From assembly GCF_003182195.1 (NCBI RefSeq), contig NZ_QGTM01000004.1:62001-126000 (forward strand): a stretch of 64,000 nt of DNA, read 5' to 3'. The position numbers and the translations under genes are program-made. Below, in pieces: positions 1-64,000 of this stretch; position 1 is the first letter of the stretch, and each line of letters starts with the position of its first letter. This DNA comes from Halomonas sp. A11-A. Its GTDB lineage: Bacteria; Pseudomonadota; Gammaproteobacteria; Pseudomonadales; Halomonadaceae. Under the pieces are notes generated by a model. It did not search any database, was not told the DNA's origin, and saw only the letters and a list, made by a program, of their open reading frames with translations.

Positions 1-638
1 TCGGCCTGGCGCCGGAGGCGCTCGAGCTGCTTGTCGAGCTCCTCGCGGATATCCTCCAGGCGATCCAGGTTCTCCTGGGTGCGGCGCATGCGGCTCTCGG
101 TCTCGCGGCGGCGCTCCTTGTACTTGGAGATGCCGGCGGCCTCCTCCAGGGTGGCGCGCAGCTCCTCGGGGCGCGCCTCGATCAGGCGCGAGATCATGCC
201 CTGGCCGATGATGGCGTAGGAGCGCGGGCCGAGGCCGGTACCGAGGAAGAGGTCGGCGATGTCGCGGCGGCGACACTTCTGGCCGTTGAAGAAGTAGGAG
301 GACTGGGCGTCGCGGGTCACCACCCGCTTGACGGCGATCTCGGCGTACTGGGCGTAGATACCGCCCATGGCGCCGTCACGGTTGTCGAAGAGCAGCTCGA
401 TGGCGGCCTGCCCCACCGGCTTGCGGCCGGTGGAGCCGTTGAAGATGACGTCGGTCATCGACTCGCCGCGCAGGGTCTTGGCGGAGGACTCCCCCATGAC
501 CCAGCGCACCGCGTCGATGATGTTGGACTTGCCACAGCCGTTGGGCCCGACGATGGCGGTCATGTTGCCATCGAAGGGCACCGTGACCGGGTCGACGAAG
601 GACTTGAAGCCAACCAGGCGGATCGACTTGAGGCGCAT
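1..638 (-). CDS. smc: Chromosome segregation ATPase SMC, N-terminal part (cut by window edge)
   Basis: SMC dimers form rings that organise and segregate the chromosome. Only the first 212 or so codons lie in the window; the gene continues past base 1. The protein begins [14 protein letters not shown] and has a canonical Walker A loop GPNGCGKSN at residues 31-39, followed by the conserved [12 protein letters not shown] and DVIFNGS stretches of the SMC head and the [14 protein letters not shown] segment before the coiled coil starts. The ATG at 636-638 is the standard family start. It lies 19 bases downstream of ccmI on the same strand, so some read-through from the ccm operon is possible, although the functions are unrelated. 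Confidence 0.95.
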
Positions 639-657
639 CGGCGACTATCCGCCGAGG

Positions 658-1908
658 CTAGTCGAAGACACGGTCGACCACCACCTCGACGGGCTCGCCG
701 TCGGTGGCGCCCACCGGCACCCCCTCCAGATCGCCGAACAGGTCGCCGGCCTGGGGGGCCGCGTCGCCGCTGGCCGAGACGCGCACCATCAACCGCGCCT
801 CGCGCACCTGGGCGAGGCTCGCCTCCGGCGACATGGCATGGCGCTCGTCGAGGACCACCTCGGTGGGCAGCTCGCCGACCGGGAAGCGGACCACGGCCAG
901 GGGCGGCAGCTCACCCTCCATGTCGCGGGCCACCACGAACACCGTGGCCTGCTCGCCCAGGCGCCCCTCGAGGGCCTCATCCAGGCTCACCCGGACGCGG
1001 ATGCCGTCCCCCTGGGCCTCGTCCATGGTCGGCTCCCGGGCCTCGGGCTCGACGCCCAGCCGCTCCTGGGCGACGCGGATGCCCTCGCGCAGCGCCTGGC
1101 CGGAGGAGGCATCCGACATGCCCGCGATGGCGCGCCGCCAGTAGTCGATGGCGCCCTCGTAGTCGCCGCGGTCGAAGGCCTCGATGCCCAGCACCCCGAG
1201 CACCGTGGGCTGGCTGGAGTCACGCTCCAGGGTCTCGTCCACCAGCGCCTGAACCCGGGGGGTCAGCTGGCGGTCGGCGACGAAGAACTCGACCTGGGCC
1301 AGTTGACCAAGCAGCGAGGGATGGCGCCCCTCGAGCTCGATCAGCCGCTCCAGGGCGTGGATCGCCTCGCGGCCCTGGCCCATGTCCCGGTAGAGCGGGA
1401 ACAGCGAGGACCAGACGTTGGGGTTACCGGGCTGGCGCACGGCCTGCTCCTCGAGGCGTTCGATTAGCATTTCGATGGAGCCATCGGGGTGGTTCTGCAC
1501 CTCCTGCTGCAGTGCGAGCAGGGTGAGGTCGCCCTCGGCCCCCTCGCGCTGGTACCAGAGCACGCTGGCCACCACCACCAGCACCATCACGATCGGCACG
1601 GCCAGGCGGCCGGAGGCGGAAGCCTTGAGCGGCGCCCGCTTGAGGCCCTCGGTGTCCTCGAGCAGGCCGCGCTCGAGCTCCAGGCGATCCTCCTCGTAGC
1701 GGGCCTGGTCGATATCGCCACGCTCGAGGGCCGCCTCCAGAGACGCCAGGCGCCGCTGGAAGATCGCCACGTTCTGCTCCGCGGTACGGTCGTTGATCTC
1801 GTGGTCGCGCTGAGCGTCATGCACGGCACGCGCCCGGCGCAGCGGCGCGACCAGCAGCCAGAGTGCCGGCAGCAGCAGGACGGCGAAGGCAATCCATAAC
1901 AGAGTCAT
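658..1908 (-). CDS. ccmI: Cytochrome c maturation TPR protein CcmI (CycH)
   Basis: CcmI is the membrane chaperone that binds the C-terminus of apocytochrome c and passes it to the CcmF/CcmH haem ligation complex. The 416-residue protein has a first membrane segment at about residues 2-22, a cytoplasmic loop rich in charged helices with the family-typical ERGDIDQARYEEDR stretch, a second membrane segment at about 103-119, and then periplasmic TPR-like helices (about 140-270). I chose the ATG at 1906-1908, which overlaps the ccmH stop as ATGA. An open frame extends 48 codons upstream, but this is antisense-looking sequence inside ccmH. It is the last gene of the ccm operon. Confidence 0.9.
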   Translation of the reverse strand: MTLLWIAFAVLLLPALWLLVAPLRRARAVHDAQRDHEINDRTAEQNVAIFQRRLASLEAALERGDIDQARYEEDRLELERGLLEDTEGLKRAPLKASASGRLAVPIVMVLVVVASVLWYQREGAEGDLTLLALQQEVQNHPDGSIEMLIERLEEQAVRQPGNPNVWSSLFPLYRDMGQGREAIHALERLIELEGRHPSLLGQLAQVEFFVADRQLTPRVQALVDETLERDSSQPTVLGVLGIEAFDRGDYEGAIDYWRRAIAGMSDASSGQALREGIRVAQERLGVEPEAREPTMDEAQGDGIRVRVSLDEALEGRLGEQATVFVVARDMEGELPPLAVVRFPVGELPTEVVLDERHAMSPEASLAQVREARLMVRVSASGDAAPQAGDLFGDLEGVPVGATDGEPVEVVVDRVFD

Positions 1909-2378
1909 TCGGTTCTCTCGCGGTTGATCAGGGCTTGCAGACGAGCGCGCTCCTCGGCAGTGAGCGCCTGCGCGGAGGCGTTCTGGCGGGACCGCACGAT
2001 CAGCACCACCAGCAGGGCAGCGAGCAGCACCAGGCCGGCCGGCAGCCCCCACAGCAGGAAGGTGCGACCCTCCAGGCGCGGGTTGTAGAGCACGTAGTCG
2101 CCAAAGCGCTGCACCATGTGGTCGCGGATCTCGATATCGGACACGCCCTCGTGCAGCAGCAGGTAGACGCGGTCACGCATGTCGCCGGAGACCGGCGCAT
2201 CGGAGTCGTTGATCGCCTGGTTCTCGCAGGTGGGACAGCGCAGCGAGGCCGTCAGGCTTCGGTAGCGCTGCTCCAACACCGGGTCGTCGAACTCGCGCAC
2301 CTCGATGGCCGCGGCCTGGGCCAGGCCAGCCATCAGCAGCAGGGCGAGCGTCGTGATCAGGTTTCGCATCAGCGCCAT
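1905..2378 (-). CDS. ccmH: Cytochrome c maturation thiol oxidoreductase CcmH
   Basis: CcmH keeps the CXXCH cysteines of apocytochrome c reduced for haem attachment and works with CcmF, CcmG and CcmI. This is the short form (157 residues), with CcmI encoded separately as in Pseudomonas. It shows a signal peptide (about residues 1-22), the redox motif LRCPTC with cysteines at 48 and 51, the family-typical MRDRVYLLLHEGVSDIEIRDHMVQRFGDYVLY region, and a C-terminal membrane anchor. The ATG at 2376-2378 has GGAGG seven bases upstream, so I prefer it to a second ATG three codons later. It overlaps ccmG by 10 bases. Confidence 0.93.
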   Translation of the reverse strand: MALMRNLITTLALLLMAGLAQAAAIEVREFDDPVLEQRYRSLTASLRCPTCENQAINDSDAPVSGDMRDRVYLLLHEGVSDIEIRDHMVQRFGDYVLYNPRLEGRTFLLWGLPAGLVLLAALLVVLIVRSRQNASAQALTAEERARLQALINRERTE

Positions 2379-2902
2379 CTTTCCACCTCCGGCAGGATCT
2401 TTTCGCGCACCTCGCCCGGCGAGATGTAGCCCACGTGGTGATAGCGGATCACCCCGTCGGCATCCACCAGGAAGGACTCGGGCGCGCCGAACACGCCCAG
2501 TTCGAAGCCCAGCTCGTTGTCCGGGTCGAAGATATTGACCTCGAAGGGATTGCCAAACTCCTCGAGGAAGCCGAGGGCCTTCTCGCGGGTGTCCTTCCAG
2601 CTAATGCCGACCATGCGGACATCGTGACGATGGGAGAGGTCGAGCAGCTGCGGCATCTCGCGCTTGCACTCCGGGCACCACTCCCCCCAGACGTTGACCA
2701 GGGTGAGCTCACCGGTGGTCAGCAGCGAGCGGTCCACCCGGCGCTCCGGGTCCTCCAGGGTGGGGAGGTCGAACTCCGGGAAGTCCCGGGCCATCAGCGC
2801 CGACTCGCGGTGGAAGGGGTTCAGCGAGAGCCCCTGGTAGAGGAACAGCGATAGCGCCAGGAAGCCGGCCAGCGGCAGCAGCAGCAGCAGACGACGGTTC
2901 AT
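2369..2902 (-). CDS. ccmG: Thiol:disulfide interchange protein CcmG/DsbE
   Basis: CcmG is a membrane-anchored periplasmic thioredoxin that reduces CcmH or the apocytochrome during cytochrome c maturation. The 177-residue protein has an N-terminal signal anchor (about residues 4-24) and a thioredoxin fold with active site W75-C76-P-E-C79. The cis-proline loop carries the GAP(E) signature at 139-141. The VNVWGEWCPECKREMP context is typical of the family; the Glu between proline and the second cysteine is a family variation and may tune redox potential. The start has AAGGAGG upstream and overlaps the ccmF stop in the operon's usual four-base fashion. Confidence 0.94.
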   Translation of the reverse strand: MNRRLLLLLPLAGFLALSLFLYQGLSLNPFHRESALMARDFPEFDLPTLEDPERRVDRSLLTTGELTLVNVWGEWCPECKREMPQLLDLSHRHDVRMVGISWKDTREKALGFLEEFGNPFEVNIFDPDNELGFELGVFGAPESFLVDADGVIRYHHVGYISPGEVREKILPEVERWR

Positions 2903-4917
2903 GCGGTTGCCTCCTTGCCGGGAGCAGCAGAGGCGGCCTTGAGCGCGGCCTCCTCGGGATCTGGTGCGGCGGCCAGGCGACGATAGCGCTTGTCAACCAC
3001 GGCCAGCACGCCGCCGATGGACATCAGCAGGCCGCCCAGCCACAGCCAGCGCACGAAGGGCTTGTACTGCACCCGCATGGCCCAGCTGCCGTCGCCCAGG
3101 TCCTCGCCCATGGCGACGTAGAGGTCGCGGAACAGGCCGGGGCGAAGCGCCACCTGGGTCATCGGCATGCCGGTGGCGATATAGAGGCGCTTCTCGGGGT
3201 TCATGGTGAAGCTGCGCTCGCGGTCACCACGCTGCACCTCGATCACCGCGCGGTCGGCCAGGAAGTTGGGGCCGCGGCGCTCGGTGAGCTCGGTCATGGT
3301 GAAGGTGTAGCCGGCGACCTGGACGCTGTCGCCCGGCCCCATGCGCACATTGCGCTCGATATTGTAGTTGGAGACGATCGCCACGCCGACGATGGTCACC
3401 GCCACGCCCAGGTGGCCGAGCTGCATGCCCCAGTAGGCCAGCGACAGCTTCTTGAGCCCTGCGCCGAGGGAGCTGGCGTGGCGGGTCTTGTCATAGAGGT
3501 CGCGCAACATCGGCAGCACGATCCACAGGGCGGCGATCAGGCCGATGGCCACCGGCGCGCTCCAGCGCTCGGCGAAGATCAGCGGCAGCGCCGCCCCCAG
3601 CACCACGGCCACCGCGGCGGCGAGCCACAGCCGTTGGATCAGCAGGCTCGGCGCGGTGTCCTTCCAGCGGGCGATCGGCCCGAGCCCCATGAAGACGCAC
3701 ATGATCAGGGTCAGCGGCACGAACAGCGCATTGAAGTAGGGAGGCCCCACGCTGATCTTGCCCAGGTCCAGGGCATCCAGGATCAGCGGATAGACCGTGC
3801 CCATCAGCACGGTGATCGTCATGATCACCAGAATCAGGTTGTTGATCAGCAGCAGGGCATCCCGGGAGAGCCAGCCGAAGCCCACCTTGTGGCTGACCCG
3901 CGGGGCGCGCAGGGCGAAGATCAACAGCGACAGGCCCACGGTGATCCCCAGCAGCATCAGGATGAAGAAGCCGCGGGAGGGGTCGTTGGCGAAGGCGTGC
4001 ACCGAGGTGAGCACCCCGGAGCGCACCAGGAAGGTGCCGAGCAGCGAGAGCGAGAAGGTGGAGATCGCCAGCAGCAGGGTCCAGCTCTTGAAGGCGCCGC
4101 GCTTCTCGGTGACCGCCAGGGAGTGCATCAGGGCGGTACCGGTCAGCCAGGGCAGCAGGGAGGCGTTCTCCACCGGATCCCAGAACCACCAGCCGCCCCA
4201 GCCCAGCTCGTAGTAGGCCCACCAGCTGCCCAGCGCGATGCCCACGGTGAGGAAGGCCCAGGCCAGGTTGGTCCAGGGGCGCGCCCAGCGCGCCCAGGCG
4301 GCATCCAGGCGCCCGCCCAGCAGGGCGGCGATGGCGAAGGCGAAGACCACCGAGAAGCCCACGTAGCCCATGTAGAGCATCGGCGGGTGCAGGATCAGAC
4401 CGATGTCCTGGAGCAGCGGGTTGAGGTCCGCGCCGTCCGCCGGCATGTGCGGCAGGATCCGTTCGAAGGGGTTGGAGGTGACCAGGATGAAGAGCAGGAA
4501 GCCCACGCAGACCAGGCCCATCACGCCCATCACCCGGGCCACCATGTCGCGGGGCAGCTCCCGGGAGAAGCGCGCCGCGAAGTAGCCCCAGCCGGCCAGC
4601 ATCAGGCTCCACAGCAGCACCGAGCCCTCATGGTTGCCCCATACCGCGCTGAACTTGTAGTACCAGGGCAGCATGGAGTTGGAGTTGTTGGCCACGTTCA
4701 TCACGCTGAAGTCGTCCAGCATGTAGCTCGCGGTCAGGCAGGCATAGGCGATGGCCACGAACAGGAACTGACCGGCCGCCATGGGCCGGGCATAGGCCAT
4801 CCACAGCGGGCGACGGGTCGCCGCACCGGCCAGGGGCATCACCGCCTGAACCGTCGCCAACAGCAGGGCGATGACCAGGGCGTAGTGGCCGATCTCGGGA
4901 ATCATCTTGGTCAGCAT
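2899..4917 (-). CDS. ccmF: Haem lyase subunit CcmF
   Basis: CcmF is the large polytopic membrane protein that takes haem from holo-CcmE and ligates it to apocytochrome c with CcmH/CcmI. The 672-residue protein is full length for the family, has many predicted membrane segments, and carries the tryptophan-rich WWD haem-handling motif (WGGWWFWDPVENASLLPW, about residues 240-257). A conserved histidine (LHPPM, about 177) precedes it. The C-terminal periplasmic domain with the MTELTERRGPNFLADRA segment and a final membrane helix are present. It sits 12 bases after ccmE and overlaps ccmG, in the standard ccm order. Confidence 0.96.
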   Translation of the reverse strand: MLTKMIPEIGHYALVIALLLATVQAVMPLAGAATRRPLWMAYARPMAAGQFLFVAIAYACLTASYMLDDFSVMNVANNSNSMLPWYYKFSAVWGNHEGSVLLWSLMLAGWGYFAARFSRELPRDMVARVMGVMGLVCVGFLLFILVTSNPFERILPHMPADGADLNPLLQDIGLILHPPMLYMGYVGFSVVFAFAIAALLGGRLDAAWARWARPWTNLAWAFLTVGIALGSWWAYYELGWGGWWFWDPVENASLLPWLTGTALMHSLAVTEKRGAFKSWTLLLAISTFSLSLLGTFLVRSGVLTSVHAFANDPSRGFFILMLLGITVGLSLLIFALRAPRVSHKVGFGWLSRDALLLINNLILVIMTITVLMGTVYPLILDALDLGKISVGPPYFNALFVPLTLIMCVFMGLGPIARWKDTAPSLLIQRLWLAAAVAVVLGAALPLIFAERWSAPVAIGLIAALWIVLPMLRDLYDKTRHASSLGAGLKKLSLAYWGMQLGHLGVAVTIVGVAIVSNYNIERNVRMGPGDSVQVAGYTFTMTELTERRGPNFLADRAVIEVQRGDRERSFTMNPEKRLYIATGMPMTQVALRPGLFRDLYVAMGEDLGDGSWAMRVQYKPFVRWLWLGGLLMSIGGVLAVVDKRYRRLAAAPDPEEAALKAASAAPGKEATA

Positions 4918-4929
4918 GGGAACTCCTGA

Positions 4930-5463
4930 TCAGTACGAGCCACTGGTGGCGCCGTCGCCGTTGGCTTCCTCGGCCTCCAGGCGCTTGGCCACCTCGGCGG
5001 CCTTCTGCTGGAAGTCCTCGGGCTTGTAGCCGGCGTCCTCCAGGGCCTGGGCCACCTCGGGTGGCATGTAGTTCTCGTCGTGGCGGGCCAGCACCTGGTC
5101 GGCCTTGATGTAGCCGCCCTGCTGCAGCTCGCCCACCACCACCACGCCCTGCCCCTCGCGGAACAGGTCGGGCAGGATTCCGCTGTAGTGAACCCGCACG
5201 TCTTCGACGTAGTCGGTCACGGTGAACTCCACATCGAGGCTATCGGGGTTGCGCACCACGGTGCCCTCCCGAACCATGCCGCCGGCGCGGATCTGCCGTT
5301 CATAGGGGGCATCCCCGGCGGCGATCTGCACCGGGCTGAAGAAGAGGTTGATGTTGGCGCGCAGGGCATAGAGGGTCAGGCCCACGGCCACGGCCGCCAG
5401 CGAGATCAGCCCCAGGATGACGTAGAGCTTCTGCTTGCGCTTCGGTGTCAGGCTAAGAGTCAT
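4930..5463 (-). CDS. ccmE: Haem chaperone CcmE
   Basis: CcmE covalently binds haem in the periplasm and carries it from CcmC to CcmF. The 177-residue protein has an N-terminal membrane anchor (about residues 12-34), an OB-fold domain with the family strings ILPDLFREGQGVV and the haem-binding motif HDENY, where His128 would be the covalent ligand and Tyr132 an axial ligand. I start at the ATG at 5461-5463 (MTLSLTPKRK), which has GGGTGG about 8 bases upstream; a GTG four codons earlier also keeps the frame open. The gene overlaps ccmD by 11 bases, suggesting translational coupling. Confidence 0.94.
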   Translation of the reverse strand: MTLSLTPKRKQKLYVILGLISLAAVAVGLTLYALRANINLFFSPVQIAAGDAPYERQIRAGGMVREGTVVRNPDSLDVEFTVTDYVEDVRVHYSGILPDLFREGQGVVVVGELQQGGYIKADQVLARHDENYMPPEVAQALEDAGYKPEDFQQKAAEVAKRLEAEEANGDGATSGSY

Positions 5464-5692
5464 GGCGATTACCACCCGTGTGATGTGAAACTCCAGCCAT
5501 GTCGCTCTGGTTGGCGCCCAGGCGCTCCTCGCGCCGCACCCGACGCTGCAGGCTGCGCAGCAGCTGGCGGCGCTCGGCGCAGGCGTGCAGGATGATCGCC
5601 ACCAGCAGTGCGCCGGTCACTCCCCAGGCGGCCCAGACGTAGGGGGCATGCCCCCCCATGGCAATAAATTCGTTGAAGGATTCGAAGGCCAT
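5453..5692 (-). CDS. ccmD: Haem exporter protein CcmD
   Basis: CcmD is a small single-pass membrane protein needed to release holo-CcmE from the CcmABC complex. The 79-residue product has one membrane helix (about residues 18-37, YVWAAWGVTGALLVAIILHA) followed by an arginine-rich cytoplasmic tail, the typical CcmD layout. The sequence itself is weakly conserved, so the call rests on size, topology and its place between ccmC and ccmE. Its ATG overlaps the ccmC stop as TGATG. The C-terminal tail is slightly long, and its last codons overlap the start of ccmE. Confidence 0.9.
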   Translation of the reverse strand: MAFESFNEFIAMGGHAPYVWAAWGVTGALLVAIILHACAERRQLLRSLQRRVRREERLGANQSDMAGVSHHTGGNRHDS

Positions 5693-6432
5693 CAGCGCTC
5701 CTCCCCGGCCAGGTCACGCACCCAGCGCTTGTTGGACTCGCGGCGCAGGATCTCGCTGCGGGTGCGCATCAGGGTCAGGGCAATGAAGAAGCTGTAGAAG
5801 CCCAGCACCATGATCAGCAGCGGCGCCCACATCTCCATGGGCATGCCGACGCGCCCGGTGATGGTGAAGGTGGCCGGCTGATGCAGGGTGTACCACCAGT
5901 CCACCGAGTACTTGATGATCGGGATGTTGATCACCCCCACCATGGCCAGCACCGAGGCGGCCCGGGAGGCGCTGTCGCGGCTCGTGAAGGCGCTGCGCAG
6001 GGCGATTACCCCCAAATAGAGGAAGAGCAGGATCAGCATCGAGGTCAGGCGGGCGTCCCACATCCACCAGGTGCCCCAAGTGGGCACGCCCCACACCGCG
6101 CCGGAGAAGAGGGACACGAAGGTCATGGCCGCGCCCAGCGGTGCCATCATGGCGGCGGCCATGTCGGCCACCTTAATCTTCCAGACCATGTAAACCAGGC
6201 CACACACCGCCATGCTGACGAAGATCGACTGGGCCAGGAAGGCCGAGGGCACATGGACATAAATGATGCGGAAGCTGTTGCCCTGTTGGTAGTCGGCGGG
6301 GGCAAAGGCCAGGCCCCAGACAGTGCCGGTAAGGATCAGCGCGGCCGCGGCGAGCCAGAAGAACGGCTGCAGCCTGGCCCCGATGGCGTAGAACCACTTG
6401 GGGGAACGCAACTTGTTAACAAAGGCCCACAT
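5692..6432 (-). CDS. ccmC: Haem exporter permease CcmC
   Basis: CcmC presents haem at the outer face of the inner membrane and loads it onto CcmE. The 246-residue protein has six predicted membrane helices, the WWD motif [13 protein letters not shown] at about residues 119-131, and the two flanking conserved histidines (His60 in YVHVPSA and His184 in LHQPAT) that ligate haem. I use the ATG at 6430-6432, preceded by GAGGTGG; a TTG six codons upstream would also be in frame. It follows ccmB by 14 bases and overlaps ccmD. Confidence 0.95.
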
Positions 6433-6446
6433 GCTTCTTCCACCTC

Positions 6447-7196
6447 TCAACCGTTGATGCTGATACGCAGTGACGCCGCGATGGCCCAGGGGGCCAGCAT
6501 CAGCGCCAGGGCCAGCAGGGCGCCCAGGATAGCCAGATGGGCGACAGCTCCGTCGCCGAGGATTGCTGCCTGCACCGCACCGGCGCCGAAGATCAGCACC
6601 GGGATATACAGCGGCAGTACCAGCAGCGACAGCAGAACGCCGCCGCGGGAGAGGCCCACGGTCAACGCCGCACCGATGGCGCCGATCAGGCTCAGGCTGG
6701 CGGTGCCCAGCGCCAGCGAGAACGCCAGGGTCAGGTAGCTGCCGGCCGGCAGCGACAGCATGACCCCCAGCACCGGCGCCATCAGCGCCAGGGGCAGGCC
6801 GGTCAGCAGCCAGTGCACCACCACCTTGGCCAGCGCCAGCATCGGCAGCGGCTGCGGCGTCAGCAGCAGCTGTTCGAGGGAGCCGTCGTCGTAGTCACCG
6901 CGGAACAGGCTGTCCAGGGAGAGCAGCGCCGCCAGCAGCGCCGCCACCCACAGCAGGCCCGGGGCGATGGTGGCCAGCAGCTGCGGATCCGGCGAGATGC
7001 CGATCGGAAACAGGGTGATCACCAACGCGAAGAACACCAGCGGATTGAGCACCTCGCTGCGCCGGCGCATCAGCAGTACCAGGTCGCGCCTTAGGGTCGC
7101 CCAGAGTGCGACCGCCAGACCACTGCCAGGTTCCCCAGGTCGTGCGCCGCGGCTGCGGCTCTCGGCGGCCGCCAGCCGGGTTTCAGAGCCCGCCAT
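6447..7196 (-). CDS. ccmB: Haem exporter permease CcmB
   Basis: CcmB is the membrane subunit partnered with the CcmA ATPase; the complex releases holo-CcmE from CcmCD. The 249-residue protein is highly hydrophobic with about six membrane helices and carries family strings such as [36 protein letters not shown] and [11 protein letters not shown] start at the ATG at 7194-7196, which overlaps the end of ccmA by 14 bases. The N-terminus is some 25 residues longer than in many homologues, so a later start is possible. The longer open frame upstream runs inside ccmA and looks like shadow sequence. Confidence 0.92.
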
Positions 7197-7830
7197 GCGA
7201 CTGCCCTCCTCTGCCCAGGCACAACCGGCGCAGCTCGGCGGTCTGCCTGAGCTCATGGTGGGTGGTGACCAGCACGCAGCCGCCGGCGCGGGCATGCTCG
7301 ATCAGCCGCTCCTCCAGCGCCGCCACGCCGTCGCGGTCGATGGCGGTGAAGGGCTCGTCCAGTACCCACAGCGGGCGCGGCGTCAGCTCCAGACGCGCCA
7401 GCGCCACCCGACGCTGCTGCCCGGCGGAAAGCTGCCCGGCGGGGACGTCCTCGAAGCCCACCAGCCCCACCGACTCCAGGGCGGCCAGGCGCGCCGCCTC
7501 GTTGCCGCGCTCGCCCGCCAGGGCCTGGTACCAGGTCAGGTTCTCCAGCGGCGTCAGGGCCGCCTTTACCCCCGGGGCATGGCCCAGGTAGAGCAGGCTC
7601 TCAAGGAAGGCCTGGCGCGATTCACGCATCGGCGCACCGTTCCAGAACAGCTCACCCTGATAGTCGGCGAGCTGGCCGGAGAGGATCTTGAGCAGCGTGG
7701 TCTTGCCGCTGCCGTTGGGGCCTTCGACGCGAACGATCTCGCCGGCGTGGATATCCAGTTCGAGATCCTCGAAGAGCCAGCGATCATCCCGCTCACAGGC
7801 CAGCTTTCGGGCTTGCAGGCTCAGGGCCAA
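7183..7830 (-). CDS. ccmA: Cytochrome c biogenesis ATP-binding protein CcmA
   Basis: CcmA is the ABC ATPase of the CcmAB complex of system I cytochrome c maturation. The 215-residue protein is a lone nucleotide-binding domain: Walker A GPNGSGKT at residues 37-44, ABC signature LSAGQ at 134-138, Walker B LWVLDEP at 154-160, and an H-loop histidine in TTHHEL near residue 190. It is the first gene of the nine-gene ccm operon, and the 216-base gap to the divergent S24 gene should hold the operon promoter, although I could not pick out a convincing one on this strand. Confidence 0.95.
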   Translation of the reverse strand: MALSLQARKLACERDDRWLFEDLELDIHAGEIVRVEGPNGSGKTTLLKILSGQLADYQGELFWNGAPMRESRQAFLESLLYLGHAPGVKAALTPLENLTWYQALAGERGNEAARLAALESVGLVGFEDVPAGQLSAGQQRRVALARLELTPRPLWVLDEPFTAIDRDGVAALEERLIEHARAGGCVLVTTHHELRQTAELRRLCLGRGGQSHGGL

Positions 7831-7982
7831 GGCACACTCCGGGATGGGTAATTTGGCTCGAGACTCTACACGGAAAGCGGTTTTGCTGCCAGATTCCCGG
7901 CTGCGTCAGCCGGTCGCGGTTGACCGGGGTCAAGCCTCCTGGCGATGCTCTCCCCTTGCGTGATCGGGCGGCCCTGCTATGC

Positions 7983-8011
7983 TTGCCAAATACTGTATAT
8001 GCCGACAGTAT
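7983..8011 (+). promoter_or_regulatory. Sigma70-like promoter overlapped by a LexA (SOS) box
   Basis: Bases 7993-8008 read CTG-N10-CAG, matching the gammaproteobacterial LexA box, with flanking TA on both sides (7991-8010). The box overlies a possible promoter, TTGCCA at 7983-7988 and CAGTAT at 8006-8011 with a 17-base spacer. It is 36 bases upstream of the S24 gene start at 8047, so LexA binding here should repress that gene until DNA damage. Confidence 0.8.
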
Positions 8012-8046
8012 CCGGCCGACAAGGCTGACGACAGGAGACCCACGCC

Positions 8047-8532
8047 ATGCCCGAGGTCAACGCCCAGTTCCTTCTTCGCCGCCCCAACCTACCCCTGGCC
8101 GAGGCCTGGGCCCTGCTCGACGGCGCGGACGCCGCCGACGACCACCTGGTTGAGGTGCCGCTGCTCGGCAGCGTCTCGGCGGGCCTTCCCATCGAGGCCT
8201 GCCTGGACAGCACCAGCATCCGAGTCCCCCGGCGCATGGTGCGTCGCAACACCTATGCGCTGCGAGTGCGCGGCGACTCCATGATCGATTGCAACATCTT
8301 CGACGGGGATGTGATCATCATCGAGCGCCAGGAGAGTGCCGAGAACGGCGAGACCGCCGTCGTGATGATCAACAATCAGGAGGTTACCCTGAAGAAGCTC
8401 TATATCGACCGCGCCGGCGTGCGCCTGCAACCGGCCAACGAGCGCATGGCGCCGATCTTCCTGAAGAACAGCGACATCCAGGTGCTGGGGCTGGTGATGG
8501 GCGTCGTGCGCCAGGAGGAACTAGCCGCCTGA
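8047..8532 (+). CDS. SOS-regulated S24 (LexA/UmuD-like) self-cleaving protein without HTH
   Basis: The 161-residue product matches the C-terminal self-processing domain of LexA and UmuD. It shows a probable Ala45-Gly46 cleavage site in GSVSAG, the nucleophile Ser78 in RVRGDSMID, and the general-base lysine at about 116 in EVTLKKL. The first 40 residues do not look like a winged helix, so it should not bind DNA as LexA does. The overall sequence is closer to the LexA C-terminal domain than to E. coli UmuD. An SOS box lies just upstream and AGGAGA provides the ribosome site. It overlaps yigZ as TGATG. No umuC follows, so a UmuD role would need a UmuC encoded elsewhere. Function is inferred, not known. 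Confidence 0.85.
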   Translation: MPEVNAQFLLRRPNLPLAEAWALLDGADAADDHLVEVPLLGSVSAGLPIEACLDSTSIRVPRRMVRRNTYALRVRGDSMIDCNIFDGDVIIIERQESAENGETAVVMINNQEVTLKKLYIDRAGVRLQPANERMAPIFLKNSDIQVLGLVMGVVRQEELAA

Positions 8533-9149
8533 TGCGCTACCCCGTCCCCGACCTGCCCGGCGGCACCTGGCAGGAGAGCGAGCTGGAGGTGGAGAGGAGC
8601 CGCTTCATTACCTGGCTGTGCCACGCCCCCGACGCCGCCGCCTTCGAGGCGCTGCTGGCCGAGGCCCGGCGACGCCACCCTGCGGCGAGCCATCACTGCA
8701 GCGCCTTCATCGCCGGCCCGCCCGGCGAGCAGGCCGCCATCGGCTTCTCCGACGACGGCGAACCCGGCGGCACCGCCGGGCGCCCCATGTATCAGGTACT
8801 GCAGGGCTCGGGGCTCGGCCAGGTGGGCTGCGTGGTGACCCGCTACTTCGGCGGCACCAAGCTGGGCACCGGCGGCCTGGCCCGCGCCTATGCCCAGGCC
8901 GTGACCCAGGGCCTGGAGAGCCTGCCCCGCCGCGAGGTGGTGGAGCGCGACCCGCTGCGCCTGCGCCTCGACTTCGCCGGCGAGGCCGAGGCCCGCGGCT
9001 GGCTAGCCAGCCGGGAGATCCCCGTCGAGGCCGCCGACTACGGCGCCGACGGCGTCGTGCTCACCGTCGGCTGGCCCAGCGACCAGCCCGTTGACCTCGC
9101 CGCCCTCCAGTCGCGCCTGCGCGGCCGACTCGCCCTCGTCGAGGAGTGA
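8532..9149 (+). CDS. YigZ/IMPACT family protein
   Basis: The 205-residue protein belongs to the UPF0029/YigZ family related to eukaryotic IMPACT, whose bacterial role is not settled (translation-associated functions have been proposed). The conserved core is visible: SRFITWLCHA near the N-terminus, HHCSAFI, FSDDGEPGGTAGRPM and the signature VVTRYFGGTKLGTGGLARAY. A C-terminal DUF1949-like domain follows. The ATG at 8532 overlaps the stop of the S24 gene, so the two are co-transcribed and probably translationally coupled, placing this gene downstream of an SOS promoter. Confidence 0.9.
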   Translation: MRYPVPDLPGGTWQESELEVERSRFITWLCHAPDAAAFEALLAEARRRHPAASHHCSAFIAGPPGEQAAIGFSDDGEPGGTAGRPMYQVLQGSGLGQVGCVVTRYFGGTKLGTGGLARAYAQAVTQGLESLPRREVVERDPLRLRLDFAGEAEARGWLASREIPVEAADYGADGVVLTVGWPSDQPVDLAALQSRLRGRLALVEE

Positions 9150-9175
9150 CTCCGCGGGCCAGCGCCGAGCGCGGC

Positions 9176-9853
9176 TCAGCGCGTCAGGCGGCCCCGGGAA
9201 AAGCTGCCCAGCGCCACCTCGTAGGAGCGCTGGATATGGTCATCCATCAGGGCGCGCGCGCCCCGGGCATCGCGCTCGAGGGCCAGCGCCACCAGCTCGT
9301 CATGCTGGGCATCGAGCACCCGGCGGACCTCCGGCGCCTCCGGTGCCAGGCGGCGGTAGCGGTCGAACTGGTCGTGGAGCTGCTCGACGAAGCGCAGCAG
9401 CCAGGCCGAGCCGCAGGGCGCGACCAGAGTGCGATGAAAGCGCCCGTGTAGGCGCTCCCACTCATCGCCACTCTCCGGCGCCTGGTCGGCGCGCTTCAGG
9501 CGATGGGCCGCGGCGAGCAGTTCCGACTCCCACTCGGCATCGCCCCGGGCGATCGCCCGCTCCAGCGCCATGCCCTCCAGCTCGCGGCGCATCCCGGCGA
9601 TGTCGTCCAGTTCGTCGCGCTCCAGCCTGGGCACGCGAAAGCCGCGCTGATTCTCCTGGATCAGCAGCCCGTAGGCCGCGAGACGGTTCAGGGCCTCGCG
9701 CAGCGGGCTCAGCCCGACGTCGTAGCGCGCCTTGAGCGAGCTGATCGCCACCTTCTCCCCCGCCTCGAACCGCCCGTTGACCAGGTCCTGCCGCAGGGTG
9801 TCGTAGATGCGGCTGGATGTGGTCATGCGTCCCTTCCGTTTAGGTATGGCCAT
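9176..9853 (-). CDS. GntR family (FCD domain) transcriptional regulator
   Basis: The 225-residue protein has an N-terminal winged helix typical of GntR regulators (SSRIYDTLRQDLVNGRFEAG, then LSPLREALNRLAAYGLL) and a C-terminal all-helical FCD ligand-binding domain with conserved metal-ligand positions (ELEGMALERA, HGRFHRTLV, HDELVAL). Such proteins usually bind organic acids and repress neighbouring catabolic or transport genes. Two starts are possible: ATG at 9851-9853 with GAGGAGG upstream, or ATG at 9824-9826 with GGAAGGGA. It is divergent from chrA, and a palindrome found in front of chrA and of the TRAP genes is its likely operator. The ligand is unknown. Confidence 0.88.
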   Translation of the reverse strand: MAIPKRKGRMTTSSRIYDTLRQDLVNGRFEAGEKVAISSLKARYDVGLSPLREALNRLAAYGLLIQENQRGFRVPRLERDELDDIAGMRRELEGMALERAIARGDAEWESELLAAAHRLKRADQAPESGDEWERLHGRFHRTLVAPCGSAWLLRFVEQLHDQFDRYRRLAPEAPEVRRVLDAQHDELVALALERDARGARALMDDHIQRSYEVALGSFSRGRLTR

Positions 9854-9885
9854 TTCCCCTCCTCGACGTCCGCTCCCGTCAACCC

Positions 9886-9915
9886 TTGACGCTCCTCTCC
9901 GCGCCGCCCTATAGT
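9886..9915 (+). promoter_or_regulatory. Candidate sigma70 promoter for the split chrA genes
   Basis: TTGACG at 9886-9891 and TATAGT at 9910-9915 are separated by 18 bases. The site lies in the divergent region between the GntR gene and chrA, about 95 bases upstream of the chrA start, and only 33 bases from the GntR start codon, so binding of the regulator here could affect both directions. Confidence 0.55.
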
Positions 9916-9926
9916 CTCTCAGACAA

Positions 9927-9940
9927 TATAATCGATTTTT
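9927..9940. promoter_or_regulatory. Imperfect copy of the TRAP-operon palindrome (candidate GntR operator)
   Basis: This 14-base stretch contains ATAATCGATT and matches the perfect palindrome at 11952-11965 at 11 of 14 positions. It lies just downstream of the candidate chrA promoter, where a repressor would block transcription. Assignment to the adjacent GntR protein is inference. Confidence 0.45.
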
Positions 9941-10010
9941 TATCGCAAAGACGACCAATGGGAACAAAAGCCATCGACTGCCCTGCCATCGCATCACCGG
10001 GGGCGACCCC

Positions 10011-10583
10011 TTGAGCGCCCCCGACAAGGCGACCCTGGGCGCCCTCTTCTGGGCCTTCACCCGCATCGGGCTGCTCGGCTTCGGCGGCGGGCCGGCGATG
10101 ATACCGCTGGTCCAGCAGGAGGTGGTCAAGCGCCATGCCTGGCTCACCGACGAGGAGTTCGCCGACATTCTCGCCATCGGCAACACCCTGCCCGGGCCGA
10201 TCGCCACCAAGATGCCCGGCTATATCGGCTACCGGGTGGCTGGTCTGCCGGGCTGCCTGATCGCCGTGCTAGCGGTGATCCTGCCGATGATCGTCGCCAT
10301 GATCCTGCTGCTCGGCCTGTTCAGCCGCTACCGCGACGTGGACTGGATCCGCGGCATGGGCCAGGCGGTCGTCCCGGTGGTCATGGTGATGATGGCGCAG
10401 CTGACCCTGGACTTCTGGAACAAGTCGCGCCTGGCGCTGGGCTGGGGGATCAGCCTGGCCATGGCGGCCACGGCGGGGGGGCTGATCTACCTGATGGGCC
10501 TCCATCCCGGCTGGGTGGTCGGGGCGCTGCTGGCGGCGGCCCTGCTGCGGCCGACCAATACCGCCGAGGAGGCCAGCCGATGA
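10011..10583 (+). CDS. Chromate transporter (CHR family), first half-size subunit
   Basis: CHR-family proteins are membrane transporters linked to chromate or other oxyanion export. This 190-residue product is a half-size CHR domain: the FTRIGLLGFGGGPAMIPL amphipathic start, the GNTLPGPIATKMPGYIGY signature and about six hydrophobic segments. The next gene encodes the complementary half. The only in-frame start before the conserved core is TTG at 10011. A separate 18-codon open frame from ATG 9958 ends with its TGA overlapping this TTG, which might couple translation. The substrate may not be chromate; CHR pairs next to organic-acid genes are not well characterised. Confidence 0.85.
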   Translation: MSAPDKATLGALFWAFTRIGLLGFGGGPAMIPLVQQEVVKRHAWLTDEEFADILAIGNTLPGPIATKMPGYIGYRVAGLPGCLIAVLAVILPMIVAMILLLGLFSRYRDVDWIRGMGQAVVPVVMVMMAQLTLDFWNKSRLALGWGISLAMAATAGGLIYLMGLHPGWVVGALLAAALLRPTNTAEEASR

Positions 10584-11110
10584 CCTACTGGGAGCTGTTC
10601 CTCGCCTTCTTCATCCCCAACATCATCGGCTATGGCGGCGGGCCGGCGATCATCCCGCTGATCGAGGCCGAGGTGGTGGGCCGCTATGGCTGGATGAGCG
10701 CCCAGCAATTCGCCGAGACCCTGGCGCTCGGCAACGCCCTGCCCAGCCCCATCGCCACCAAGATGGCCGGCCAGATCGGCTACGAGGTCGCCGGGGTCGG
10801 CGGGGCCCTGGTGGCGGTGCTGGCCACCGTGGTGCCCTCTCTGCTGCTGATGCTCGGCGCCCTGGGGTTGCTCTACCGCCACCGCGACTCGCCGCGGGTG
10901 AAGCGCATGAGCCAGTGGGTACGCCCGGTGATCGCCATGATGATGGCCTGGCTGACCTGGAGCTTCTTCAGTGAAGGGATCAACAGCGCCGGCCTGCTAC
11001 ACACCCTGCTGATCGGGGCCACCGCGGCAATCGCCCTGCTGAAATACCGCACTCATCCGGCCTTCGTGATACTGGGCGCACTGGTCTATGGAGGGCTCTT
11101 TCTCGGGTGA
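10580..11110 (+). CDS. Chromate transporter (CHR family), second half-size subunit
   Basis: The 176-residue partner of the preceding gene repeats the CHR domain: FLAFFIPNIIGYGGGPAIIPLIE and GNALPSPIATKMAGQIGYEVAG, followed by hydrophobic segments. The ATG overlaps the previous stop (10580-10583), so the two halves are made together and probably form a heterodimer, as described for paired short-chain CHR proteins. Its C-terminus (LVYGGLFLG) is normal for the family. The following DNA is degraded, so this looks like the last intact gene of its unit. Confidence 0.85.
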   Translation: MTYWELFLAFFIPNIIGYGGGPAIIPLIEAEVVGRYGWMSAQQFAETLALGNALPSPIATKMAGQIGYEVAGVGGALVAVLATVVPSLLLMLGALGLLYRHRDSPRVKRMSQWVRPVIAMMMAWLTWSFFSEGINSAGLLHTLLIGATAAIALLKYRTHPAFVILGALVYGGLFLG

Positions 11111-11161
11111 GCACCGCCCGACGCCTGTCATCGACAACGCCATACAAGACCCGACACGGGA

Positions 11162-11535
11162 ACACGCGCTCACACCCTTGCCGCCGGCGGCGTCGCCTTT
11201 TCGGCCACCGCCCAGGCCGACTATCCCGAGCAGGATATTCGCCTGGTGATTCCCTTCGGCCCCGGTGGCGCTACCGATATCATCTTCCGGCTGATCTCCC
11301 AGGAGGCCAAGCAGCACCTGGGCAAATCGATCGTGCCGGTCAACATGGCAGGGCCGGCGCCACCCTGGGCTCGCGCAACGCCAAGGACGCGCGGCCGGAC
11401 GGCCACACCCTGCTGGGCAGCCACGACACCATCGCGCTCTCCAAGCTCGCCGGGACCGTGGACTACTCCTAAGACGCCTTCGCGCCACTGACCGATGCGA
11501 TCGACTTCGCCATGTTCCACCTCTCCTCTGGTGGC
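11162..11535 (+). pseudogene. Remnant of a Bug/TctC-type solute-binding protein gene
   Basis: Conceptual translation gives the end of a signal peptide (AAGGVAFSATAQA) followed by DYPEQDIRLVIPFGPGGATD, the typical start of a mature tripartite tricarboxylate transporter binding protein. No start codon is left upstream. Around base 11355 the frame is lost; in the neighbouring frame the family pattern continues as ATLGSRNAKDARPDGHTLLGS and reaches GTVDYS, then a TAA at 11470, where the family normally continues with aromatic-DAFAP; DAFAPL does follow the stop. It is thus broken by 5' loss, a frameshift and a nonsense codon. It implies that a tricarboxylate-type uptake gene once stood between chrA and the TRAP genes. 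Confidence 0.75.
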
Positions 11536-11791
11536 GCCTTCTTCGAGGATGGCACCTTCCGCCCCCCCGGGGGTCGCGCATCCGGAGCGCCTCGACGGCC
11601 CATCCAACGTGCTGACCCTGGCGCTGGGCATCCTCGGTGATCTTCTCGCTCTATCAGGACCTCAAGATGTTCGAGCACTTCGCCCCCGGCGGCCGGGCGC
11701 CAAGCTGGCCTATGCGGACGGCCTGCACTACATCACCGAGGCAGACGCCATGGGGCCGAGAGTCTCGAATAGCGATGCTCGGCTCGCGATG

Positions 11792-11824
11792 GCGGACGGC
11801 GCCTGAATGGGCGCCGTCCGCCAT
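11792..11824. terminator. Perfect GC-rich hairpin within degraded region
   Basis: A stem of about 14-15 base pairs (ATGGCGGACGGCGCC against GGCGCCGTCCGCCAT) with a very short loop lies after the Bug-type remnant. There is no T tract on either side, so rho-independent termination is uncertain; it may be a terminator left from the decayed gene or another inverted repeat. Confidence 0.4.
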
Positions 11825-11951
11825 TGGAAGGCACCCTCGTGCCGCACCAGCAGGTCGCACAGCGCGGGCACCAGCTCCACCCTGGTGCAAAACGGATACG
11901 TGACCCTTCCGAGTGATACCGATGCGGGGAAGATAAATCTTTCAAAGCAGG

Positions 11952-11965
11952 GATAATCGATTATC
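11952..11965. promoter_or_regulatory. Perfect 14-base palindrome, candidate operator of the TRAP operon
   Basis: GATAATCGATTATC is perfectly self-complementary and lies 66 bases upstream of the dctP start. An 11/14 match is found in front of chrA beside the GntR gene. AT-rich palindromes of this size are typical operators of FCD-type GntR regulators. A second short palindrome, GGCATGCC, follows at 11967-11974. Confidence 0.55.
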
Positions 11966-12030
11966 TGGCATGCCGCTTGCTAACTGATGGGTGTAAAGGA
12001 TGTTTCACCAACCCATCAATAGGTAACGTC

Positions 12031-13134
12031 ATGTCTCTGTCACGTCGCAAGTTTCTCACCACGGCCGCAGCCTCCTCCACTGCGGGTCTGATCCTCGGTG
12101 CGCCGGCCATTGCTACTGCCCAGTCTCCCAGGACCTTCAACTGGCGCATGACCAATGCCTATGGGCCGGGCTCCCCCTTCTATGTCGAGGGTCCCGGCAG
12201 TCCTACGGACATGATCAAGAAGATCCACACCATGTCGGACGGCCGCCTGAACATCCAGCACTTCGCCGCCGGGGAGCTGATTCCAGCCTTCGAGGGCTTC
12301 GAGACCGTGCAGTCCGGCACCATCGAGATGAATGCCGCAAATAGCTACTTCTGGTCCGGCACCACCTTCGCCGCCCAGTATTTCACCACGGTGCCATTCG
12401 GCATGAGCTACATGGGCCATATGGCCTGGCTGTTCCATGGCGGCGGCCTGGAACTTTGGCAAGAGGTCTACGAGCCCTATGGTCTGATGGCACTGCCACT
12501 CAACAACACCGGCGTACAGATGACCGGCTGGTTCCGCGAACCGATTGAGGACCTCAGCCAGCTCAATGGCCTGCGCATGAGGATCCCCGGTCTGGCCGGC
12601 CAGGTCTACGCCGCGCTTGGCGTCGATGCCCGTGTCCTGCCGGGCGGCGAGATCTTCCCCGCCCTGGAGCGCGGCGTGATTGATGCCGCAGAATTCGTCG
12701 GCCCCTATCAGGACCGACGCCTGGGCCTGCAGAACGCCGCCAGCTACTACCACACCACCGGCTGGCATGAGCCCGCCACGACCGGGGAACTGCTGATCTC
12801 CAGGTCCCACTGGGACAGCCTCCCGGATGATCTGAAGATGATAGTCCGCACGGCCTGCATGGCCTCCTGCCTCGACAGCCTGGCCTGGTCGGAAGCGGTG
12901 AATGGTGAGGCGCTGACCGATCTGGTGGAAAACCACGGGGTCACCGCTCTAGCCCTGCCCGACACGGTGGTGAGCGCACTGCGTGAAGCAACGCTCGACA
13001 CCCTGGCCACCGAAGCCAACGCGGATCCGCTGGTGCGCCGGGTTCACGACAGCTACATGGCGTTCAAGGCCAACCACGACCGCTGGGCCGAGGTCAGTGA
13101 AGGACCCTGGCATGCATCGATCCGGAGAGCCTGA
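12031..13134 (+). CDS. dctP: TRAP transporter solute-binding protein (DctP type)
   Basis: This periplasmic protein captures the substrate of a TRAP transporter. The 367-residue product has a Tat signal (SRRKFL at residues 4-9, then a hydrophobic stretch ending ATAQS) and the DctP pattern: ELIPAFEGFETVQSGTIEM, the conserved arginine-containing LNGLRMRIPGLAGQV, and ALERGVIDAAEFVGPYQD. The WHEP motif and the Tat signal resemble the DctP subgroup that often folds as a dimer and transports 2-oxo acids or similar compounds; the ligand is not certain. The ATG at 12031 follows AGGTAA. It heads a dctPQM-hydrolase operon with 1-base and 3-base spacings between the first three genes. Confidence 0.92.
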   Translation: MSLSRRKFLTTAAASSTAGLILGAPAIATAQSPRTFNWRMTNAYGPGSPFYVEGPGSPTDMIKKIHTMSDGRLNIQHFAAGELIPAFEGFETVQSGTIEMNAANSYFWSGTTFAAQYFTTVPFGMSYMGHMAWLFHGGGLELWQEVYEPYGLMALPLNNTGVQMTGWFREPIEDLSQLNGLRMRIPGLAGQVYAALGVDARVLPGGEIFPALERGVIDAAEFVGPYQDRRLGLQNAASYYHTTGWHEPATTGELLISRSHWDSLPDDLKMIVRTACMASCLDSLAWSEAVNGEALTDLVENHGVTALALPDTVVSALREATLDTLATEANADPLVRRVHDSYMAFKANHDRWAEVSEGPWHASIRRA

Positions 13135-13135
13135 G

Positions 13136-13645
13136 ATGAAAGCCGTGGAACGTGCGATCCGCGGGCTCGAGGCGACGGTCCGCCTGTCCGGTTGGATCGC
13201 CGCCTGGACCTGTGTCGTCCTCGTCCTGCTGGTCGCCGGCGACGTGTTCATGCGCTACCTATTCCGGGTCGGCGCCGTCTGGCTGCAGGAACTGCAGTGG
13301 CACCTTATCTCCCCGATCGCATTGTTCGGCATGTCCTACGCCCTCTACTCCGGGGAGCAGGTACGCGTGGACGTGTTCTACGAGCGCTTCCCCGATGCGC
13401 TGAAACGCACCATCGAGGTGATCGGTGGCTTGCTGCTGCTAGGCATCGCGCTCTATGCCGCCTGGCTGACCCTGCCTTGGATCGCCCAATCCTGGGCGCG
13501 CAATGAGGGGTCACCGAATCCAGGCGGGCTACCCTGGCGCTGGGCACTGAAATCCTTCATTCCGCTCGGTTTCCTGCTGCTTGCCTTGCAGAGCTTGGCG
13601 CATGCGCTGCGCCATGGCTTTGGTCTTCCTCCAAGAGGTAAATGA
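13136..13645 (+). CDS. dctQ: TRAP transporter small permease subunit (DctQ type)
   Basis: The 169-residue protein is the four-helix small membrane subunit that joins the binding protein to the large permease of a TRAP transporter. It shows four hydrophobic segments and the family strings GDVFMRYLFRVGAVWLQELQWHL, SYALYSGEQVRVDVFYERFP and the final FIPLGFLLLALQSLAHALR. The ATG lies 1 base after the dctP stop. The large periplasmic-facing loop (WARNEGSPNPGGLPWRW) is typical of the subgroup associated with 2-oxo acid or mannitol-type TRAP systems. Confidence 0.9.
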   Translation: MKAVERAIRGLEATVRLSGWIAAWTCVVLVLLVAGDVFMRYLFRVGAVWLQELQWHLISPIALFGMSYALYSGEQVRVDVFYERFPDALKRTIEVIGGLLLLGIALYAAWLTLPWIAQSWARNEGSPNPGGLPWRWALKSFIPLGFLLLALQSLAHALRHGFGLPPRGK

Positions 13646-13648
13646 TCG

Positions 13649-14974
13649 ATGTCTCTCAATGAGTGGCTCGCGATCGGTATGATCGGGGCTTTCTTCGTGC
13701 TGCTGCTGATCGGGTTACCGGTCGGTATCGCCATCGCCGGCACTGCCTTCGTCTTCGGCTATATCGGCTTCGGCCCCATGCTGTTCAACCTCCTGCCCTC
13801 CCGTATCTACGGGGTGGTGACGAACTACACCTTCATGGCGATACCGCTGTTCGTCTTTATGGGGGTGATGCTAGAGAAGTCGCGACTCGCGGAGGAGCTG
13901 ATCGACGTGGTCGGCCATCTGTTCGGCGGCGTCTCCGGGGGCATGGGGGTGGCGATCATCGCCGTGGGGGTACTGCTCGGTGCCGCCACCGGCATCGTCG
14001 GGGCCACCATCGTCACGTTGGGGCTGCTGACGTTGCCGACTCTGCTGCGCCGCGGTTACCCCAAACCATTGGCGACCGGGATGATCTGCGCCTCAGGCAC
14101 CCTGGGCCAGATCATTCCGCCAAGCCTGGTGCTGATTCTTCTGGCAGAGATCCTCGGCGAGTCGGTAGGTACCATGTTCGCCGCGGCGATGGTGCCTGGC
14201 CTGACCCTGGCGGCGGTCTATGTCTTGGCCATCCTCGGCCTGGCCTCTCTGCGCCCGGCGCTGATGCCGCCGATTCCCTTGGAGGAGCGTACCGCACTGT
14301 CGCGCGGCGCACTTGCTCGCAAGGTGGTACTGGTGGTCGGCCCTCCGGTCGGCCTAGTGATCGCCGTGCTGGGCTCTATCATTGGTGGCATCGCCGCGCC
14401 TACCGAAGCGGCAGCCATGGGAGCCCTCGGTGCGGTACTGTTCGTCGCCCTTTCCGGCCGTCTGACCCTGGCGCTGCTGGCGGATGTCGCCAAGTCCACG
14501 CTGCTCATCTCAGCCATGGTGTTCTTCATCCTAATCTGTGCCCAGGTGTTCGGCCTGGCATTTCGCGGCCTGGGCGGCGAGCACCTCGTCGCTCGCATGT
14601 TCGACTGGGTACCGGGCGGCGTTACCGGTGCGCTGCTGTTCATGCTGCTGTTGATGTTCATCCTCGGCTTCTTCCTCGAGTGGATCGAGATCACCTATAT
14701 CGCCCTTCCCCTTTTCCTGCCGTTTTTCGTGCAAATGGGCGTGGACATGGCCTGGATGGGTATACTCATCGCCTTGATCCTGCAGACCTCCTTTTTGACG
14801 CCGCCCTTCGGCTGGTCGCTGTTCTTCCTCAAGGGGGTGGCATCCAAAGAGGTGAGCACCCTGGATATCTACCGGGGGGCACTACCCTTCATCGCCCTGC
14901 AGTTCCTGGCGGTGGGACTGGTATTCCTGTTCCCGGCCATCGCTACCTGGCTACCGGCCGCCATCGGCTGGTGA
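13649..14974 (+). CDS. dctM: TRAP transporter large permease subunit (DctM type)
   Basis: DctM is the sodium-driven translocation subunit of the TRAP transporter. The 441-residue protein has about twelve membrane segments and characteristic strings: LLIGLPVGIAIAG near the N-terminus, GATIVTLGLLTLPTLLRRGY, ICASGTLGQIIPPSLVLILLAE and LQTSFLTPPFGWSLFFLKGV near the end. The length is normal. It starts 3 bases after dctQ and is followed 25 bases later by the gamma-glutamyltransferase-like gene, so imported substrate and hydrolase are probably linked. Confidence 0.94.
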   Translation: MSLNEWLAIGMIGAFFVLLLIGLPVGIAIAGTAFVFGYIGFGPMLFNLLPSRIYGVVTNYTFMAIPLFVFMGVMLEKSRLAEELIDVVGHLFGGVSGGMGVAIIAVGVLLGAATGIVGATIVTLGLLTLPTLLRRGYPKPLATGMICASGTLGQIIPPSLVLILLAEILGESVGTMFAAAMVPGLTLAAVYVLAILGLASLRPALMPPIPLEERTALSRGALARKVVLVVGPPVGLVIAVLGSIIGGIAAPTEAAAMGALGAVLFVALSGRLTLALLADVAKSTLLISAMVFFILICAQVFGLAFRGLGGEHLVARMFDWVPGGVTGALLFMLLLMFILGFFLEWIEITYIALPLFLPFFVQMGVDMAWMGILIALILQTSFLTPPFGWSLFFLKGVASKEVSTLDIYRGALPFIALQFLAVGLVFLFPAIATWLPAAIGW

Positions 14975-14999
14975 ACCCACCGAACGGAGACGAGTTTCG

Positions 15000-16586
15000 A
15001 TGATCCATACCCGGCGCAGTTACGGCGGCATGTGTGTCGCCCCACACCACCTGGCAGCAGAAGCCGGTCGCGATGTGCTCAGGGCCGGCGGCAACGCCGT
15101 GGAGGCCATGGTCGCCGCTGCCGCCACCATTGCCGTGGCCTACCCTCACATGAATGCCATCGGCGGCGACGGCTTCTGGCTGATCCACGAACCCGGACAA
15201 CCGCCGGTGGCGATCGACGCCTGTGGCGCCGCTGCAGGGCTCGCCACGCCAGCCTTCTACCGAGGACATGACACCATACCCGAGCGCGGGCCCGCGGCGG
15301 CCCTGACCATGGCCGGGACCGTGGGAGGGTGGGACAAGGCCCTAAAGCTTGCCGGTCGCTGGGGCTCGGCCATGCCGTTGCCCGACCTGCTGGCCGATGC
15401 CATTCGCCATGCCCGAGAGGGCGTGGCCGTCTCCAGAAGCCAGCAGCAGCTCACCGCCAGGCACCAGTCTTGCCTGTCACTGAGCCCCGGCTTCAACGAG
15501 ACATTCCTGATCGATGGCCAGGCACCCCACGAGGGGGAGCGGCTGCGCCAGCCACGCCTCGCCACGACCCTCGAGCATCTCGCATCGGCGGGCCTCGCTG
15601 ACTTTTATCGTGGGGAGCTGGCCGCCAGCATGGCACATGACCTGGATGCCGCCGGCAGCCCGCTACGCCGGGACGACTTCAGCAGTTACCGTGCCCGGCA
15701 AGTCGCGCCACTCGAGGTCAGTCTCGCGGACGTCACCCTGTATAACCTGCCGGCGCCGACCCAGGGTGTCGCCTCGCTGATGATCCTCGCGCTCTATGAA
15801 CGGTTGAGGGTTGCCGAGGGCGAGAGCGTGGAGCACATCCACGGCCTCATCGAAGCGACCAAGCGGTCCTTCCTCCTCCGCGACCGACATGTCACCGACC
15901 CCGAGCGCCTACCCGAGCCGCTCCAGGGCCTGCTGGATGCGACGCACCTGGACCGCGAAGCCGCCCAGATCGACATGCACAAGGCCCTGCCATGGCCCCA
16001 TGAGCCGGCCCCGGGGGATACCATCTGGATGGGCACCGTTGACCGCGAGGGGCGGGCGGTAAGCTTCATTCAGAGCATCTACTGGGAATTCGGCAGCGGG
16101 CTTGTGCTCCCGGAAAGTGGTGTGCTGTGGCAGAATCGCGGCATCAGCTTCTCCCTGGACTCCGACTCCCTCCGCGGGCTGGGCCCCGGACGCAAACCGT
16201 TCCATACCCTCAATCCGGCGCTGGCGCGCTTTCATGACGGGCGAACCCTGGTGTACGGCACCATGGGCGGCGAGGGCCAGCCCCAGACACAGGCGGCGGT
16301 GTTCTCGCGATATGCCTTCCACGGAATGTCGCTCCAGGCTGCGGTTAGTGCACCTCGCTGGCTGCTGGGCCGTACCTGGGGTGAGGGCAGCACCAACCTC
16401 AAGCTAGAGTCACGCTTTCCCGAACGTACCGTTGCCGCGCTGCGCGCGGCGGGGCACGATGTGGAGGTGCTCCCGGAGGCCTACAGCGACACCATGGGCC
16501 ATGCCGGGGGTATCGTGCACCACCCGGACGGCCTGATCGAAGGGGCCCATGACCCGCGCAGCGACGGCGGAGCCGCCGGCTGGTGA
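15000..16586 (+). CDS. Gamma-glutamyltransferase family hydrolase, apparently cytoplasmic
   Basis: The 528-residue protein belongs to the GGT branch of Ntn hydrolases, which cleave gamma-glutamyl or related amide bonds after self-processing at a threonine. The pattern DTIWMGTVDREG (Thr341 at the position of the nucleophile in the usual TTHxS motif), NAIGGDGFWLI, GPAAALTMAGTVGGW, and the terminal DPRSDGGAAGW support the family. It starts MIHTRRSYGG with no signal peptide, unlike periplasmic GGT, and the second residue after the nucleophile is aromatic, so substrate preference may differ from glutathione. Placed at the end of a TRAP operon, it probably hydrolyses the imported compound. The exact substrate is unknown. 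Confidence 0.88.
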   Translation: MIHTRRSYGGMCVAPHHLAAEAGRDVLRAGGNAVEAMVAAAATIAVAYPHMNAIGGDGFWLIHEPGQPPVAIDACGAAAGLATPAFYRGHDTIPERGPAAALTMAGTVGGWDKALKLAGRWGSAMPLPDLLADAIRHAREGVAVSRSQQQLTARHQSCLSLSPGFNETFLIDGQAPHEGERLRQPRLATTLEHLASAGLADFYRGELAASMAHDLDAAGSPLRRDDFSSYRARQVAPLEVSLADVTLYNLPAPTQGVASLMILALYERLRVAEGESVEHIHGLIEATKRSFLLRDRHVTDPERLPEPLQGLLDATHLDREAAQIDMHKALPWPHEPAPGDTIWMGTVDREGRAVSFIQSIYWEFGSGLVLPESGVLWQNRGISFSLDSDSLRGLGPGRKPFHTLNPALARFHDGRTLVYGTMGGEGQPQTQAAVFSRYAFHGMSLQAAVSAPRWLLGRTWGEGSTNLKLESRFPERTVAALRAAGHDVEVLPEAYSDTMGHAGGIVHHPDGLIEGAHDPRSDGGAAGW

Positions 16587-16653
16587 CAACACTCCACGAA
16601 GAACTGCGCCCCTCGAGGCGCCGTTGGCGTTGGCATGGGGGTACCGGTGGGCC

Positions 16654-17976
16654 TCAGCCCAGGTACTTGATCATCACTCCCGCGGCCACCGCCGAGCCGA
16701 TCACCCCCGCCACGTTGGGCCCCATGGCGTGCATCAGCAGGAAGTTGTGCGGGTTTGACTCCAGCCCCACCTTGTTGGCAACCCGGGCCGCCATGGGCAC
16801 CGCGGAGACCCCGGCGGCGCCGATCAGCGGGTTGATCGGCATTTTGCTGACCAGGTTCATCAGCTTGGCCATCAGCACCCCGGCCGCGGTGCCGATGGCG
16901 AAGGCCACCATGCCCAGCCCCATGATGCCCAGGGTCTCCACCGCCAGGAAGCTCTCGGCCATCAGCTTGGAGCCCACTGCCAGGCCCAGCACGATGGTGA
17001 CGATGTTGATCAGGGCGTTCTGGGCGGTGTCGGTCAGTCGCTCCACCACGCCGCACTCGCGCATCAGGTTGCCGAAGCAGAACATTCCCAGCAGCGGCGA
17101 GGCGTCCGGCAGGAACAGCGCCACCAGCACCAGCAGCGCCAGCGGGAAGACGATCTTCTCGAGCTTCGACACCGGACGCAGCTGCGTCATGGTGATCTCG
17201 CGCTCCTTCTTGCTGGTCAAGAGCTTCATGATCGGCGGCTGGATCATCGGCACCAGCGCCATGTAGGCGTAGGCGGCCACGGCAATGGCACCCAGCAGCT
17301 CCGGGGCCAGCACGCTCGACACGTAGATCGAGGTGGGGCCGTCGGCGCCGCCGATGATGCCGATGGCGGCGGCCTGCTCGATGGAGAAGTCCATCCAGCC
17401 CATGGCCGACAGGCCCACCGCGCCGAACACGGTGGCAAAGATACCGAACTGCGCCGCCGCGCCCAGGAACAGGGTGCGCGGGTTGGCCAAGAGCGGCCCG
17501 AAGTCGGTCATCGCCCCCACGCCCATGAAGATCAGCAGCGGGGCGATGCCCGAGGCGACCGCGACCTGGTAGAAGGTGTAGAGCAGGCCATCGCCGTAGC
17601 CGACGTTCATGGCCACGTCCTTGGCGGCACGCAGCTGGTCCGGCGAGGCGCCGTTGTCGACCAGCGCCTTGAGGGTGGCCCGCCAGGCCTCCTCGCCGGC
17701 CAGCGGGTCCAGGGTCGCTCCCAGCGCCATGGCCATCTGGTGGAGCACCGCGGGGCGCGCCACCTCGATGGCCTGGTCCAGGGCCGAGATGGCCAGGCCC
17801 GCCTCGGGAATGTTGGCCAGGATGCCGGCGAAGCCGATCGGCACCAGCAGCAGCGGCTCGAACTTCTTGGCGATGGCGAGGTACAGCAGCCCCAGCCCGA
17901 CCAGGATCATCACGGCCTGGCCCGGGGTCAGGTTGTAGGCTCCCGAGCCATACCAGAGGGTTACCAGCTTATCCAT
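16654..17976 (-). CDS. oadB: Oxaloacetate decarboxylase beta subunit (sodium pump)
   Basis: OadB decarboxylates carboxybiotin in the membrane and couples this to export of sodium ions. The 440-residue polytopic protein has the family signature [16 protein letters not shown], with the key aspartate at about residue 212, and conserved [14 protein letters not shown] and [25 protein letters not shown] strings. It is the last gene of oadGAB, 11 bases after oadA, and converges on the GGT gene. In a halophile this would add a decarboxylation-driven sodium pump to energy metabolism, possibly useful to sodium-driven carriers such as the TRAP system nearby. Confidence 0.95.
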
Positions 17977-17987
17977 GGTGAGGCCCC

Positions 17988-19811
17988 TTAGAGCTCGATG
18001 AGGACGTCACCGACGGCGACGCTGTCGCCCTCGCCGACCTTGACCGCGGAGACGGTACCGGCGCTCGCCGCACGCACCTCGGTTTCCATCTTCATGGCCT
18101 CGAGGATGATCACCACGTCGCCCGCCTTGACCGCATCGCCCGGGCGCACGTTGACCTTGAAGATGTTGCCGGCCAGCGGCGCGCTGATCACCTCGCCGGT
18201 GGCGGCCGGCGCGGCCTCGGCGGCGGGCTGGGCGGCAGCGCCCTGCGCCTGGACGTCGGCGATCTCGCCGCCCTCGGCGACCTCGACCACGTAGGCCTTG
18301 CCGTTGACCTTGACGGTGTAGGTCTCGGGGCCGGCCGGCGCGCCTGCGCTGACGGCCGGCGCCCCGCCCTTCTGTGCGGCGGCCGGCAGCTTGGCAGCGG
18401 CCTCCGGTGCCTGGGGCGCCGGCTCGAAGGCGTCGGGGTTGTCGCGGTTCTTGAGGAACTTCAGGCCAATCTGCGGGAAGAGCGCATAGGTGAGCACGTC
18501 ATCGATCTCGCGCTCGCCCTCGGCCAGGCGGATGCCGTCGGCCTTGGCCTTCGCCTTGAGCTCCTTGGTCAGCGCATCCATCTCCGCCTCGAGCAGGTCG
18601 GCGGGGCGGCAGGTGATGGGCGCCTTGCCCTCCAGCACGCGGGCCTGCAGCTCCTTGTTGAAGGGGGCAGGCGCGGCGCCATACTCGCCCTTGAGCAGCG
18701 CCTGGACCTCCTTGGAGATCGACTTGTAGCGCTCTCCCATCATCACGTTCATCACCGCCTGGGTGCCGACGATCTGGGAGGTGGGGGTGACCAGAGGGAT
18801 GAAGCCCAGGTCCTCGCGCACCCTGGGGATCTCCTGGAGCACGTCGTCGAGCTTGTCGCCGGCGCCCTGCTCCTTGAGCTGGCCTTCCATGTTGGTGAGC
18901 ATGCCGCCCGGCACCTGGGCGATCAGGATGCGCGAGTCGATGCCCTTGAGTGAACCCTCGAAGGCGGCGTACTTCTTGCGCACCTCGCGGAAGTAGGCGG
19001 CGATCTCCTCGAGCAGCTCGAGGTCCAGGCCGGTGTCGCGCTCGGTGCCCTGGAGGATCGCCACCACGGATTCGGTGGGGCTGTGGCCGTAGGTCATCGA
19101 CATCGACGAGATGGCGGTGTCGACGTTGTCGATGCCCGCCTCGGCGGCCTTGACGATGGTCGAGGTGGAGAGGCCGGTGGTGGCGTGGCACTGCATGTGG
19201 ATGGGGATCTCCACCGCGGCCTTGAGCTTGGTGACCAGCTCATAGGCGTCATAGGGCTTGAGCAGGCCGGCCATGTCCTTGATGCACAGGGAATCGGCGC
19301 CCATGGCGGCGATGGTCTTGCCGAGCTCGACCCAGCCGTCCAGGGTGTGCACCGGGCTCACCGTGTAGGAGAGGGTGCCCTGGGCGTGGCCCTCGACGTT
19401 GCGCACCGCCTGGATGGCGCGCTCCAGGTTGCGCGGGTCGTTCATGGCATCGAAGACGCGGAAGACGTCGACGCCGTTGGTCTTGGCGCGCTCGACGAAT
19501 CGGTCCACCACGTCGTCGCCGTAGTGGCGATAGCCGAGCAGGTTCTGGCCGCGCAGCAGCATCTGCTGGGGGGTGTTGGGCATGGCCGCCTTGAGCTCGC
19601 GGATACGCTCCCAGGGATCCTCGCCCAGGTAGCGGATGCAGGCGTCGAAGGTGGCGCCGCCCCAGGACTCCAGCGACCAGAAGCCGACGCGGTCGAGCTT
19701 CTCGGCGATGGGCAGCATGTCATCGAGGCGCAGGCGGGTGGCGAACAGCGACTGGTGGGCGTCACGCAGGACGACGTCGGTGATACCGAGCGGGCGAGCG
19801 GTGTCAGTCAT
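17988..19811 (-). CDS. oadA: Oxaloacetate decarboxylase alpha subunit
   Basis: OadA transfers the C4 carboxyl of oxaloacetate to biotin. The 607-residue protein has an N-terminal carboxyltransferase TIM barrel ([12 protein letters not shown] near residue 17, [13 protein letters not shown] with the catalytic lysine, [13 protein letters not shown] with metal-binding histidines), a conserved PYC/OADA domain, an Ala/Pro-rich linker (about 480-530) and a C-terminal biotinyl domain with the target lysine 574 in EAMKMETEV. The layout is that of a full OadA rather than pyruvate carboxylase subunit B, supported by oadB and oadG on either side. Confidence 0.96.
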
Positions 19812-19867
19812 TGGCTTGACCTTGTCGTAATAGTGAAGGGGAAGTCGGGAAAGCGGGGAAGCCGGCG

Positions 19868-20119
19868 TCAGCGGCGATGGCGCTGACGGTAGCGATGCAG
19901 GGCGGCGCCGATCACCGCCATCAGCTCGTCATCCTGGCGGGGGGACGCCGGCGAGCGAGCGGGCGTGGCGGCGGGCGCGGGCGGCTCGGGGGCGAAGCGC
20001 CGGATCACCAGCGACATCAGGGTGGTCACGATCACCAGAACGGTAAGAAAAACAAAAACGAAGCCCATGCCGAGCCCCATCAGGGCCAGGCCCTCCTCCA
20101 GCAGTTCCACATCCTGCAT
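19868..20119 (-). CDS. oadG: Oxaloacetate decarboxylase gamma chain
   Basis: OadG is the small membrane subunit that holds the alpha and beta subunits together and stimulates activity through bound zinc. The 83-residue protein has one membrane helix (about residues 9-34, [20 protein letters not shown]), a proline/alanine-rich linker, and a C-terminal [21 protein letters not shown] segment that matches family members. I chose the ATG at 20117-20119, which has GGAGG seven bases upstream. It is the first gene of oadGAB and is divergent from dusC. Confidence 0.92.
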
Positions 20120-20236
20120 GCCGTGCCTCCGTATCAATCGTCAGCCACCGTGCCGCCAACACTCAGCAAGATAGCGTCTTGCGCAAATTTTCCGATGGTA
20201 TAACCTGCCACACTCCCGTCAGATTGCAATGAGGGC

Positions 20237-21259
20237 ATGGTGGAAGTCAGCGTTGTTAATTTACTACAAGACTGTAGCGGACGGCTCGGACTGGCGCCCA
20301 TGGAAGGCGTCATCGACGCCCATACCCGTGACCTGCTGACTCGCCAGCCGGGCTTCGACTGGACGGTGACGGAGTTCGTGCGCGTCGTCGATGCCCGGCT
20401 GCCGCCGCGGGTCTTCCACAAGCACTGCCCGGAGCTGCTCGGCCCCAGCGTCACGACCCCGAGCCGGATACCGGTCCATCTTCAGCTGCTGGGCTCCGAC
20501 CCCGCGACCCTGGCCGCCAACGCCTCCCAGGCGCTGAGCCTCGGCGCCGTGAGCCTCGACCTGAACTTCGGCTGCCCGGCCAAGCTGGTCAACCGCCACG
20601 ACGGTGGCGCCTCGCTGCTGCGCGACCCGCGCCGCGTCTATGCCGCCGTGTCCGCCGTGAACGATGCCGTGGGCCACGCGATCCCGGTCACCGCCAAGGT
20701 CCGCCTGGGCTTCGCCGACAGGCGCCTGGCGCTGGCCTGCGCCCTGGCCGCCGAGGCCGGCGGCGCGCGCCAGTTGGTCGTCCACGCCCGTACCCGCAAC
20801 GAAGGCTATCGGCCCCCGGCCCACTGGGAGTGGATCGGGCGCATCCGCTCTCGCCTGTCGATCCCGGTCGTCGCCAATGGCGACATCTGGACCCTCGAGG
20901 ACTACTGGCGCGCCCGCACCCTCTCGGGCTGCCGCGACGTGATGATCGGCCGCGGCGCCCTGGCCGACCCCTGGCTGGCCCCGCGCATCCGCCACTGGCA
21001 GCTCACCGGCGAGCGCCTGCCGGCGACGCCCTGGGCGGCGCGGGCCGAGATCCTGACCCGCTTCGCCGAGCTTCAGCGCAGCACGCTTCCCGAGCGGGTC
21101 GTGGCCTCCCTGATCAAGCAATGGCTGAATCACATGCGCGTCAGGGACCCGGAGGCCGCCCGCCGCTTCGAGCGCCTCAAGCGGATCAATGACCTGGAGG
21201 CTCTGCTGGAGGGGCTGGCGACTCGGGAGGAAGCCGCAGGTGCCGCGGCAGGCGCATAA
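20237..21259 (+). CDS. dusC: tRNA-dihydrouridine synthase C
   Basis: DusC reduces uridine 16 of tRNAs to dihydrouridine using FMN and NADPH. The 340-residue protein has the Dus barrel: LGLAPMEGV near residue 18, VHLQLLGSDP, SLDLNFGCPAKLVNRHDGGASLLRDP with the catalytic cysteine at about 113, then VKVRLGF-like KVRLGFADRR and VVHARTRNEGYRPPAHW, and IPVVANGDIW. The pattern WIGRIRS after the HAR motif fits the DusC subgroup. A TATAAC element 34 bases upstream (20198-20203) could be its -10 box. It is divergent from oadG. Confidence 0.93.
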   Translation: MVEVSVVNLLQDCSGRLGLAPMEGVIDAHTRDLLTRQPGFDWTVTEFVRVVDARLPPRVFHKHCPELLGPSVTTPSRIPVHLQLLGSDPATLAANASQALSLGAVSLDLNFGCPAKLVNRHDGGASLLRDPRRVYAAVSAVNDAVGHAIPVTAKVRLGFADRRLALACALAAEAGGARQLVVHARTRNEGYRPPAHWEWIGRIRSRLSIPVVANGDIWTLEDYWRARTLSGCRDVMIGRGALADPWLAPRIRHWQLTGERLPATPWAARAEILTRFAELQRSTLPERVVASLIKQWLNHMRVRDPEAARRFERLKRINDLEALLEGLATREEAAGAAAGA

Positions 21260-21282
21260 GCCGTAAACAAGCCATAAACCAT

Positions 21283-21319
21283 AAAAAAGAGGCGCACGTC
21301 GCAATGGCGACGGCGCCTC
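21283..21319 (-). terminator. Rho-independent terminator of the tRNA cluster
   Basis: A stem formed by GAGGCGC+CGTCGC and GCGACG+GCGCCTC (21289-21319) is followed on the minus strand by a run of six T (21283-21288). It stands downstream of the tRNA-Arg genes and also past the dusC stop, so it may end transcripts from both sides. Confidence 0.8.
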
Positions 21320-21398
21320 AAACGATCGCGGAGTCACGCTCGAACTCGGGCGACTCCGGCTAGCAGAAAACGAAGGGGGCGACCCCGGAAAGCAGAAG

Positions 21399-21422
21399 AC
21401 CCGCCCTCCTGAGAGGACGGGT
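21399..21422 (-). terminator. Hairpin directly after the last tRNA-Arg
   Basis: ACCCGCCCTC and GAGGACGGGT form a ten-base stem with one mismatch and a four-base loop, 8 bases from the 3' end of tRNA-Arg. There is only a short T-rich tail (TCTTCTGCTTT), so it may be a weak terminator or a processing signal for the tRNA precursor. Confidence 0.5.
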
Positions 21423-21429
21423 CCAGATC

Positions 21430-21506
21430 TGGCGCGCCCGGGAGGATTCGAACCTCCGACCACCTGATTCGTAGTCAGGTACTCTATCCAGCTGAGCTAC
21501 GGGCGC
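21430..21506 (-). tRNA. tRNA-Arg (anticodon ACG), copy 2
   Basis: A 77-base cloverleaf with seven-base acceptor stem GCGCCCG/CGGGCGC, anticodon loop CTACGAA (anticodon ACG, read as ICG), T loop GTTCGAATC and an encoded CCA end. It is identical to the copy 48 bases upstream and belongs to the Ser-Arg-Arg transcript. The csrA-tRNA-Ser-tRNA-Arg order is conserved in many gammaproteobacteria. Confidence 0.97.
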
Positions 21507-21554
21507 GTGGTGCGATGATTAGCGTGATCGCCATCACGTGGAAATGTTCTGAAG

Positions 21555-21631
21555 TGGCGCGCCCGGGAGGATTCGAACCTCCGACCACCTGATTCGTAGT
21601 CAGGTACTCTATCCAGCTGAGCTACGGGCGC
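21555..21631 (-). tRNA. tRNA-Arg (anticodon ACG), copy 1
   Basis: A 77-base tRNA identical over its length to the gene at 21430-21506, with anticodon ACG and encoded CCA. The two copies are separated by 48 bases of unrelated sequence. Confidence 0.97.
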
Positions 21632-21684
21632 CCTGTCTTCAATAGTGTCGACCCTATGATTGCGAGACCTGAGCCTTGCGGTCA

Positions 21685-21777
21685 TGGCGGAGAGGGAGGG
21701 ATTCGAACCCTCGATGAGGCTATAAACCCCATACTCCCTTAGCAGGGGAGCGCCTTCAGCCACTCGGCCACCTCTCC
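21685..21777 (-). tRNA. tRNA-Ser (anticodon GCT)
   Basis: A 93-base class II tRNA with acceptor stem GGAGAGG/CCTCTCC, anticodon loop CTGCTAA (anticodon GCT), a long variable arm (ATGGGGTTTATAGCCTCAT region), T loop GTTCGAATC and encoded CCA. It is the first gene of the tRNA cluster. Confidence 0.97.
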
Positions 21778-21795
21778 CTCATCGACACGGGGCGT

Positions 21796-21824
21796 ATCCT
21801 ACCGTTTATGAAGCGCTTTGTCCA
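21796..21824 (-). promoter_or_regulatory. Promoter of the tRNA cluster
   Basis: On the minus strand TGGACA (21819-21824) and TAGGAT (21796-21801) are spaced by 17 bases and followed by a GC-rich discriminator ACGCCCCG, as in stringently controlled stable-RNA promoters. It lies 19 bases before tRNA-Ser and just after the csrA stop. Confidence 0.75.
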
Positions 21825-21855
21825 GCGACACTCGTCTCTTTTTTCGGACGCGGGA

Positions 21856-22053
21856 TCAGTCATCGTGGCCGGAGGTGGCCTCCTCGCCCTTCTCGCGCTG
21901 GATGCGCTGGTAGATCTCCTCGCGGTGCACGGCGACGTCCTTGGGGGCATTGACGCCAATCCGGACCTGATTCCCCTTGACGCCCAGCACCGTCACGGTG
22001 ATGTCATCTCCGATCATCAGGGTCTCGCCGACTCGGCGGGTCAGGATGAGCAT
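21856..22053 (-). CDS. csrA: Carbon storage regulator CsrA/RsmA
   Basis: CsrA is a dimeric RNA-binding protein that represses or stabilises mRNAs by binding GGA motifs around ribosome sites. The 65-residue protein starts [16 protein letters not shown] and keeps Leu4, Arg6 and the RNA-contacting Arg44 in [11 protein letters not shown] longer frame extends upstream, but the MLILTR start is universal. It lies between lysC and tRNA-Ser, as in Pseudomonas. The small RNA candidate at 31967-32135, with ten GGA motifs, is a likely antagonist. Confidence 0.98.
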
Positions 22054-22252
22054 GGCTGATCTCCTTCTCAGGCTTGTTCTGAAACTCGGCGGCAGCGGCT
22101 TGTTCGCCGCGGGAAACACACCGAGTCATTATGTGGCACGGCGTCGTCCGTGACCAATTCGGCAGCCGATGACACCTGACCTCCCCGTTGAAGGGAAGCC
22201 CCGTCACGGGCCTCCCTGTCAGCGTAGAAGGTGTCGGTCACCCGGGGCAGCC

Positions 22253-23491
22253 TTATTCGCTCTTGTCGAGGCCGAAGGCGGTATGCAGGGCGCGCACGGC
22301 GAGCTCCATCTGCTTCTCGTCGATCACCACGGAGATCTTGATCTCGGAGGTGGAGACCATGCGGATATTGATGCTCTCGTCGGCCAGCACCCGGAACATC
22401 TTGGAGGCCACGCCGGCGTGGGAGCGCATGCCGACACCCACCAGGGAGACCTTGGCGATGTTCTCGTCGCCGCGCACCTCACCACCGCCCAGGTCGGGGA
22501 TCACCTGCTCCTCGAGGATCCGCAAGGTCTTCTTGTAGTCGCCCTTGGCCACGGTGAAGGTGAAGTCGGTGTAGTCACCGGCCGGCGCCACGTTCTGGAC
22601 GATCATGTCCACTTCGATGTTGGCATCGGCGATCGGGCCCAGGATGCGCGAGGCGACGCCCGGCACGTCCGGGGTGTTGAGCAGGGTCAGCTTGGCCTCG
22701 TTGGCGGTGAAGGCGATGCCGGAGATCAGCGGTTCTTCCATGGAGTCCTCGTCTTGGTCGGAGTCTGCAACGATCAGGGTGCCGGGGCCATCCTCGAAGC
22801 TGGAGAGCACGCGCAGCGGCACGTTGTACTTGCCGGCGAATTCGACGGCGCGAATCTGCAGCACCTTGGAGCCGAGGCTGGCCAGTTCCAGCATCTCCTC
22901 CACGGTGATGGAGTCCAGGCGCCGGGCCTTGCTGCAGACCCGCGGGTCGGTGGTGTAGACGCCGTCGACGTCGGTATAGATCTGGCACTCATCCGCCTTC
23001 AGCGCCGCCGCCAGGGCCACCCCGGTGGTATCGGAACCACCGCGGCCGAGGGTGGTGATGTTGCCCTCTTCATCCACGCCCTGGAAACCGGCGACCACCA
23101 CCACCTGGCCCTCGTCCAGATCTTCCCGGATCTCGTCGGTCTCGATGCGCTGGATGCGCGCCTTGGTGTGGGAGCTGTCGGTGAGGATGCCCACCTGGGA
23201 GCCCGTGTAGGAGGTGGCCGGCACGCCCAGCTTGTGCAGCGCCATGGCCAGCAGCGAGATGGTGACCTGCTCGCCGGTGGAAACCAGCATGTCCATCTCG
23301 CGCGGCGTCGGCTCGTCGTTGATCTCGTGGGCCATGCCGATCAGGCGGTTGGTCTCGCCGCTCATGGCGGAGACCACGACCACGACCTGATGGCCGTCGT
23401 CGCGGAACCCCTTGACCTTCTCGGCCACGGCCTTGATGCGCTCCACGGAGCCCACCGAGGTGCCGCCGAATTTCTGTACGTATAGTGCCAT
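22253..23491 (-). CDS. lysC: Aspartate kinase
   Basis: Aspartokinase phosphorylates aspartate, the first step to lysine, threonine, methionine and diaminopimelate (and ectoine in halophiles). The 412-residue protein has the N-terminal kinase signature KFGGTSVGS (about residues 7-15), GRGGSDTTGVALAAALKADECQIYTDVDGVYTTDPR in the catalytic domain, and two C-terminal ACT domains (GIAFTANEAKLTLL, KVSLVGVGMRSHAGVASKMF) that bind feedback inhibitors. The start at 23489-23491 gives MALYVQKFGG, the family norm. It lies between alaS and csrA on the same strand, the Pseudomonas order. Confidence 0.96.
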   Translation of the reverse strand: MALYVQKFGGTSVGSVERIKAVAEKVKGFRDDGHQVVVVVSAMSGETNRLIGMAHEINDEPTPREMDMLVSTGEQVTISLLAMALHKLGVPATSYTGSQVGILTDSSHTKARIQRIETDEIREDLDEGQVVVVAGFQGVDEEGNITTLGRGGSDTTGVALAAALKADECQIYTDVDGVYTTDPRVCSKARRLDSITVEEMLELASLGSKVLQIRAVEFAGKYNVPLRVLSSFEDGPGTLIVADSDQDEDSMEEPLISGIAFTANEAKLTLLNTPDVPGVASRILGPIADANIEVDMIVQNVAPAGDYTDFTFTVAKGDYKKTLRILEEQVIPDLGGGEVRGDENIAKVSLVGVGMRSHAGVASKMFRVLADESINIRMVSTSEIKISVVIDEKQMELAVRALHTAFGLDKSE

Positions 23492-23557
23492 ATGCCGATT
23501 TTCCCTCGTGAGTCGAACGCCAGGGCGCCCGGATGAGTGAAAGGTGAATCCCTGCAA

Positions 23558-23590
23558 ACAGGGCCGGCACCCTGCGGTCACCGGCCCTGT
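23558..23590 (-). terminator. Hairpin after alaS
   Basis: ACAGGGCCGG and CCGGCCCTGT form a perfect ten-base stem around a 13-base loop, six bases downstream of the alaS stop on the minus strand and followed by TTTGC. The T tract is short; it may attenuate rather than fully stop transcription into lysC. Confidence 0.55.
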
Positions 23591-23596
23591 CGATTG

Positions 23597-26209
<2,613 letters not shown>

Positions 26210-26343
26210 GGGGTATCCGTGGCGATGGGCAGGGTGGCCGTCGGCGACGAGGCCACCCGGGGCGTTCGCAAAGGGAGACATTATAGCGCAGCTGTCAAGG
26301 GACTAAAGAGGCAGCACCCGCAAGAACGGGGCGGACCCTGCCA

Positions 26344-26838
26344 CTAGTCGAGATCCGCTGCCGAGTCCCAGGCATGATCCAGGGCGTGACGCACCTGCTC
26401 GAAGTCGAAGCCGCGACCGGCCAGGAAGCGCTCGCGCCGGGCGCGCTCGCGGGGGGTGTCGCCGGGGCCGGAGAAGCGCCGGGCAAGGGTCTCGCAGGCC
26501 AGGGCGAACCAGTCGACCCCGCCCTGCCCCTCCTGCTCGCTGAAGGCGCTGCGCACCAGCTCGCGCTCGATGCCGCGCTGAGAGAGCGCCTGGCGGATCT
26601 TCAGCGGGCCCTGCCCGCGCAGGATGCGCGAGCGCAGGAAGCTCTCGGCGAAGCGGGCGTCGGACTGCAGGCCCTGCGCCTCAAGGGCATCGAGGCACTC
26701 GCCGATGGCCGCAGGCGCGTGCCCCTTGGCCGCGAGCCGGCTGGCCAGCTCGGCACGGGAATACTCGCGCCGGGCCAGCAGGCGGATGGCGTCATCACGT
26801 GGCGTGGCACCGGCATCGGCATCGGCCTGAGCGAACAT
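26344..26838 (-). CDS. recX: Regulatory protein RecX
   Basis: RecX binds RecA filaments and limits their extension and recombinase activity. The 164-residue protein is a chain of helical repeats with family strings DAIRLLARREYSRAELASRLAAKG, DARFAESFLRSRILRGQGPLKIRQALSQRGI and RRERFLAGRGFDFEQVRHAL. It begins three bases after the recA stop, so it should be SOS-induced with recA. The N-terminal MFAQADADAGATP is variable and the exact start is less certain than the rest. Confidence 0.93.
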   Translation of the reverse strand: MFAQADADAGATPRDDAIRLLARREYSRAELASRLAAKGHAPAAIGECLDALEAQGLQSDARFAESFLRSRILRGQGPLKIRQALSQRGIERELVRSAFSEQEGQGGVDWFALACETLARRFSGPGDTPRERARRERFLAGRGFDFEQVRHALDHAWDSAADLD

Positions 26839-26841
26839 GGC

Positions 26842-27903
<1,062 letters not shown>

Positions 27904-27931
27904 GTCGGATCTCCTGGTCGAGGTGTCTGAA

Positions 27932-27951
27932 TACTGTATGACTGAACAGCA
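27932..27951 (-). promoter_or_regulatory. LexA (SOS) box of recA
   Basis: Bases 27934-27949 contain CTG-N10-CAG (CTGTATGACTGAACAG on the plus strand), flanked by TA on the left. It lies 29-48 bases upstream of the recA start and should place recA-recX under LexA control. I could not assign the -35 and -10 elements with confidence. Confidence 0.85.
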
Positions 27952-28010
27952 GTATGGCGAAAAAGGGTAGGCAGGACCAGTGCAAATTCGGCCCGGATAC
28001 GAGGCAGGGC

Positions 28011-28523
28011 TCAGCGAGCCTCGAGGCGACGGACCAGGCCCACCAGGGCCTCGCGCACCGCCTGCTCGCGCACCGCGCGGCGATCACCGGGATAGCGATG
28101 GCACTCGGCGCTGGCGCCCTGGGCATCGCCCCAGGCCAGCCACACGGTGCCCACCGGCTTCGCGTCGCTACCGCCTCCGGGGCCGGCCACGCCGCTGACC
28201 GCCACGCCGAGGCCGGCGCCGCTGTCGCGACAGGCGCCGACCACCATGGCCTCCACCACCTCGCGGCTCACCGCCCCATGGGCCTCGAGCAGCGCCTCGG
28301 GAACGCCCAGCAGGCGGGACTTGGCGGCGTTGGAGTAGGTCACGTAGCCGGTCTCGAAGTAGTCGGAGCTGCCGGCCACCGCGGTGATGGCGCTGGCCAC
28401 CCCGCCGCCGGTGCAGGACTCGGCGGCGGTGACCGTCATGCCCCGCTCTCGACAGAGTCGGCCCAGGCGCTCGGCCAGGGTGATGAGGTCGAGGTTGGCC
28501 AGGCTGGCGGCGGAACGGGGCAT
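28011..28523 (-). CDS. pncC: Nicotinamide-nucleotide amidase (CinA C-terminal domain)
   Basis: PncC deamidates nicotinamide mononucleotide to nicotinate mononucleotide in pyridine nucleotide salvage. The 170-residue protein is the stand-alone CinA C-terminal domain, with [18 protein letters not shown], the serine region of [19 protein letters not shown], and [25 protein letters not shown]. No N-terminal MoaB-like domain is present. The start at 28521-28523 is the ATG before the conserved core; the frame runs further upstream into the mutS promoter region without conservation. It precedes recA on the same strand and is divergent from mutS. Confidence 0.93.
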
Positions 28524-28555
28524 GGGGCGGTCTCCTGAGTCATCTGCAATCGCTC

Positions 28556-28585
28556 CTGACGGAGTCGATGCCTGGACGGTAGAAT
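28556..28585 (+). promoter_or_regulatory. Candidate mutS promoter
   Basis: CTGACG at 28556-28561 and TAGAAT at 28580-28585 are spaced by 18 bases and lie 45 bases before the mutS start. Confidence 0.4.
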
Positions 28586-28629
28586 ACCGGCTTTTGTCAG
28601 CGAGTGCAGAGCCGCAACAGGGAGCTCCG

Positions 28630-31212
28630 ATGTCACAGGCCACAAGCCCCTCTCATACCCCCATGATGGCGCAGTACCTGAAGATCAAGCGCGACCACCC
28701 CGACGTGCTGCTCTTCTACCGCATGGGCGACTTCTACGAGCTCTTCTTCGACGACGCCCGGCGCGCGGCGGCGCTGCTTGACATCACCCTGACCCAGCGC
28801 GGCCAGTCGGCCGGCAAGCCGATCCCCATGGCCGGGGTCCCCTACCACAGCGCCGAGGGGTACCTCGCGCGCCTGGTGGCGGCCGGCGAGTCGGTGGCGA
28901 TCTGCGAGCAGATCGGCGACCCGGCCACCAGCAAGGGGCCGGTGGAGCGGCGCGTGGTGCGCATCGTCACCCCCGGCACCCTCTACGACGAGGCGCTGCT
29001 CGACGCCCGCCGCGACAACCTGCTGGTGGCCGTGCACGCCGCCGGCGAGCGCATGGGCCTCGCCTGGCTGGAGCTCTCCAGCGGGCGCTTCAGCGTGCTG
29101 GAAGTCGAGGGTGAAGGCGAGATGCTGGCCGAGCTGCAGCGCCTCGACCCCGCCGAGCTGCTGGTGGCCGAGAGCCAGGACCTGCCCCCCGCCCTGGAGG
29201 GCCGGCGCGGCCTGCGCCGCCAGAGCGACTGGCTGTTCGACCTGGAGAGCGCCACCCGCCTGCTGTGCGACCAGTTCCGAGTCCAGGACCTGCGCGGCTT
29301 CGGCTGCGCCCACCTCACCGCCGCCCTCACCGCTGCCGGCGTGCTGATCGAGTACGCCCGGGACACCCAGCGCTCGCGCCTGCCCCATGTCACCGCCATC
29401 GGCGTGGAGAGCCGCGACGATGCCGTAGTGATCGACGCCGCCAGCCGCCGCAACCTGGAGATCGACATCAACCTCGGGGGCAGCGGCGACAACACCCTGG
29501 CCAGCGTGCTCGACACCACCGCCACGGCCATGGGCTCGCGGCTGCTCAAGCGCTGGCTCAACCGCCCGCTGCGCGACCGCGAGCGGGTGCAGGCCCGCCA
29601 GGCCGCGGTGGCGCTGCTGCTCGAGGCCGAGGGGTTCGTGGCGCTGCGCGAGTCGCTCAAGGCGATCGGCGACGTGGAACGCATCCTGGCGCGGGTCGCC
29701 CTCTACAGCGCCCGCCCGCGGGACCTGGCCCGGCTGCGCGACGCCTTCAACGCCCTGCCCGAGCTCGAGGCATCGCTTGTCGACTATCCCGAGGGCACGG
29801 CGCTTGACGAGCTCCGGCGCCATATCCGCCCCTACCCGGCGCTCGCCGATACCCTGACCCGCGCCCTGATCGAGAACCCGCCGGTGGTAATTCGCGACGG
29901 CGGGGTGATCGCCGAGGGCTTCGACGCCGAGCTCGACGAACACCGCGGCCTGGCCGAGCATGCAGGCGACTATCTGGTGAGGCTGGAGACCCGGGAGCGC
30001 GAGCGCACCGGCCTACCCGGTCTCAAGGTGGGCTACAACCGGGTCCACGGCTACTACATCGAGATCCCCCGCGCCCAGGCCAGGGACGTCCCGGCGGACT
30101 ACGTGCGCCGCCAGACCCTGAAGAACGCCGAGCGCTTCATCATCCCCGAGCTCAAGGAGTTCGAGGACAAGGCGCTGTCGGCCAAGTCCCGGGCACTCGC
30201 CCGGGAGAAGCTGCTCTACGACGGCCTGCTCGACACCCTCAACGCCGAGCTCGACGCCCTGCAGGCCAGCGGCCGCGCACTGGCCGCCCTGGACGTACTG
30301 TGCGCCTTCGCCGAGCGCGCCCAGGCGCTGGATTTCGTGCGGCCGCGGCTGGCCGAGACCCCCGGCATCGCCATCCGGGGCGGCCGCCACCCGGTGGTGG
30401 AGCAGGTCTCCGACGCCCCCTTCGTGCCCAACGACCTGGTGATGGGCGACGACCGCCGCATGCTGGTGATCACCGGCCCCAACATGGGGGGCAAGTCCAC
30501 CTTCATGCGTCAGGCGGCGCTGATCGTGCTGCTCGCCCATACCGGCAGCTTCGTGCCGGCGGACGCCGCCGAGATCGGCCCGGTGGACCGCATCTTCACC
30601 CGCATCGGCTCCTCGGACGACCTGGCTGGCGGGCGCTCCACCTTCATGGTGGAGATGACCGAGACCGCCAACATCCTGCACAACGCCACCGACCACAGCC
30701 TGGTGCTGATGGACGAGATCGGCCGCGGCACCAGCACCTTCGACGGCCTCTCGCTGGCCTGGGCCAGCGCCGAGCAGCTGACGCGCACCCGCGCCTTCAC
30801 CCTGTTCGCCACCCACTACTTCGAGATGACCGCCCTGCCCGAGCAGGCCGAGGGGGTGGCCAACGTGCACCTGACGGCCGCCGAGCACCGTGACGGCATC
30901 GTCTTCATGCACCGCGTGGAGGAGGGCCCGGCGAGCCAGAGCTACGGCCTGCAGGTGGCCCAGCTCGCCGGCGTGCCCCAGGGGGTGATCGCCCGGGCCC
31001 GGGAGAAGCTCGCCCAGCTGGAGCAGCAGGAGGTGGACCAGGGTAGCCGGACCGCGCAGCGCCTCGGTGACCGTCCCCCGATGCCGCAGCAGAACGACCT
31101 CTTCGCCAGCGCCCCCCACCCGCTGGTGGAAGAGCTCGGCGGCCTGGCCCTGGATGACCTGACGCCGCGCCAGGCCCTGGCGCTGCTCTACCGCTGGCGG
31201 GAGTCATTGTAA
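28630..31212 (+). CDS. mutS: DNA mismatch repair protein MutS
   Basis: MutS recognises mismatches and small loops and recruits MutL. The 860-residue protein is full length. The N-terminal mismatch-binding domain has the Phe-X-Glu motif at F35-Y-E37 ([13 protein letters not shown]); the core and clamp domains follow; the ATPase has Walker [10 protein letters not shown] at 616-624, [21 protein letters not shown], Walker [17 protein letters not shown] and FATHYFEMT. The C-terminal [18 protein letters not shown] is the MutS oligomerisation tail. The ATG at 28630 is preceded by AGGGAG. The recX-recA-pncC-mutS-fdxA order matches Pseudomonas. Confidence 0.98.
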
Positions 31213-31535
31213 GGTGCACGGAGTTACCAAGCCGTGTCAGCGAAAGGCGCCGGAGACAGGTCGGAGAGGGGGTCCGAGGACCAGGGATGGCCGAGGTAGC
31301 GTACAGGGAGGTATTCATAGCGCCCCCGAACAGGCCTGTCGCCGGAACAGCCTTGAGCGATCCAGCCATCTGCGATGGTCCTGAACATGCCGTCCTTCGT
31401 CTTGCTAGGCCAGGGGGCCGCGACTAGAATGGTCTGATTCACCGCCGCCTTAGCATAAGAAACACGGCTTTTATAACCGTTTTATCAACTATCCACAGTG
31501 GCCGTGCGACGCCGGCCCGAGGAAGGGAGAGTGGC
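31213..31535. other. Gap between mutS and fdxA with a 72-codon minus-strand frame
   Basis: No recognisable gene. A minus-strand frame at 31224-31442 (GTG start, 72 residues, beginning with [19 protein letters not shown]) has a plausible protein-like N-terminus that faintly recalls the first strand of a glycosyltransferase, but it is short, has a weak ribosome site and matches nothing I know. The remaining DNA holds the fdxA promoter region. Confidence 0.4.
31450..31477 (+). promoter_or_regulatory. Candidate fdxA promoter
   Basis: TTAGCA at 31450-31455 and TATAAC at 31472-31477 are spaced by 16 bases within an AT-rich patch about 60 bases before the fdxA start. Confidence 0.45.
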
Positions 31536-31859
31536 ATGACATTCGTCGTCACCGAGAACTGCATCAAGTGCAAGTACACCGACTGTGTCGAGGTGTGCCC
31601 GGTGGACTGTTTCTATGAAGGCCCCAACTTCCTGGTGATCCACCCCGACGAGTGCATCGACTGCGCCCTGTGCGAGCCGGAGTGTCCCGCCGAGGCGATC
31701 TTCTCGGAAGACGAATTGCCGGAGGGCCAGGAGCCGTTCATCGAGATCAATGCCGAGCTCGCCGAGGTATGGCCCAACATCAGCGAGAAGAAGGACCCGC
31801 TGCCCGACGCCGAGGAGTGGGACGGCAAGCCGGGCAAGCTCGAGCAGCTGGAGCGCTGA
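31536..31859 (+). CDS. fdxA: Seven-iron ferredoxin FdxA
   Basis: FdxA is a small electron carrier with one 3Fe-4S and one 4Fe-4S cluster. The 107-residue protein starts [25 protein letters not shown] (cysteines 9, 12, 17, 21 and 25) and has the second set C40, C43, C46 and C50 in [12 protein letters not shown], as in Azotobacter-type ferredoxin I. The C-terminal extension with [20 protein letters not shown] is typical. AGGGAGAG precedes the start. In Pseudomonas the same gene sits beside rsmZ, matching the small RNA candidate downstream. Confidence 0.97.
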
Positions 31860-31895
31860 GAGCGTCGCCAGCCCCGTACGCGGGGGCCAGCACGT

Positions 31896-31934
31896 AAAAA
31901 GGAACGCCGAATGTCTCGCGACATTCGGCGTTCC
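31896..31934. terminator. Perfect 14-base-pair hairpin between fdxA and the small RNA
   Basis: GGAACGCCGAATGT (31901-31914) and ACATTCGGCGTTCC (31921-31934) form a perfect stem with a six-base loop. On the minus strand it is followed by five T (31896-31900), a strong rho-independent signal; on the plus strand the tail is only TGCTTCTG. It probably terminates fdxA and serves as a second stop for minus-strand transcripts. Confidence 0.8.
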
Positions 31935-31966
31935 TGCTTCTGCCTGCCATGCTGGAGAACACCGGC

Positions 31967-32135
31967 AAAAAAGGCGGCCCGCAGGCCGCCCGCTCCAAGC
32001 TGTTCCTTGAGCGGCTCCCTCCGCCCGACTCCCGTGATGCCTTCCCTGCCCGGAAGCAGCCTCCTGCCGCACCTGGCGCATCACTCAGCATCCCGTTGCA
32101 TCCTGCCGGGAGCAGCAATGCTGCCCCCTTGTCCC
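31967..32135 (-). ncRNA. Candidate CsrA-sequestering small RNA (RsmZ/CsrB type)
   Basis: A minus-strand transcript of about 169 bases is predicted from a promoter-like site at 32142-32169 to a terminator with stem GGCGGCC/GGCCGCC (31973-31990) and six T (31967-31972). It contains ten GGA motifs, several as AGGA, CGGGA or AAGGA. Several sit in foldable hairpins, for example CCGCTCAAG-loop-CTTGGAGCGG near the 3' end and a TGATGC/GCATCA arm. No convincing open reading frame with a ribosome site fits the strand. Pseudomonas carries rsmZ next to fdxA in the same mutS-fdxA context, and csrA is encoded in this window. No clear GacA box (TGTAAG-N6-CTTACA) was found upstream. The family call is inference. 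Confidence 0.65.
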
Positions 32136-32141
32136 GAGTTC

Positions 32142-32169
32142 ATTGTGGCAGAGCTGCATTGCAACACAA
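32142..32169 (-). promoter_or_regulatory. Candidate promoter of the small RNA
   Basis: On the minus strand TTGTGT (32164-32169) and CACAAT (32142-32147) are spaced by 16 bases; transcription would start near 32135 with GGGAC. Confidence 0.45.
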
Positions 32170-32252
32170 GCGGGACCAACGGCGACCGACCTCGACCGGC
32201 GCGCTGGCTCAGCAGCGGGACTCCAAAAAAACACGTTTAATAACATATTGTT

Positions 32253-32285
32253 AAAAAAAGACCGACGCCAAAGGCATCGGTCTTT
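32253..32285 (-). terminator. Rho-independent terminator of eno
   Basis: AAAGACCGA (32257-32265) and TCGGTCTTT (32277-32285) pair around a short loop, followed on the minus strand by a run of seven T. It lies 80 bases after the eno stop. Confidence 0.88.
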
Positions 32286-32365
32286 CCGCTGAACCTGAGC
32301 AAATCTCTTCGCCAAATTGTCAGCGATTTCCTACACGGGTTCCCGCCTCAAGCAACAGCGTTCGC

Positions 32366-33676
<1,311 letters not shown>

Positions 33677-33690
33677 TCAGCGTAGGGAAA

Positions 33691-38081
<4,391 letters not shown>

Positions 38082-38104
38082 TTATTCCGGCTGTCGCCGC
38101 CTCT

Positions 38105-41100
38105 CTACTCCGGCTGACGCCGGGATTGGGCCAACAGGCTGTTCAGGCTTGCCGCCTTGGGCTTCACCAGCCAGAAGTGGCGGATGAAGTCGCTGAAGTC
38201 GTCGAGGATGGCGCGGCCGCGGGCCGAGCCGGTCTCGTCGACGAACTCCTCGATCACCTCGCGCAGGTGGCGGCGATAGGCTTCCATGGTCTCCGTGTTG
38301 ACGCGGTGGATCTCCACCAGCTCGTGGTTGTACTTGTCGACGAAGGTACGGTCCTCGTCGAGCACGTAGGCGAAGCCGCCGGTCATGCCCGCGCCGAAGT
38401 TGACGCCGGTCTCGCCGAGCACCGCCACCAGGCCGCCGGTCATGTACTCGCAGCAGTGGTCGCCGGCGCCCTCGATCACCGCGTGGGCGCCGGAGTTGCG
38501 CACCCCGAAGCGCTCGCCGGCGGTGCCCGCGGCGAACAGCTTGCCGCCGGTGGCGCCATACAGGCAGGTGTTGCCGATGATCGCCGTCTTGTGGCTCTCG
38601 AAGCGGCTGGCCTTGGGCGGGGTGATCACCACCTTGCCGCCGTTCATGCCCTTGCCGACGTAGTCGTTGGCGTCCCCTTCCAGATAGAGGTTGAGACCGC
38701 GGGCGTTCCAGACGCCGAAGCTCTGGCCCGCCACGCCGATGAAGCGCGCGGTGACCGGCGCCTCCTCGAGCCCCGCCTCGCCGTAGCGCTTGGCGATGGC
38801 CCCGGAGGTGAGCGCCCCCACGCTGCGGTCGCAGTTGGTGATGGTGAAGGAGAAGTCGCCGCCGGACTTCGCCTCGATGGCGTCCGCCAGCGCCGCCAGC
38901 ACCTCCTGGTTCTTGGCACCCGGGTCGTGGGGTACGTTGCGGCTCACCTGGCAGAACTGCGGCGCCTCGGCCGGCACGAAGTCGTTGCCGAGCAGCGGGG
39001 TCAGATCGAGCCTGCGCTGGGAGGCGGTGACGCCCTCCAGCACCTCGAGCAGGTCGGTGCGGCCGATCAGGTCGGTGAGCTTGCGCACGCCCAGCAGCGC
39101 CAGCAGCTCGCGCACCTCCTCGGCGATGAAGCGGAAGTAGTGCTTGACCATATCGACGGTGCCGCGGAAGTGCTCGCCGCGCAGGAAGTCATTCTGGGTG
39201 GCCACGCCGGTGGCGCAGTTGTTGAGGTGGCAGATGCGCAGGTACTTGCAGCCCAGCGCCACCATGGGCGCGGTGCCGAAGCCGAAGCTCTCGGCGCCAA
39301 GAATCGCCGCCTTGACCACGTCCAGCCCGGTCTTCAGGCCGCCGTCGGTCTGCAGGCGGATCTTGTCACGCAGGCCGTTGATGCGCAGCGCCTGGTGCAC
39401 CTCGGGCAGGCCCAGCTCCCAGGGAGAGCCGGCGTGCTTGATGGAGGTGATCGGGCTCGCCGCGGTGCCGCCGTCGTAGCCGGAGACGGTGATCAGGTCG
39501 GCGTAGGCCTTGGCCACGCCGGTGGCGATGGTGCCGATGCCGGGCTCGGAGACCAGCTTCACCGAGACCTGGGCCTCCGGGTTGACCTGCTTGAGGTCGA
39601 AGATCAGCTGGGCCAGGTCCTCGATGGAGTAGATGTCATGGTGGGGCGGCGGCGAGATCAGGGTCACGCCGGGCACCGAGTAGCGCAGCCGGGCGATCAG
39701 GTCGTTGACCTTGCCGCCGGGCAGCTGGCCGCCCTCGCCGGGCTTGGCGCCCTGGGCGACCTTGATCTGCAGCACCTCGGCGTTGACCAGGTAGGCCGGT
39801 GTGACGCCGAAGCGCCCGGAGGCGATCTGCTTGATTTTGGAGGAGCGGATGGTGCCGTAGCGGGCCGGATCCTCGCCACCCTCGCCGGAGTTGGAGCGCC
39901 CGCCCGCCTCGTTCATGGCCTGGGCCAGGGCCTCGTGGGCCTCCGGCGACAGCGCGCCCAGCGACATGCCGGCGCTGTCGAAGCGCGGGATCAGGTCCTC
40001 GACCGCCTCCACCTCCTCGAGGGGCAGCGGCTCGGCGGCCGGCTTCAGCTTGAGCAGGTCGCGGATGGTGGCCGGAGGACGTTCGTTGACCAGGGCGGCA
40101 AACTTCTTCCACTTGGCGTAGTCGCCCTCCTGCACCGCCTCCTGCAGCGCCTTGACCACATCGGGGTTGTAGGCGTGGTACTCATGGCCGTGCACATACT
40201 TGACCAGGCCACCCTGGGAGATCCCCTTGCGCGGCGTCCAGGCGTCGCGGGCCAGCCACTCCTGCTGCAGCTGCAGCTCGGCGAAGCCGGTGCCCTGGAT
40301 GCGCGAGGCCATGCCGGTGAAGCACAGCGCCATCACCTCGTCGGCCAGGCCCACCGCCTCGAACAGCTGGGAGCCGCGGTAGGAGGCGAGCGTCGAGATG
40401 CCCATCTTGGAGAGGATCTTGTAGAGCCCCTTCTGCAGGCCCTTGCGGTAGTTCTCGCGGGCGTCGGCCGGGTTGCCGGTGAGCTCGCCGGTGCGCTGCA
40501 TGTCGGCCATCACCTGGTAGGCGAGCCACGGGAAGACCGCGGTGGCGCCCACACCGAACAGCACCGCCATCTGGTGGGCGTCGCGGGCATAGCCGGTCTC
40601 CACCACGATGTTGGCCCGCGGGCGCAGTGCCAGGCGACTGAGATGGTGGTGCACGGCCCCCACGGCCAGGGCGGCGTGAATGGGCAGCTCGCCCCGTTCG
40701 AGGTCGGCATCCGACAGCACCAGGACCACCTTGCCGTCGTTCACGGCCTCCTCGGCCTGGCGGCAGAGCTCGCGAATCGCCGCCTTGAGCCCCATCGCCT
40801 CGGGGTCGTAGGCCATGCGCAGCCGATGGCTAGCGAAGGCAGGGTCATCCTGCTCCACCAGGGCGGTGAACTTGCGCGGCGAGAGCACCGGGGTGGTCAG
40901 GATGATGCGGTGGGCGTGCTCGGGCGTCGCCTTGAAGACGTTAAGCTCGGCACCGATGCAGGTCTCCAGCGACATCACGATCGCCTCGCGCAGCGGGTCG
41001 ATGGCCGGGTTGGTGACCTGGGCAAACTTCTGGCGGAAGTAGTCGGTCAGCAGGCGCTGCTTGCCGGAGAGCACCGCCATGGGGGTGTCATCGCCCATGG

Positions 41101-42556
41101 AGCCCACCGCCTCCTGGCCGCTCTCGGCCAGCGGACGCAGCAGCTGGTCGCGCTCCTCGAAGCTCACCTGGAACATCTTCTGGGCGACGTTGAGGGCGTC
41201 GGGCTCCATGGTGTGGAAGCTGGCCAGCTCCGTGAGCGCCGACTCCAGGTAGTGGGCCTCCTGCTTCAGCCAGCGCTTGTAGGGGTAGGCCGACTTGAGG
41301 CGCTCGTCGATGTCGCCGGTGTGCAGCACCTCGCCGGTCTCGGTATCCACGGCGAGAATCTGGCCGGGGCCCACGCGCCCCTTGGCCACCACGTCCTCGG
41401 GCTTGTAGTCGTAGGTGCCGATCTCCGAGGCCAGGGTGATGAAGCCGTTCTTGGTGATCACCCAGCGGGCCGGACGCAGGCCGTTGCGGTCCAGCATGCA
41501 GAGCGCCTGGCGGCCATCGGTCATCACCACGCCGGCGGGGCCGTCCCAGGGCTCCATGTGCATGGAGTTGTACTCGTAGAAGGCGCGCAGGTCGCCATCC
41601 ATCAGCTCCACGTTCTGCCAGGCGGGCGGCACCATCAGGCGCACGGCGCGGTGCAGCTCCATGCCGCCGGTGAGCAGCACTTCCAGCATATTGTCCATGC
41701 TCGAGGAGTCGGAGCCGACGGTGTTGACGATCTCGTCGAGCTCGGCGATTTCGGGCAGCCGCTCGCAGACGAAGTTCTCCTTGCGAGAGTTGGCCCAGCC
41801 GCGGTTGGCCTCGATGGTATTGATCTCGCCGTTGTGGGCCAGCAGGCGGAAGGGCTGGGCCAGCGGCCAGCGCGGCGCGGTATTGGTGGAGAAGCGCTGG
41901 TGGAAGACGCAGATCGCGGTCTCCAGGCGCCCGTCACCGAGATCCCGGTAGAAGGCCGGCAGGTCCACCGGCATCACCAGGCCCTTGTAGGAGATCACCT
42001 GCTCGGAGAGCGAGCAGACGTAGAACTCCTGCTCGTCGCGCAGGGCCTGCTCGGCCAGGCGGCGGCCCATGAAGAGGTCGACCTCGAAGGTCTCGGCACT
42101 GCCGTTCTTGCCCGGCTCCACAAAGAGGTGACGGATCCGCGGCAGGCACGCCAGCGCCATGGGGCCGCAGACGCTCGGGTCCACCGGCACGTCGCGCCAG
42201 CCGCGGATCACCAGGCCGCGGGCACGCAGCTCGCCCTCGAGGGTGTCACAGGCCTTCTCGGCACGGGCGTCGTCGTCAGGCAGGAACACCGCCCCCACCG
42301 CGAAGCGCTCGCCCAGGCTCACACCCAGCGCCTCCTCGGTCACCTGGCGCATGAAGGCCTCGGGCATCCTGAGCAGCAGGCCGCAGCCATCGCCGGTCTT
42401 GCCGTCGGCGGCGATGCCGCCACGGTGGGTCATGCAGGTGAGCGACTCGATGGCGGTCCTGAGCAGCTGATGGCTGGCTCGGCCCTCCATGTGGGCGATC
42501 AGGCCGAACCCGCAGTTGTCGCGGAACTCGCCGGGCTGATGGAGACCTCTGTTCAT
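38105..42556 (-). CDS. gltB: Glutamate synthase (NADPH) large subunit
   Basis: GltB hydrolyses glutamine and transfers ammonia to 2-oxoglutarate to make glutamate. The 1483-residue protein has a 14-residue propeptide before the N-terminal nucleophile Cys15 ([14 protein letters not shown]), a class II amidotransferase domain, a central domain, the FMN-binding synthase domain ([63 protein letters not shown] with the 3Fe-4S cysteines) and a C-terminal beta-helix. The ATG has GAGG ten bases upstream. Glutamate supply is important to halophiles as an osmolyte and ectoine precursor. Confidence 0.98.
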
Positions 42557-43011
42557 GGGCGTGCCTCGGATAAAGGTGATTTCTTTTGCAGCTTTATCGT
42601 GATATATTAAACGGTTTTTATTTTTTCATGCTGCGCCTCGCGAGGCGTCAGGCTGCACGACAAAAGGCCGCCCAGCATAGACACCCCGCCGGGAAACGCG
42701 CAACGCCCCGGATGCATCGTCGATCAAAAAACACCAGAAAATCCGCGACTTGCAAAACCGTCCCGGGCAAAAAAAGCCTTTCTCTCAATGACTTGCAGCA
42801 CGCATAGACGGATCTTCAACGATTCGGCGCCAGCGATAGACTTTAGTCTAACAAACCCCCAAAACCCCATGCTGATAACGCATAAGCCATGCGGATTGTC
42901 GGCATGGGCCCTGCCCGACGCCGCAAGCCACCCGGCAGCGCCCCACCAACGACGACGCCCGCACAGGGGTGCGGGCGTCGGGATCGGAAGAAAACGATGG
43001 CGCAGGCGGCG
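42557..43011. other. Gap between aroB and gltB holding the gltB leader
   Basis: No gene is recognisable. The 100 bases next to gltB are strikingly AT-rich for this genome (runs such as ATATATTAAACGG and TTTTTATTTTTT) and should contain the gltB promoter. A 14-base perfect palindrome CGCCTCGCGAGGCG lies at 42634-42647. Further left, A-rich stretches alternate with short GC patches without a clear frame. The aroB hairpin lies at the far end. Confidence 0.5.
42954..42979 (-). terminator. Hairpin after aroB
   Basis: GACGCCCGCAC (42954-42964) and GTGCGGGCGTC (42969-42979) form a perfect 11-base stem with a four-base loop 32 bases after the aroB stop. The downstream minus-strand tail GTCGTTGG has few T, so it is a moderate terminator at best. 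Confidence 0.6.
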
Positions 43012-44118
43012 TCAGTCGCGGGGAAATGCCTCGATCAGCGCCTCGATCAGCTCGACCGGGGTCTCGTCGAAGAGGCAGGCATCTCCCAGCGAGCGCAGCA
43101 GGATAAGGCGCAGGCGACTGTCGACGTTCTTCTTGTCCAGCCGCATGCGGACCAGGAAGTCCTCCACCGACATGCCGGCAGGCGCGGCCAGCGGCAGCCC
43201 GGCGGCCCCGATGATGGCCCGGGTGCGCGCCACCTCGGCCTCGGAAAGCCAGCCCAGCCGCGCCGAGAGCTCGGCGGCCATCAGCATGCCGGCCCCCACC
43301 GCCTCACCGTGCAACCAGACCCCGTAGCCCTGGTGCGCCTCGATGGCGTGCCCGAAGGTGTGCCCCAGGTTGAGCAGCGCCCGGACCCCCTGCTCGGTCT
43401 CGTCCTCGGCGACGATCTCGGCCTTGAGCGCACAGCTGCGCTGGATGGCACGGGTCAACGCCGATGCCTCCAGGGCCCTCAGGGCGGGCATCTCGGCCTC
43501 CTGCCAGGCCAGGAAATCGGCGTCGCGGATCAGCCCGTACTTGATCACCTCGGCGAGCCCCGCGGAGAGCTCCCGGGGCGGCAGGGTAGCCAGGGTGTCG
43601 GTGTCGATCAGCACGGCCCGGGGCTGCCAGAAGGCGCCGATCATGTTCTTGCCCAGCGGGTGGTTGACCCCGGTCTTGCCGCCCACGGAGGAGTCCACCT
43701 GGGAGAGCAGGGTCGTCGGCACCTGGATGAAGGCCACGCCGCGCTGATAGCAGGCGGCCGCATAGCCCACCATGTCGCCGATCACCCCGCCGCCCAGAGC
43801 GATCAGGGTGCAGCGGCGGTTGAAGCCCGCCTCCAGCAGCGCGTCCCAGATGCGCGACACGCTGGCCAGGGTCTTGGTGGCCTCGCCATCGGGCAGCACC
43901 AGCTCGCGCACCTCGACGCCTGCCGGCAGCGAGGCCCGACAGCGCTCCAGGTAGAGCGGCGCCACCACCTCGTTGGTGACGATCATCACCTGGCGGCCGG
44001 CCAGCCAGGGTGAGAGCGCCTCCGGCTCGCCCAGCAGGCCGGGGCCGATATGGATGGGGTAGCTGCGTTCGCCCAACGCCACCTCGAGGGTGCGCGGGCC
44101 TGTCAGAGTCTCGATCAT
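43012..44118 (-). CDS. aroB: 3-dehydroquinate synthase
   Basis: AroB converts DAHP to 3-dehydroquinate, the second step of the shikimate pathway. The 368-residue protein has the NAD-binding and metal sites: [67 protein letters not shown] and the zinc histidines in [15 protein letters not shown] and [12 protein letters not shown] start at the ATG at 44116-44118 (MIETLTG). It follows aroK by five bases; aroK-aroB downstream of pilQ is a common arrangement in gammaproteobacteria. Confidence 0.97.
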
Positions 44119-44123
44119 GGGCC

Positions 44124-44666
44124 TCATGCCTTGCATTGCAGGGGGTCGACCAGCCGGGTGACGCGCCTGACGATATCGTTGACCACGGCCCGGGGGCCGC
44201 GGCGGTCGGTGCGCACGGTGACGTCGGCGGTGGCCCGGTAGAGGGGGTCGCGCACGCCGAACATCTCGCGCAGCACCGCCTCCTTGTCCGGCCGCTGCAA
44301 GAGCGGCCGGTTGCGGTCCTTGGCGGTGCGCCTGAGCTGCTGCTCGACGGTGGTGTAGAGGTAGATGACGGTGCCTCGCTCGCGCAGCATGCGACGGTTC
44401 TCCTCGCGCAGCACGGCGCCGCCGCCAGTGGCAATCACCACGCCTTCGCGGCGGGTCAGCTCGTCGATCATCTGGGTCTCACGCTCGCGGAAGCCGGCCT
44501 CCCCCTCCACGTCGAAGATCCAGGGGATGTCGGCGCCGCAGCGGTTCTGGATCTCGTGGTCGGTATCGAAGAAGTCGCGAGAAAGTTCGGCCGCCAGGAG
44601 GCGGCCGATGGTGCTCTTGCCGGCCCCCATGGGGCCGATCAGTATCAGGTTGGGTAGTGCCTGCAT
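44124..44666 (-). CDS. aroK: Shikimate kinase I
   Basis: AroK phosphorylates shikimate at O3. The 180-residue protein is a P-loop kinase: Walker [10 protein letters not shown] at residues 11-19, [30 protein letters not shown] with the shikimate-binding Asp and Arg, [13 protein letters not shown], and the lid RNRPLLQ. It overlaps the pilQ stop as TGATG and is five bases from aroB, so it belongs to a pilMNOPQ-aroKB transcript. Confidence 0.97.
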
Positions 44667-46726
44667 CAGCGAAGGGCCACGCCGTCGTCCAGTATCCGAG
44701 GGGTAATGAATACCAACAACTCTACCTTCTCGTTGGTCTCTTGGGTATAGCGGAAGAGGTGCCGAATCACCGGCAGGTCGCCCAGGAAGGGGGTCTTGAC
44801 CAGGTTGCGCAACTCCTCGGTCTGCAGGATACCGCCCAGCACCACGGTCTCGCCGTTGTCCACCAGCACCTGGGTCTGGATCTCGTTCTTGTTGATCGGC
44901 GGCTCCTCGCCGGGGTTGAACTCGCCGAAGGTGTCGTTGGTGATGGCCACGTCCATGATGATGCGATTATCCGGGGTGATCTGCGGGGTCACCTCCAGCG
45001 ACAGCACCGCCTCCTTGAAGTCCACCGCCGCCGCCCCGCTGGCCGCCGACTCGCGGTAGGCCCGCTCCTGGCCCTGCTTGATCACCGCGGTGCGCTGGTT
45101 GGCGGTGATCACCCGGGGCTGGGAGATGGTATAGCTGCGCCCCTCGCTCTCCATGGCGCGTAGCTCCAGGTCGAGAAGCACGTCGCCGGAGAGATAGCCG
45201 AAGGCGAAGCTGGTCATGCCGCCCACGCCGCGATCGGTGGAGCCGAAGTCCACGGCCAGGCCACCCAGGCCGGAGATCGGGGTGCCATCGGATGCACCAC
45301 CGAGGTTGAAGCGACTGCTGGAGGTGCTCGACGCCCCCCAGTTGACCCCCAGCTCGCGGGTGGCGCTGTCGCTGGCGATCACGATACGCGCCTCGATCTG
45401 CACCTGGCGCACCGCCACGTCGAGGCGATCCAGGGTGCGCATGATCTCGTCGATCTGGTCGGCGGTGTCCTGGATCAGCAGGGTATTGGTGCGCGGATCG
45501 ATGGCCACACGGCCTCGCTCGGTCAGCAGCCCGAACCCTTGGCCGCCACGCAGCAGCGCCGCAAGATCAGCGGCCCGAGCGTACTTCACCTGGATGTACT
45601 CGGTGGTGAGCGGCGCCAGCACCTCCATCTGCTCGCGGGCCTCGAGCTCCTGGCGCTCGATGTTGGCCAGCTCGCTGGCCGGCGCCACCACGATGACGTT
45701 GCCCTCCTGGCGGCTGGCCAGGCCATGGCTCTTGAGCACCAGGTCCAGCGCCTGGTCCCAGGGCACGTCTTCCAGGTTGAGGGTCACCCGCCCCTGGACG
45801 CTGTCGCTGGCCACCAGGTTGAGCCCGGTGAAGTCGGCGATGATCGCCAGCACCGAACGCACCTCGATGTCCTGGAAATTGAGGGTGATGCGCTCACCGG
45901 TGTAGGGGAACTGCTCGCGGACCCGCTGGTCTCGCTGCTGCTGGGTGACCGGCTGGGCCTCGATGGTGAGCTGCCGCCCGCTCTGGGTGGAGACCATGGC
46001 GAACTCGCCGGCCCCCTCGATATCGAGGGTCACGCCATCTCGGCCGACCCGCGGGGTGACGCGGCGCAGCGGGGTGCCGAAGTCGCTGACGTCATAGACC
46101 TGATCCAGGGAGGCCGGCAGCTCCACGCCGCGCAGGTCGGCGGTGATGCGGTTTCGCCCGCTCTCGCGCACCCGGGCATCGACCCCGGCACGGTCGAAGG
46201 TGACCACCAGACGGCCGGCGCCGCCCTCGCCGCGGCGGAAGTCGATGTTCTCGACGCTGGGACCGCTGGCCACGGCACGGCTGGGCGCCGGCTCGCTGGC
46301 GGCCGGGGCCGGCGTGGACGCCTGGGCCACGCCGGTATCGGCCGCACCGCCACCGATGGCCAGCCGCAGCCGGTTGCCCTGCTCGCGGGTGTTGTAGGGC
46401 AGCGGGCCCTCGAGATTGAAGACCAGCCGGGTGCGCGAGCCGGCCTCCAGCGCCGTGACCTGCTGCACGCCGCCGATGCCCAGCGCATAGCTGCGCTGGT
46501 CGAGGCGGTTGGCGGTCTCCATCAGGTCGATGGTGAGCCGCGCCGGGTCGTCCAGGCGGTAGCCGCGCACCTCGGGCACCGGTCCCGTGAAGGAAAGCTC
46601 GACCTCCAGCTCGCCGCCGCCGCCCTGCCGGAAGTCGAGCCCCTCCAGGGAGGAGGCGGCCAGGGCGCCGGCGGAGAGCGCCAGCAGCAAGAGTGTCGCG
46701 AATCCACGCTTCATGATCGGTAGCAT
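44666..46726 (-). CDS. pilQ: Type IV pilus secretin PilQ
   Basis: PilQ forms the outer-membrane channel for the type IV pilus. The 686-residue protein has a signal peptide ([23 protein letters not shown]), two N-terminal AMIN domains that bind peptidoglycan (about 25-260), the STN/N0 domain ([26 protein letters not shown]), secretin N domains and the C-terminal secretin with [29 protein letters not shown] and [11 protein letters not shown]. The ATG at 46724-46726 has GGAAGGGA upstream. It ends the pilMNOPQ run, 86 bases after pilP. Confidence 0.96.
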
Positions 46727-46812
46727 TGTTCCCTTCCCCGCTTGTCGCCCATCCCTGCCGGTGGGCGGCGAATCGCTTGCCTGGTGGTTTATCCGGATCT
46801 CGTTATCAGGAT

Positions 46813-47343
46813 CTAGTCGTTGAGCGTCATCTGCGTCGTGCGCTCGATCCAGCCACCTCGCCCGGTGGGCACCACCTCGATCAGCTGCACCGAGGAGGAG
46901 GTGATGCTGACGATGCGCCCGAAATCACTGCCCAGGTAATTGCCCACGCGCAGCCGGTGCACCGTGCCGCTCGGCGCCCGGACCAGCGCCGAGGGCTGCC
47001 CGCCATGAGTCAAGGTGCCGACCAGGTCGAGCTGACCGAGGCCATAGGCCTCAAGGGGCTCCCGCGGCCGAGTCAGGTCTGGCGCCAGCTCCTCGGAACC
47101 GCGCGGCGGCTGCTCCGTTTCGGGCAGCCTGGCGATGAACGGACTGCGCCGATCGGCCTCGTCGTAGGGCAGCGCCTCATAGTCGGGAATATCGGGCAGC
47201 TCCACCCGCGGGGTCGCACCGGGGTTGCTGCGGATCTCGGCCAGCTCGCGGTCGAGCATGCCGAGCTGAGGGTCGGCACATCCCGAAAGCCCCAGCAGCA
47301 GCGCGACCGCCAGTGCCGCCGAAAGACGGTTGGCTCGGCTCAT
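46813..47343 (-). CDS. pilP: Type IV pilus inner-membrane lipoprotein PilP
   Basis: PilP is a lipoprotein linking the PilMNO alignment subcomplex to PilQ. The 176-residue protein has a lipoprotein signal ending LGLSGC with Cys22 as the lipidated residue, a flexible acidic and proline-rich region (about 40-90), and a C-terminal beta domain with LDLVGTLTHGGQPSALVRAPSGTVHRLRVGNYLGSDFGRI, typical of PilP. Its start overlaps the pilO stop by four bases. Confidence 0.95.
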   Translation of the reverse strand: MSRANRLSAALAVALLLGLSGCADPQLGMLDRELAEIRSNPGATPRVELPDIPDYEALPYDEADRRSPFIARLPETEQPPRGSEELAPDLTRPREPLEAYGLGQLDLVGTLTHGGQPSALVRAPSGTVHRLRVGNYLGSDFGRIVSITSSSVQLIEVVPTGRGGWIERTTQMTLND

Positions 47344-47963
47344 GGCGCCCCCTCCTCGCTCTGGCGGTAACTGTAGGTCCGCGCCAGCAGGGAGAGCCTG
47401 AGCCGCTGGCCGCTGCCCCCCTCCGGCGACAGGGTCATGTCGTGCAGGGTAACGATGCGCGGCAGCGCCGCCACGCCGGCCAGGAAGGTAGCGATGCGGT
47501 GGTAGTCGCCCTGCACCTGGATATCGAAGGGCTGCTCGATATAGTGCTCCCGGGTGACCGTGCCGCGCAGGCGAATGGAATCGATGGCGAGCTGATTGTC
47601 GATGGCGGTCTCGCTGATGTTGTCAATCAGCGAGGGCACCTCGGCGCCGGTGGGCAGCATCTCGCGCAGTTCGCTCATGCGCGCCTCGAGGACGCCCATC
47701 TGTTCGCGCATCGCCTCGAGATTCGCCGCCTGGGCCGCCTTGCTGCGGTAGTCACGGATCAGCTGCGCCTCCTGGCCACGCACCCGTTCGAGCTCCTCCT
47801 TGGCGGGGGCCGCCAGGTACCAGTGCATGCCGTAGAAGGTCGCGCCCAGCAGCAGCAGGCAGCAGAGCAGCTGCAGCGACCAGGGCCAGACGCCGGCCTC
47901 CTTGATGTCCAGTTCACGCCAGTCCAGCTCGCGCAGGCGACGCACCTCTCCCTTGAGACTCAT
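47340..47963 (-). CDS. pilO: Type IV pilus inner-membrane protein PilO
   Basis: PilO dimerises with PilN in the inner membrane and bridges to PilP. The 207-residue protein has a short cytoplasmic N-terminus, one membrane helix (about residues 29-50), a periplasmic coiled coil (KEELERVRGQEAQLIRDYRSKAAQAANLEAMREQMGVLEARMSELREMLP) and a ferredoxin-like domain with FDIQVQGDYHRIATFLAGVAALPRIVTLHDM. It overlaps pilN and pilP by four bases each. Confidence 0.95.
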   Translation of the reverse strand: MSLKGEVRRLRELDWRELDIKEAGVWPWSLQLLCCLLLLGATFYGMHWYLAAPAKEELERVRGQEAQLIRDYRSKAAQAANLEAMREQMGVLEARMSELREMLPTGAEVPSLIDNISETAIDNQLAIDSIRLRGTVTREHYIEQPFDIQVQGDYHRIATFLAGVAALPRIVTLHDMTLSPEGGSGQRLRLSLLARTYSYRQSEEGAP

Positions 47964-48538
47964 GACCCCTCCTCCGCCGACGCCTGATTCGCCGCCGCCC
48001 GGGGCAGCTGCTGGCTCATGCTCAGGCTGAAGCGACGCCGCTCACCGCCCCCCTCGGCCTCCACCTCGGAGAGCACTGGCTCGGTGAAGGAGGCGGCCGC
48101 CGCCAGCGCACGCAGCTGGTCGGAGACCTGGCGGTTGTTCTCGGCCAGGCCGGCCAGCCGCAGGCTGTCACCCTGGCGGGTGAGCTGGGTGTAGTGGACG
48201 CCGTCCACCAGGCTTGAGGTCAAATCGCTCAGGACATGGACGGTCTGGGTGCGACCCATCTGCAGCTCGGTGAACACCCGCACCTGCTCGAGCATCTGCT
48301 CGCGGATCGCCTCCAGCTCGCTGATCTCGCGGATCGCCGAGTCGAGCTGGCGACTCTGGGCCTGAACATGGGCATTGCGCTGCTGCTGGGCCTGGGCTTC
48401 CTGCTCGTAGTGCCAGGTCAGGCCGTAGCCGCCCCCGAGGCCGAGCAGGGCGGCCAGCCCCAGCGTCACGAAGAAGCGCTTGCTGCGACGGGCTCGGCGC
48501 TCTTCGCGCCAGGGCAGCAGGTTGATCTCGATGGTCAT
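47960..48538 (-). CDS. pilN: Type IV pilus inner-membrane protein PilN
   Basis: PilN binds cytoplasmic PilM through its N-terminal INLLPWRE motif and pairs with PilO in the periplasm. The 192-residue protein begins MTIEINLLPWREERRARRSKRF, has one membrane helix (about 24-44), a coiled coil (about 45-85), and a ferredoxin-like domain. The C-terminus after SMSQQLP is variable. It overlaps pilM and pilO by four bases on each side. Confidence 0.96.
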   Translation of the reverse strand: MTIEINLLPWREERRARRSKRFFVTLGLAALLGLGGGYGLTWHYEQEAQAQQQRNAHVQAQSRQLDSAIREISELEAIREQMLEQVRVFTELQMGRTQTVHVLSDLTSSLVDGVHYTQLTRQGDSLRLAGLAENNRQVSDQLRALAAAASFTEPVLSEVEAEGGGERRRFSLSMSQQLPRAAANQASAEEGS

Positions 48539-49596
48539 GGGCGGGACCTCATTGCCAGGCCGCAGGCGGCAAGCAGCGCCGGAGCATCACCGGAGAGCGT
48601 CTGGACGTCGATGCGGCCGTTGACCTTCATGCGCGCCAGGGGATTGGCGATGGAGACCTCCATGCCGCTCTCCTGGGCCAGTCGCTCGGCCAGGCCGGGC
48701 AGCATGCTGGTGCCGCCGGCCAGCACCATGCGACGCACCTCCTGCTTGCGACCGGCGGTGTAGTAGAGCTGCAGGGAGCGCCCGACCTGCTGCACCAGGG
48801 TATCCAGGAAGGGGCCGAGCACGCTGCGCGGATAGTCCTCGGGCAGGCCGCCGCGCTTCTTGGCCAGGCCCGCCTCGTCGAGGCTCAGGCCGTAGCGGTT
48901 GCGGATCTCCTCGGTGAGCTGGCGACCACCGAATACGGTGTCGCGGCTGTAGACCACACGCCCCTCGCGCAGCACGTGAAAGGTGTTCATGGTGGCGCCG
49001 ATATCCACCAGGGCCACGCACTCCTCCTCGCCGGAGGAGGCGGGCAGCTGATGGCGCACCTCGGTGAAGGCGCGCTCCATGGCGAAGGTCTCGACATCCA
49101 CCGCCTCGGGGGTCAGCCCCGCCTGCAGCACGGCGTCGGTCAGCTGGCTGACATCCTGCTGCCGACAGGCCACCAGCAGCACGTCCTGCTGGTCGGCGTA
49201 GCGGGCGTTGAGGCCCAGGCGCTGGAAGTCGAAGGCGACCTCACTGAACGGAAAGGGGATGTGCTTGTCTGAATCGAGCTGAATGCGCGCTTCAATTTCA
49301 CCGTCGCTGAGCGAGGCCGGCAGCGTCAGCGTCTTGGTGATGGCCGCGCTGGCAGGCACCGCGACCGCGGCGCGGCGGGTATGCGGCTTGGCCTGCTGGA
49401 CCGCCCGGGAGAGGGCATCGACCACCTCCCCCATGTCCTGGATGCGACGCTCGACCACGGCGCCCTCGCGCAGCGGCCGCACCGCGTAGCTCTCGACCTG
49501 GTAGCTGGCGCCAGCACGCCTGAGTTCCACGAGCTTGACGGTTGCCGAGGTGATATCGACACCGATCAGTCCCTTGCTGGATGCCCTGAATCGCAT
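48535..49596 (-). CDS. pilM: Type IV pilus actin-like ATPase PilM
   Basis: PilM is the cytoplasmic, actin/FtsA-like member of the pilus alignment complex and binds PilN. The 353-residue protein has LIGVDITSATVKLVEL, the conserved [40 protein letters not shown] segment, the ATP-binding VALVDIGATMNTFHVLREGRVVYSRD and MVLAGGTSMLPGL. I start at the ATG at 49594-49596, preceded by AGGGG; an ATG eight codons earlier has no ribosome site. It is the first gene of the pilus operon and divergent from mrcA. Confidence 0.95.
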   Translation of the reverse strand: MRFRASSKGLIGVDITSATVKLVELRRAGASYQVESYAVRPLREGAVVERRIQDMGEVVDALSRAVQQAKPHTRRAAVAVPASAAITKTLTLPASLSDGEIEARIQLDSDKHIPFPFSEVAFDFQRLGLNARYADQQDVLLVACRQQDVSQLTDAVLQAGLTPEAVDVETFAMERAFTEVRHQLPASSGEEECVALVDIGATMNTFHVLREGRVVYSRDTVFGGRQLTEEIRNRYGLSLDEAGLAKKRGGLPEDYPRSVLGPFLDTLVQQVGRSLQLYYTAGRKQEVRRMVLAGGTSMLPGLAERLAQESGMEVSIANPLARMKVNGRIDVQTLSGDAPALLAACGLAMRSRP

Positions 49597-49779
49597 CTCG
49601 GTCCGCCCCTGCTGATCCATGCGGATGACCGCTTGTTATTTCGCTCACTCCTCACGGCAGGAGGAGTCTGAGCCCCGGGGACTGGCCCCTGTAAGCAGAG
49701 GTTACATGATATTGCCGAATCTCACACGGCTAACCGCAAACCTGCACCCTCAACGCTGGTGACCCCGCGCCTGGATTCC

Positions 49780-49785
49780 TATAAT
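49780..49785 (+). promoter_or_regulatory. Consensus -10 box upstream of mrcA
   Basis: A perfect TATAAT lies 69 bases before the mrcA start. The -35 region at the expected spacing (TGGTGA, 49757-49762) is poor. The 257-base divergent gap must also hold the pilM promoter, which I could not define. Confidence 0.5.
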
Positions 49786-49853
49786 GGCGTCTCAGTCGCC
49801 CCGACCCGTTCCCTTCGCGACGCTCCAGTTCCCTGCACGGATACCGCCCCTTC

Positions 49854-52382
49854 ATGACGTTTATCAGAACCCTGTGCTTTTCCCTGGTCTGGCTGCTGGT
49901 GTCCCTCACCGCGGCCGTGGCCCTGGGCGTGGTGGGCGCCGCGCTCTACTTTGCCCCCGGGCTGCCCGATGTGCGCCAGCTTCAGGACTTCGAGCTGCAC
50001 TCCCCGCTGCGCATCTTCACCCGCGACGGCAAGCTGATCGGCGAGTTCGGCGAGGAGCGTCGTATGCCGGTGGAGTTCGACGAGATCCCCGGCGACTTCA
50101 TCCAGGCACTGCTGGCCGCCGAGGACGCCAATTTCTTCGAGCACCGCGGCGTCGACCCCAGGGGCCTGGCGCGCGCCGCCGTGGAGCTCGCCTCCAGCGG
50201 CGGCGAGATCCAATCGGGCGGTTCCACCATCACCATGCAGGTGGCGCGCAACTACCTGCTGACCCTGGACCGCACCTTCACCCGCAAGATCCGCGAGATC
50301 CTGCTGGCCCTGCAGATGGAGCAGGTGCTCACCAAGGAGGAGATCTTCGAGCTCTACGTCAACAAGATCTTCCTCGGCAACCGCGCCTATGGCATCGCCG
50401 CCGCCGCGGAGACCTACTACAACCGCCCGCTCGGCGAGCTGACCCTGGCCGAGAAGGCGATGATCGCCGGCCTGCCCAAGGCGCCGTCGGCCTTCAACCC
50501 CCTGGCCAATCCGGAGCGCTCGCTGATCCGCCGCAACTGGATCCTCTACCGCATGCGCCAGCTGGGCCATATCGACCAGGCCGCCTACGACGAGGCGGTC
50601 CAGGCGCCGATCACCGCCCGGCGCTACGTGGCCCAGACCGAGGTGGACGCCGACTACGTCGCCGAGATGGCCCGCCAGTTCGCCGTGGAACGCTTCGGCG
50701 ATGAGGCCTACACCGGCGGCTACCGCATCCACACCACCCTGGACAGCGAGCTGCAGCCCTTCGCCCGCCGCGCCCTGGCCGATGGCCTGATCGCCTATGA
50801 CACACGCCACGGGTGGCGCGGCGCCGAGCAGCGCGACCTTCCCGCGAGCCTCGTGGAAGCCCAGGCGCGCACCGACCGGCGCGGCCTGGAGGAGGAGCTC
50901 GACGAGTCCCCCGAGATCCTGGAGACCGCCCAGCGCGCCGCCGAGCGCAGCCAGACCGAGATCGAGGGCATCGAGGGCGATGTCAGCAACTGGGTTCAGG
51001 TGCTCGAGCGCACCGCGGGCTTCGGCCCGCTGCAGCCGGCCATCGTGGTGGAGAGCAGCGGCCGTGAGATGCGCGTGCTGACCCGCGGCGGCGAAGTGCG
51101 CACCATCGCCTGGGACGGGCTCTCCTGGGCGCGGGCCTACCGCAGCCCGCGGGCCCGCGGCCCCGAGCCCGGCTCCGCCGCCGAGATCGCCAGCCGCGGC
51201 GACCTGGTCCGCGTGCTGGAGCGCGATGACGGCAGCCTGCGCCTGGCCCAGCGCCCGGACGCCGAAGGCTCCCTGGTGGTGATGCACCCCGACACCGGCG
51301 CCATCCTGGCGCTGCAGGGCGGCTTCAGCTTCCAGGCCAGCAAGTTCAACCGCGCCGTACAGGCCCAGCGCCAGTCGGGCTCGATCTTCAAGCCGTTCAT
51401 CTACCTGGCGGCCCTGGACAGCGGCCTGATGACCGCGGCCAGCGTGGTCAACGATGCCCCGGTGGTGGTCCAGGACGGCAGCAGCGAGCTGTGGCGGCCG
51501 GTCAATGCCAGCGGCGACTTCCTCGGCCCGACCCGCCTGCGGGTGGCGCTCGCCCGTTCGCGCAACCTGGTGACCATCCGGGTGCTGCAGGAGGTGGGGC
51601 TCGATGCCACCATCGACTTCCTGGAGGGCTTCGGCTTCGCCAGCTCACGCCTGCCCCGGGGGCTCTCCCTGGCGCTGGGCAGCGCCGACCTGACCCCGCT
51701 GGAGATGACCAACGCCTATGCGGTGCTGGCCAACGGCGGCTACCAGGTCGCTCCCTGGTTCATCGAACGTGTCACCCGCGGCGACGACGAGCGGCTGATC
51801 GAGGAGGCCACCCCCATGGTGGTGTGCCGCGAGTGCTCCAACGGCCAGACCGAGGTGGAGATCGACGGCCGGCTCCACCCGGTGGCACCGCGCGTGGTCG
51901 ACCCGATGTCCGCCTACATCCTGACCGACATGCTGCGCGACGTGATCGACAGCGGCACCGGCCGCGCCGCCCAGTCGCTGGGCCGTGGCGATATCGTCGG
52001 CAAGACCGGCACCACCAACAACCAGCGCGACGCCTGGTTCGCCGGCTACAACGCCGACCTGGTGGCCACCGTGTGGCTGGGCAAGGACAACAACGAGACC
52101 ACCGCCGAGTACGGCGCCAACGCCGCCCTGCCGATCTGGATCGACTTCATGAGGGACGCCCTGGCGGGCCGCCCCGAGGCGAAGCATCCGCGACCCCCCA
52201 GCCTGGTCACCGCCCGGATCGACCCGGACAGCGGCCGCCTGCTGCCCGACGGTCACGGCGGCGGCATCAGCGAGCTCTTCCATCCGGATCACCTGCCCAG
52301 CTTCCAGCCGCAGCGCGTCGAGCGCGAAGTGGAGCAGCACAGCGGCTCCCAGGGCACCGGCGCCTACGAGGCGATCTTCTAG
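49854..52382 (+). CDS. mrcA: Penicillin-binding protein 1A (bifunctional peptidoglycan synthase)
   Basis: PBP1a polymerises and cross-links peptidoglycan. The 842-residue protein has an N-terminal membrane anchor (about 9-33), a glycosyltransferase domain with catalytic Glu90 in AAEDANFFEHRGVDPRG and GGSTITMQVARNYLL, an OB/ODD-like insertion (about 330-470), and a transpeptidase domain with S510-I-F-K513, the SRN motif (about 568), and KTGT at 717-720. Lengths and motif order are standard. It is divergent from pilM, as in Pseudomonas (ponA). Confidence 0.97.
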   Translation: MTFIRTLCFSLVWLLVSLTAAVALGVVGAALYFAPGLPDVRQLQDFELHSPLRIFTRDGKLIGEFGEERRMPVEFDEIPGDFIQALLAAEDANFFEHRGVDPRGLARAAVELASSGGEIQSGGSTITMQVARNYLLTLDRTFTRKIREILLALQMEQVLTKEEIFELYVNKIFLGNRAYGIAAAAETYYNRPLGELTLAEKAMIAGLPKAPSAFNPLANPERSLIRRNWILYRMRQLGHIDQAAYDEAVQAPITARRYVAQTEVDADYVAEMARQFAVERFGDEAYTGGYRIHTTLDSELQPFARRALADGLIAYDTRHGWRGAEQRDLPASLVEAQARTDRRGLEEELDESPEILETAQRAAERSQTEIEGIEGDVSNWVQVLERTAGFGPLQPAIVVESSGREMRVLTRGGEVRTIAWDGLSWARAYRSPRARGPEPGSAAEIASRGDLVRVLERDDGSLRLAQRPDAEGSLVVMHPDTGAILALQGGFSFQASKFNRAVQAQRQSGSIFKPFIYLAALDSGLMTAASVVNDAPVVVQDGSSELWRPVNASGDFLGPTRLRVALARSRNLVTIRVLQEVGLDATIDFLEGFGFASSRLPRGLSLALGSADLTPLEMTNAYAVLANGGYQVAPWFIERVTRGDDERLIEEATPMVVCRECSNGQTEVEIDGRLHPVAPRVVDPMSAYILTDMLRDVIDSGTGRAAQSLGRGDIVGKTGTTNNQRDAWFAGYNADLVATVWLGKDNNETTAEYGANAALPIWIDFMRDALAGRPEAKHPRPPSLVTARIDPDSGRLLPDGHGGGISELFHPDHLPSFQPQRVEREVEQHSGSQGTGAYEAIF

Positions 52383-52393
52383 CGCCGCCTACC

Positions 52394-52415
52394 GGGGCGG
52401 CAAGGATGCCGCCCC
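52394..52415 (+). terminator. Hairpin after mrcA
   Basis: GGGGCGGCA (52394-52402) and TGCCGCCCC (52407-52415) form a perfect nine-base stem with a four-base loop, 11 bases after the mrcA stop. No T tract follows. Confidence 0.6.
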
Positions 52416-52452
52416 GCCCTCTCACGAGATCAAGCGCAACACCCAGACACGA

Positions 52453-52478
52453 CGACGCCGGCTCGAGGGCCGGCGTCG
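52453..52478. terminator. Hairpin between convergent mrcA and maeB
   Basis: CGACGCCGGC (52453-52462) and GCCGGCGTCG (52469-52478) form a perfect ten-base stem with a six-base loop, 36 bases from the maeB stop. It lies between convergent genes and may stop transcription from both sides. Confidence 0.55.
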
Positions 52479-52513
52479 CGGAGGCTGGTGAGCCATACGT
52501 TACACGCCGCGCA

Positions 52514-53782
52514 TTACACGCCGTAAACGTCGTCCACGCTCTTCAGCGGATAGTGGGAGGGGTAGGGCCGACGCGCCACGCCGGAATCCACCGCCGCCTG
52601 CGCCACCGCGGAGGTGACCCGCTCCAGCAGGCGCACATCCACCGGGGTGGGGATGATGTACTCACGGCCGAAGCTCATCTCGCTCTTCTCGTAGGCATCC
52701 AGCACCTCCTGGGGCACCGGTTCGCGGGCCAGGTCCTTCAGGGCGTGAACCGCGGCCACCTTCATCTCCTCATTGATGCGGGTGGCGCGCACGTCCAGGG
52801 CACCGCGGAAGATGAAGGGGAAGCCCAGCACGTTGTTGACCTGGTTCGGGTAGTCCGAGCGACCGGTGGCCATGATCACGTCAGGACGCACTTCGCGTGC
52901 CAGATCGGGGTGGATCTCCGGATCCGGGTTGGTGCAGGCGAAGACCACCGGGTTGGGCGCCATCTTGCGGATGTGGTCGGCGCTCATCAGGCCGGGGCCG
53001 GAGAGGCCGACGAAGACGTCGGCGCCATCGATGGCGTCATCCAGGGTGCGCTTGTCGGTGTCGACGGCGAACATCGCCTTGTAGGGGTTGAGATCCTCGC
53101 GACCGGTGTGGATCACGCCCTTGCGATCGAGCATCACGAGGTTCTCGGCGCGCGCACCGCAGGCCACCAGCAGCTTCATGCAGGCGATGGCCGCCGCGCC
53201 GGCACCCATGCAGACGATGCTGGCGTCCTCGAGGCGCTTGCCGGCGATCTCCAGGGCGTTGAGCATGCCCGCCGCGGTCACGATGGCGGTGCCGTGCTGG
53301 TCATCGTGGAAGACCGGGATGCTGCACTGCTCGATCAGCGCCTGCTCGATCTCGAAGCACTCCGGCGCCTTGATGTCCTCGAGGTTGATGCCACCCCAGG
53401 TATCGGCGATGCGCGCCACGGTGTCGATGAAGGCCTGGGGGCTCTCGGAGTTGACCTCGATGTCCACGGAGTTGATGCCGGCAAAGCGCTTGAACAGCAC
53501 ACCCTTGCCCTCCATGACCGGCTTGCTGGCCAGGGCGCCCAGATTGCCCAGCCCCAGGATGGCGCTGCCATCGGAGATCACCGCCACCAGGTTGCCCTTG
53601 CCGGTGTAGCGGTAGGCGTTCTCGGGGTCGCGAGCGATCTCGCGGCACGGCTCGGCCACGCCCGGGCTGTAGGCCAGGGCGAGGTCCTTGGCGGTAGCGG
53701 TGGGCTTGGTCAGCTCGATGGAGAGCTTTCCGGGGATGGGCTTGGCGTGATAGTCCAGCGCGGCCTGTCTTGCATCACTCAT
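52514..53782 (-). CDS. Malic enzyme, short form
   Basis: Malic enzyme oxidatively decarboxylates malate to pyruvate, making NAD(P)H. The 422-residue protein has the catalytic strings [82 protein letters not shown] and the nucleotide-binding [16 protein letters not shown]. It lacks the C-terminal phosphotransacetylase-like domain of the roughly 760-residue MaeB proteins, as in the homologous Pseudomonas locus. Start at 53780-53782 (MSDARQAAL). With oxaloacetate decarboxylase it gives two routes from C4 acids to pyruvate. Confidence 0.94.
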
Positions 53783-53821
53783 AGAGGGTGGGTTCCGGTC
53801 AGGGTGAAATCGTCCGTCCAC

Positions 53822-53848
53822 GATATAGAAAAACTTTCCACCGCTCAA
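53822..53848 (-). promoter_or_regulatory. Weak candidate promoter of the malic enzyme gene
   Basis: On the minus strand TTGAGC (53843-53848) and TATATC (53822-53827) are spaced by only 15 bases; a shifted -10, TATCGT, would give 17. The site is 40 bases upstream of the start. Confidence 0.3.
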
Positions 53849-53963
53849 GTCTCGCGACTTTCTCGCCTTTTGTACGCTCGTTTGACGCCGATGGCAGCCA
53901 TTTGCTGCAACTTATGCCTGGCGAGCCAGCCATAAGCCATCCCTTATCACAGCACCCAGCATG

Positions 53964-53993
53964 AAAAAAACCCGCCACGATGGGCGGGTTTTT
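53964..53993 (-). terminator. Rho-independent terminator of rpmE
   Basis: AAAAACCCGCC and GGCGGGTTTTT form an 11-base stem around a six-base loop, with T runs on both strands. It lies 27 bases after the rpmE stop. Confidence 0.88.
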
Positions 53994-54019
53994 CGACGGT
54001 CCGGGGAACGTCTGGGCGA

Positions 54020-54232
54020 TCAGCGCTTGATCGCGGCACCGAAACGCTTATTGAAGCGCTCGACGCGACCACCAGTGGTCGCCTGCTTCTGCTTGCCGGT
54101 GTAGAAGGGGTGGCACTGGGAGCAGACGTCCAGGGAGAAGTCGTGGCCGGAGGTGGAGCCCACCTGGAAGCTGGCGCCACAGGAGCAGGTCGCGTTGACC
54201 GTCTTGTATTCGGGATGGATACCTTGTTTCAT
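54020..54232 (-). CDS. rpmE: Ribosomal protein bL31
   Basis: bL31 bridges the two ribosomal subunits. The 70-residue protein is the zinc-containing form, with Cys16, Cys18, Cys37 and Cys40 in TCSCGASF and [15 protein letters not shown]. The start at 54230-54232 gives [10 protein letters not shown]; the longer open frame upstream is not conserved. It is monocistronic, divergent from priA. Confidence 0.98.
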
Positions 54233-54421
54233 CTTGAGCCTCGTTGAGCTGCATGCCGCCACCTGATCTGCTGCCAGGCACCGCATACGGGTTGTCTATC
54301 GGTCGCGCCGACTGATGGTCACGAAAACCGCAAGCGCGAGTGCAAACCGGTCGTTCCGCCCTGGCCGAACTCGGCAGGCAGGGAGGCGCAGCATTCTAGC
54401 AGAGCCAATCCCGGAGGCCAA

Positions 54422-56659
54422 TTGCCCATCTCGACTCCGCCCCCGCGCGTGCTGGGCGTCGCGGTTCCCTCGCCGCTGCGCCGACTGTTCGACTATCGCC
54501 CTGCCGGTGCGCCGCCGCCCGGCGGCTGGGCCCCGGGGCTGCGCGTGAGGGTGCCCTTCGGGCGGCGCGAGGTGGTCGGCGTGGTGATGGAGTGCCGCGA
54601 GCGCAGCGAGCTGCCGCTGGCCGAGCTCAGGCCCGTCGCCGCCTGCCTGGACGCCGCTCCCCTGCCCGCCGACTGGCTCTGGCTGTGCCGCTTCACCGCC
54701 CGCTATTACCAGCACTCCCTGGGGGACACCCTGCACCAGGCCATGCCGGTGCTGCTGCGCCAGGGCCGCGCCCTGGAGGGGCGCACCCGGGAGCGCTGGC
54801 AGCTCACCGCCGCGGGCCGTGACGCGCCCGCCGAGACCCTGTCCCGCGCCCCGCGCCAGGCCGAGCTGCTGGCGATGCTCGCCCAGCATCCCCACGGCCT
54901 GGCCGCCCAGGCGATCCTGGCCCAGTCGTTTTCCCGCGACCAGCTCAGGGCCCTGGCCGCCAAGGGGCTGGTGGCGTCCCGCGAGGAGCCGCTCACCGCT
55001 CGCTCCCGGCCAGATGCCGATCAGCTGCTGGCGGAGCCCGCCCTGCCCCTCAACCGCGAGCAGGCCACGGCGCTGGCCGCCCTGCACGAGCGCCTGGAGG
55101 CCTATCACCCCTGCCTGCTGGAGGGGGTCACCGGCAGCGGCAAGACCGAGGTCTACCTGCAGCTGATCGAGGCGGTGGTGGGGCGCGGGCGCCAGGCGCT
55201 GGTGCTGGTGCCGGAGATCGGCCTCACCCCTCAGACCCTGGCCCGCTTCCGCAAGCGCTTCCGGGTGCCGGTGGTGGCCCTGCACTCCGGCCTCACCGAC
55301 CACGAGCGGCTGGACGCCTGGGAAGCCGCCGCCAGCGGCCGCGCGCCCATCGTGATCGGCACCCGCTCGGCGATCTTCACCCCGCTGGCACGTCCCGGCG
55401 CCATCATCGTCGACGAGGAGCACGACGGCTCCTACAAGCAGCAGGACGGCCTGCGCTACCACGCCCGGGACCTGGCGGTGGCCCGCGCCCACCATCACGG
55501 CATCCCGCTGCTGCTCGGCAGTGCCACCCCTTCGCTTGAGAGCCTGGCCAAGGCGCGCAGCGGCGAGTGGCGCCATCTGCCGCTGACCCGCCGCGCCACC
55601 CGCCATGCCCCCGCCCGGCTGGAGCTGATCGACCTGCGCGGCCGGCCCCGCCAGGGCGGCCTGATCCCGCCAGTGCTCGACGCCATCCGCGAGACCCTGG
55701 GCGCTGGGCACCAGGTGCTGGTGTTCATCAACCGCCGCGGCTTCGCGCCGACTCTGGCCTGCCACGCCTGCGGCTGGCTGGCCGAGTGCGACGCCTGCGA
55801 CGCCCGCATGACCCTGCACCGCCAGCCGCCGCTGCTCGCCTGCCACCACTGCGACCGCCGCCGCCCCCTGCCGGAGAGCTGCCCCAAGTGCGGCAGCATC
55901 GACCTGCGCCCCCTGGGCAGTGGCACCGAACGCACCGAGGAGACTCTGGCCGGCCTCTTCCCGAAGGTGCCGGTGCACCGCATCGACCGCGACAGCACCC
56001 GCCGCCGCGACGCCTTCGAGCAGGCGCTGGCCGAGGTGCGCCGAGGCGAGCCCTGCCTGCTGGTGGGCACCCAGATGCTGGCCAAGGGCCACCACCTGCC
56101 CCACGTCACCCTGGTGGTGGTGGTCAACGCCGACGCCGGCCTCTATGCCAGCGATTTTCGCGCCCTGGAGCAGAGTGCCCAGCTGCTGGTGCAGGTGGCC
56201 GGCCGCGCCGGCCGCGCCGCCCACCCCGGCCGGGTGCTGGTGCAGACCCTGCACCCGGATGACCTCCACCTGCGCCTGCTGGCCAAGCGGGGCTACGCCG
56301 CCCTGGCCGAGCAGCTGCTCGCGGAGCGCCGCGCCGCCGCCCTGCCCCCCTTCCGCTTCCTGGCGCTGCTGCGCCTGGAAAGCGCCAGGGAAGAGGCCGC
56401 CGGCGAGCTCGCCCGGCGCGCCGCCGCCACGCTGCGTGGCTGGCTGGCCGAGCGCGAGCTCGCGGTGGAGTGCCTCGGCCCGGTGCCGGCCCCCATGGAG
56501 CGCCGCCAGGGGCGCTACCACCTGCAGGTGATGCTCAGCGCCGAGCGGCGCAGCGCCCTCCACGAGGCCTGCGCCTGGCTGACCGCCTGGCTGGAGGCCA
56601 CGCCCGAGGCGCGCCGCACCCGCTGGTCGCTGGATATCGACCCCCAGACGCTCAGCTGA
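54422..56659 (+). CDS. priA: Primosomal protein N' (replication restart helicase PriA)
   Basis: PriA recognises stalled forks and reloads the replisome. The 745-residue protein has the 3' DNA-binding domain (VLGVAVPSPLRRLFDY, ALEG, FTARYYQHSLGDTLHQAMP), helicase motif I GVTGSGKT at 235-242, DEEHDGSYKQ, GSATPSLES, eight zinc cysteines (CHACGWLAECDACDARMTLH and CHHCDRRRPLPESCPKCGS) and motif VI VAGRAGRAAHPGRVLVQT. The likely start is TTG at 54422, preceded by GGAGG at five-base spacing; no ATG precedes the conserved core in frame. Confidence 0.95.
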   Translation: MPISTPPPRVLGVAVPSPLRRLFDYRPAGAPPPGGWAPGLRVRVPFGRREVVGVVMECRERSELPLAELRPVAACLDAAPLPADWLWLCRFTARYYQHSLGDTLHQAMPVLLRQGRALEGRTRERWQLTAAGRDAPAETLSRAPRQAELLAMLAQHPHGLAAQAILAQSFSRDQLRALAAKGLVASREEPLTARSRPDADQLLAEPALPLNREQATALAALHERLEAYHPCLLEGVTGSGKTEVYLQLIEAVVGRGRQALVLVPEIGLTPQTLARFRKRFRVPVVALHSGLTDHERLDAWEAAASGRAPIVIGTRSAIFTPLARPGAIIVDEEHDGSYKQQDGLRYHARDLAVARAHHHGIPLLLGSATPSLESLAKARSGEWRHLPLTRRATRHAPARLELIDLRGRPRQGGLIPPVLDAIRETLGAGHQVLVFINRRGFAPTLACHACGWLAECDACDARMTLHRQPPLLACHHCDRRRPLPESCPKCGSIDLRPLGSGTERTEETLAGLFPKVPVHRIDRDSTRRRDAFEQALAEVRRGEPCLLVGTQMLAKGHHLPHVTLVVVVNADAGLYASDFRALEQSAQLLVQVAGRAGRAAHPGRVLVQTLHPDDLHLRLLAKRGYAALAEQLLAERRAAALPPFRFLALLRLESAREEAAGELARRAAATLRGWLAERELAVECLGPVPAPMERRQGRYHLQVMLSAERRSALHEACAWLTAWLEATPEARRTRWSLDIDPQTLS

Positions 56660-56668
56660 CGCCCGCCC

Positions 56669-56697
56669 TTTAAAGCCGCGCCACAATTGCCGATAAT
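56669..56697 (+). promoter_or_regulatory. Candidate argS promoter
   Basis: TTTAAA (56669-56674) and GATAAT (56692-56697) are spaced by exactly 17 bases in the gap between priA and argS, 118 bases before the argS start. Confidence 0.5.
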
Positions 56698-56814
56698 GGC
56701 CGGCCGTGCCCGCTCCGGGCTCCGCTTCCATGCCCGCGCCGCGGGCGAGTGCCTCGTTAGCGCCGGTTCATCGGCCGCTCGCCCCGCTCGACGCCACAGG
56801 ACATCCGACGCTCC

Positions 56815-58500
56815 ATGAAAGAGACCATCGTTTCGCTGCTCGAAGGCGCCCTCGACACCCTCAGGCAGCAGGGCGTGCTGCCCGCCGACCTCGCCCCGCC
56901 CATCAAGGTCGACCCGACCCGGGACAAGGCCCACGGCGACTACGCCACCAACCTCGCGCTGATGCTGGCCAAGCCCGCCGGCAGGAAGCCCCGCGAGCTG
57001 GCCGAGGCCCTGATCGCCGCCCTCCCCGAGAGCGACGCCATCCGCCAGGTGGAGATCGCCGGCCCCGGCTTCGTCAACTTCTTCGCCGCCACCGACGCCG
57101 CCGCCCAGGTGGTGCGCCAGATACTCGACTCAGGCGACGCCTATGGCCGCAGCCTGACCGGGCAGGGCGCCAAGGTGCAGGTGGAGTTCGTCTCCGCCAA
57201 CCCCACCGGGCCACTGCACGTGGGCCACGGACGTGGCGCGGCCATCGGCGACTGCATCTGCCGCCTGCTCGAGGCCACCGGTTACGACGTCACCCGCGAG
57301 TTCTACTACAACGACGCCGGCGCCCAGATCGGCAACCTGGCGCTCTCGGTGCAGGCTCGCGTCAAGGGGCTCGACCCCGACCACGAGAGCTGGCCCGCCG
57401 ACGGCTACCGCGGCGGCTACATCATCGATGTGGCCAACGCCTACCTGGCCGGCGAGACCGTCCACGCCGACGACCGCCACGTCACCGGCAAGGGCGACCC
57501 GGACGACCTCGAGGCGATCCAGGAGTTCGCCGTGGCCTACCTGCGCCGCGAGCAGGACCTCGACCTCAAGGCCTTCGGTGTGCACTTCGACGTCTACTTC
57601 CTGGAGTCCTCGCTCTACCGCGACGGCAAGGTGGAGGCCGTCGTCGAGCGCCTGGTGGCGAACGGCCACACCTTTGAACAGGACGGCGCCCTGTGGCTGC
57701 GCACCACCGCCTTCGGCGACGACAAGGACCGGGTAATGCGCAAGAGCGACGGGCAGTACACCTACTTCCTGCCCGACGTGGCCTACCATCTCGACAAGTG
57801 GCAGCGCGGCTTCACTACCGTGATCAATGAGCAGGGGGCCGACCACCACTCCACCGTGACCCGGGTCCGCGCCGGCCTGCAGGCGCTGGAGGTCGGCATT
57901 CCCCAGGGCTGGCCCGAGTACGTGCTGCACCAGATGGTGATGGTCACCCGCTCCGGCGTCGAGGTGAAGCTCTCCAAGCGCGCCGGCAGCTACGTCACCG
58001 TCCGCGACCTGATCGACGAGGTGGGTCGCGACGCCACCCGCTTCTTCCTGGCCGCTCGTCGGGCCGACTCCCAGCTCACCTTCGACATCGACCTGGCGCG
58101 CTCCCAGTCCAACGACAACCCGGTCTACTACGTGCAGTACGCCCACGCCCGGGTGTGCAGCGTGATGCGTCGCGCCGAGGCCGACGGCCTGGCCTTCGAC
58201 CACGCCCAGGCGATGGCCAGCCTGGGTCGGCTCGAGGAGGACCAGGAGAAAGCGCTGATGAACCGCCTGGCCCGCTACCCCGAGGTCGTCGAGCACGCCG
58301 CCGCCAACCGGGAGCCCCAGCAGGTCGCCCAGTACCTGCTGGACTTGGCCGCCGATTTCCATACCTGCTACAACGCGGTGAAGGTGATGGTCGAGGATGA
58401 CGCCCTGCGCAACGCTCGCCTGGCCCTGGGCCTGGCGACCCGCCAGGTACTGCGCAACGGCCTGGACCTGATGGGAGTCAGTGCCCCCGAGGAGATGTAA
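56815..58500 (+). CDS. argS: Arginyl-tRNA synthetase
   Basis: ArgRS charges tRNA-Arg (two genes for which lie in this window). The 561-residue protein has the N-terminal Add-1 domain with [13 protein letters not shown], the class I HIGH-type motif H135-V-G-H138 in [24 protein letters not shown], a KMSK-like KLSKRAG at 385-391, and a C-terminal DALR anticodon-binding domain ending [13 protein letters not shown], typical of ArgRS. Followed by the SPOR gene after only three bases, hence one transcript. Confidence 0.98.
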
Positions 58501-58503
58501 CCC

Positions 58504-59235
58504 ATGGCGACCCGCAAGCAGACGCCGCCGAAGCGTCGAGGCGCCACCAGCAGTCGCCGCCAGGCCAGCAGGCCGCCCCGCGAGTGGCGCCTGCCCGGCT
58601 GGGTCTGGGGCCTGGCCGGCCTGGTGGGCGGCTTCCTGCTCTCCCAGCACCAGCACGGGGTGGCGCCCTGGCAGGTCGAGGACTCGCCCCTGGCCACGGT
58701 GCTGCCGCGCAGCGCCCCGCCGGAGCCCGAGGCCGCGGCACCGGCGAAGCCCAGCGAGCCGCGTATGCCCACCTTCGAGTTCTACACCCTGCTGCCGGAG
58801 TCCGAGGTGATCGCCCCGCGCGGCGAGATGCCCTCCTCCACGGCGCGACCGCCGGCGCCGCCTCCCGTCGAGGAGACGGCCGCCGCCGAGCCCGGCGAAG
58901 ACCCCATTGCCCAGGTGATCGCCGCCAACCTGGCCGCCGACCGCAGCGAACCGGCCGCCTCGGAACCAGCCGCCTCGGAACCGGCCGCCAGCAACGGCCA
59001 CCGCTACATGCTGCAGGCCGCCTCCTTCCGCGAGTCCGGCGACGCCCAGCAGCTGCAGCGCCGCCTGCGCGACTTCGGCCTGCTGGCCCAGGTCAGCGAG
59101 GTCAAGGCCTCCGGCGGCGAGACCTGGCACCGCGTCCAGGTCGGCCCCTACGACGACAACCGCGAGCTCAGCCGCGCCCAGGACCTGATGGTCACCCAGG
59201 GCATCGAGCCGCTGCTGATCCGGCTCCAGAACTAG
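58504..59235 (+). CDS. SPOR-domain membrane protein (FtsN-like)
   Basis: SPOR domains bind denuded peptidoglycan at the division septum. The 243-residue protein has a basic N-terminus with twin-arginine-rich patches, one membrane helix (about residues 34-49), a long alanine/proline-rich linker with three tandem EPAAS-type repeats (encoded at 58948-58992), and a C-terminal SPOR domain (RYMLQAASFRESGDAQQLQRRLRDFGLLAQVSEV). Position next to argS and hslVU matches the Pseudomonas gene often labelled FtsN-like. True FtsN function is plausible but not shown. Confidence 0.85.
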   Translation: MATRKQTPPKRRGATSSRRQASRPPREWRLPGWVWGLAGLVGGFLLSQHQHGVAPWQVEDSPLATVLPRSAPPEPEAAAPAKPSEPRMPTFEFYTLLPESEVIAPRGEMPSSTARPPAPPPVEETAAAEPGEDPIAQVIAANLAADRSEPAASEPAASEPAASNGHRYMLQAASFRESGDAQQLQRRLRDFGLLAQVSEVKASGGETWHRVQVGPYDDNRELSRAQDLMVTQGIEPLLIRLQN

Positions 59236-59320
59236 CGGCTCCAGAACTATCCGCCCCGGAGCCAGGCCAGCGCCGATTCAGGGGCGCGCTCCCGCCCTGA
59301 GTCGGCGACGCTCCAGACGT

Positions 59321-59347
59321 CTTGAATTCAGGGCTCGCCGCCCGCAC
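59321..59347 (+). promoter_or_regulatory. Possible heat-shock (sigma32-like) promoter of hslVU
   Basis: CTTGAA at 59321-59326 matches the sigma32 -35 core; after 14 bases comes CCCGCAC (59341-59347), an imperfect match to the CCCCAT type -10 box. It lies about 90 bases before hslV, a gene that is heat-induced in relatives. Confidence 0.4.
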
Positions 59348-59404
59348 CTCTCCCTTCAGCCTATTCGCGGCGCCCGGGCCACCCCCGCGGCGCCGAAAGT
59401 CATC

Positions 59405-59437
59405 GGGAGCCCTCCGCTCCCCCAAGGAGACACTCCT
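59405..59437 (+). promoter_or_regulatory. Structured leader around the hslV ribosome site
   Basis: Two small hairpins lie just before the hslV ATG: GGGAGC/GCTCCC with loop CCTCC (59405-59421), and AGGAG/CTCCT with loop ACA (59425-59437). The second covers the Shine-Dalgarno sequence itself. This might act as a temperature-sensitive switch; that is an inference from the sequence. Confidence 0.4.
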
Positions 59438-59439
59438 CC

Positions 59440-59958
59440 ATGACCACGATCGTATCCGTGCGCCGCGGTGACCAGGTGGCGCTGGCCGGCGACGGCCAGG
59501 TGTCGCTGGGCAACACCGTGATGAAGGGCAACGCCAGCAAGGTCCGCCGCCTCTACCGCGGCGAGGTGCTGGCAGGCTTCGCCGGCGGGACCGCCGACGC
59601 CTTCACCCTCTTCGAGCGCTTCGAGGCGCAGCTGGAGAAGTACCAGGGCAACCTGGTCAAGGCCGCCGTGGAGCTGGCCAAGGACTGGCGCACCGACCGC
59701 TCCCTGCGCCGCCTGGAGGCGCTGCTGGCCGTGGCCAACAAGGACGCCTCGCTGATCATCACCGGCAACGGCGACGTGGTGGAACCCGAGCGCGGCATCA
59801 TCGCCATCGGCTCCGGCGGCAACTTCGCCCTGGCCGCGGCCCGGGCGCTGCTCGAGAACACCGACCTCTCGGCCAAGGAGATCACCGAGAAGTCGCTGGC
59901 GATCGCCGGTGACATCTGCGTGTTCACCAACCACCACGTCACCCTCGAAACGCTCTGA
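59440..59958 (+). CDS. hslV: HslV protease subunit of HslUV
   Basis: HslV is the dodecameric threonine peptidase of the bacterial proteasome-like HslUV protease, a heat-shock complex. The 172-residue protein begins MTTIVSVRR: after removal of Met1, Thr2 is the nucleophile. [40 protein letters not shown] and [19 protein letters not shown] are family signatures. AAGGAG lies ten bases upstream of the ATG and falls in a small hairpin. It is followed by hslU after 11 bases. Confidence 0.98.
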
Positions 59959-59969
59959 AGGCTGCCCCC

Positions 59970-61292
59970 ATGACCCAGATGACCCCCCGCGAGATCGTCC
60001 ATGCCCTGGACCAGTACATCATCGGCCAGCAGGACGCCAAGCGCGCCGTGGCCATCGCCCTGCGCAACCGCTGGCGCCGCATGCAGCTCGACGCCGACCT
60101 GCGCCAGGAGGTGACCCCCAAGAACATCCTGATGATCGGCCCCACCGGGGTGGGCAAGACCGAGATCGCAAGGCGCCTGGCCAAGCTGGCCCGCGCCCCC
60201 TTCATCAAGGTGGAGGCCACCAAGTTCACCGAGGTGGGCTACGTGGGCCGCGACGTGGACTCCATCATCCGCGACCTGACCGAGGCCGCCATCAAGCTGG
60301 TGCGCGAGCAGGCCAAGGAGGAGGTGGGCCACCGTGCCGAGGACGCCGCCGAGGACCGCATCCTCGACGCCCTGCTGCCGCCGCCCCGCGGCCAGGAGGA
60401 CGCGCCCCGCCAGGACAGCGGGACCCGCCAGATCTTTCGCAAAAAGCTCCGCGAGGGTCAGCTCGACGACAAGGAGATCGACATCGAGCTGACCCAGCAG
60501 GGCCCCGGCATCGACATCATGACCCCGCCGGGCATGGAGGAGATGACCCAGCAGCTGCAGAGCCTCTTCTCCGGCATGGGCAAGCAGAAGAGCGAGACCC
60601 GCCGGGTCACGGTGAAGGACGCCTTCGCCCTGCTGCGCGACGAGGAGGCCAGCAAGCTGGTCAACGAGGAGGAGATCAAGAGCCGTGCCATCGAGGCGGT
60701 GGAGCAGCACGGCATCGTCTTCCTCGACGAGATCGACAAGGTGGCCAAGGGCAGCGGCCAGTCCAGCGGCGGCGAGGTCTCCCGCGAGGGGGTGCAGCGC
60801 GACCTGCTGCCGCTGATCGAGGGCTCCACGGTCTCCACCAAGTACGGCATGGTGAAGACCGACCACATCCTGTTCATCGCCTCCGGCGCCTTCCACCTGT
60901 CGCGCCCCTCGGACCTGATTCCCGAGCTGCAGGGTCGCCTGCCGATCCGCGTGGAGCTCAACGCCCTGACCCCGGAGGACTTCAAGCGCATCCTCACCGA
61001 GCCCTCCGCGGCGCTCACCAAGCAGTACCAGGCGCTGCTGGCCACCGAGGGCCTCGAGATCGAGTTCACCGCCGACGGCATCGAGCGCATCGCCGAGATC
61101 GCCTGGCGGGTCAACGAGGGCACCGAGAACATCGGCGCGCGCCGACTGCACACGGTGATGGAACGCCTGCTGGAGGAGGCTTCCTACAAGGGCAGCGACA
61201 TCGGTAGCCCGCTGGTGATCGACGCCGCCTACGTGGACTCCCAGCTCGGCGAGCTGGCCATGGACGAGGACCTGTCGCGGTATATCCTATGA
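59970..61292 (+). CDS. hslU: HslU ATPase subunit of HslUV
   Basis: HslU unfolds substrates and feeds them to HslV. The 440-residue AAA+ protein has Walker [10 protein letters not shown] at residues 57-65, the pore-loop context [19 protein letters not shown], an intermediate I domain (about 110-230), Walker [14 protein letters not shown], and the C-terminal sensor region [21 protein letters not shown]. It ends LSRYIL, the conserved tail that docks into HslV. It overlaps the next gene by four bases. Confidence 0.98.
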
Positions 61293-61672
61293 GCGCCCCC
61301 ACCCCCACCCGAGTGCACTACCACCGCAAGGCCCAGGAGCTCGAGCTCGGCTACGAGAACGGCGAGAGCTACCGGCTTGCGGTGGAGTACCTGCGGGTCT
61401 TCTCCCCCTCCGCCGAGGTGCGCGGCCACGGCCGCGGCCAGGAAACCCTGCAGGTCGGCAAGAAGTTCGTCGGCCTCAAGGACATCACTCCCGCCGGCCG
61501 CTATGCCCTCAAGCTGCACTTCGACGACGGCCACGACAGCGGCCTCTACAGCTGGGACTACCTATGGTGGCTGATCGAGCAGCGCGAGGCCAACTGGGCG
61601 GACTATCTGCAGCGCCTGGAGGACGCCGGCGCCAGCCGCGAGCCGCTGGGCATCGAAATCAGGCAGCTCTAA
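61289..61672 (+). CDS. DUF971 family protein
   Basis: The 127-residue protein belongs to DUF971, similar to the N-terminal domain of gamma-butyrobetaine hydroxylase; members are also found near iron-sulfur proteins. Visible family features are a [22 protein letters not shown] start, the [17 protein letters not shown] core, and [24 protein letters not shown]. Its function is not established. It overlaps hslU as ATGA, so it is co-expressed with the protease; the hslVU-DUF971-ubiE order is conserved in Pseudomonas relatives. Confidence 0.9.
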
Positions 61673-61680
61673 CCCCCGTC

Positions 61681-61710
61681 AAGACAATCGCCATCGCGGG
61701 GCGCTACAAT
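61681..61710 (+). promoter_or_regulatory. Candidate ubiE promoter
   Basis: AAGACA (61681-61686) and TACAAT (61705-61710) are spaced by 18 bases, in the 93-base gap before ubiE. Confidence 0.45.
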
Positions 61711-61765
61711 GTCGCCCATTCGAGGCAGCGGCCTCTCCCATGCAGCGATTCGGGAGCCCCATCGC

Positions 61766-62533
61766 ATGAGCGCCAACCCCAGCTCCAGGGACAAGCAGAC
61801 CACCCACTTCGGCTATCAGGAAGTGCCCGTCGAGGAGAAAGCCTCCCGCGTGGCCGACGTCTTCCACTCAGTGGCGGCCCGCTACGACGTGATGAACGAC
61901 CTGATGTCCTTCGGCATCCACCGCCTGTGGAAGCGCCTGACCATCGAACGCTCCGGCGTGCGGCCCGGCCACAGCGTGCTGGATATCGCCGGCGGCACCG
62001 GCGACCTGACCCTGAAGTTCTCGCGCCTGGTGGGACCCCGCGGGCGCGTGGTACTAGCGGACATCAACGAGTCGATGCTGCGCGTAGGCCGCGACAAGCT
62101 CCTCGACCGCGGCGTGGGCGGCAACGTCGAGTATGTCCAGGCCAACGCCGAGTGCCTGCCCTTCCCGGACAACACCTTCGACTGCATCACCATCGCCTTC
62201 GGCCTGCGCAACGTCACCGACAAGGATGCCGCCCTGCGCTCCATGGCCCGGGTCCTCAAGCCCGGCGGCCGCCTGCTGGTGCTGGAGTTCTCCAAGCCGC
62301 CCAGCGCTCTGCTCTCGAAGGTCTATGACGAGTACTCCTTCCGGCTGCTGCCGAAGATCGGCGAGGTGGTCGCCAACGATGCCGACAGCTATCGCTACCT
62401 CGCCGAATCGATCCGCATGCACCCCGACCAGGAGACCCTCAAGGGGATGATGGAGGCGGCCGGCCTGGAGCGCGTCGAGTACACCAACCTCACCGGGGGC
62501 ATCGTCGCCCTGCACCGCGGCATAAAGCTCTGA
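61766..62533 (+). CDS. ubiE: Ubiquinone/menaquinone C-methyltransferase UbiE
   Basis: UbiE methylates the ring carbon of demethyl-benzoquinol intermediates in ubiquinone synthesis (and menaquinone where present). The 255-residue protein has [44 protein letters not shown], the SAM-binding [14 protein letters not shown], and [20 protein letters not shown], all UbiE signatures. I chose the ATG at 61766 ([11 protein letters not shown]). It heads ubiE-ubiJ-ubiB, the usual gammaproteobacterial order. Confidence 0.98.
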
Positions 62534-62540
62534 GGTGGGC

Positions 62541-63191
62541 ATGGCGTTGACCCCAACCCTGCTGCTGGCCGGCCTGGAGCGCACCCTCAATACCCTGCTC
62601 GCCCGCGACCCGGCGGCGCCCTCGCGACTGGCCCGGCTCGCCGGCCAGCGGCTGCTGCTGCGCCTGGAGAATCCCGAGCTGGCCCTGGCGATCCACTACC
62701 ATGCCCACGGCCTCGACCTGCTGCGCCCGGGTGACGCCGACGAGACGGCCTTCGACGCCGTGGTGGAACTGGACGCCGCGACCGCAGGCGCCCTGCTCGG
62801 TGGCGCCTCCCTGGAGCGGCTGATGTTCCAGGGACGGCTGGCGGTACGCGGGCGCATCCCGCTGCTGGAGGCCACCCGCGACCTGCTGCTCGACCTGGAC
62901 CCGGACTGGGAGGGCGAACTGGCCCGCTGGCTCGGCGATATGCCCGCCAACAGCCTCGCCGAGGGGCTGCGCCGCCTGGGCCGCTTCGGTCTGCGCACCC
63001 GGGAGGAGTTCTGCGCCGACCTCTCCGAGTACCTGATGGAGGAGGCGCGCTTGCTGCCCGGCCGCCCACAGCTGGAGGTGCTGCGCGACCACCTCACCGA
63101 GCTGGAGATCGCCGCCGACCGCCTCGAGGCACGCCTGGCGCGCCTGCACCGCCGCCTGGCGGCGCAGCAGGCCGAGCGGGTGAAGCCATGA
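62541..63191 (+). CDS. ubiJ: Ubiquinone biosynthesis accessory factor UbiJ
   Basis: UbiJ is a lipid-binding SCP2-domain protein of the soluble ubiquinone biosynthesis complex. The 216-residue protein has an N-terminal helix ([22 protein letters not shown]), an SCP2 domain (about 25-120) with the family-like [33 protein letters not shown] segment, and a C-terminal helical tail ([40 protein letters not shown]) typical of UbiJ. A GTG two codons earlier is possible, but the ATG at 62541 has GAGGTGG upstream. Overlaps ubiB. Confidence 0.92.
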
Positions 63192-64000
63192 TGCTGCTGC
63201 GGCTGCTGCGCATCCTCTGGGTGATCACCCGCTATCGGCTCGACACCCTGATTCCCCTGGAGCGCCTGCCCTGGGCGCTGCGCACTCTCTTCAGGCTCTC
63301 GCCGCTGCGCCTGGTGCCCATCGGCGAGCGCTCTCGCGGTGCGCGCCTGCGCCTGGCGCTGGAGTCGCTGGGCCCCATCTTCGTCAAGTTCGGCCAGGTG
63401 CTCTCCACCCGCCGCGACCTGCTGCCGGCAGATATCGCCGACGAGATGAAGCGCCTACAGGACCAGGTGCCCCCCTTCCCTGGCGACCAGGCGCTGGCCG
63501 TGGTGGAGGAGGAGCTCGGCATGACCGTGGCGCTGGCCTTCGCCCACTTCGATGCCGAGCCGCTGGCCTCGGCCTCCATCGCCCAGGTGCATGGCGCGCG
63601 CCTGCACAGCGGCGAGGAGGTGGTGGTCAAGATCATCCGCCCCGGCATCGACCGGGTGATGCGCCAGGACATGGCGCTGATGTACCGCTTCGCCAGGCTG
63701 CTGACCCTGGTGCCCGAGGCGCGCCGCCTGCGCCCGGTGGAGGTGGTGCGCGACTACGAGGCAACGCTGTTCGACGAGCTCGACCTGCACAAGGAGGCCG
63801 CCAACACCTCCCAGCTCAAGCGCAATTTCAAGAACTCGCCGCTGCTCTACGTGCCGGCGATCCACTGGGAGCTGACCCGCCAGCGCGTCATGGTGCAGGA
63901 GCGCATCTACGGCGTTCCGGTGGCCGACATCGCCGCCCTCGAGGCCCAGGAGACCGACCTCAAGCGGCTCGCCGAGCGCGGCGTGGAGATCTTCTTCACC
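63188..64000 (+). CDS. ubiB: Ubiquinone biosynthesis protein UbiB, N-terminal part (cut by window edge)
   Basis: UbiB is an atypical kinase-like ATPase needed for ubiquinone synthesis. The first 271 residues are present. They include the UbiB-family KxGQ motif in [16 protein letters not shown], the alanine-containing nucleotide loop [20 protein letters not shown] and the [18 protein letters not shown] stretch. The ATGATG at 63188-63193 overlaps the ubiJ stop; either ATG could be used. The gene runs off the window end. Confidence 0.96.

Follow-up and report, generated by a model that had tools for sequence, protein, structure and literature searches.

A candidate Gac-controlled, RsmZ/CsrB-type small RNA beside fdxA in Halomonadaceae

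The interval between the fdxA and eno genes of Halomonas sp. A11-A raises the question of whether it encodes a regulatory RNA and, if so, of what kind. The sequence-only reading, made from the letters and open reading frames, had placed a GGA-rich RNA there and proposed that it is an RsmZ-type antagonist of CsrA. The locus was analyzed within a 64-kb stretch of the genome, the whole of which is referred to below as the window. In the window, the end of the small RNA gene lies 108 nt from the fdxA stop codon, and its 5′ start (32135) is an inferred position, good to a few bases. The genes are arranged as follows:

28630..31212, plus strand: mutS, beyond fdxA, start approximate (TIGR01070, 1188 bits)
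31536..31859, plus strand: fdxA, the convergent neighbor (NF045490, 179 bits, above the cut-off)
31967..32135, minus strand: small RNA gene, ~169 nt (10 GGA; conservation and covariation across Halomonadaceae)
32366..33658, minus strand: eno, the upstream neighbor on the same strand (TIGR01060, 667 bits, above the cut-off)

The ten GGA motifs first noticed in the ~169 nt of the minus strand were confirmed by a count over 32135-31967. Dinucleotide shuffles of the 169-nt RNA contained 5.5 ± 1.6 GGA, with ten or more in 0.5% of 2000 shuffles. Throughout the 64 kb, 169-nt segments with at least ten GGA were absent from the plus strand and numbered 54 of 63,831 on the minus strand; 29 of the 54 represent the small RNA and 25 a single other place (5′ ends 9924-9900). 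Because this second place equals the count of ten, the number of GGA motifs taken alone is unusual, not unique, and only suggestive. The other place (9732-9924, minus strand), the sole further one where the window reaches this count, holds a leader and the start of an ORF which, by eye, resembles a GntR-type regulator. It does not appear to be a second small RNA; the GGA-rich leader is a possible CsrA target.

A BLAST search with 32345-31960 gave matches in 88 of the 90 genomes of the genus, mostly spanning the promoter and the RNA alone. FdxA was found in 199 of the 201 family genomes, and 80 named contigs also had FdxA matches. The 186 distinct stretches downstream of fdxA that were examined include Pseudomonas and others and come from overlapping genomes, so the counts do not express a prevalence. 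An iterated profile picked up 101 of these stretches; 94 matches span the whole RNA, and 87 remained once near-duplicates had been removed. The comparison of sequences downstream of fdxA recovered the RNA in 94 full-length homologs, and it is missing from the short fdxA-eno gaps of genus g4. Alignment A1 comprises 67 of the 87 non-redundant homologs, 20 having been omitted by hand (L041, L089, L095, L098, L105, L119, L124, L132, L133, L139, L153, L168, L170, L175, L183, L184, L188, L189, L190 and L194).

Within the 67 homologs, conservation is located on the GGA triplets. The ten GGA sites have a mean conservation of 0.92, compared to 0.38 for the 94 other triplets; in nine columns GGA is present in 84-100% of the sequences, and in the tenth (32022-32020) in 64%. 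All 67 homologs exceed the mean GGA count of their own dinucleotide shuffles (on average 10.2 versus 6.0). RNAalifold applied to A1 gave 28 consensus pairs; for 23 of them, both bases are altered in one sequence or more. The consensus helices are paired in 95.9% of cells and slid partners in 36-49%, a comparison which is flattered because the structure came from the same alignment. The covariation value was 0.434, compared to 0.211 in shuffles, two-sided changes were found in 238 cells versus 59 (a large excess), and none of 500 shuffles was as good on any of five measures; the shuffles in this test do not keep the relatedness of the sequences. The 5′ segment folds with at least five pairs in 67 of 67 homologs, a count made without a shuffled control.

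The fold of the window's own RNA, predicted from the single sequence, is mildly better than that of shuffles (z -1.6; 15 of 200 shuffles as good). When GGA motifs were counted in the minimum free energy (MFE) structure, five of the ten were wholly unpaired, and some of the conserved triplets lie in hairpin loops, in keeping with the proposed type of RNA. In the predicted ensemble, eight of the ten GGA average 0.59-0.82 in unpaired probability, compared to 0.38 over all bases, while for those at 32093-32091 and 31996-31994 pairing is the more probable state.

Such a region could also encode a small protein, or be a spacer that is rich in GGA and GC by chance. The earlier statement that no good ORF fits was only partly upheld: the small RNA in the window is overlapped by GC-rich ORFs, the longest of 199 aa, and none is kept open widely among the homologs. 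The internal lengths of the 67 homologs are spread evenly over the residues modulo 3 (23/21/23), and at most 34 of the 67 are open throughout in any frame of either strand, which argues that the region is not a conserved coding sequence; conservation follows the GGA triplets and helices, not a reading frame. The single-sequence fold, only slightly better than that of shuffles, and the second place with ten GGA would suit a chance spacer, but the covarying helices, the conserved terminator, the conserved GacA box described below and the presence in 16 of 24 genera contradict this explanation already, and we give it hardly any weight.

We next turn to the ends of the RNA and the sequences flanking it:

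31900..31935, minus strand: second strong hairpin and T run, in the space separating fdxA from the small RNA (terminator scan)
31967..31991, minus strand: intrinsic terminator of the small RNA (stem fully paired, 100% of cells, in 67 sequences)
32142..32147, minus strand: -10-like element CACAAT (sequence and conservation)
32164..32169, minus strand: poor -35-like element TTGTGT (sequence)
32253..32285, minus strand: eno terminator, between eno and the small RNA (read from the sequence)

The strong terminator of the sequence-only reading was recovered as a GC stem followed by six T (31991-31972, eight pairs, seven of them G-C). The promoter-like site did not hold as a consensus site, since a sigma-70 consensus scan of the minus strand at the small RNA found none, although CACAAT is conserved: the ten bases around it (32150-32141) have a mean identity of 0.89 in 94 sequences and are among the best conserved parts of the locus. 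At least 18 of the genus-level BLAST matches, among those listed, start at query positions 175-177 (32171-32169), near TTGTGT. The hairpin at 31900-31935 has 16 pairs and is either a back-up terminator of the small RNA or the fdxA terminator. The eno terminator is absent from the automated terminator list.

Two further elements were found upstream of the putative promoter:

32241..32253, minus strand: tentative IHF-like site TAACAATATGTTA, between box and promoter (motif search)
32318..32335, minus strand: GacA/UvrY box TGTAGGAAATCGCTGACA, 10 of 12 consensus bases (plus-strand reading TGTCAGCGATTTCCTACA)

The UvrY consensus is TGTAAG-N6-CTTACA, with 12 specified bases (PMC4682653). The view that no clear GacA box is present was thus wrong. 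When up to three mismatches were allowed, six boxes were found in the window against 3.5 expected, and only that at 32318-32335 has as few as two; the scan with up to three mismatches is the fair test, because the narrower pattern was picked after the site had been seen. In each homolog the box was sought from 60 nt inside eno down to the RNA. The best upstream box had 0, 1, 2, 3 or 4 mismatches in 14, 28, 38, 11 and 3 of the 94 full-length homologs, respectively, and a box with 0-2 mismatches was present in 73 of the 87 non-redundant homologs, compared to 18 of 1740 mononucleotide-shuffled upstream regions.

The median distance from the center of the box to the RNA start is 183 bp (range 170-204), and 91 of the 94 homologs have a box with at most three mismatches at 168-205 bp. 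In five Pseudomonas rsmZ genes, where the Rfam match was used to set the 5′ end of the RNA, the corresponding distances were 178.5, 181.5, 171.5, 182.5 and 183.5. In the conservation profile of the 94 sequences, the box, the -10 element and the RNA stand out as islands, and the parts between them are less conserved except for the eno terminator. Between box and promoter, 46 of the 94 homologs contain an IHF-like site that departs from the consensus at no more than one base, as do 101 of 940 dinucleotide-shuffled sequences; since the homologs share ancestry, we take this only as a hint. CsrB of E. coli, like RsmZ, contains many GGA motifs; it is longer, with more GGA, and lies at a different locus. 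According to PMC4682653, the UvrY inverted repeat of csrB is centered at -183/-182 and IHF is needed, a likeness to the locus described here.

The genome also encodes the protein partners that such an RNA would need. The presumed binding partner lies in the window:

21856..22053, minus strand: csrA (NF002469, 122 bits)

This gene, to which the proposed action of the RNA had been assigned, is a clear csrA and is single-copy in the genome (one PF02599 match). A GacA-like response regulator is encoded beside uvrC; its best match is NF007018 (UvrY/SirA/GacA) at 275.7 bits, the cut-off being 280 and the next family reaching 146. For the BarA model, the highest score in the genome belongs to a kinase at G000:C1:45928-48186 (622 bits, cut-off 890). 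Thus, csrA co-occurs in the genome with candidates for the Gac/Bar two-component system, the kinase half being less sure because its match falls under the cut-off. The BarA sensor domain PF09984 (sCache_4) was tried as a marker of GacS and rejected, as it has no matches in the genus of the strain, which has the RNA. It matches in 15 genomes of g3, g5, g22 and g24 (E 2e-10 or better), all without a match to the covariance model of the RNA (R1, see below), and 13 weaker matches are in g11 genomes, where an R1 match is present.

How, then, is the RNA related to known Csr/Rsm RNAs? RsmZ is an RNA with many GGA motifs and an intrinsic terminator. Its position beside fdxA in Pseudomonas, on which the sequence-only reading relied, was found in all five loci scanned with Rfam PrrB_RsmZ (RF00166): each match lies 26-105 nt from the fdxA stop codon, on the opposite strand. 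Pseudomonas RsmZ/PrrB therefore resembles the Halomonas RNA in its fdxA neighbor, its convergent orientation and its equal distance from the GacA box; it differs in size (Rfam matches of 125-134 nt compared to ~169 nt) and in the neighbor on the far side, which is eno here and rpoS in Pseudomonas. The legend of Figure 1C in PMC4353343, which names fdxA, mutS and rpoS among the genes of the rsmZ region, agrees with this arrangement.

The Rfam models, by contrast with these positional likenesses, do not place the RNA in the PrrB_RsmZ family. The proposed search with the RsmZ and CsrB models failed to recognize the window RNA either at the gathering threshold, where no Rsm/Csr RNA was reported on it, or under relaxed settings; the CsrB model had no match on it. 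The only relaxed match of Csr type was a piece of CsrC on the hairpin at 31900-31935 (E 6.6), and the relaxed matches in general were low-scoring, under all gathering scores and mostly on the hairpins flanking the small RNA. PrrB_RsmZ likewise matched none of 14 other Halomonadaceae loci and none of five Marinomonas and Marinobacter loci. In the reverse direction, R1, a covariance model built from A1, matched two of 20 Pseudomonas loci (E 0.03 and 0.1), both on rsmZ. Outside the family, R1 gave seven weak matches (E 0.03-0.18) in 686 kb, five of which immediately follow fdxA and lie on the minus strand (L015, L026, L052, L055 and L073). In a further stretch, from Marinomonas algarum (L069), a perfect GacA box was observed on the minus strand ~480 nt downstream of fdxA, which suggests that Marinomonas may also have an fdxA-adjacent Csr RNA.

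The mutual blindness of the models, with just two faint recoveries of rsmZ by R1, is what would be expected if a CsrA-sequestering RNA not descended from rsmZ had arisen independently at this locus, or if another Csr RNA had moved in. We consider such an origin rather unlikely, since position, orientation and box spacing equal those of Pseudomonas rsmZ, five of the seven weak R1 matches outside the family fall at the corresponding place, and CsrR2 of Alcanivorax also adjoins a ferredoxin gene (PMC9788540). The RNA is a separate sequence family from PrrB_RsmZ, found here in Halomonadaceae only, and is probably a positional ortholog that has diverged from Pseudomonas RsmZ. An ancestral sponge adjacent to fdxA combined with fast sequence turnover offers the simplest account, and common descent is likely. 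The RsmZ-type reading accordingly stood as regards GGA motifs, helices, box spacing and fdxA position, but not as membership of the Rfam family.

The Alcanivorax dieselolei RNA deserves a closer comparison, made here by description. According to PMC9788540, CsrR2 was detected by dRNA-seq and is a putative CsrA-sequestering RNA adjoining a ferredoxin gene; unlike the Halomonas RNA, it overlaps fdx in antisense, has six unpaired GGA and has hpt as its other neighbor. The same paper proposes a dual function for the overlapping RNA, and the Halomonas RNA, too, is convergent to fdxA. It might regulate by base pairing, or affect fdxA or eno as an antisense or leader RNA, its GGA motifs being incidental. 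This seems very improbable, as the 108 nt separating the RNA end from fdxA contain a second hairpin, eno ends at its own terminator upstream of the small RNA, and conservation is located on the GGA triplets and helices.

Taken with the conserved GGA triplets, the covarying helices, the box at the csrB/rsmZ distance, the position and orientation relative to fdxA as in rsmZ, and the csrA and gacA genes that the genome contains, the comparison makes it highly probable that the locus encodes a Gac-controlled, RsmZ/CsrB-type CsrA sponge of the Halomonadaceae. We infer its transcription, its control by GacA, its binding to CsrA and the consequences of that binding. Phosphorylated GacA would bind the 18-bp inverted repeat ~190 bp upstream and turn on the promoter at ~32145, IHF perhaps bending the DNA between box and promoter. 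An RNA of ~169 nt would be made, stopping at its own terminator, and its ten GGA, several of them in predicted hairpin loops or junctions, would bind CsrA dimers. The RNA would in this way draw CsrA off mRNAs and lift CsrA regulation.

The distribution of the RNA was analyzed with R1. The model gave 191 bits on the window RNA, whose own copy is part of the training set, and matched 161 of the 201 family genomes, in 16 of the 24 genera. The named contigs carrying the RNA belong to Halomonas, Cobetia, Larsenimonas and Modicisalibacter. No R1 match was found in 40 of the 201 genomes, including every sampled genome of eight genera (g3, g4, g5, g14, g18, g19, g22 and g24) and single genomes of other genera (e.g., G126, G096 and G214). 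In Salinicola and other members of g4 (L009, L011, L146-L149) just 88-396 bp separate fdxA from eno and R1 finds nothing there; the RNA is therefore gone from that place. Gaps of 80-396 bp that are devoid of the small RNA were observed in these stretches and in L169, and the Csr RNA of such short-gap genomes is either lost or located elsewhere.

Across the order, 11 of 145 genomes had R1 matches at E values up to 0.01, four of the 11 being Halomonadaceae. At the loci examined for four of the other seven, the 3.2 kb surrounding each contain no gene for FdxA. These four were rejected as relatives: the matches seem, by eye, to be driven by the terminator, and Rfam gave nothing there up to E 0.1. 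Likewise, in the genome of the strain itself R1 gave one full match and six further short matches, all to the terminator end of the model.

A search of this genome for a second Csr RNA with a loose GacA-box pattern gave five places, compared to seven in a reversed control, and these are therefore mostly chance. At the best other one (G000:C1:1644-1661; L208 1501-1518) a GacA-box-like repeat with 11 of 12 consensus bases is followed 23 bp on by a weaker one (9 of 12). The repeats precede an ORF that looks GGDEF-like by eye, with a seemingly interrupted frame. The place was dismissed as a second Csr RNA locus, no GGA-rich intergenic stretch having been noticed there; the repeat is a possible direct target of GacA.

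The RNA seems to be longer in two genera. In Cobetia amphilecti (L036 4520-5432, minus strand) a 723-nt stretch, whose start was taken from the R1 alignment, begins 173 bp after a perfect GacA box. This putative single RNA contains 39 GGA, of which the MFE structure leaves 23 unpaired, and no inner TTTT before the terminator; R1 matches its 3′ end with 63.2 bits and, weakly, its 5′ end with 20.4 bits (E 0.0017). In Larsenimonas, R1 modules are arranged in tandem, three in L020 4492-5227 and L260 643-1378, which come from the same genome, and four in L259 652-1385. The genome scan of this genus gave four matches in each of two genomes and none in a third (G096). There are 26 GGA in 700 nt in L020/L260 and 25 in L259, and no GacA box within two mismatches was found in these stretches. 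The T runs of the inner hairpins in the tandem copies look eroded by eye.

Cobetia and Larsenimonas thus seem to carry longer, multi-module versions of the RNA, which are predicted transcripts. The series of ~169 nt with ten GGA here, 25-26 GGA per 700 nt in Larsenimonas and 39 GGA in 723 nt in Cobetia invites the view that the fdxA locus of Halomonadaceae harbors a modular family of CsrA sponges, in which capacity has grown via duplication of modules and loss of terminators. We hold this view to be evenly balanced between true and false. These long versions are a more surprising lead than the 169-nt RNA itself; if the modular reading is true, they would form a natural series showing how sponge capacity evolves.

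Members of the Halomonadaceae are used for the production of bioplastics and ectoine. Among the matches listed in open-access literature on Halomonas, Chromohalobacter, Cobetia and Halomonadaceae, there is no account of the small RNA, and an earlier mention is possible; the main text of PMC5568370 makes no mention of Halomonas. In Halomonas anticariensis, quorum sensing is reportedly under the control of the GacS/GacA system (PMC4187203). The row for this species in a table of a 2020 review (PMC7366521; column assignment presumed) reads "Unknown" where the partnering small RNA would stand.

The RNA is most likely a new sequence family of an already known kind, the RsmZ/CsrB-type sponge. Its position suggests that the sponge adjacent to fdxA is old within the order, its sequence having changed so rapidly that a whole family escapes the curated RNA models. 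The locus is likely to represent the missing link, the small RNA, of the Gac system in Halomonadaceae.
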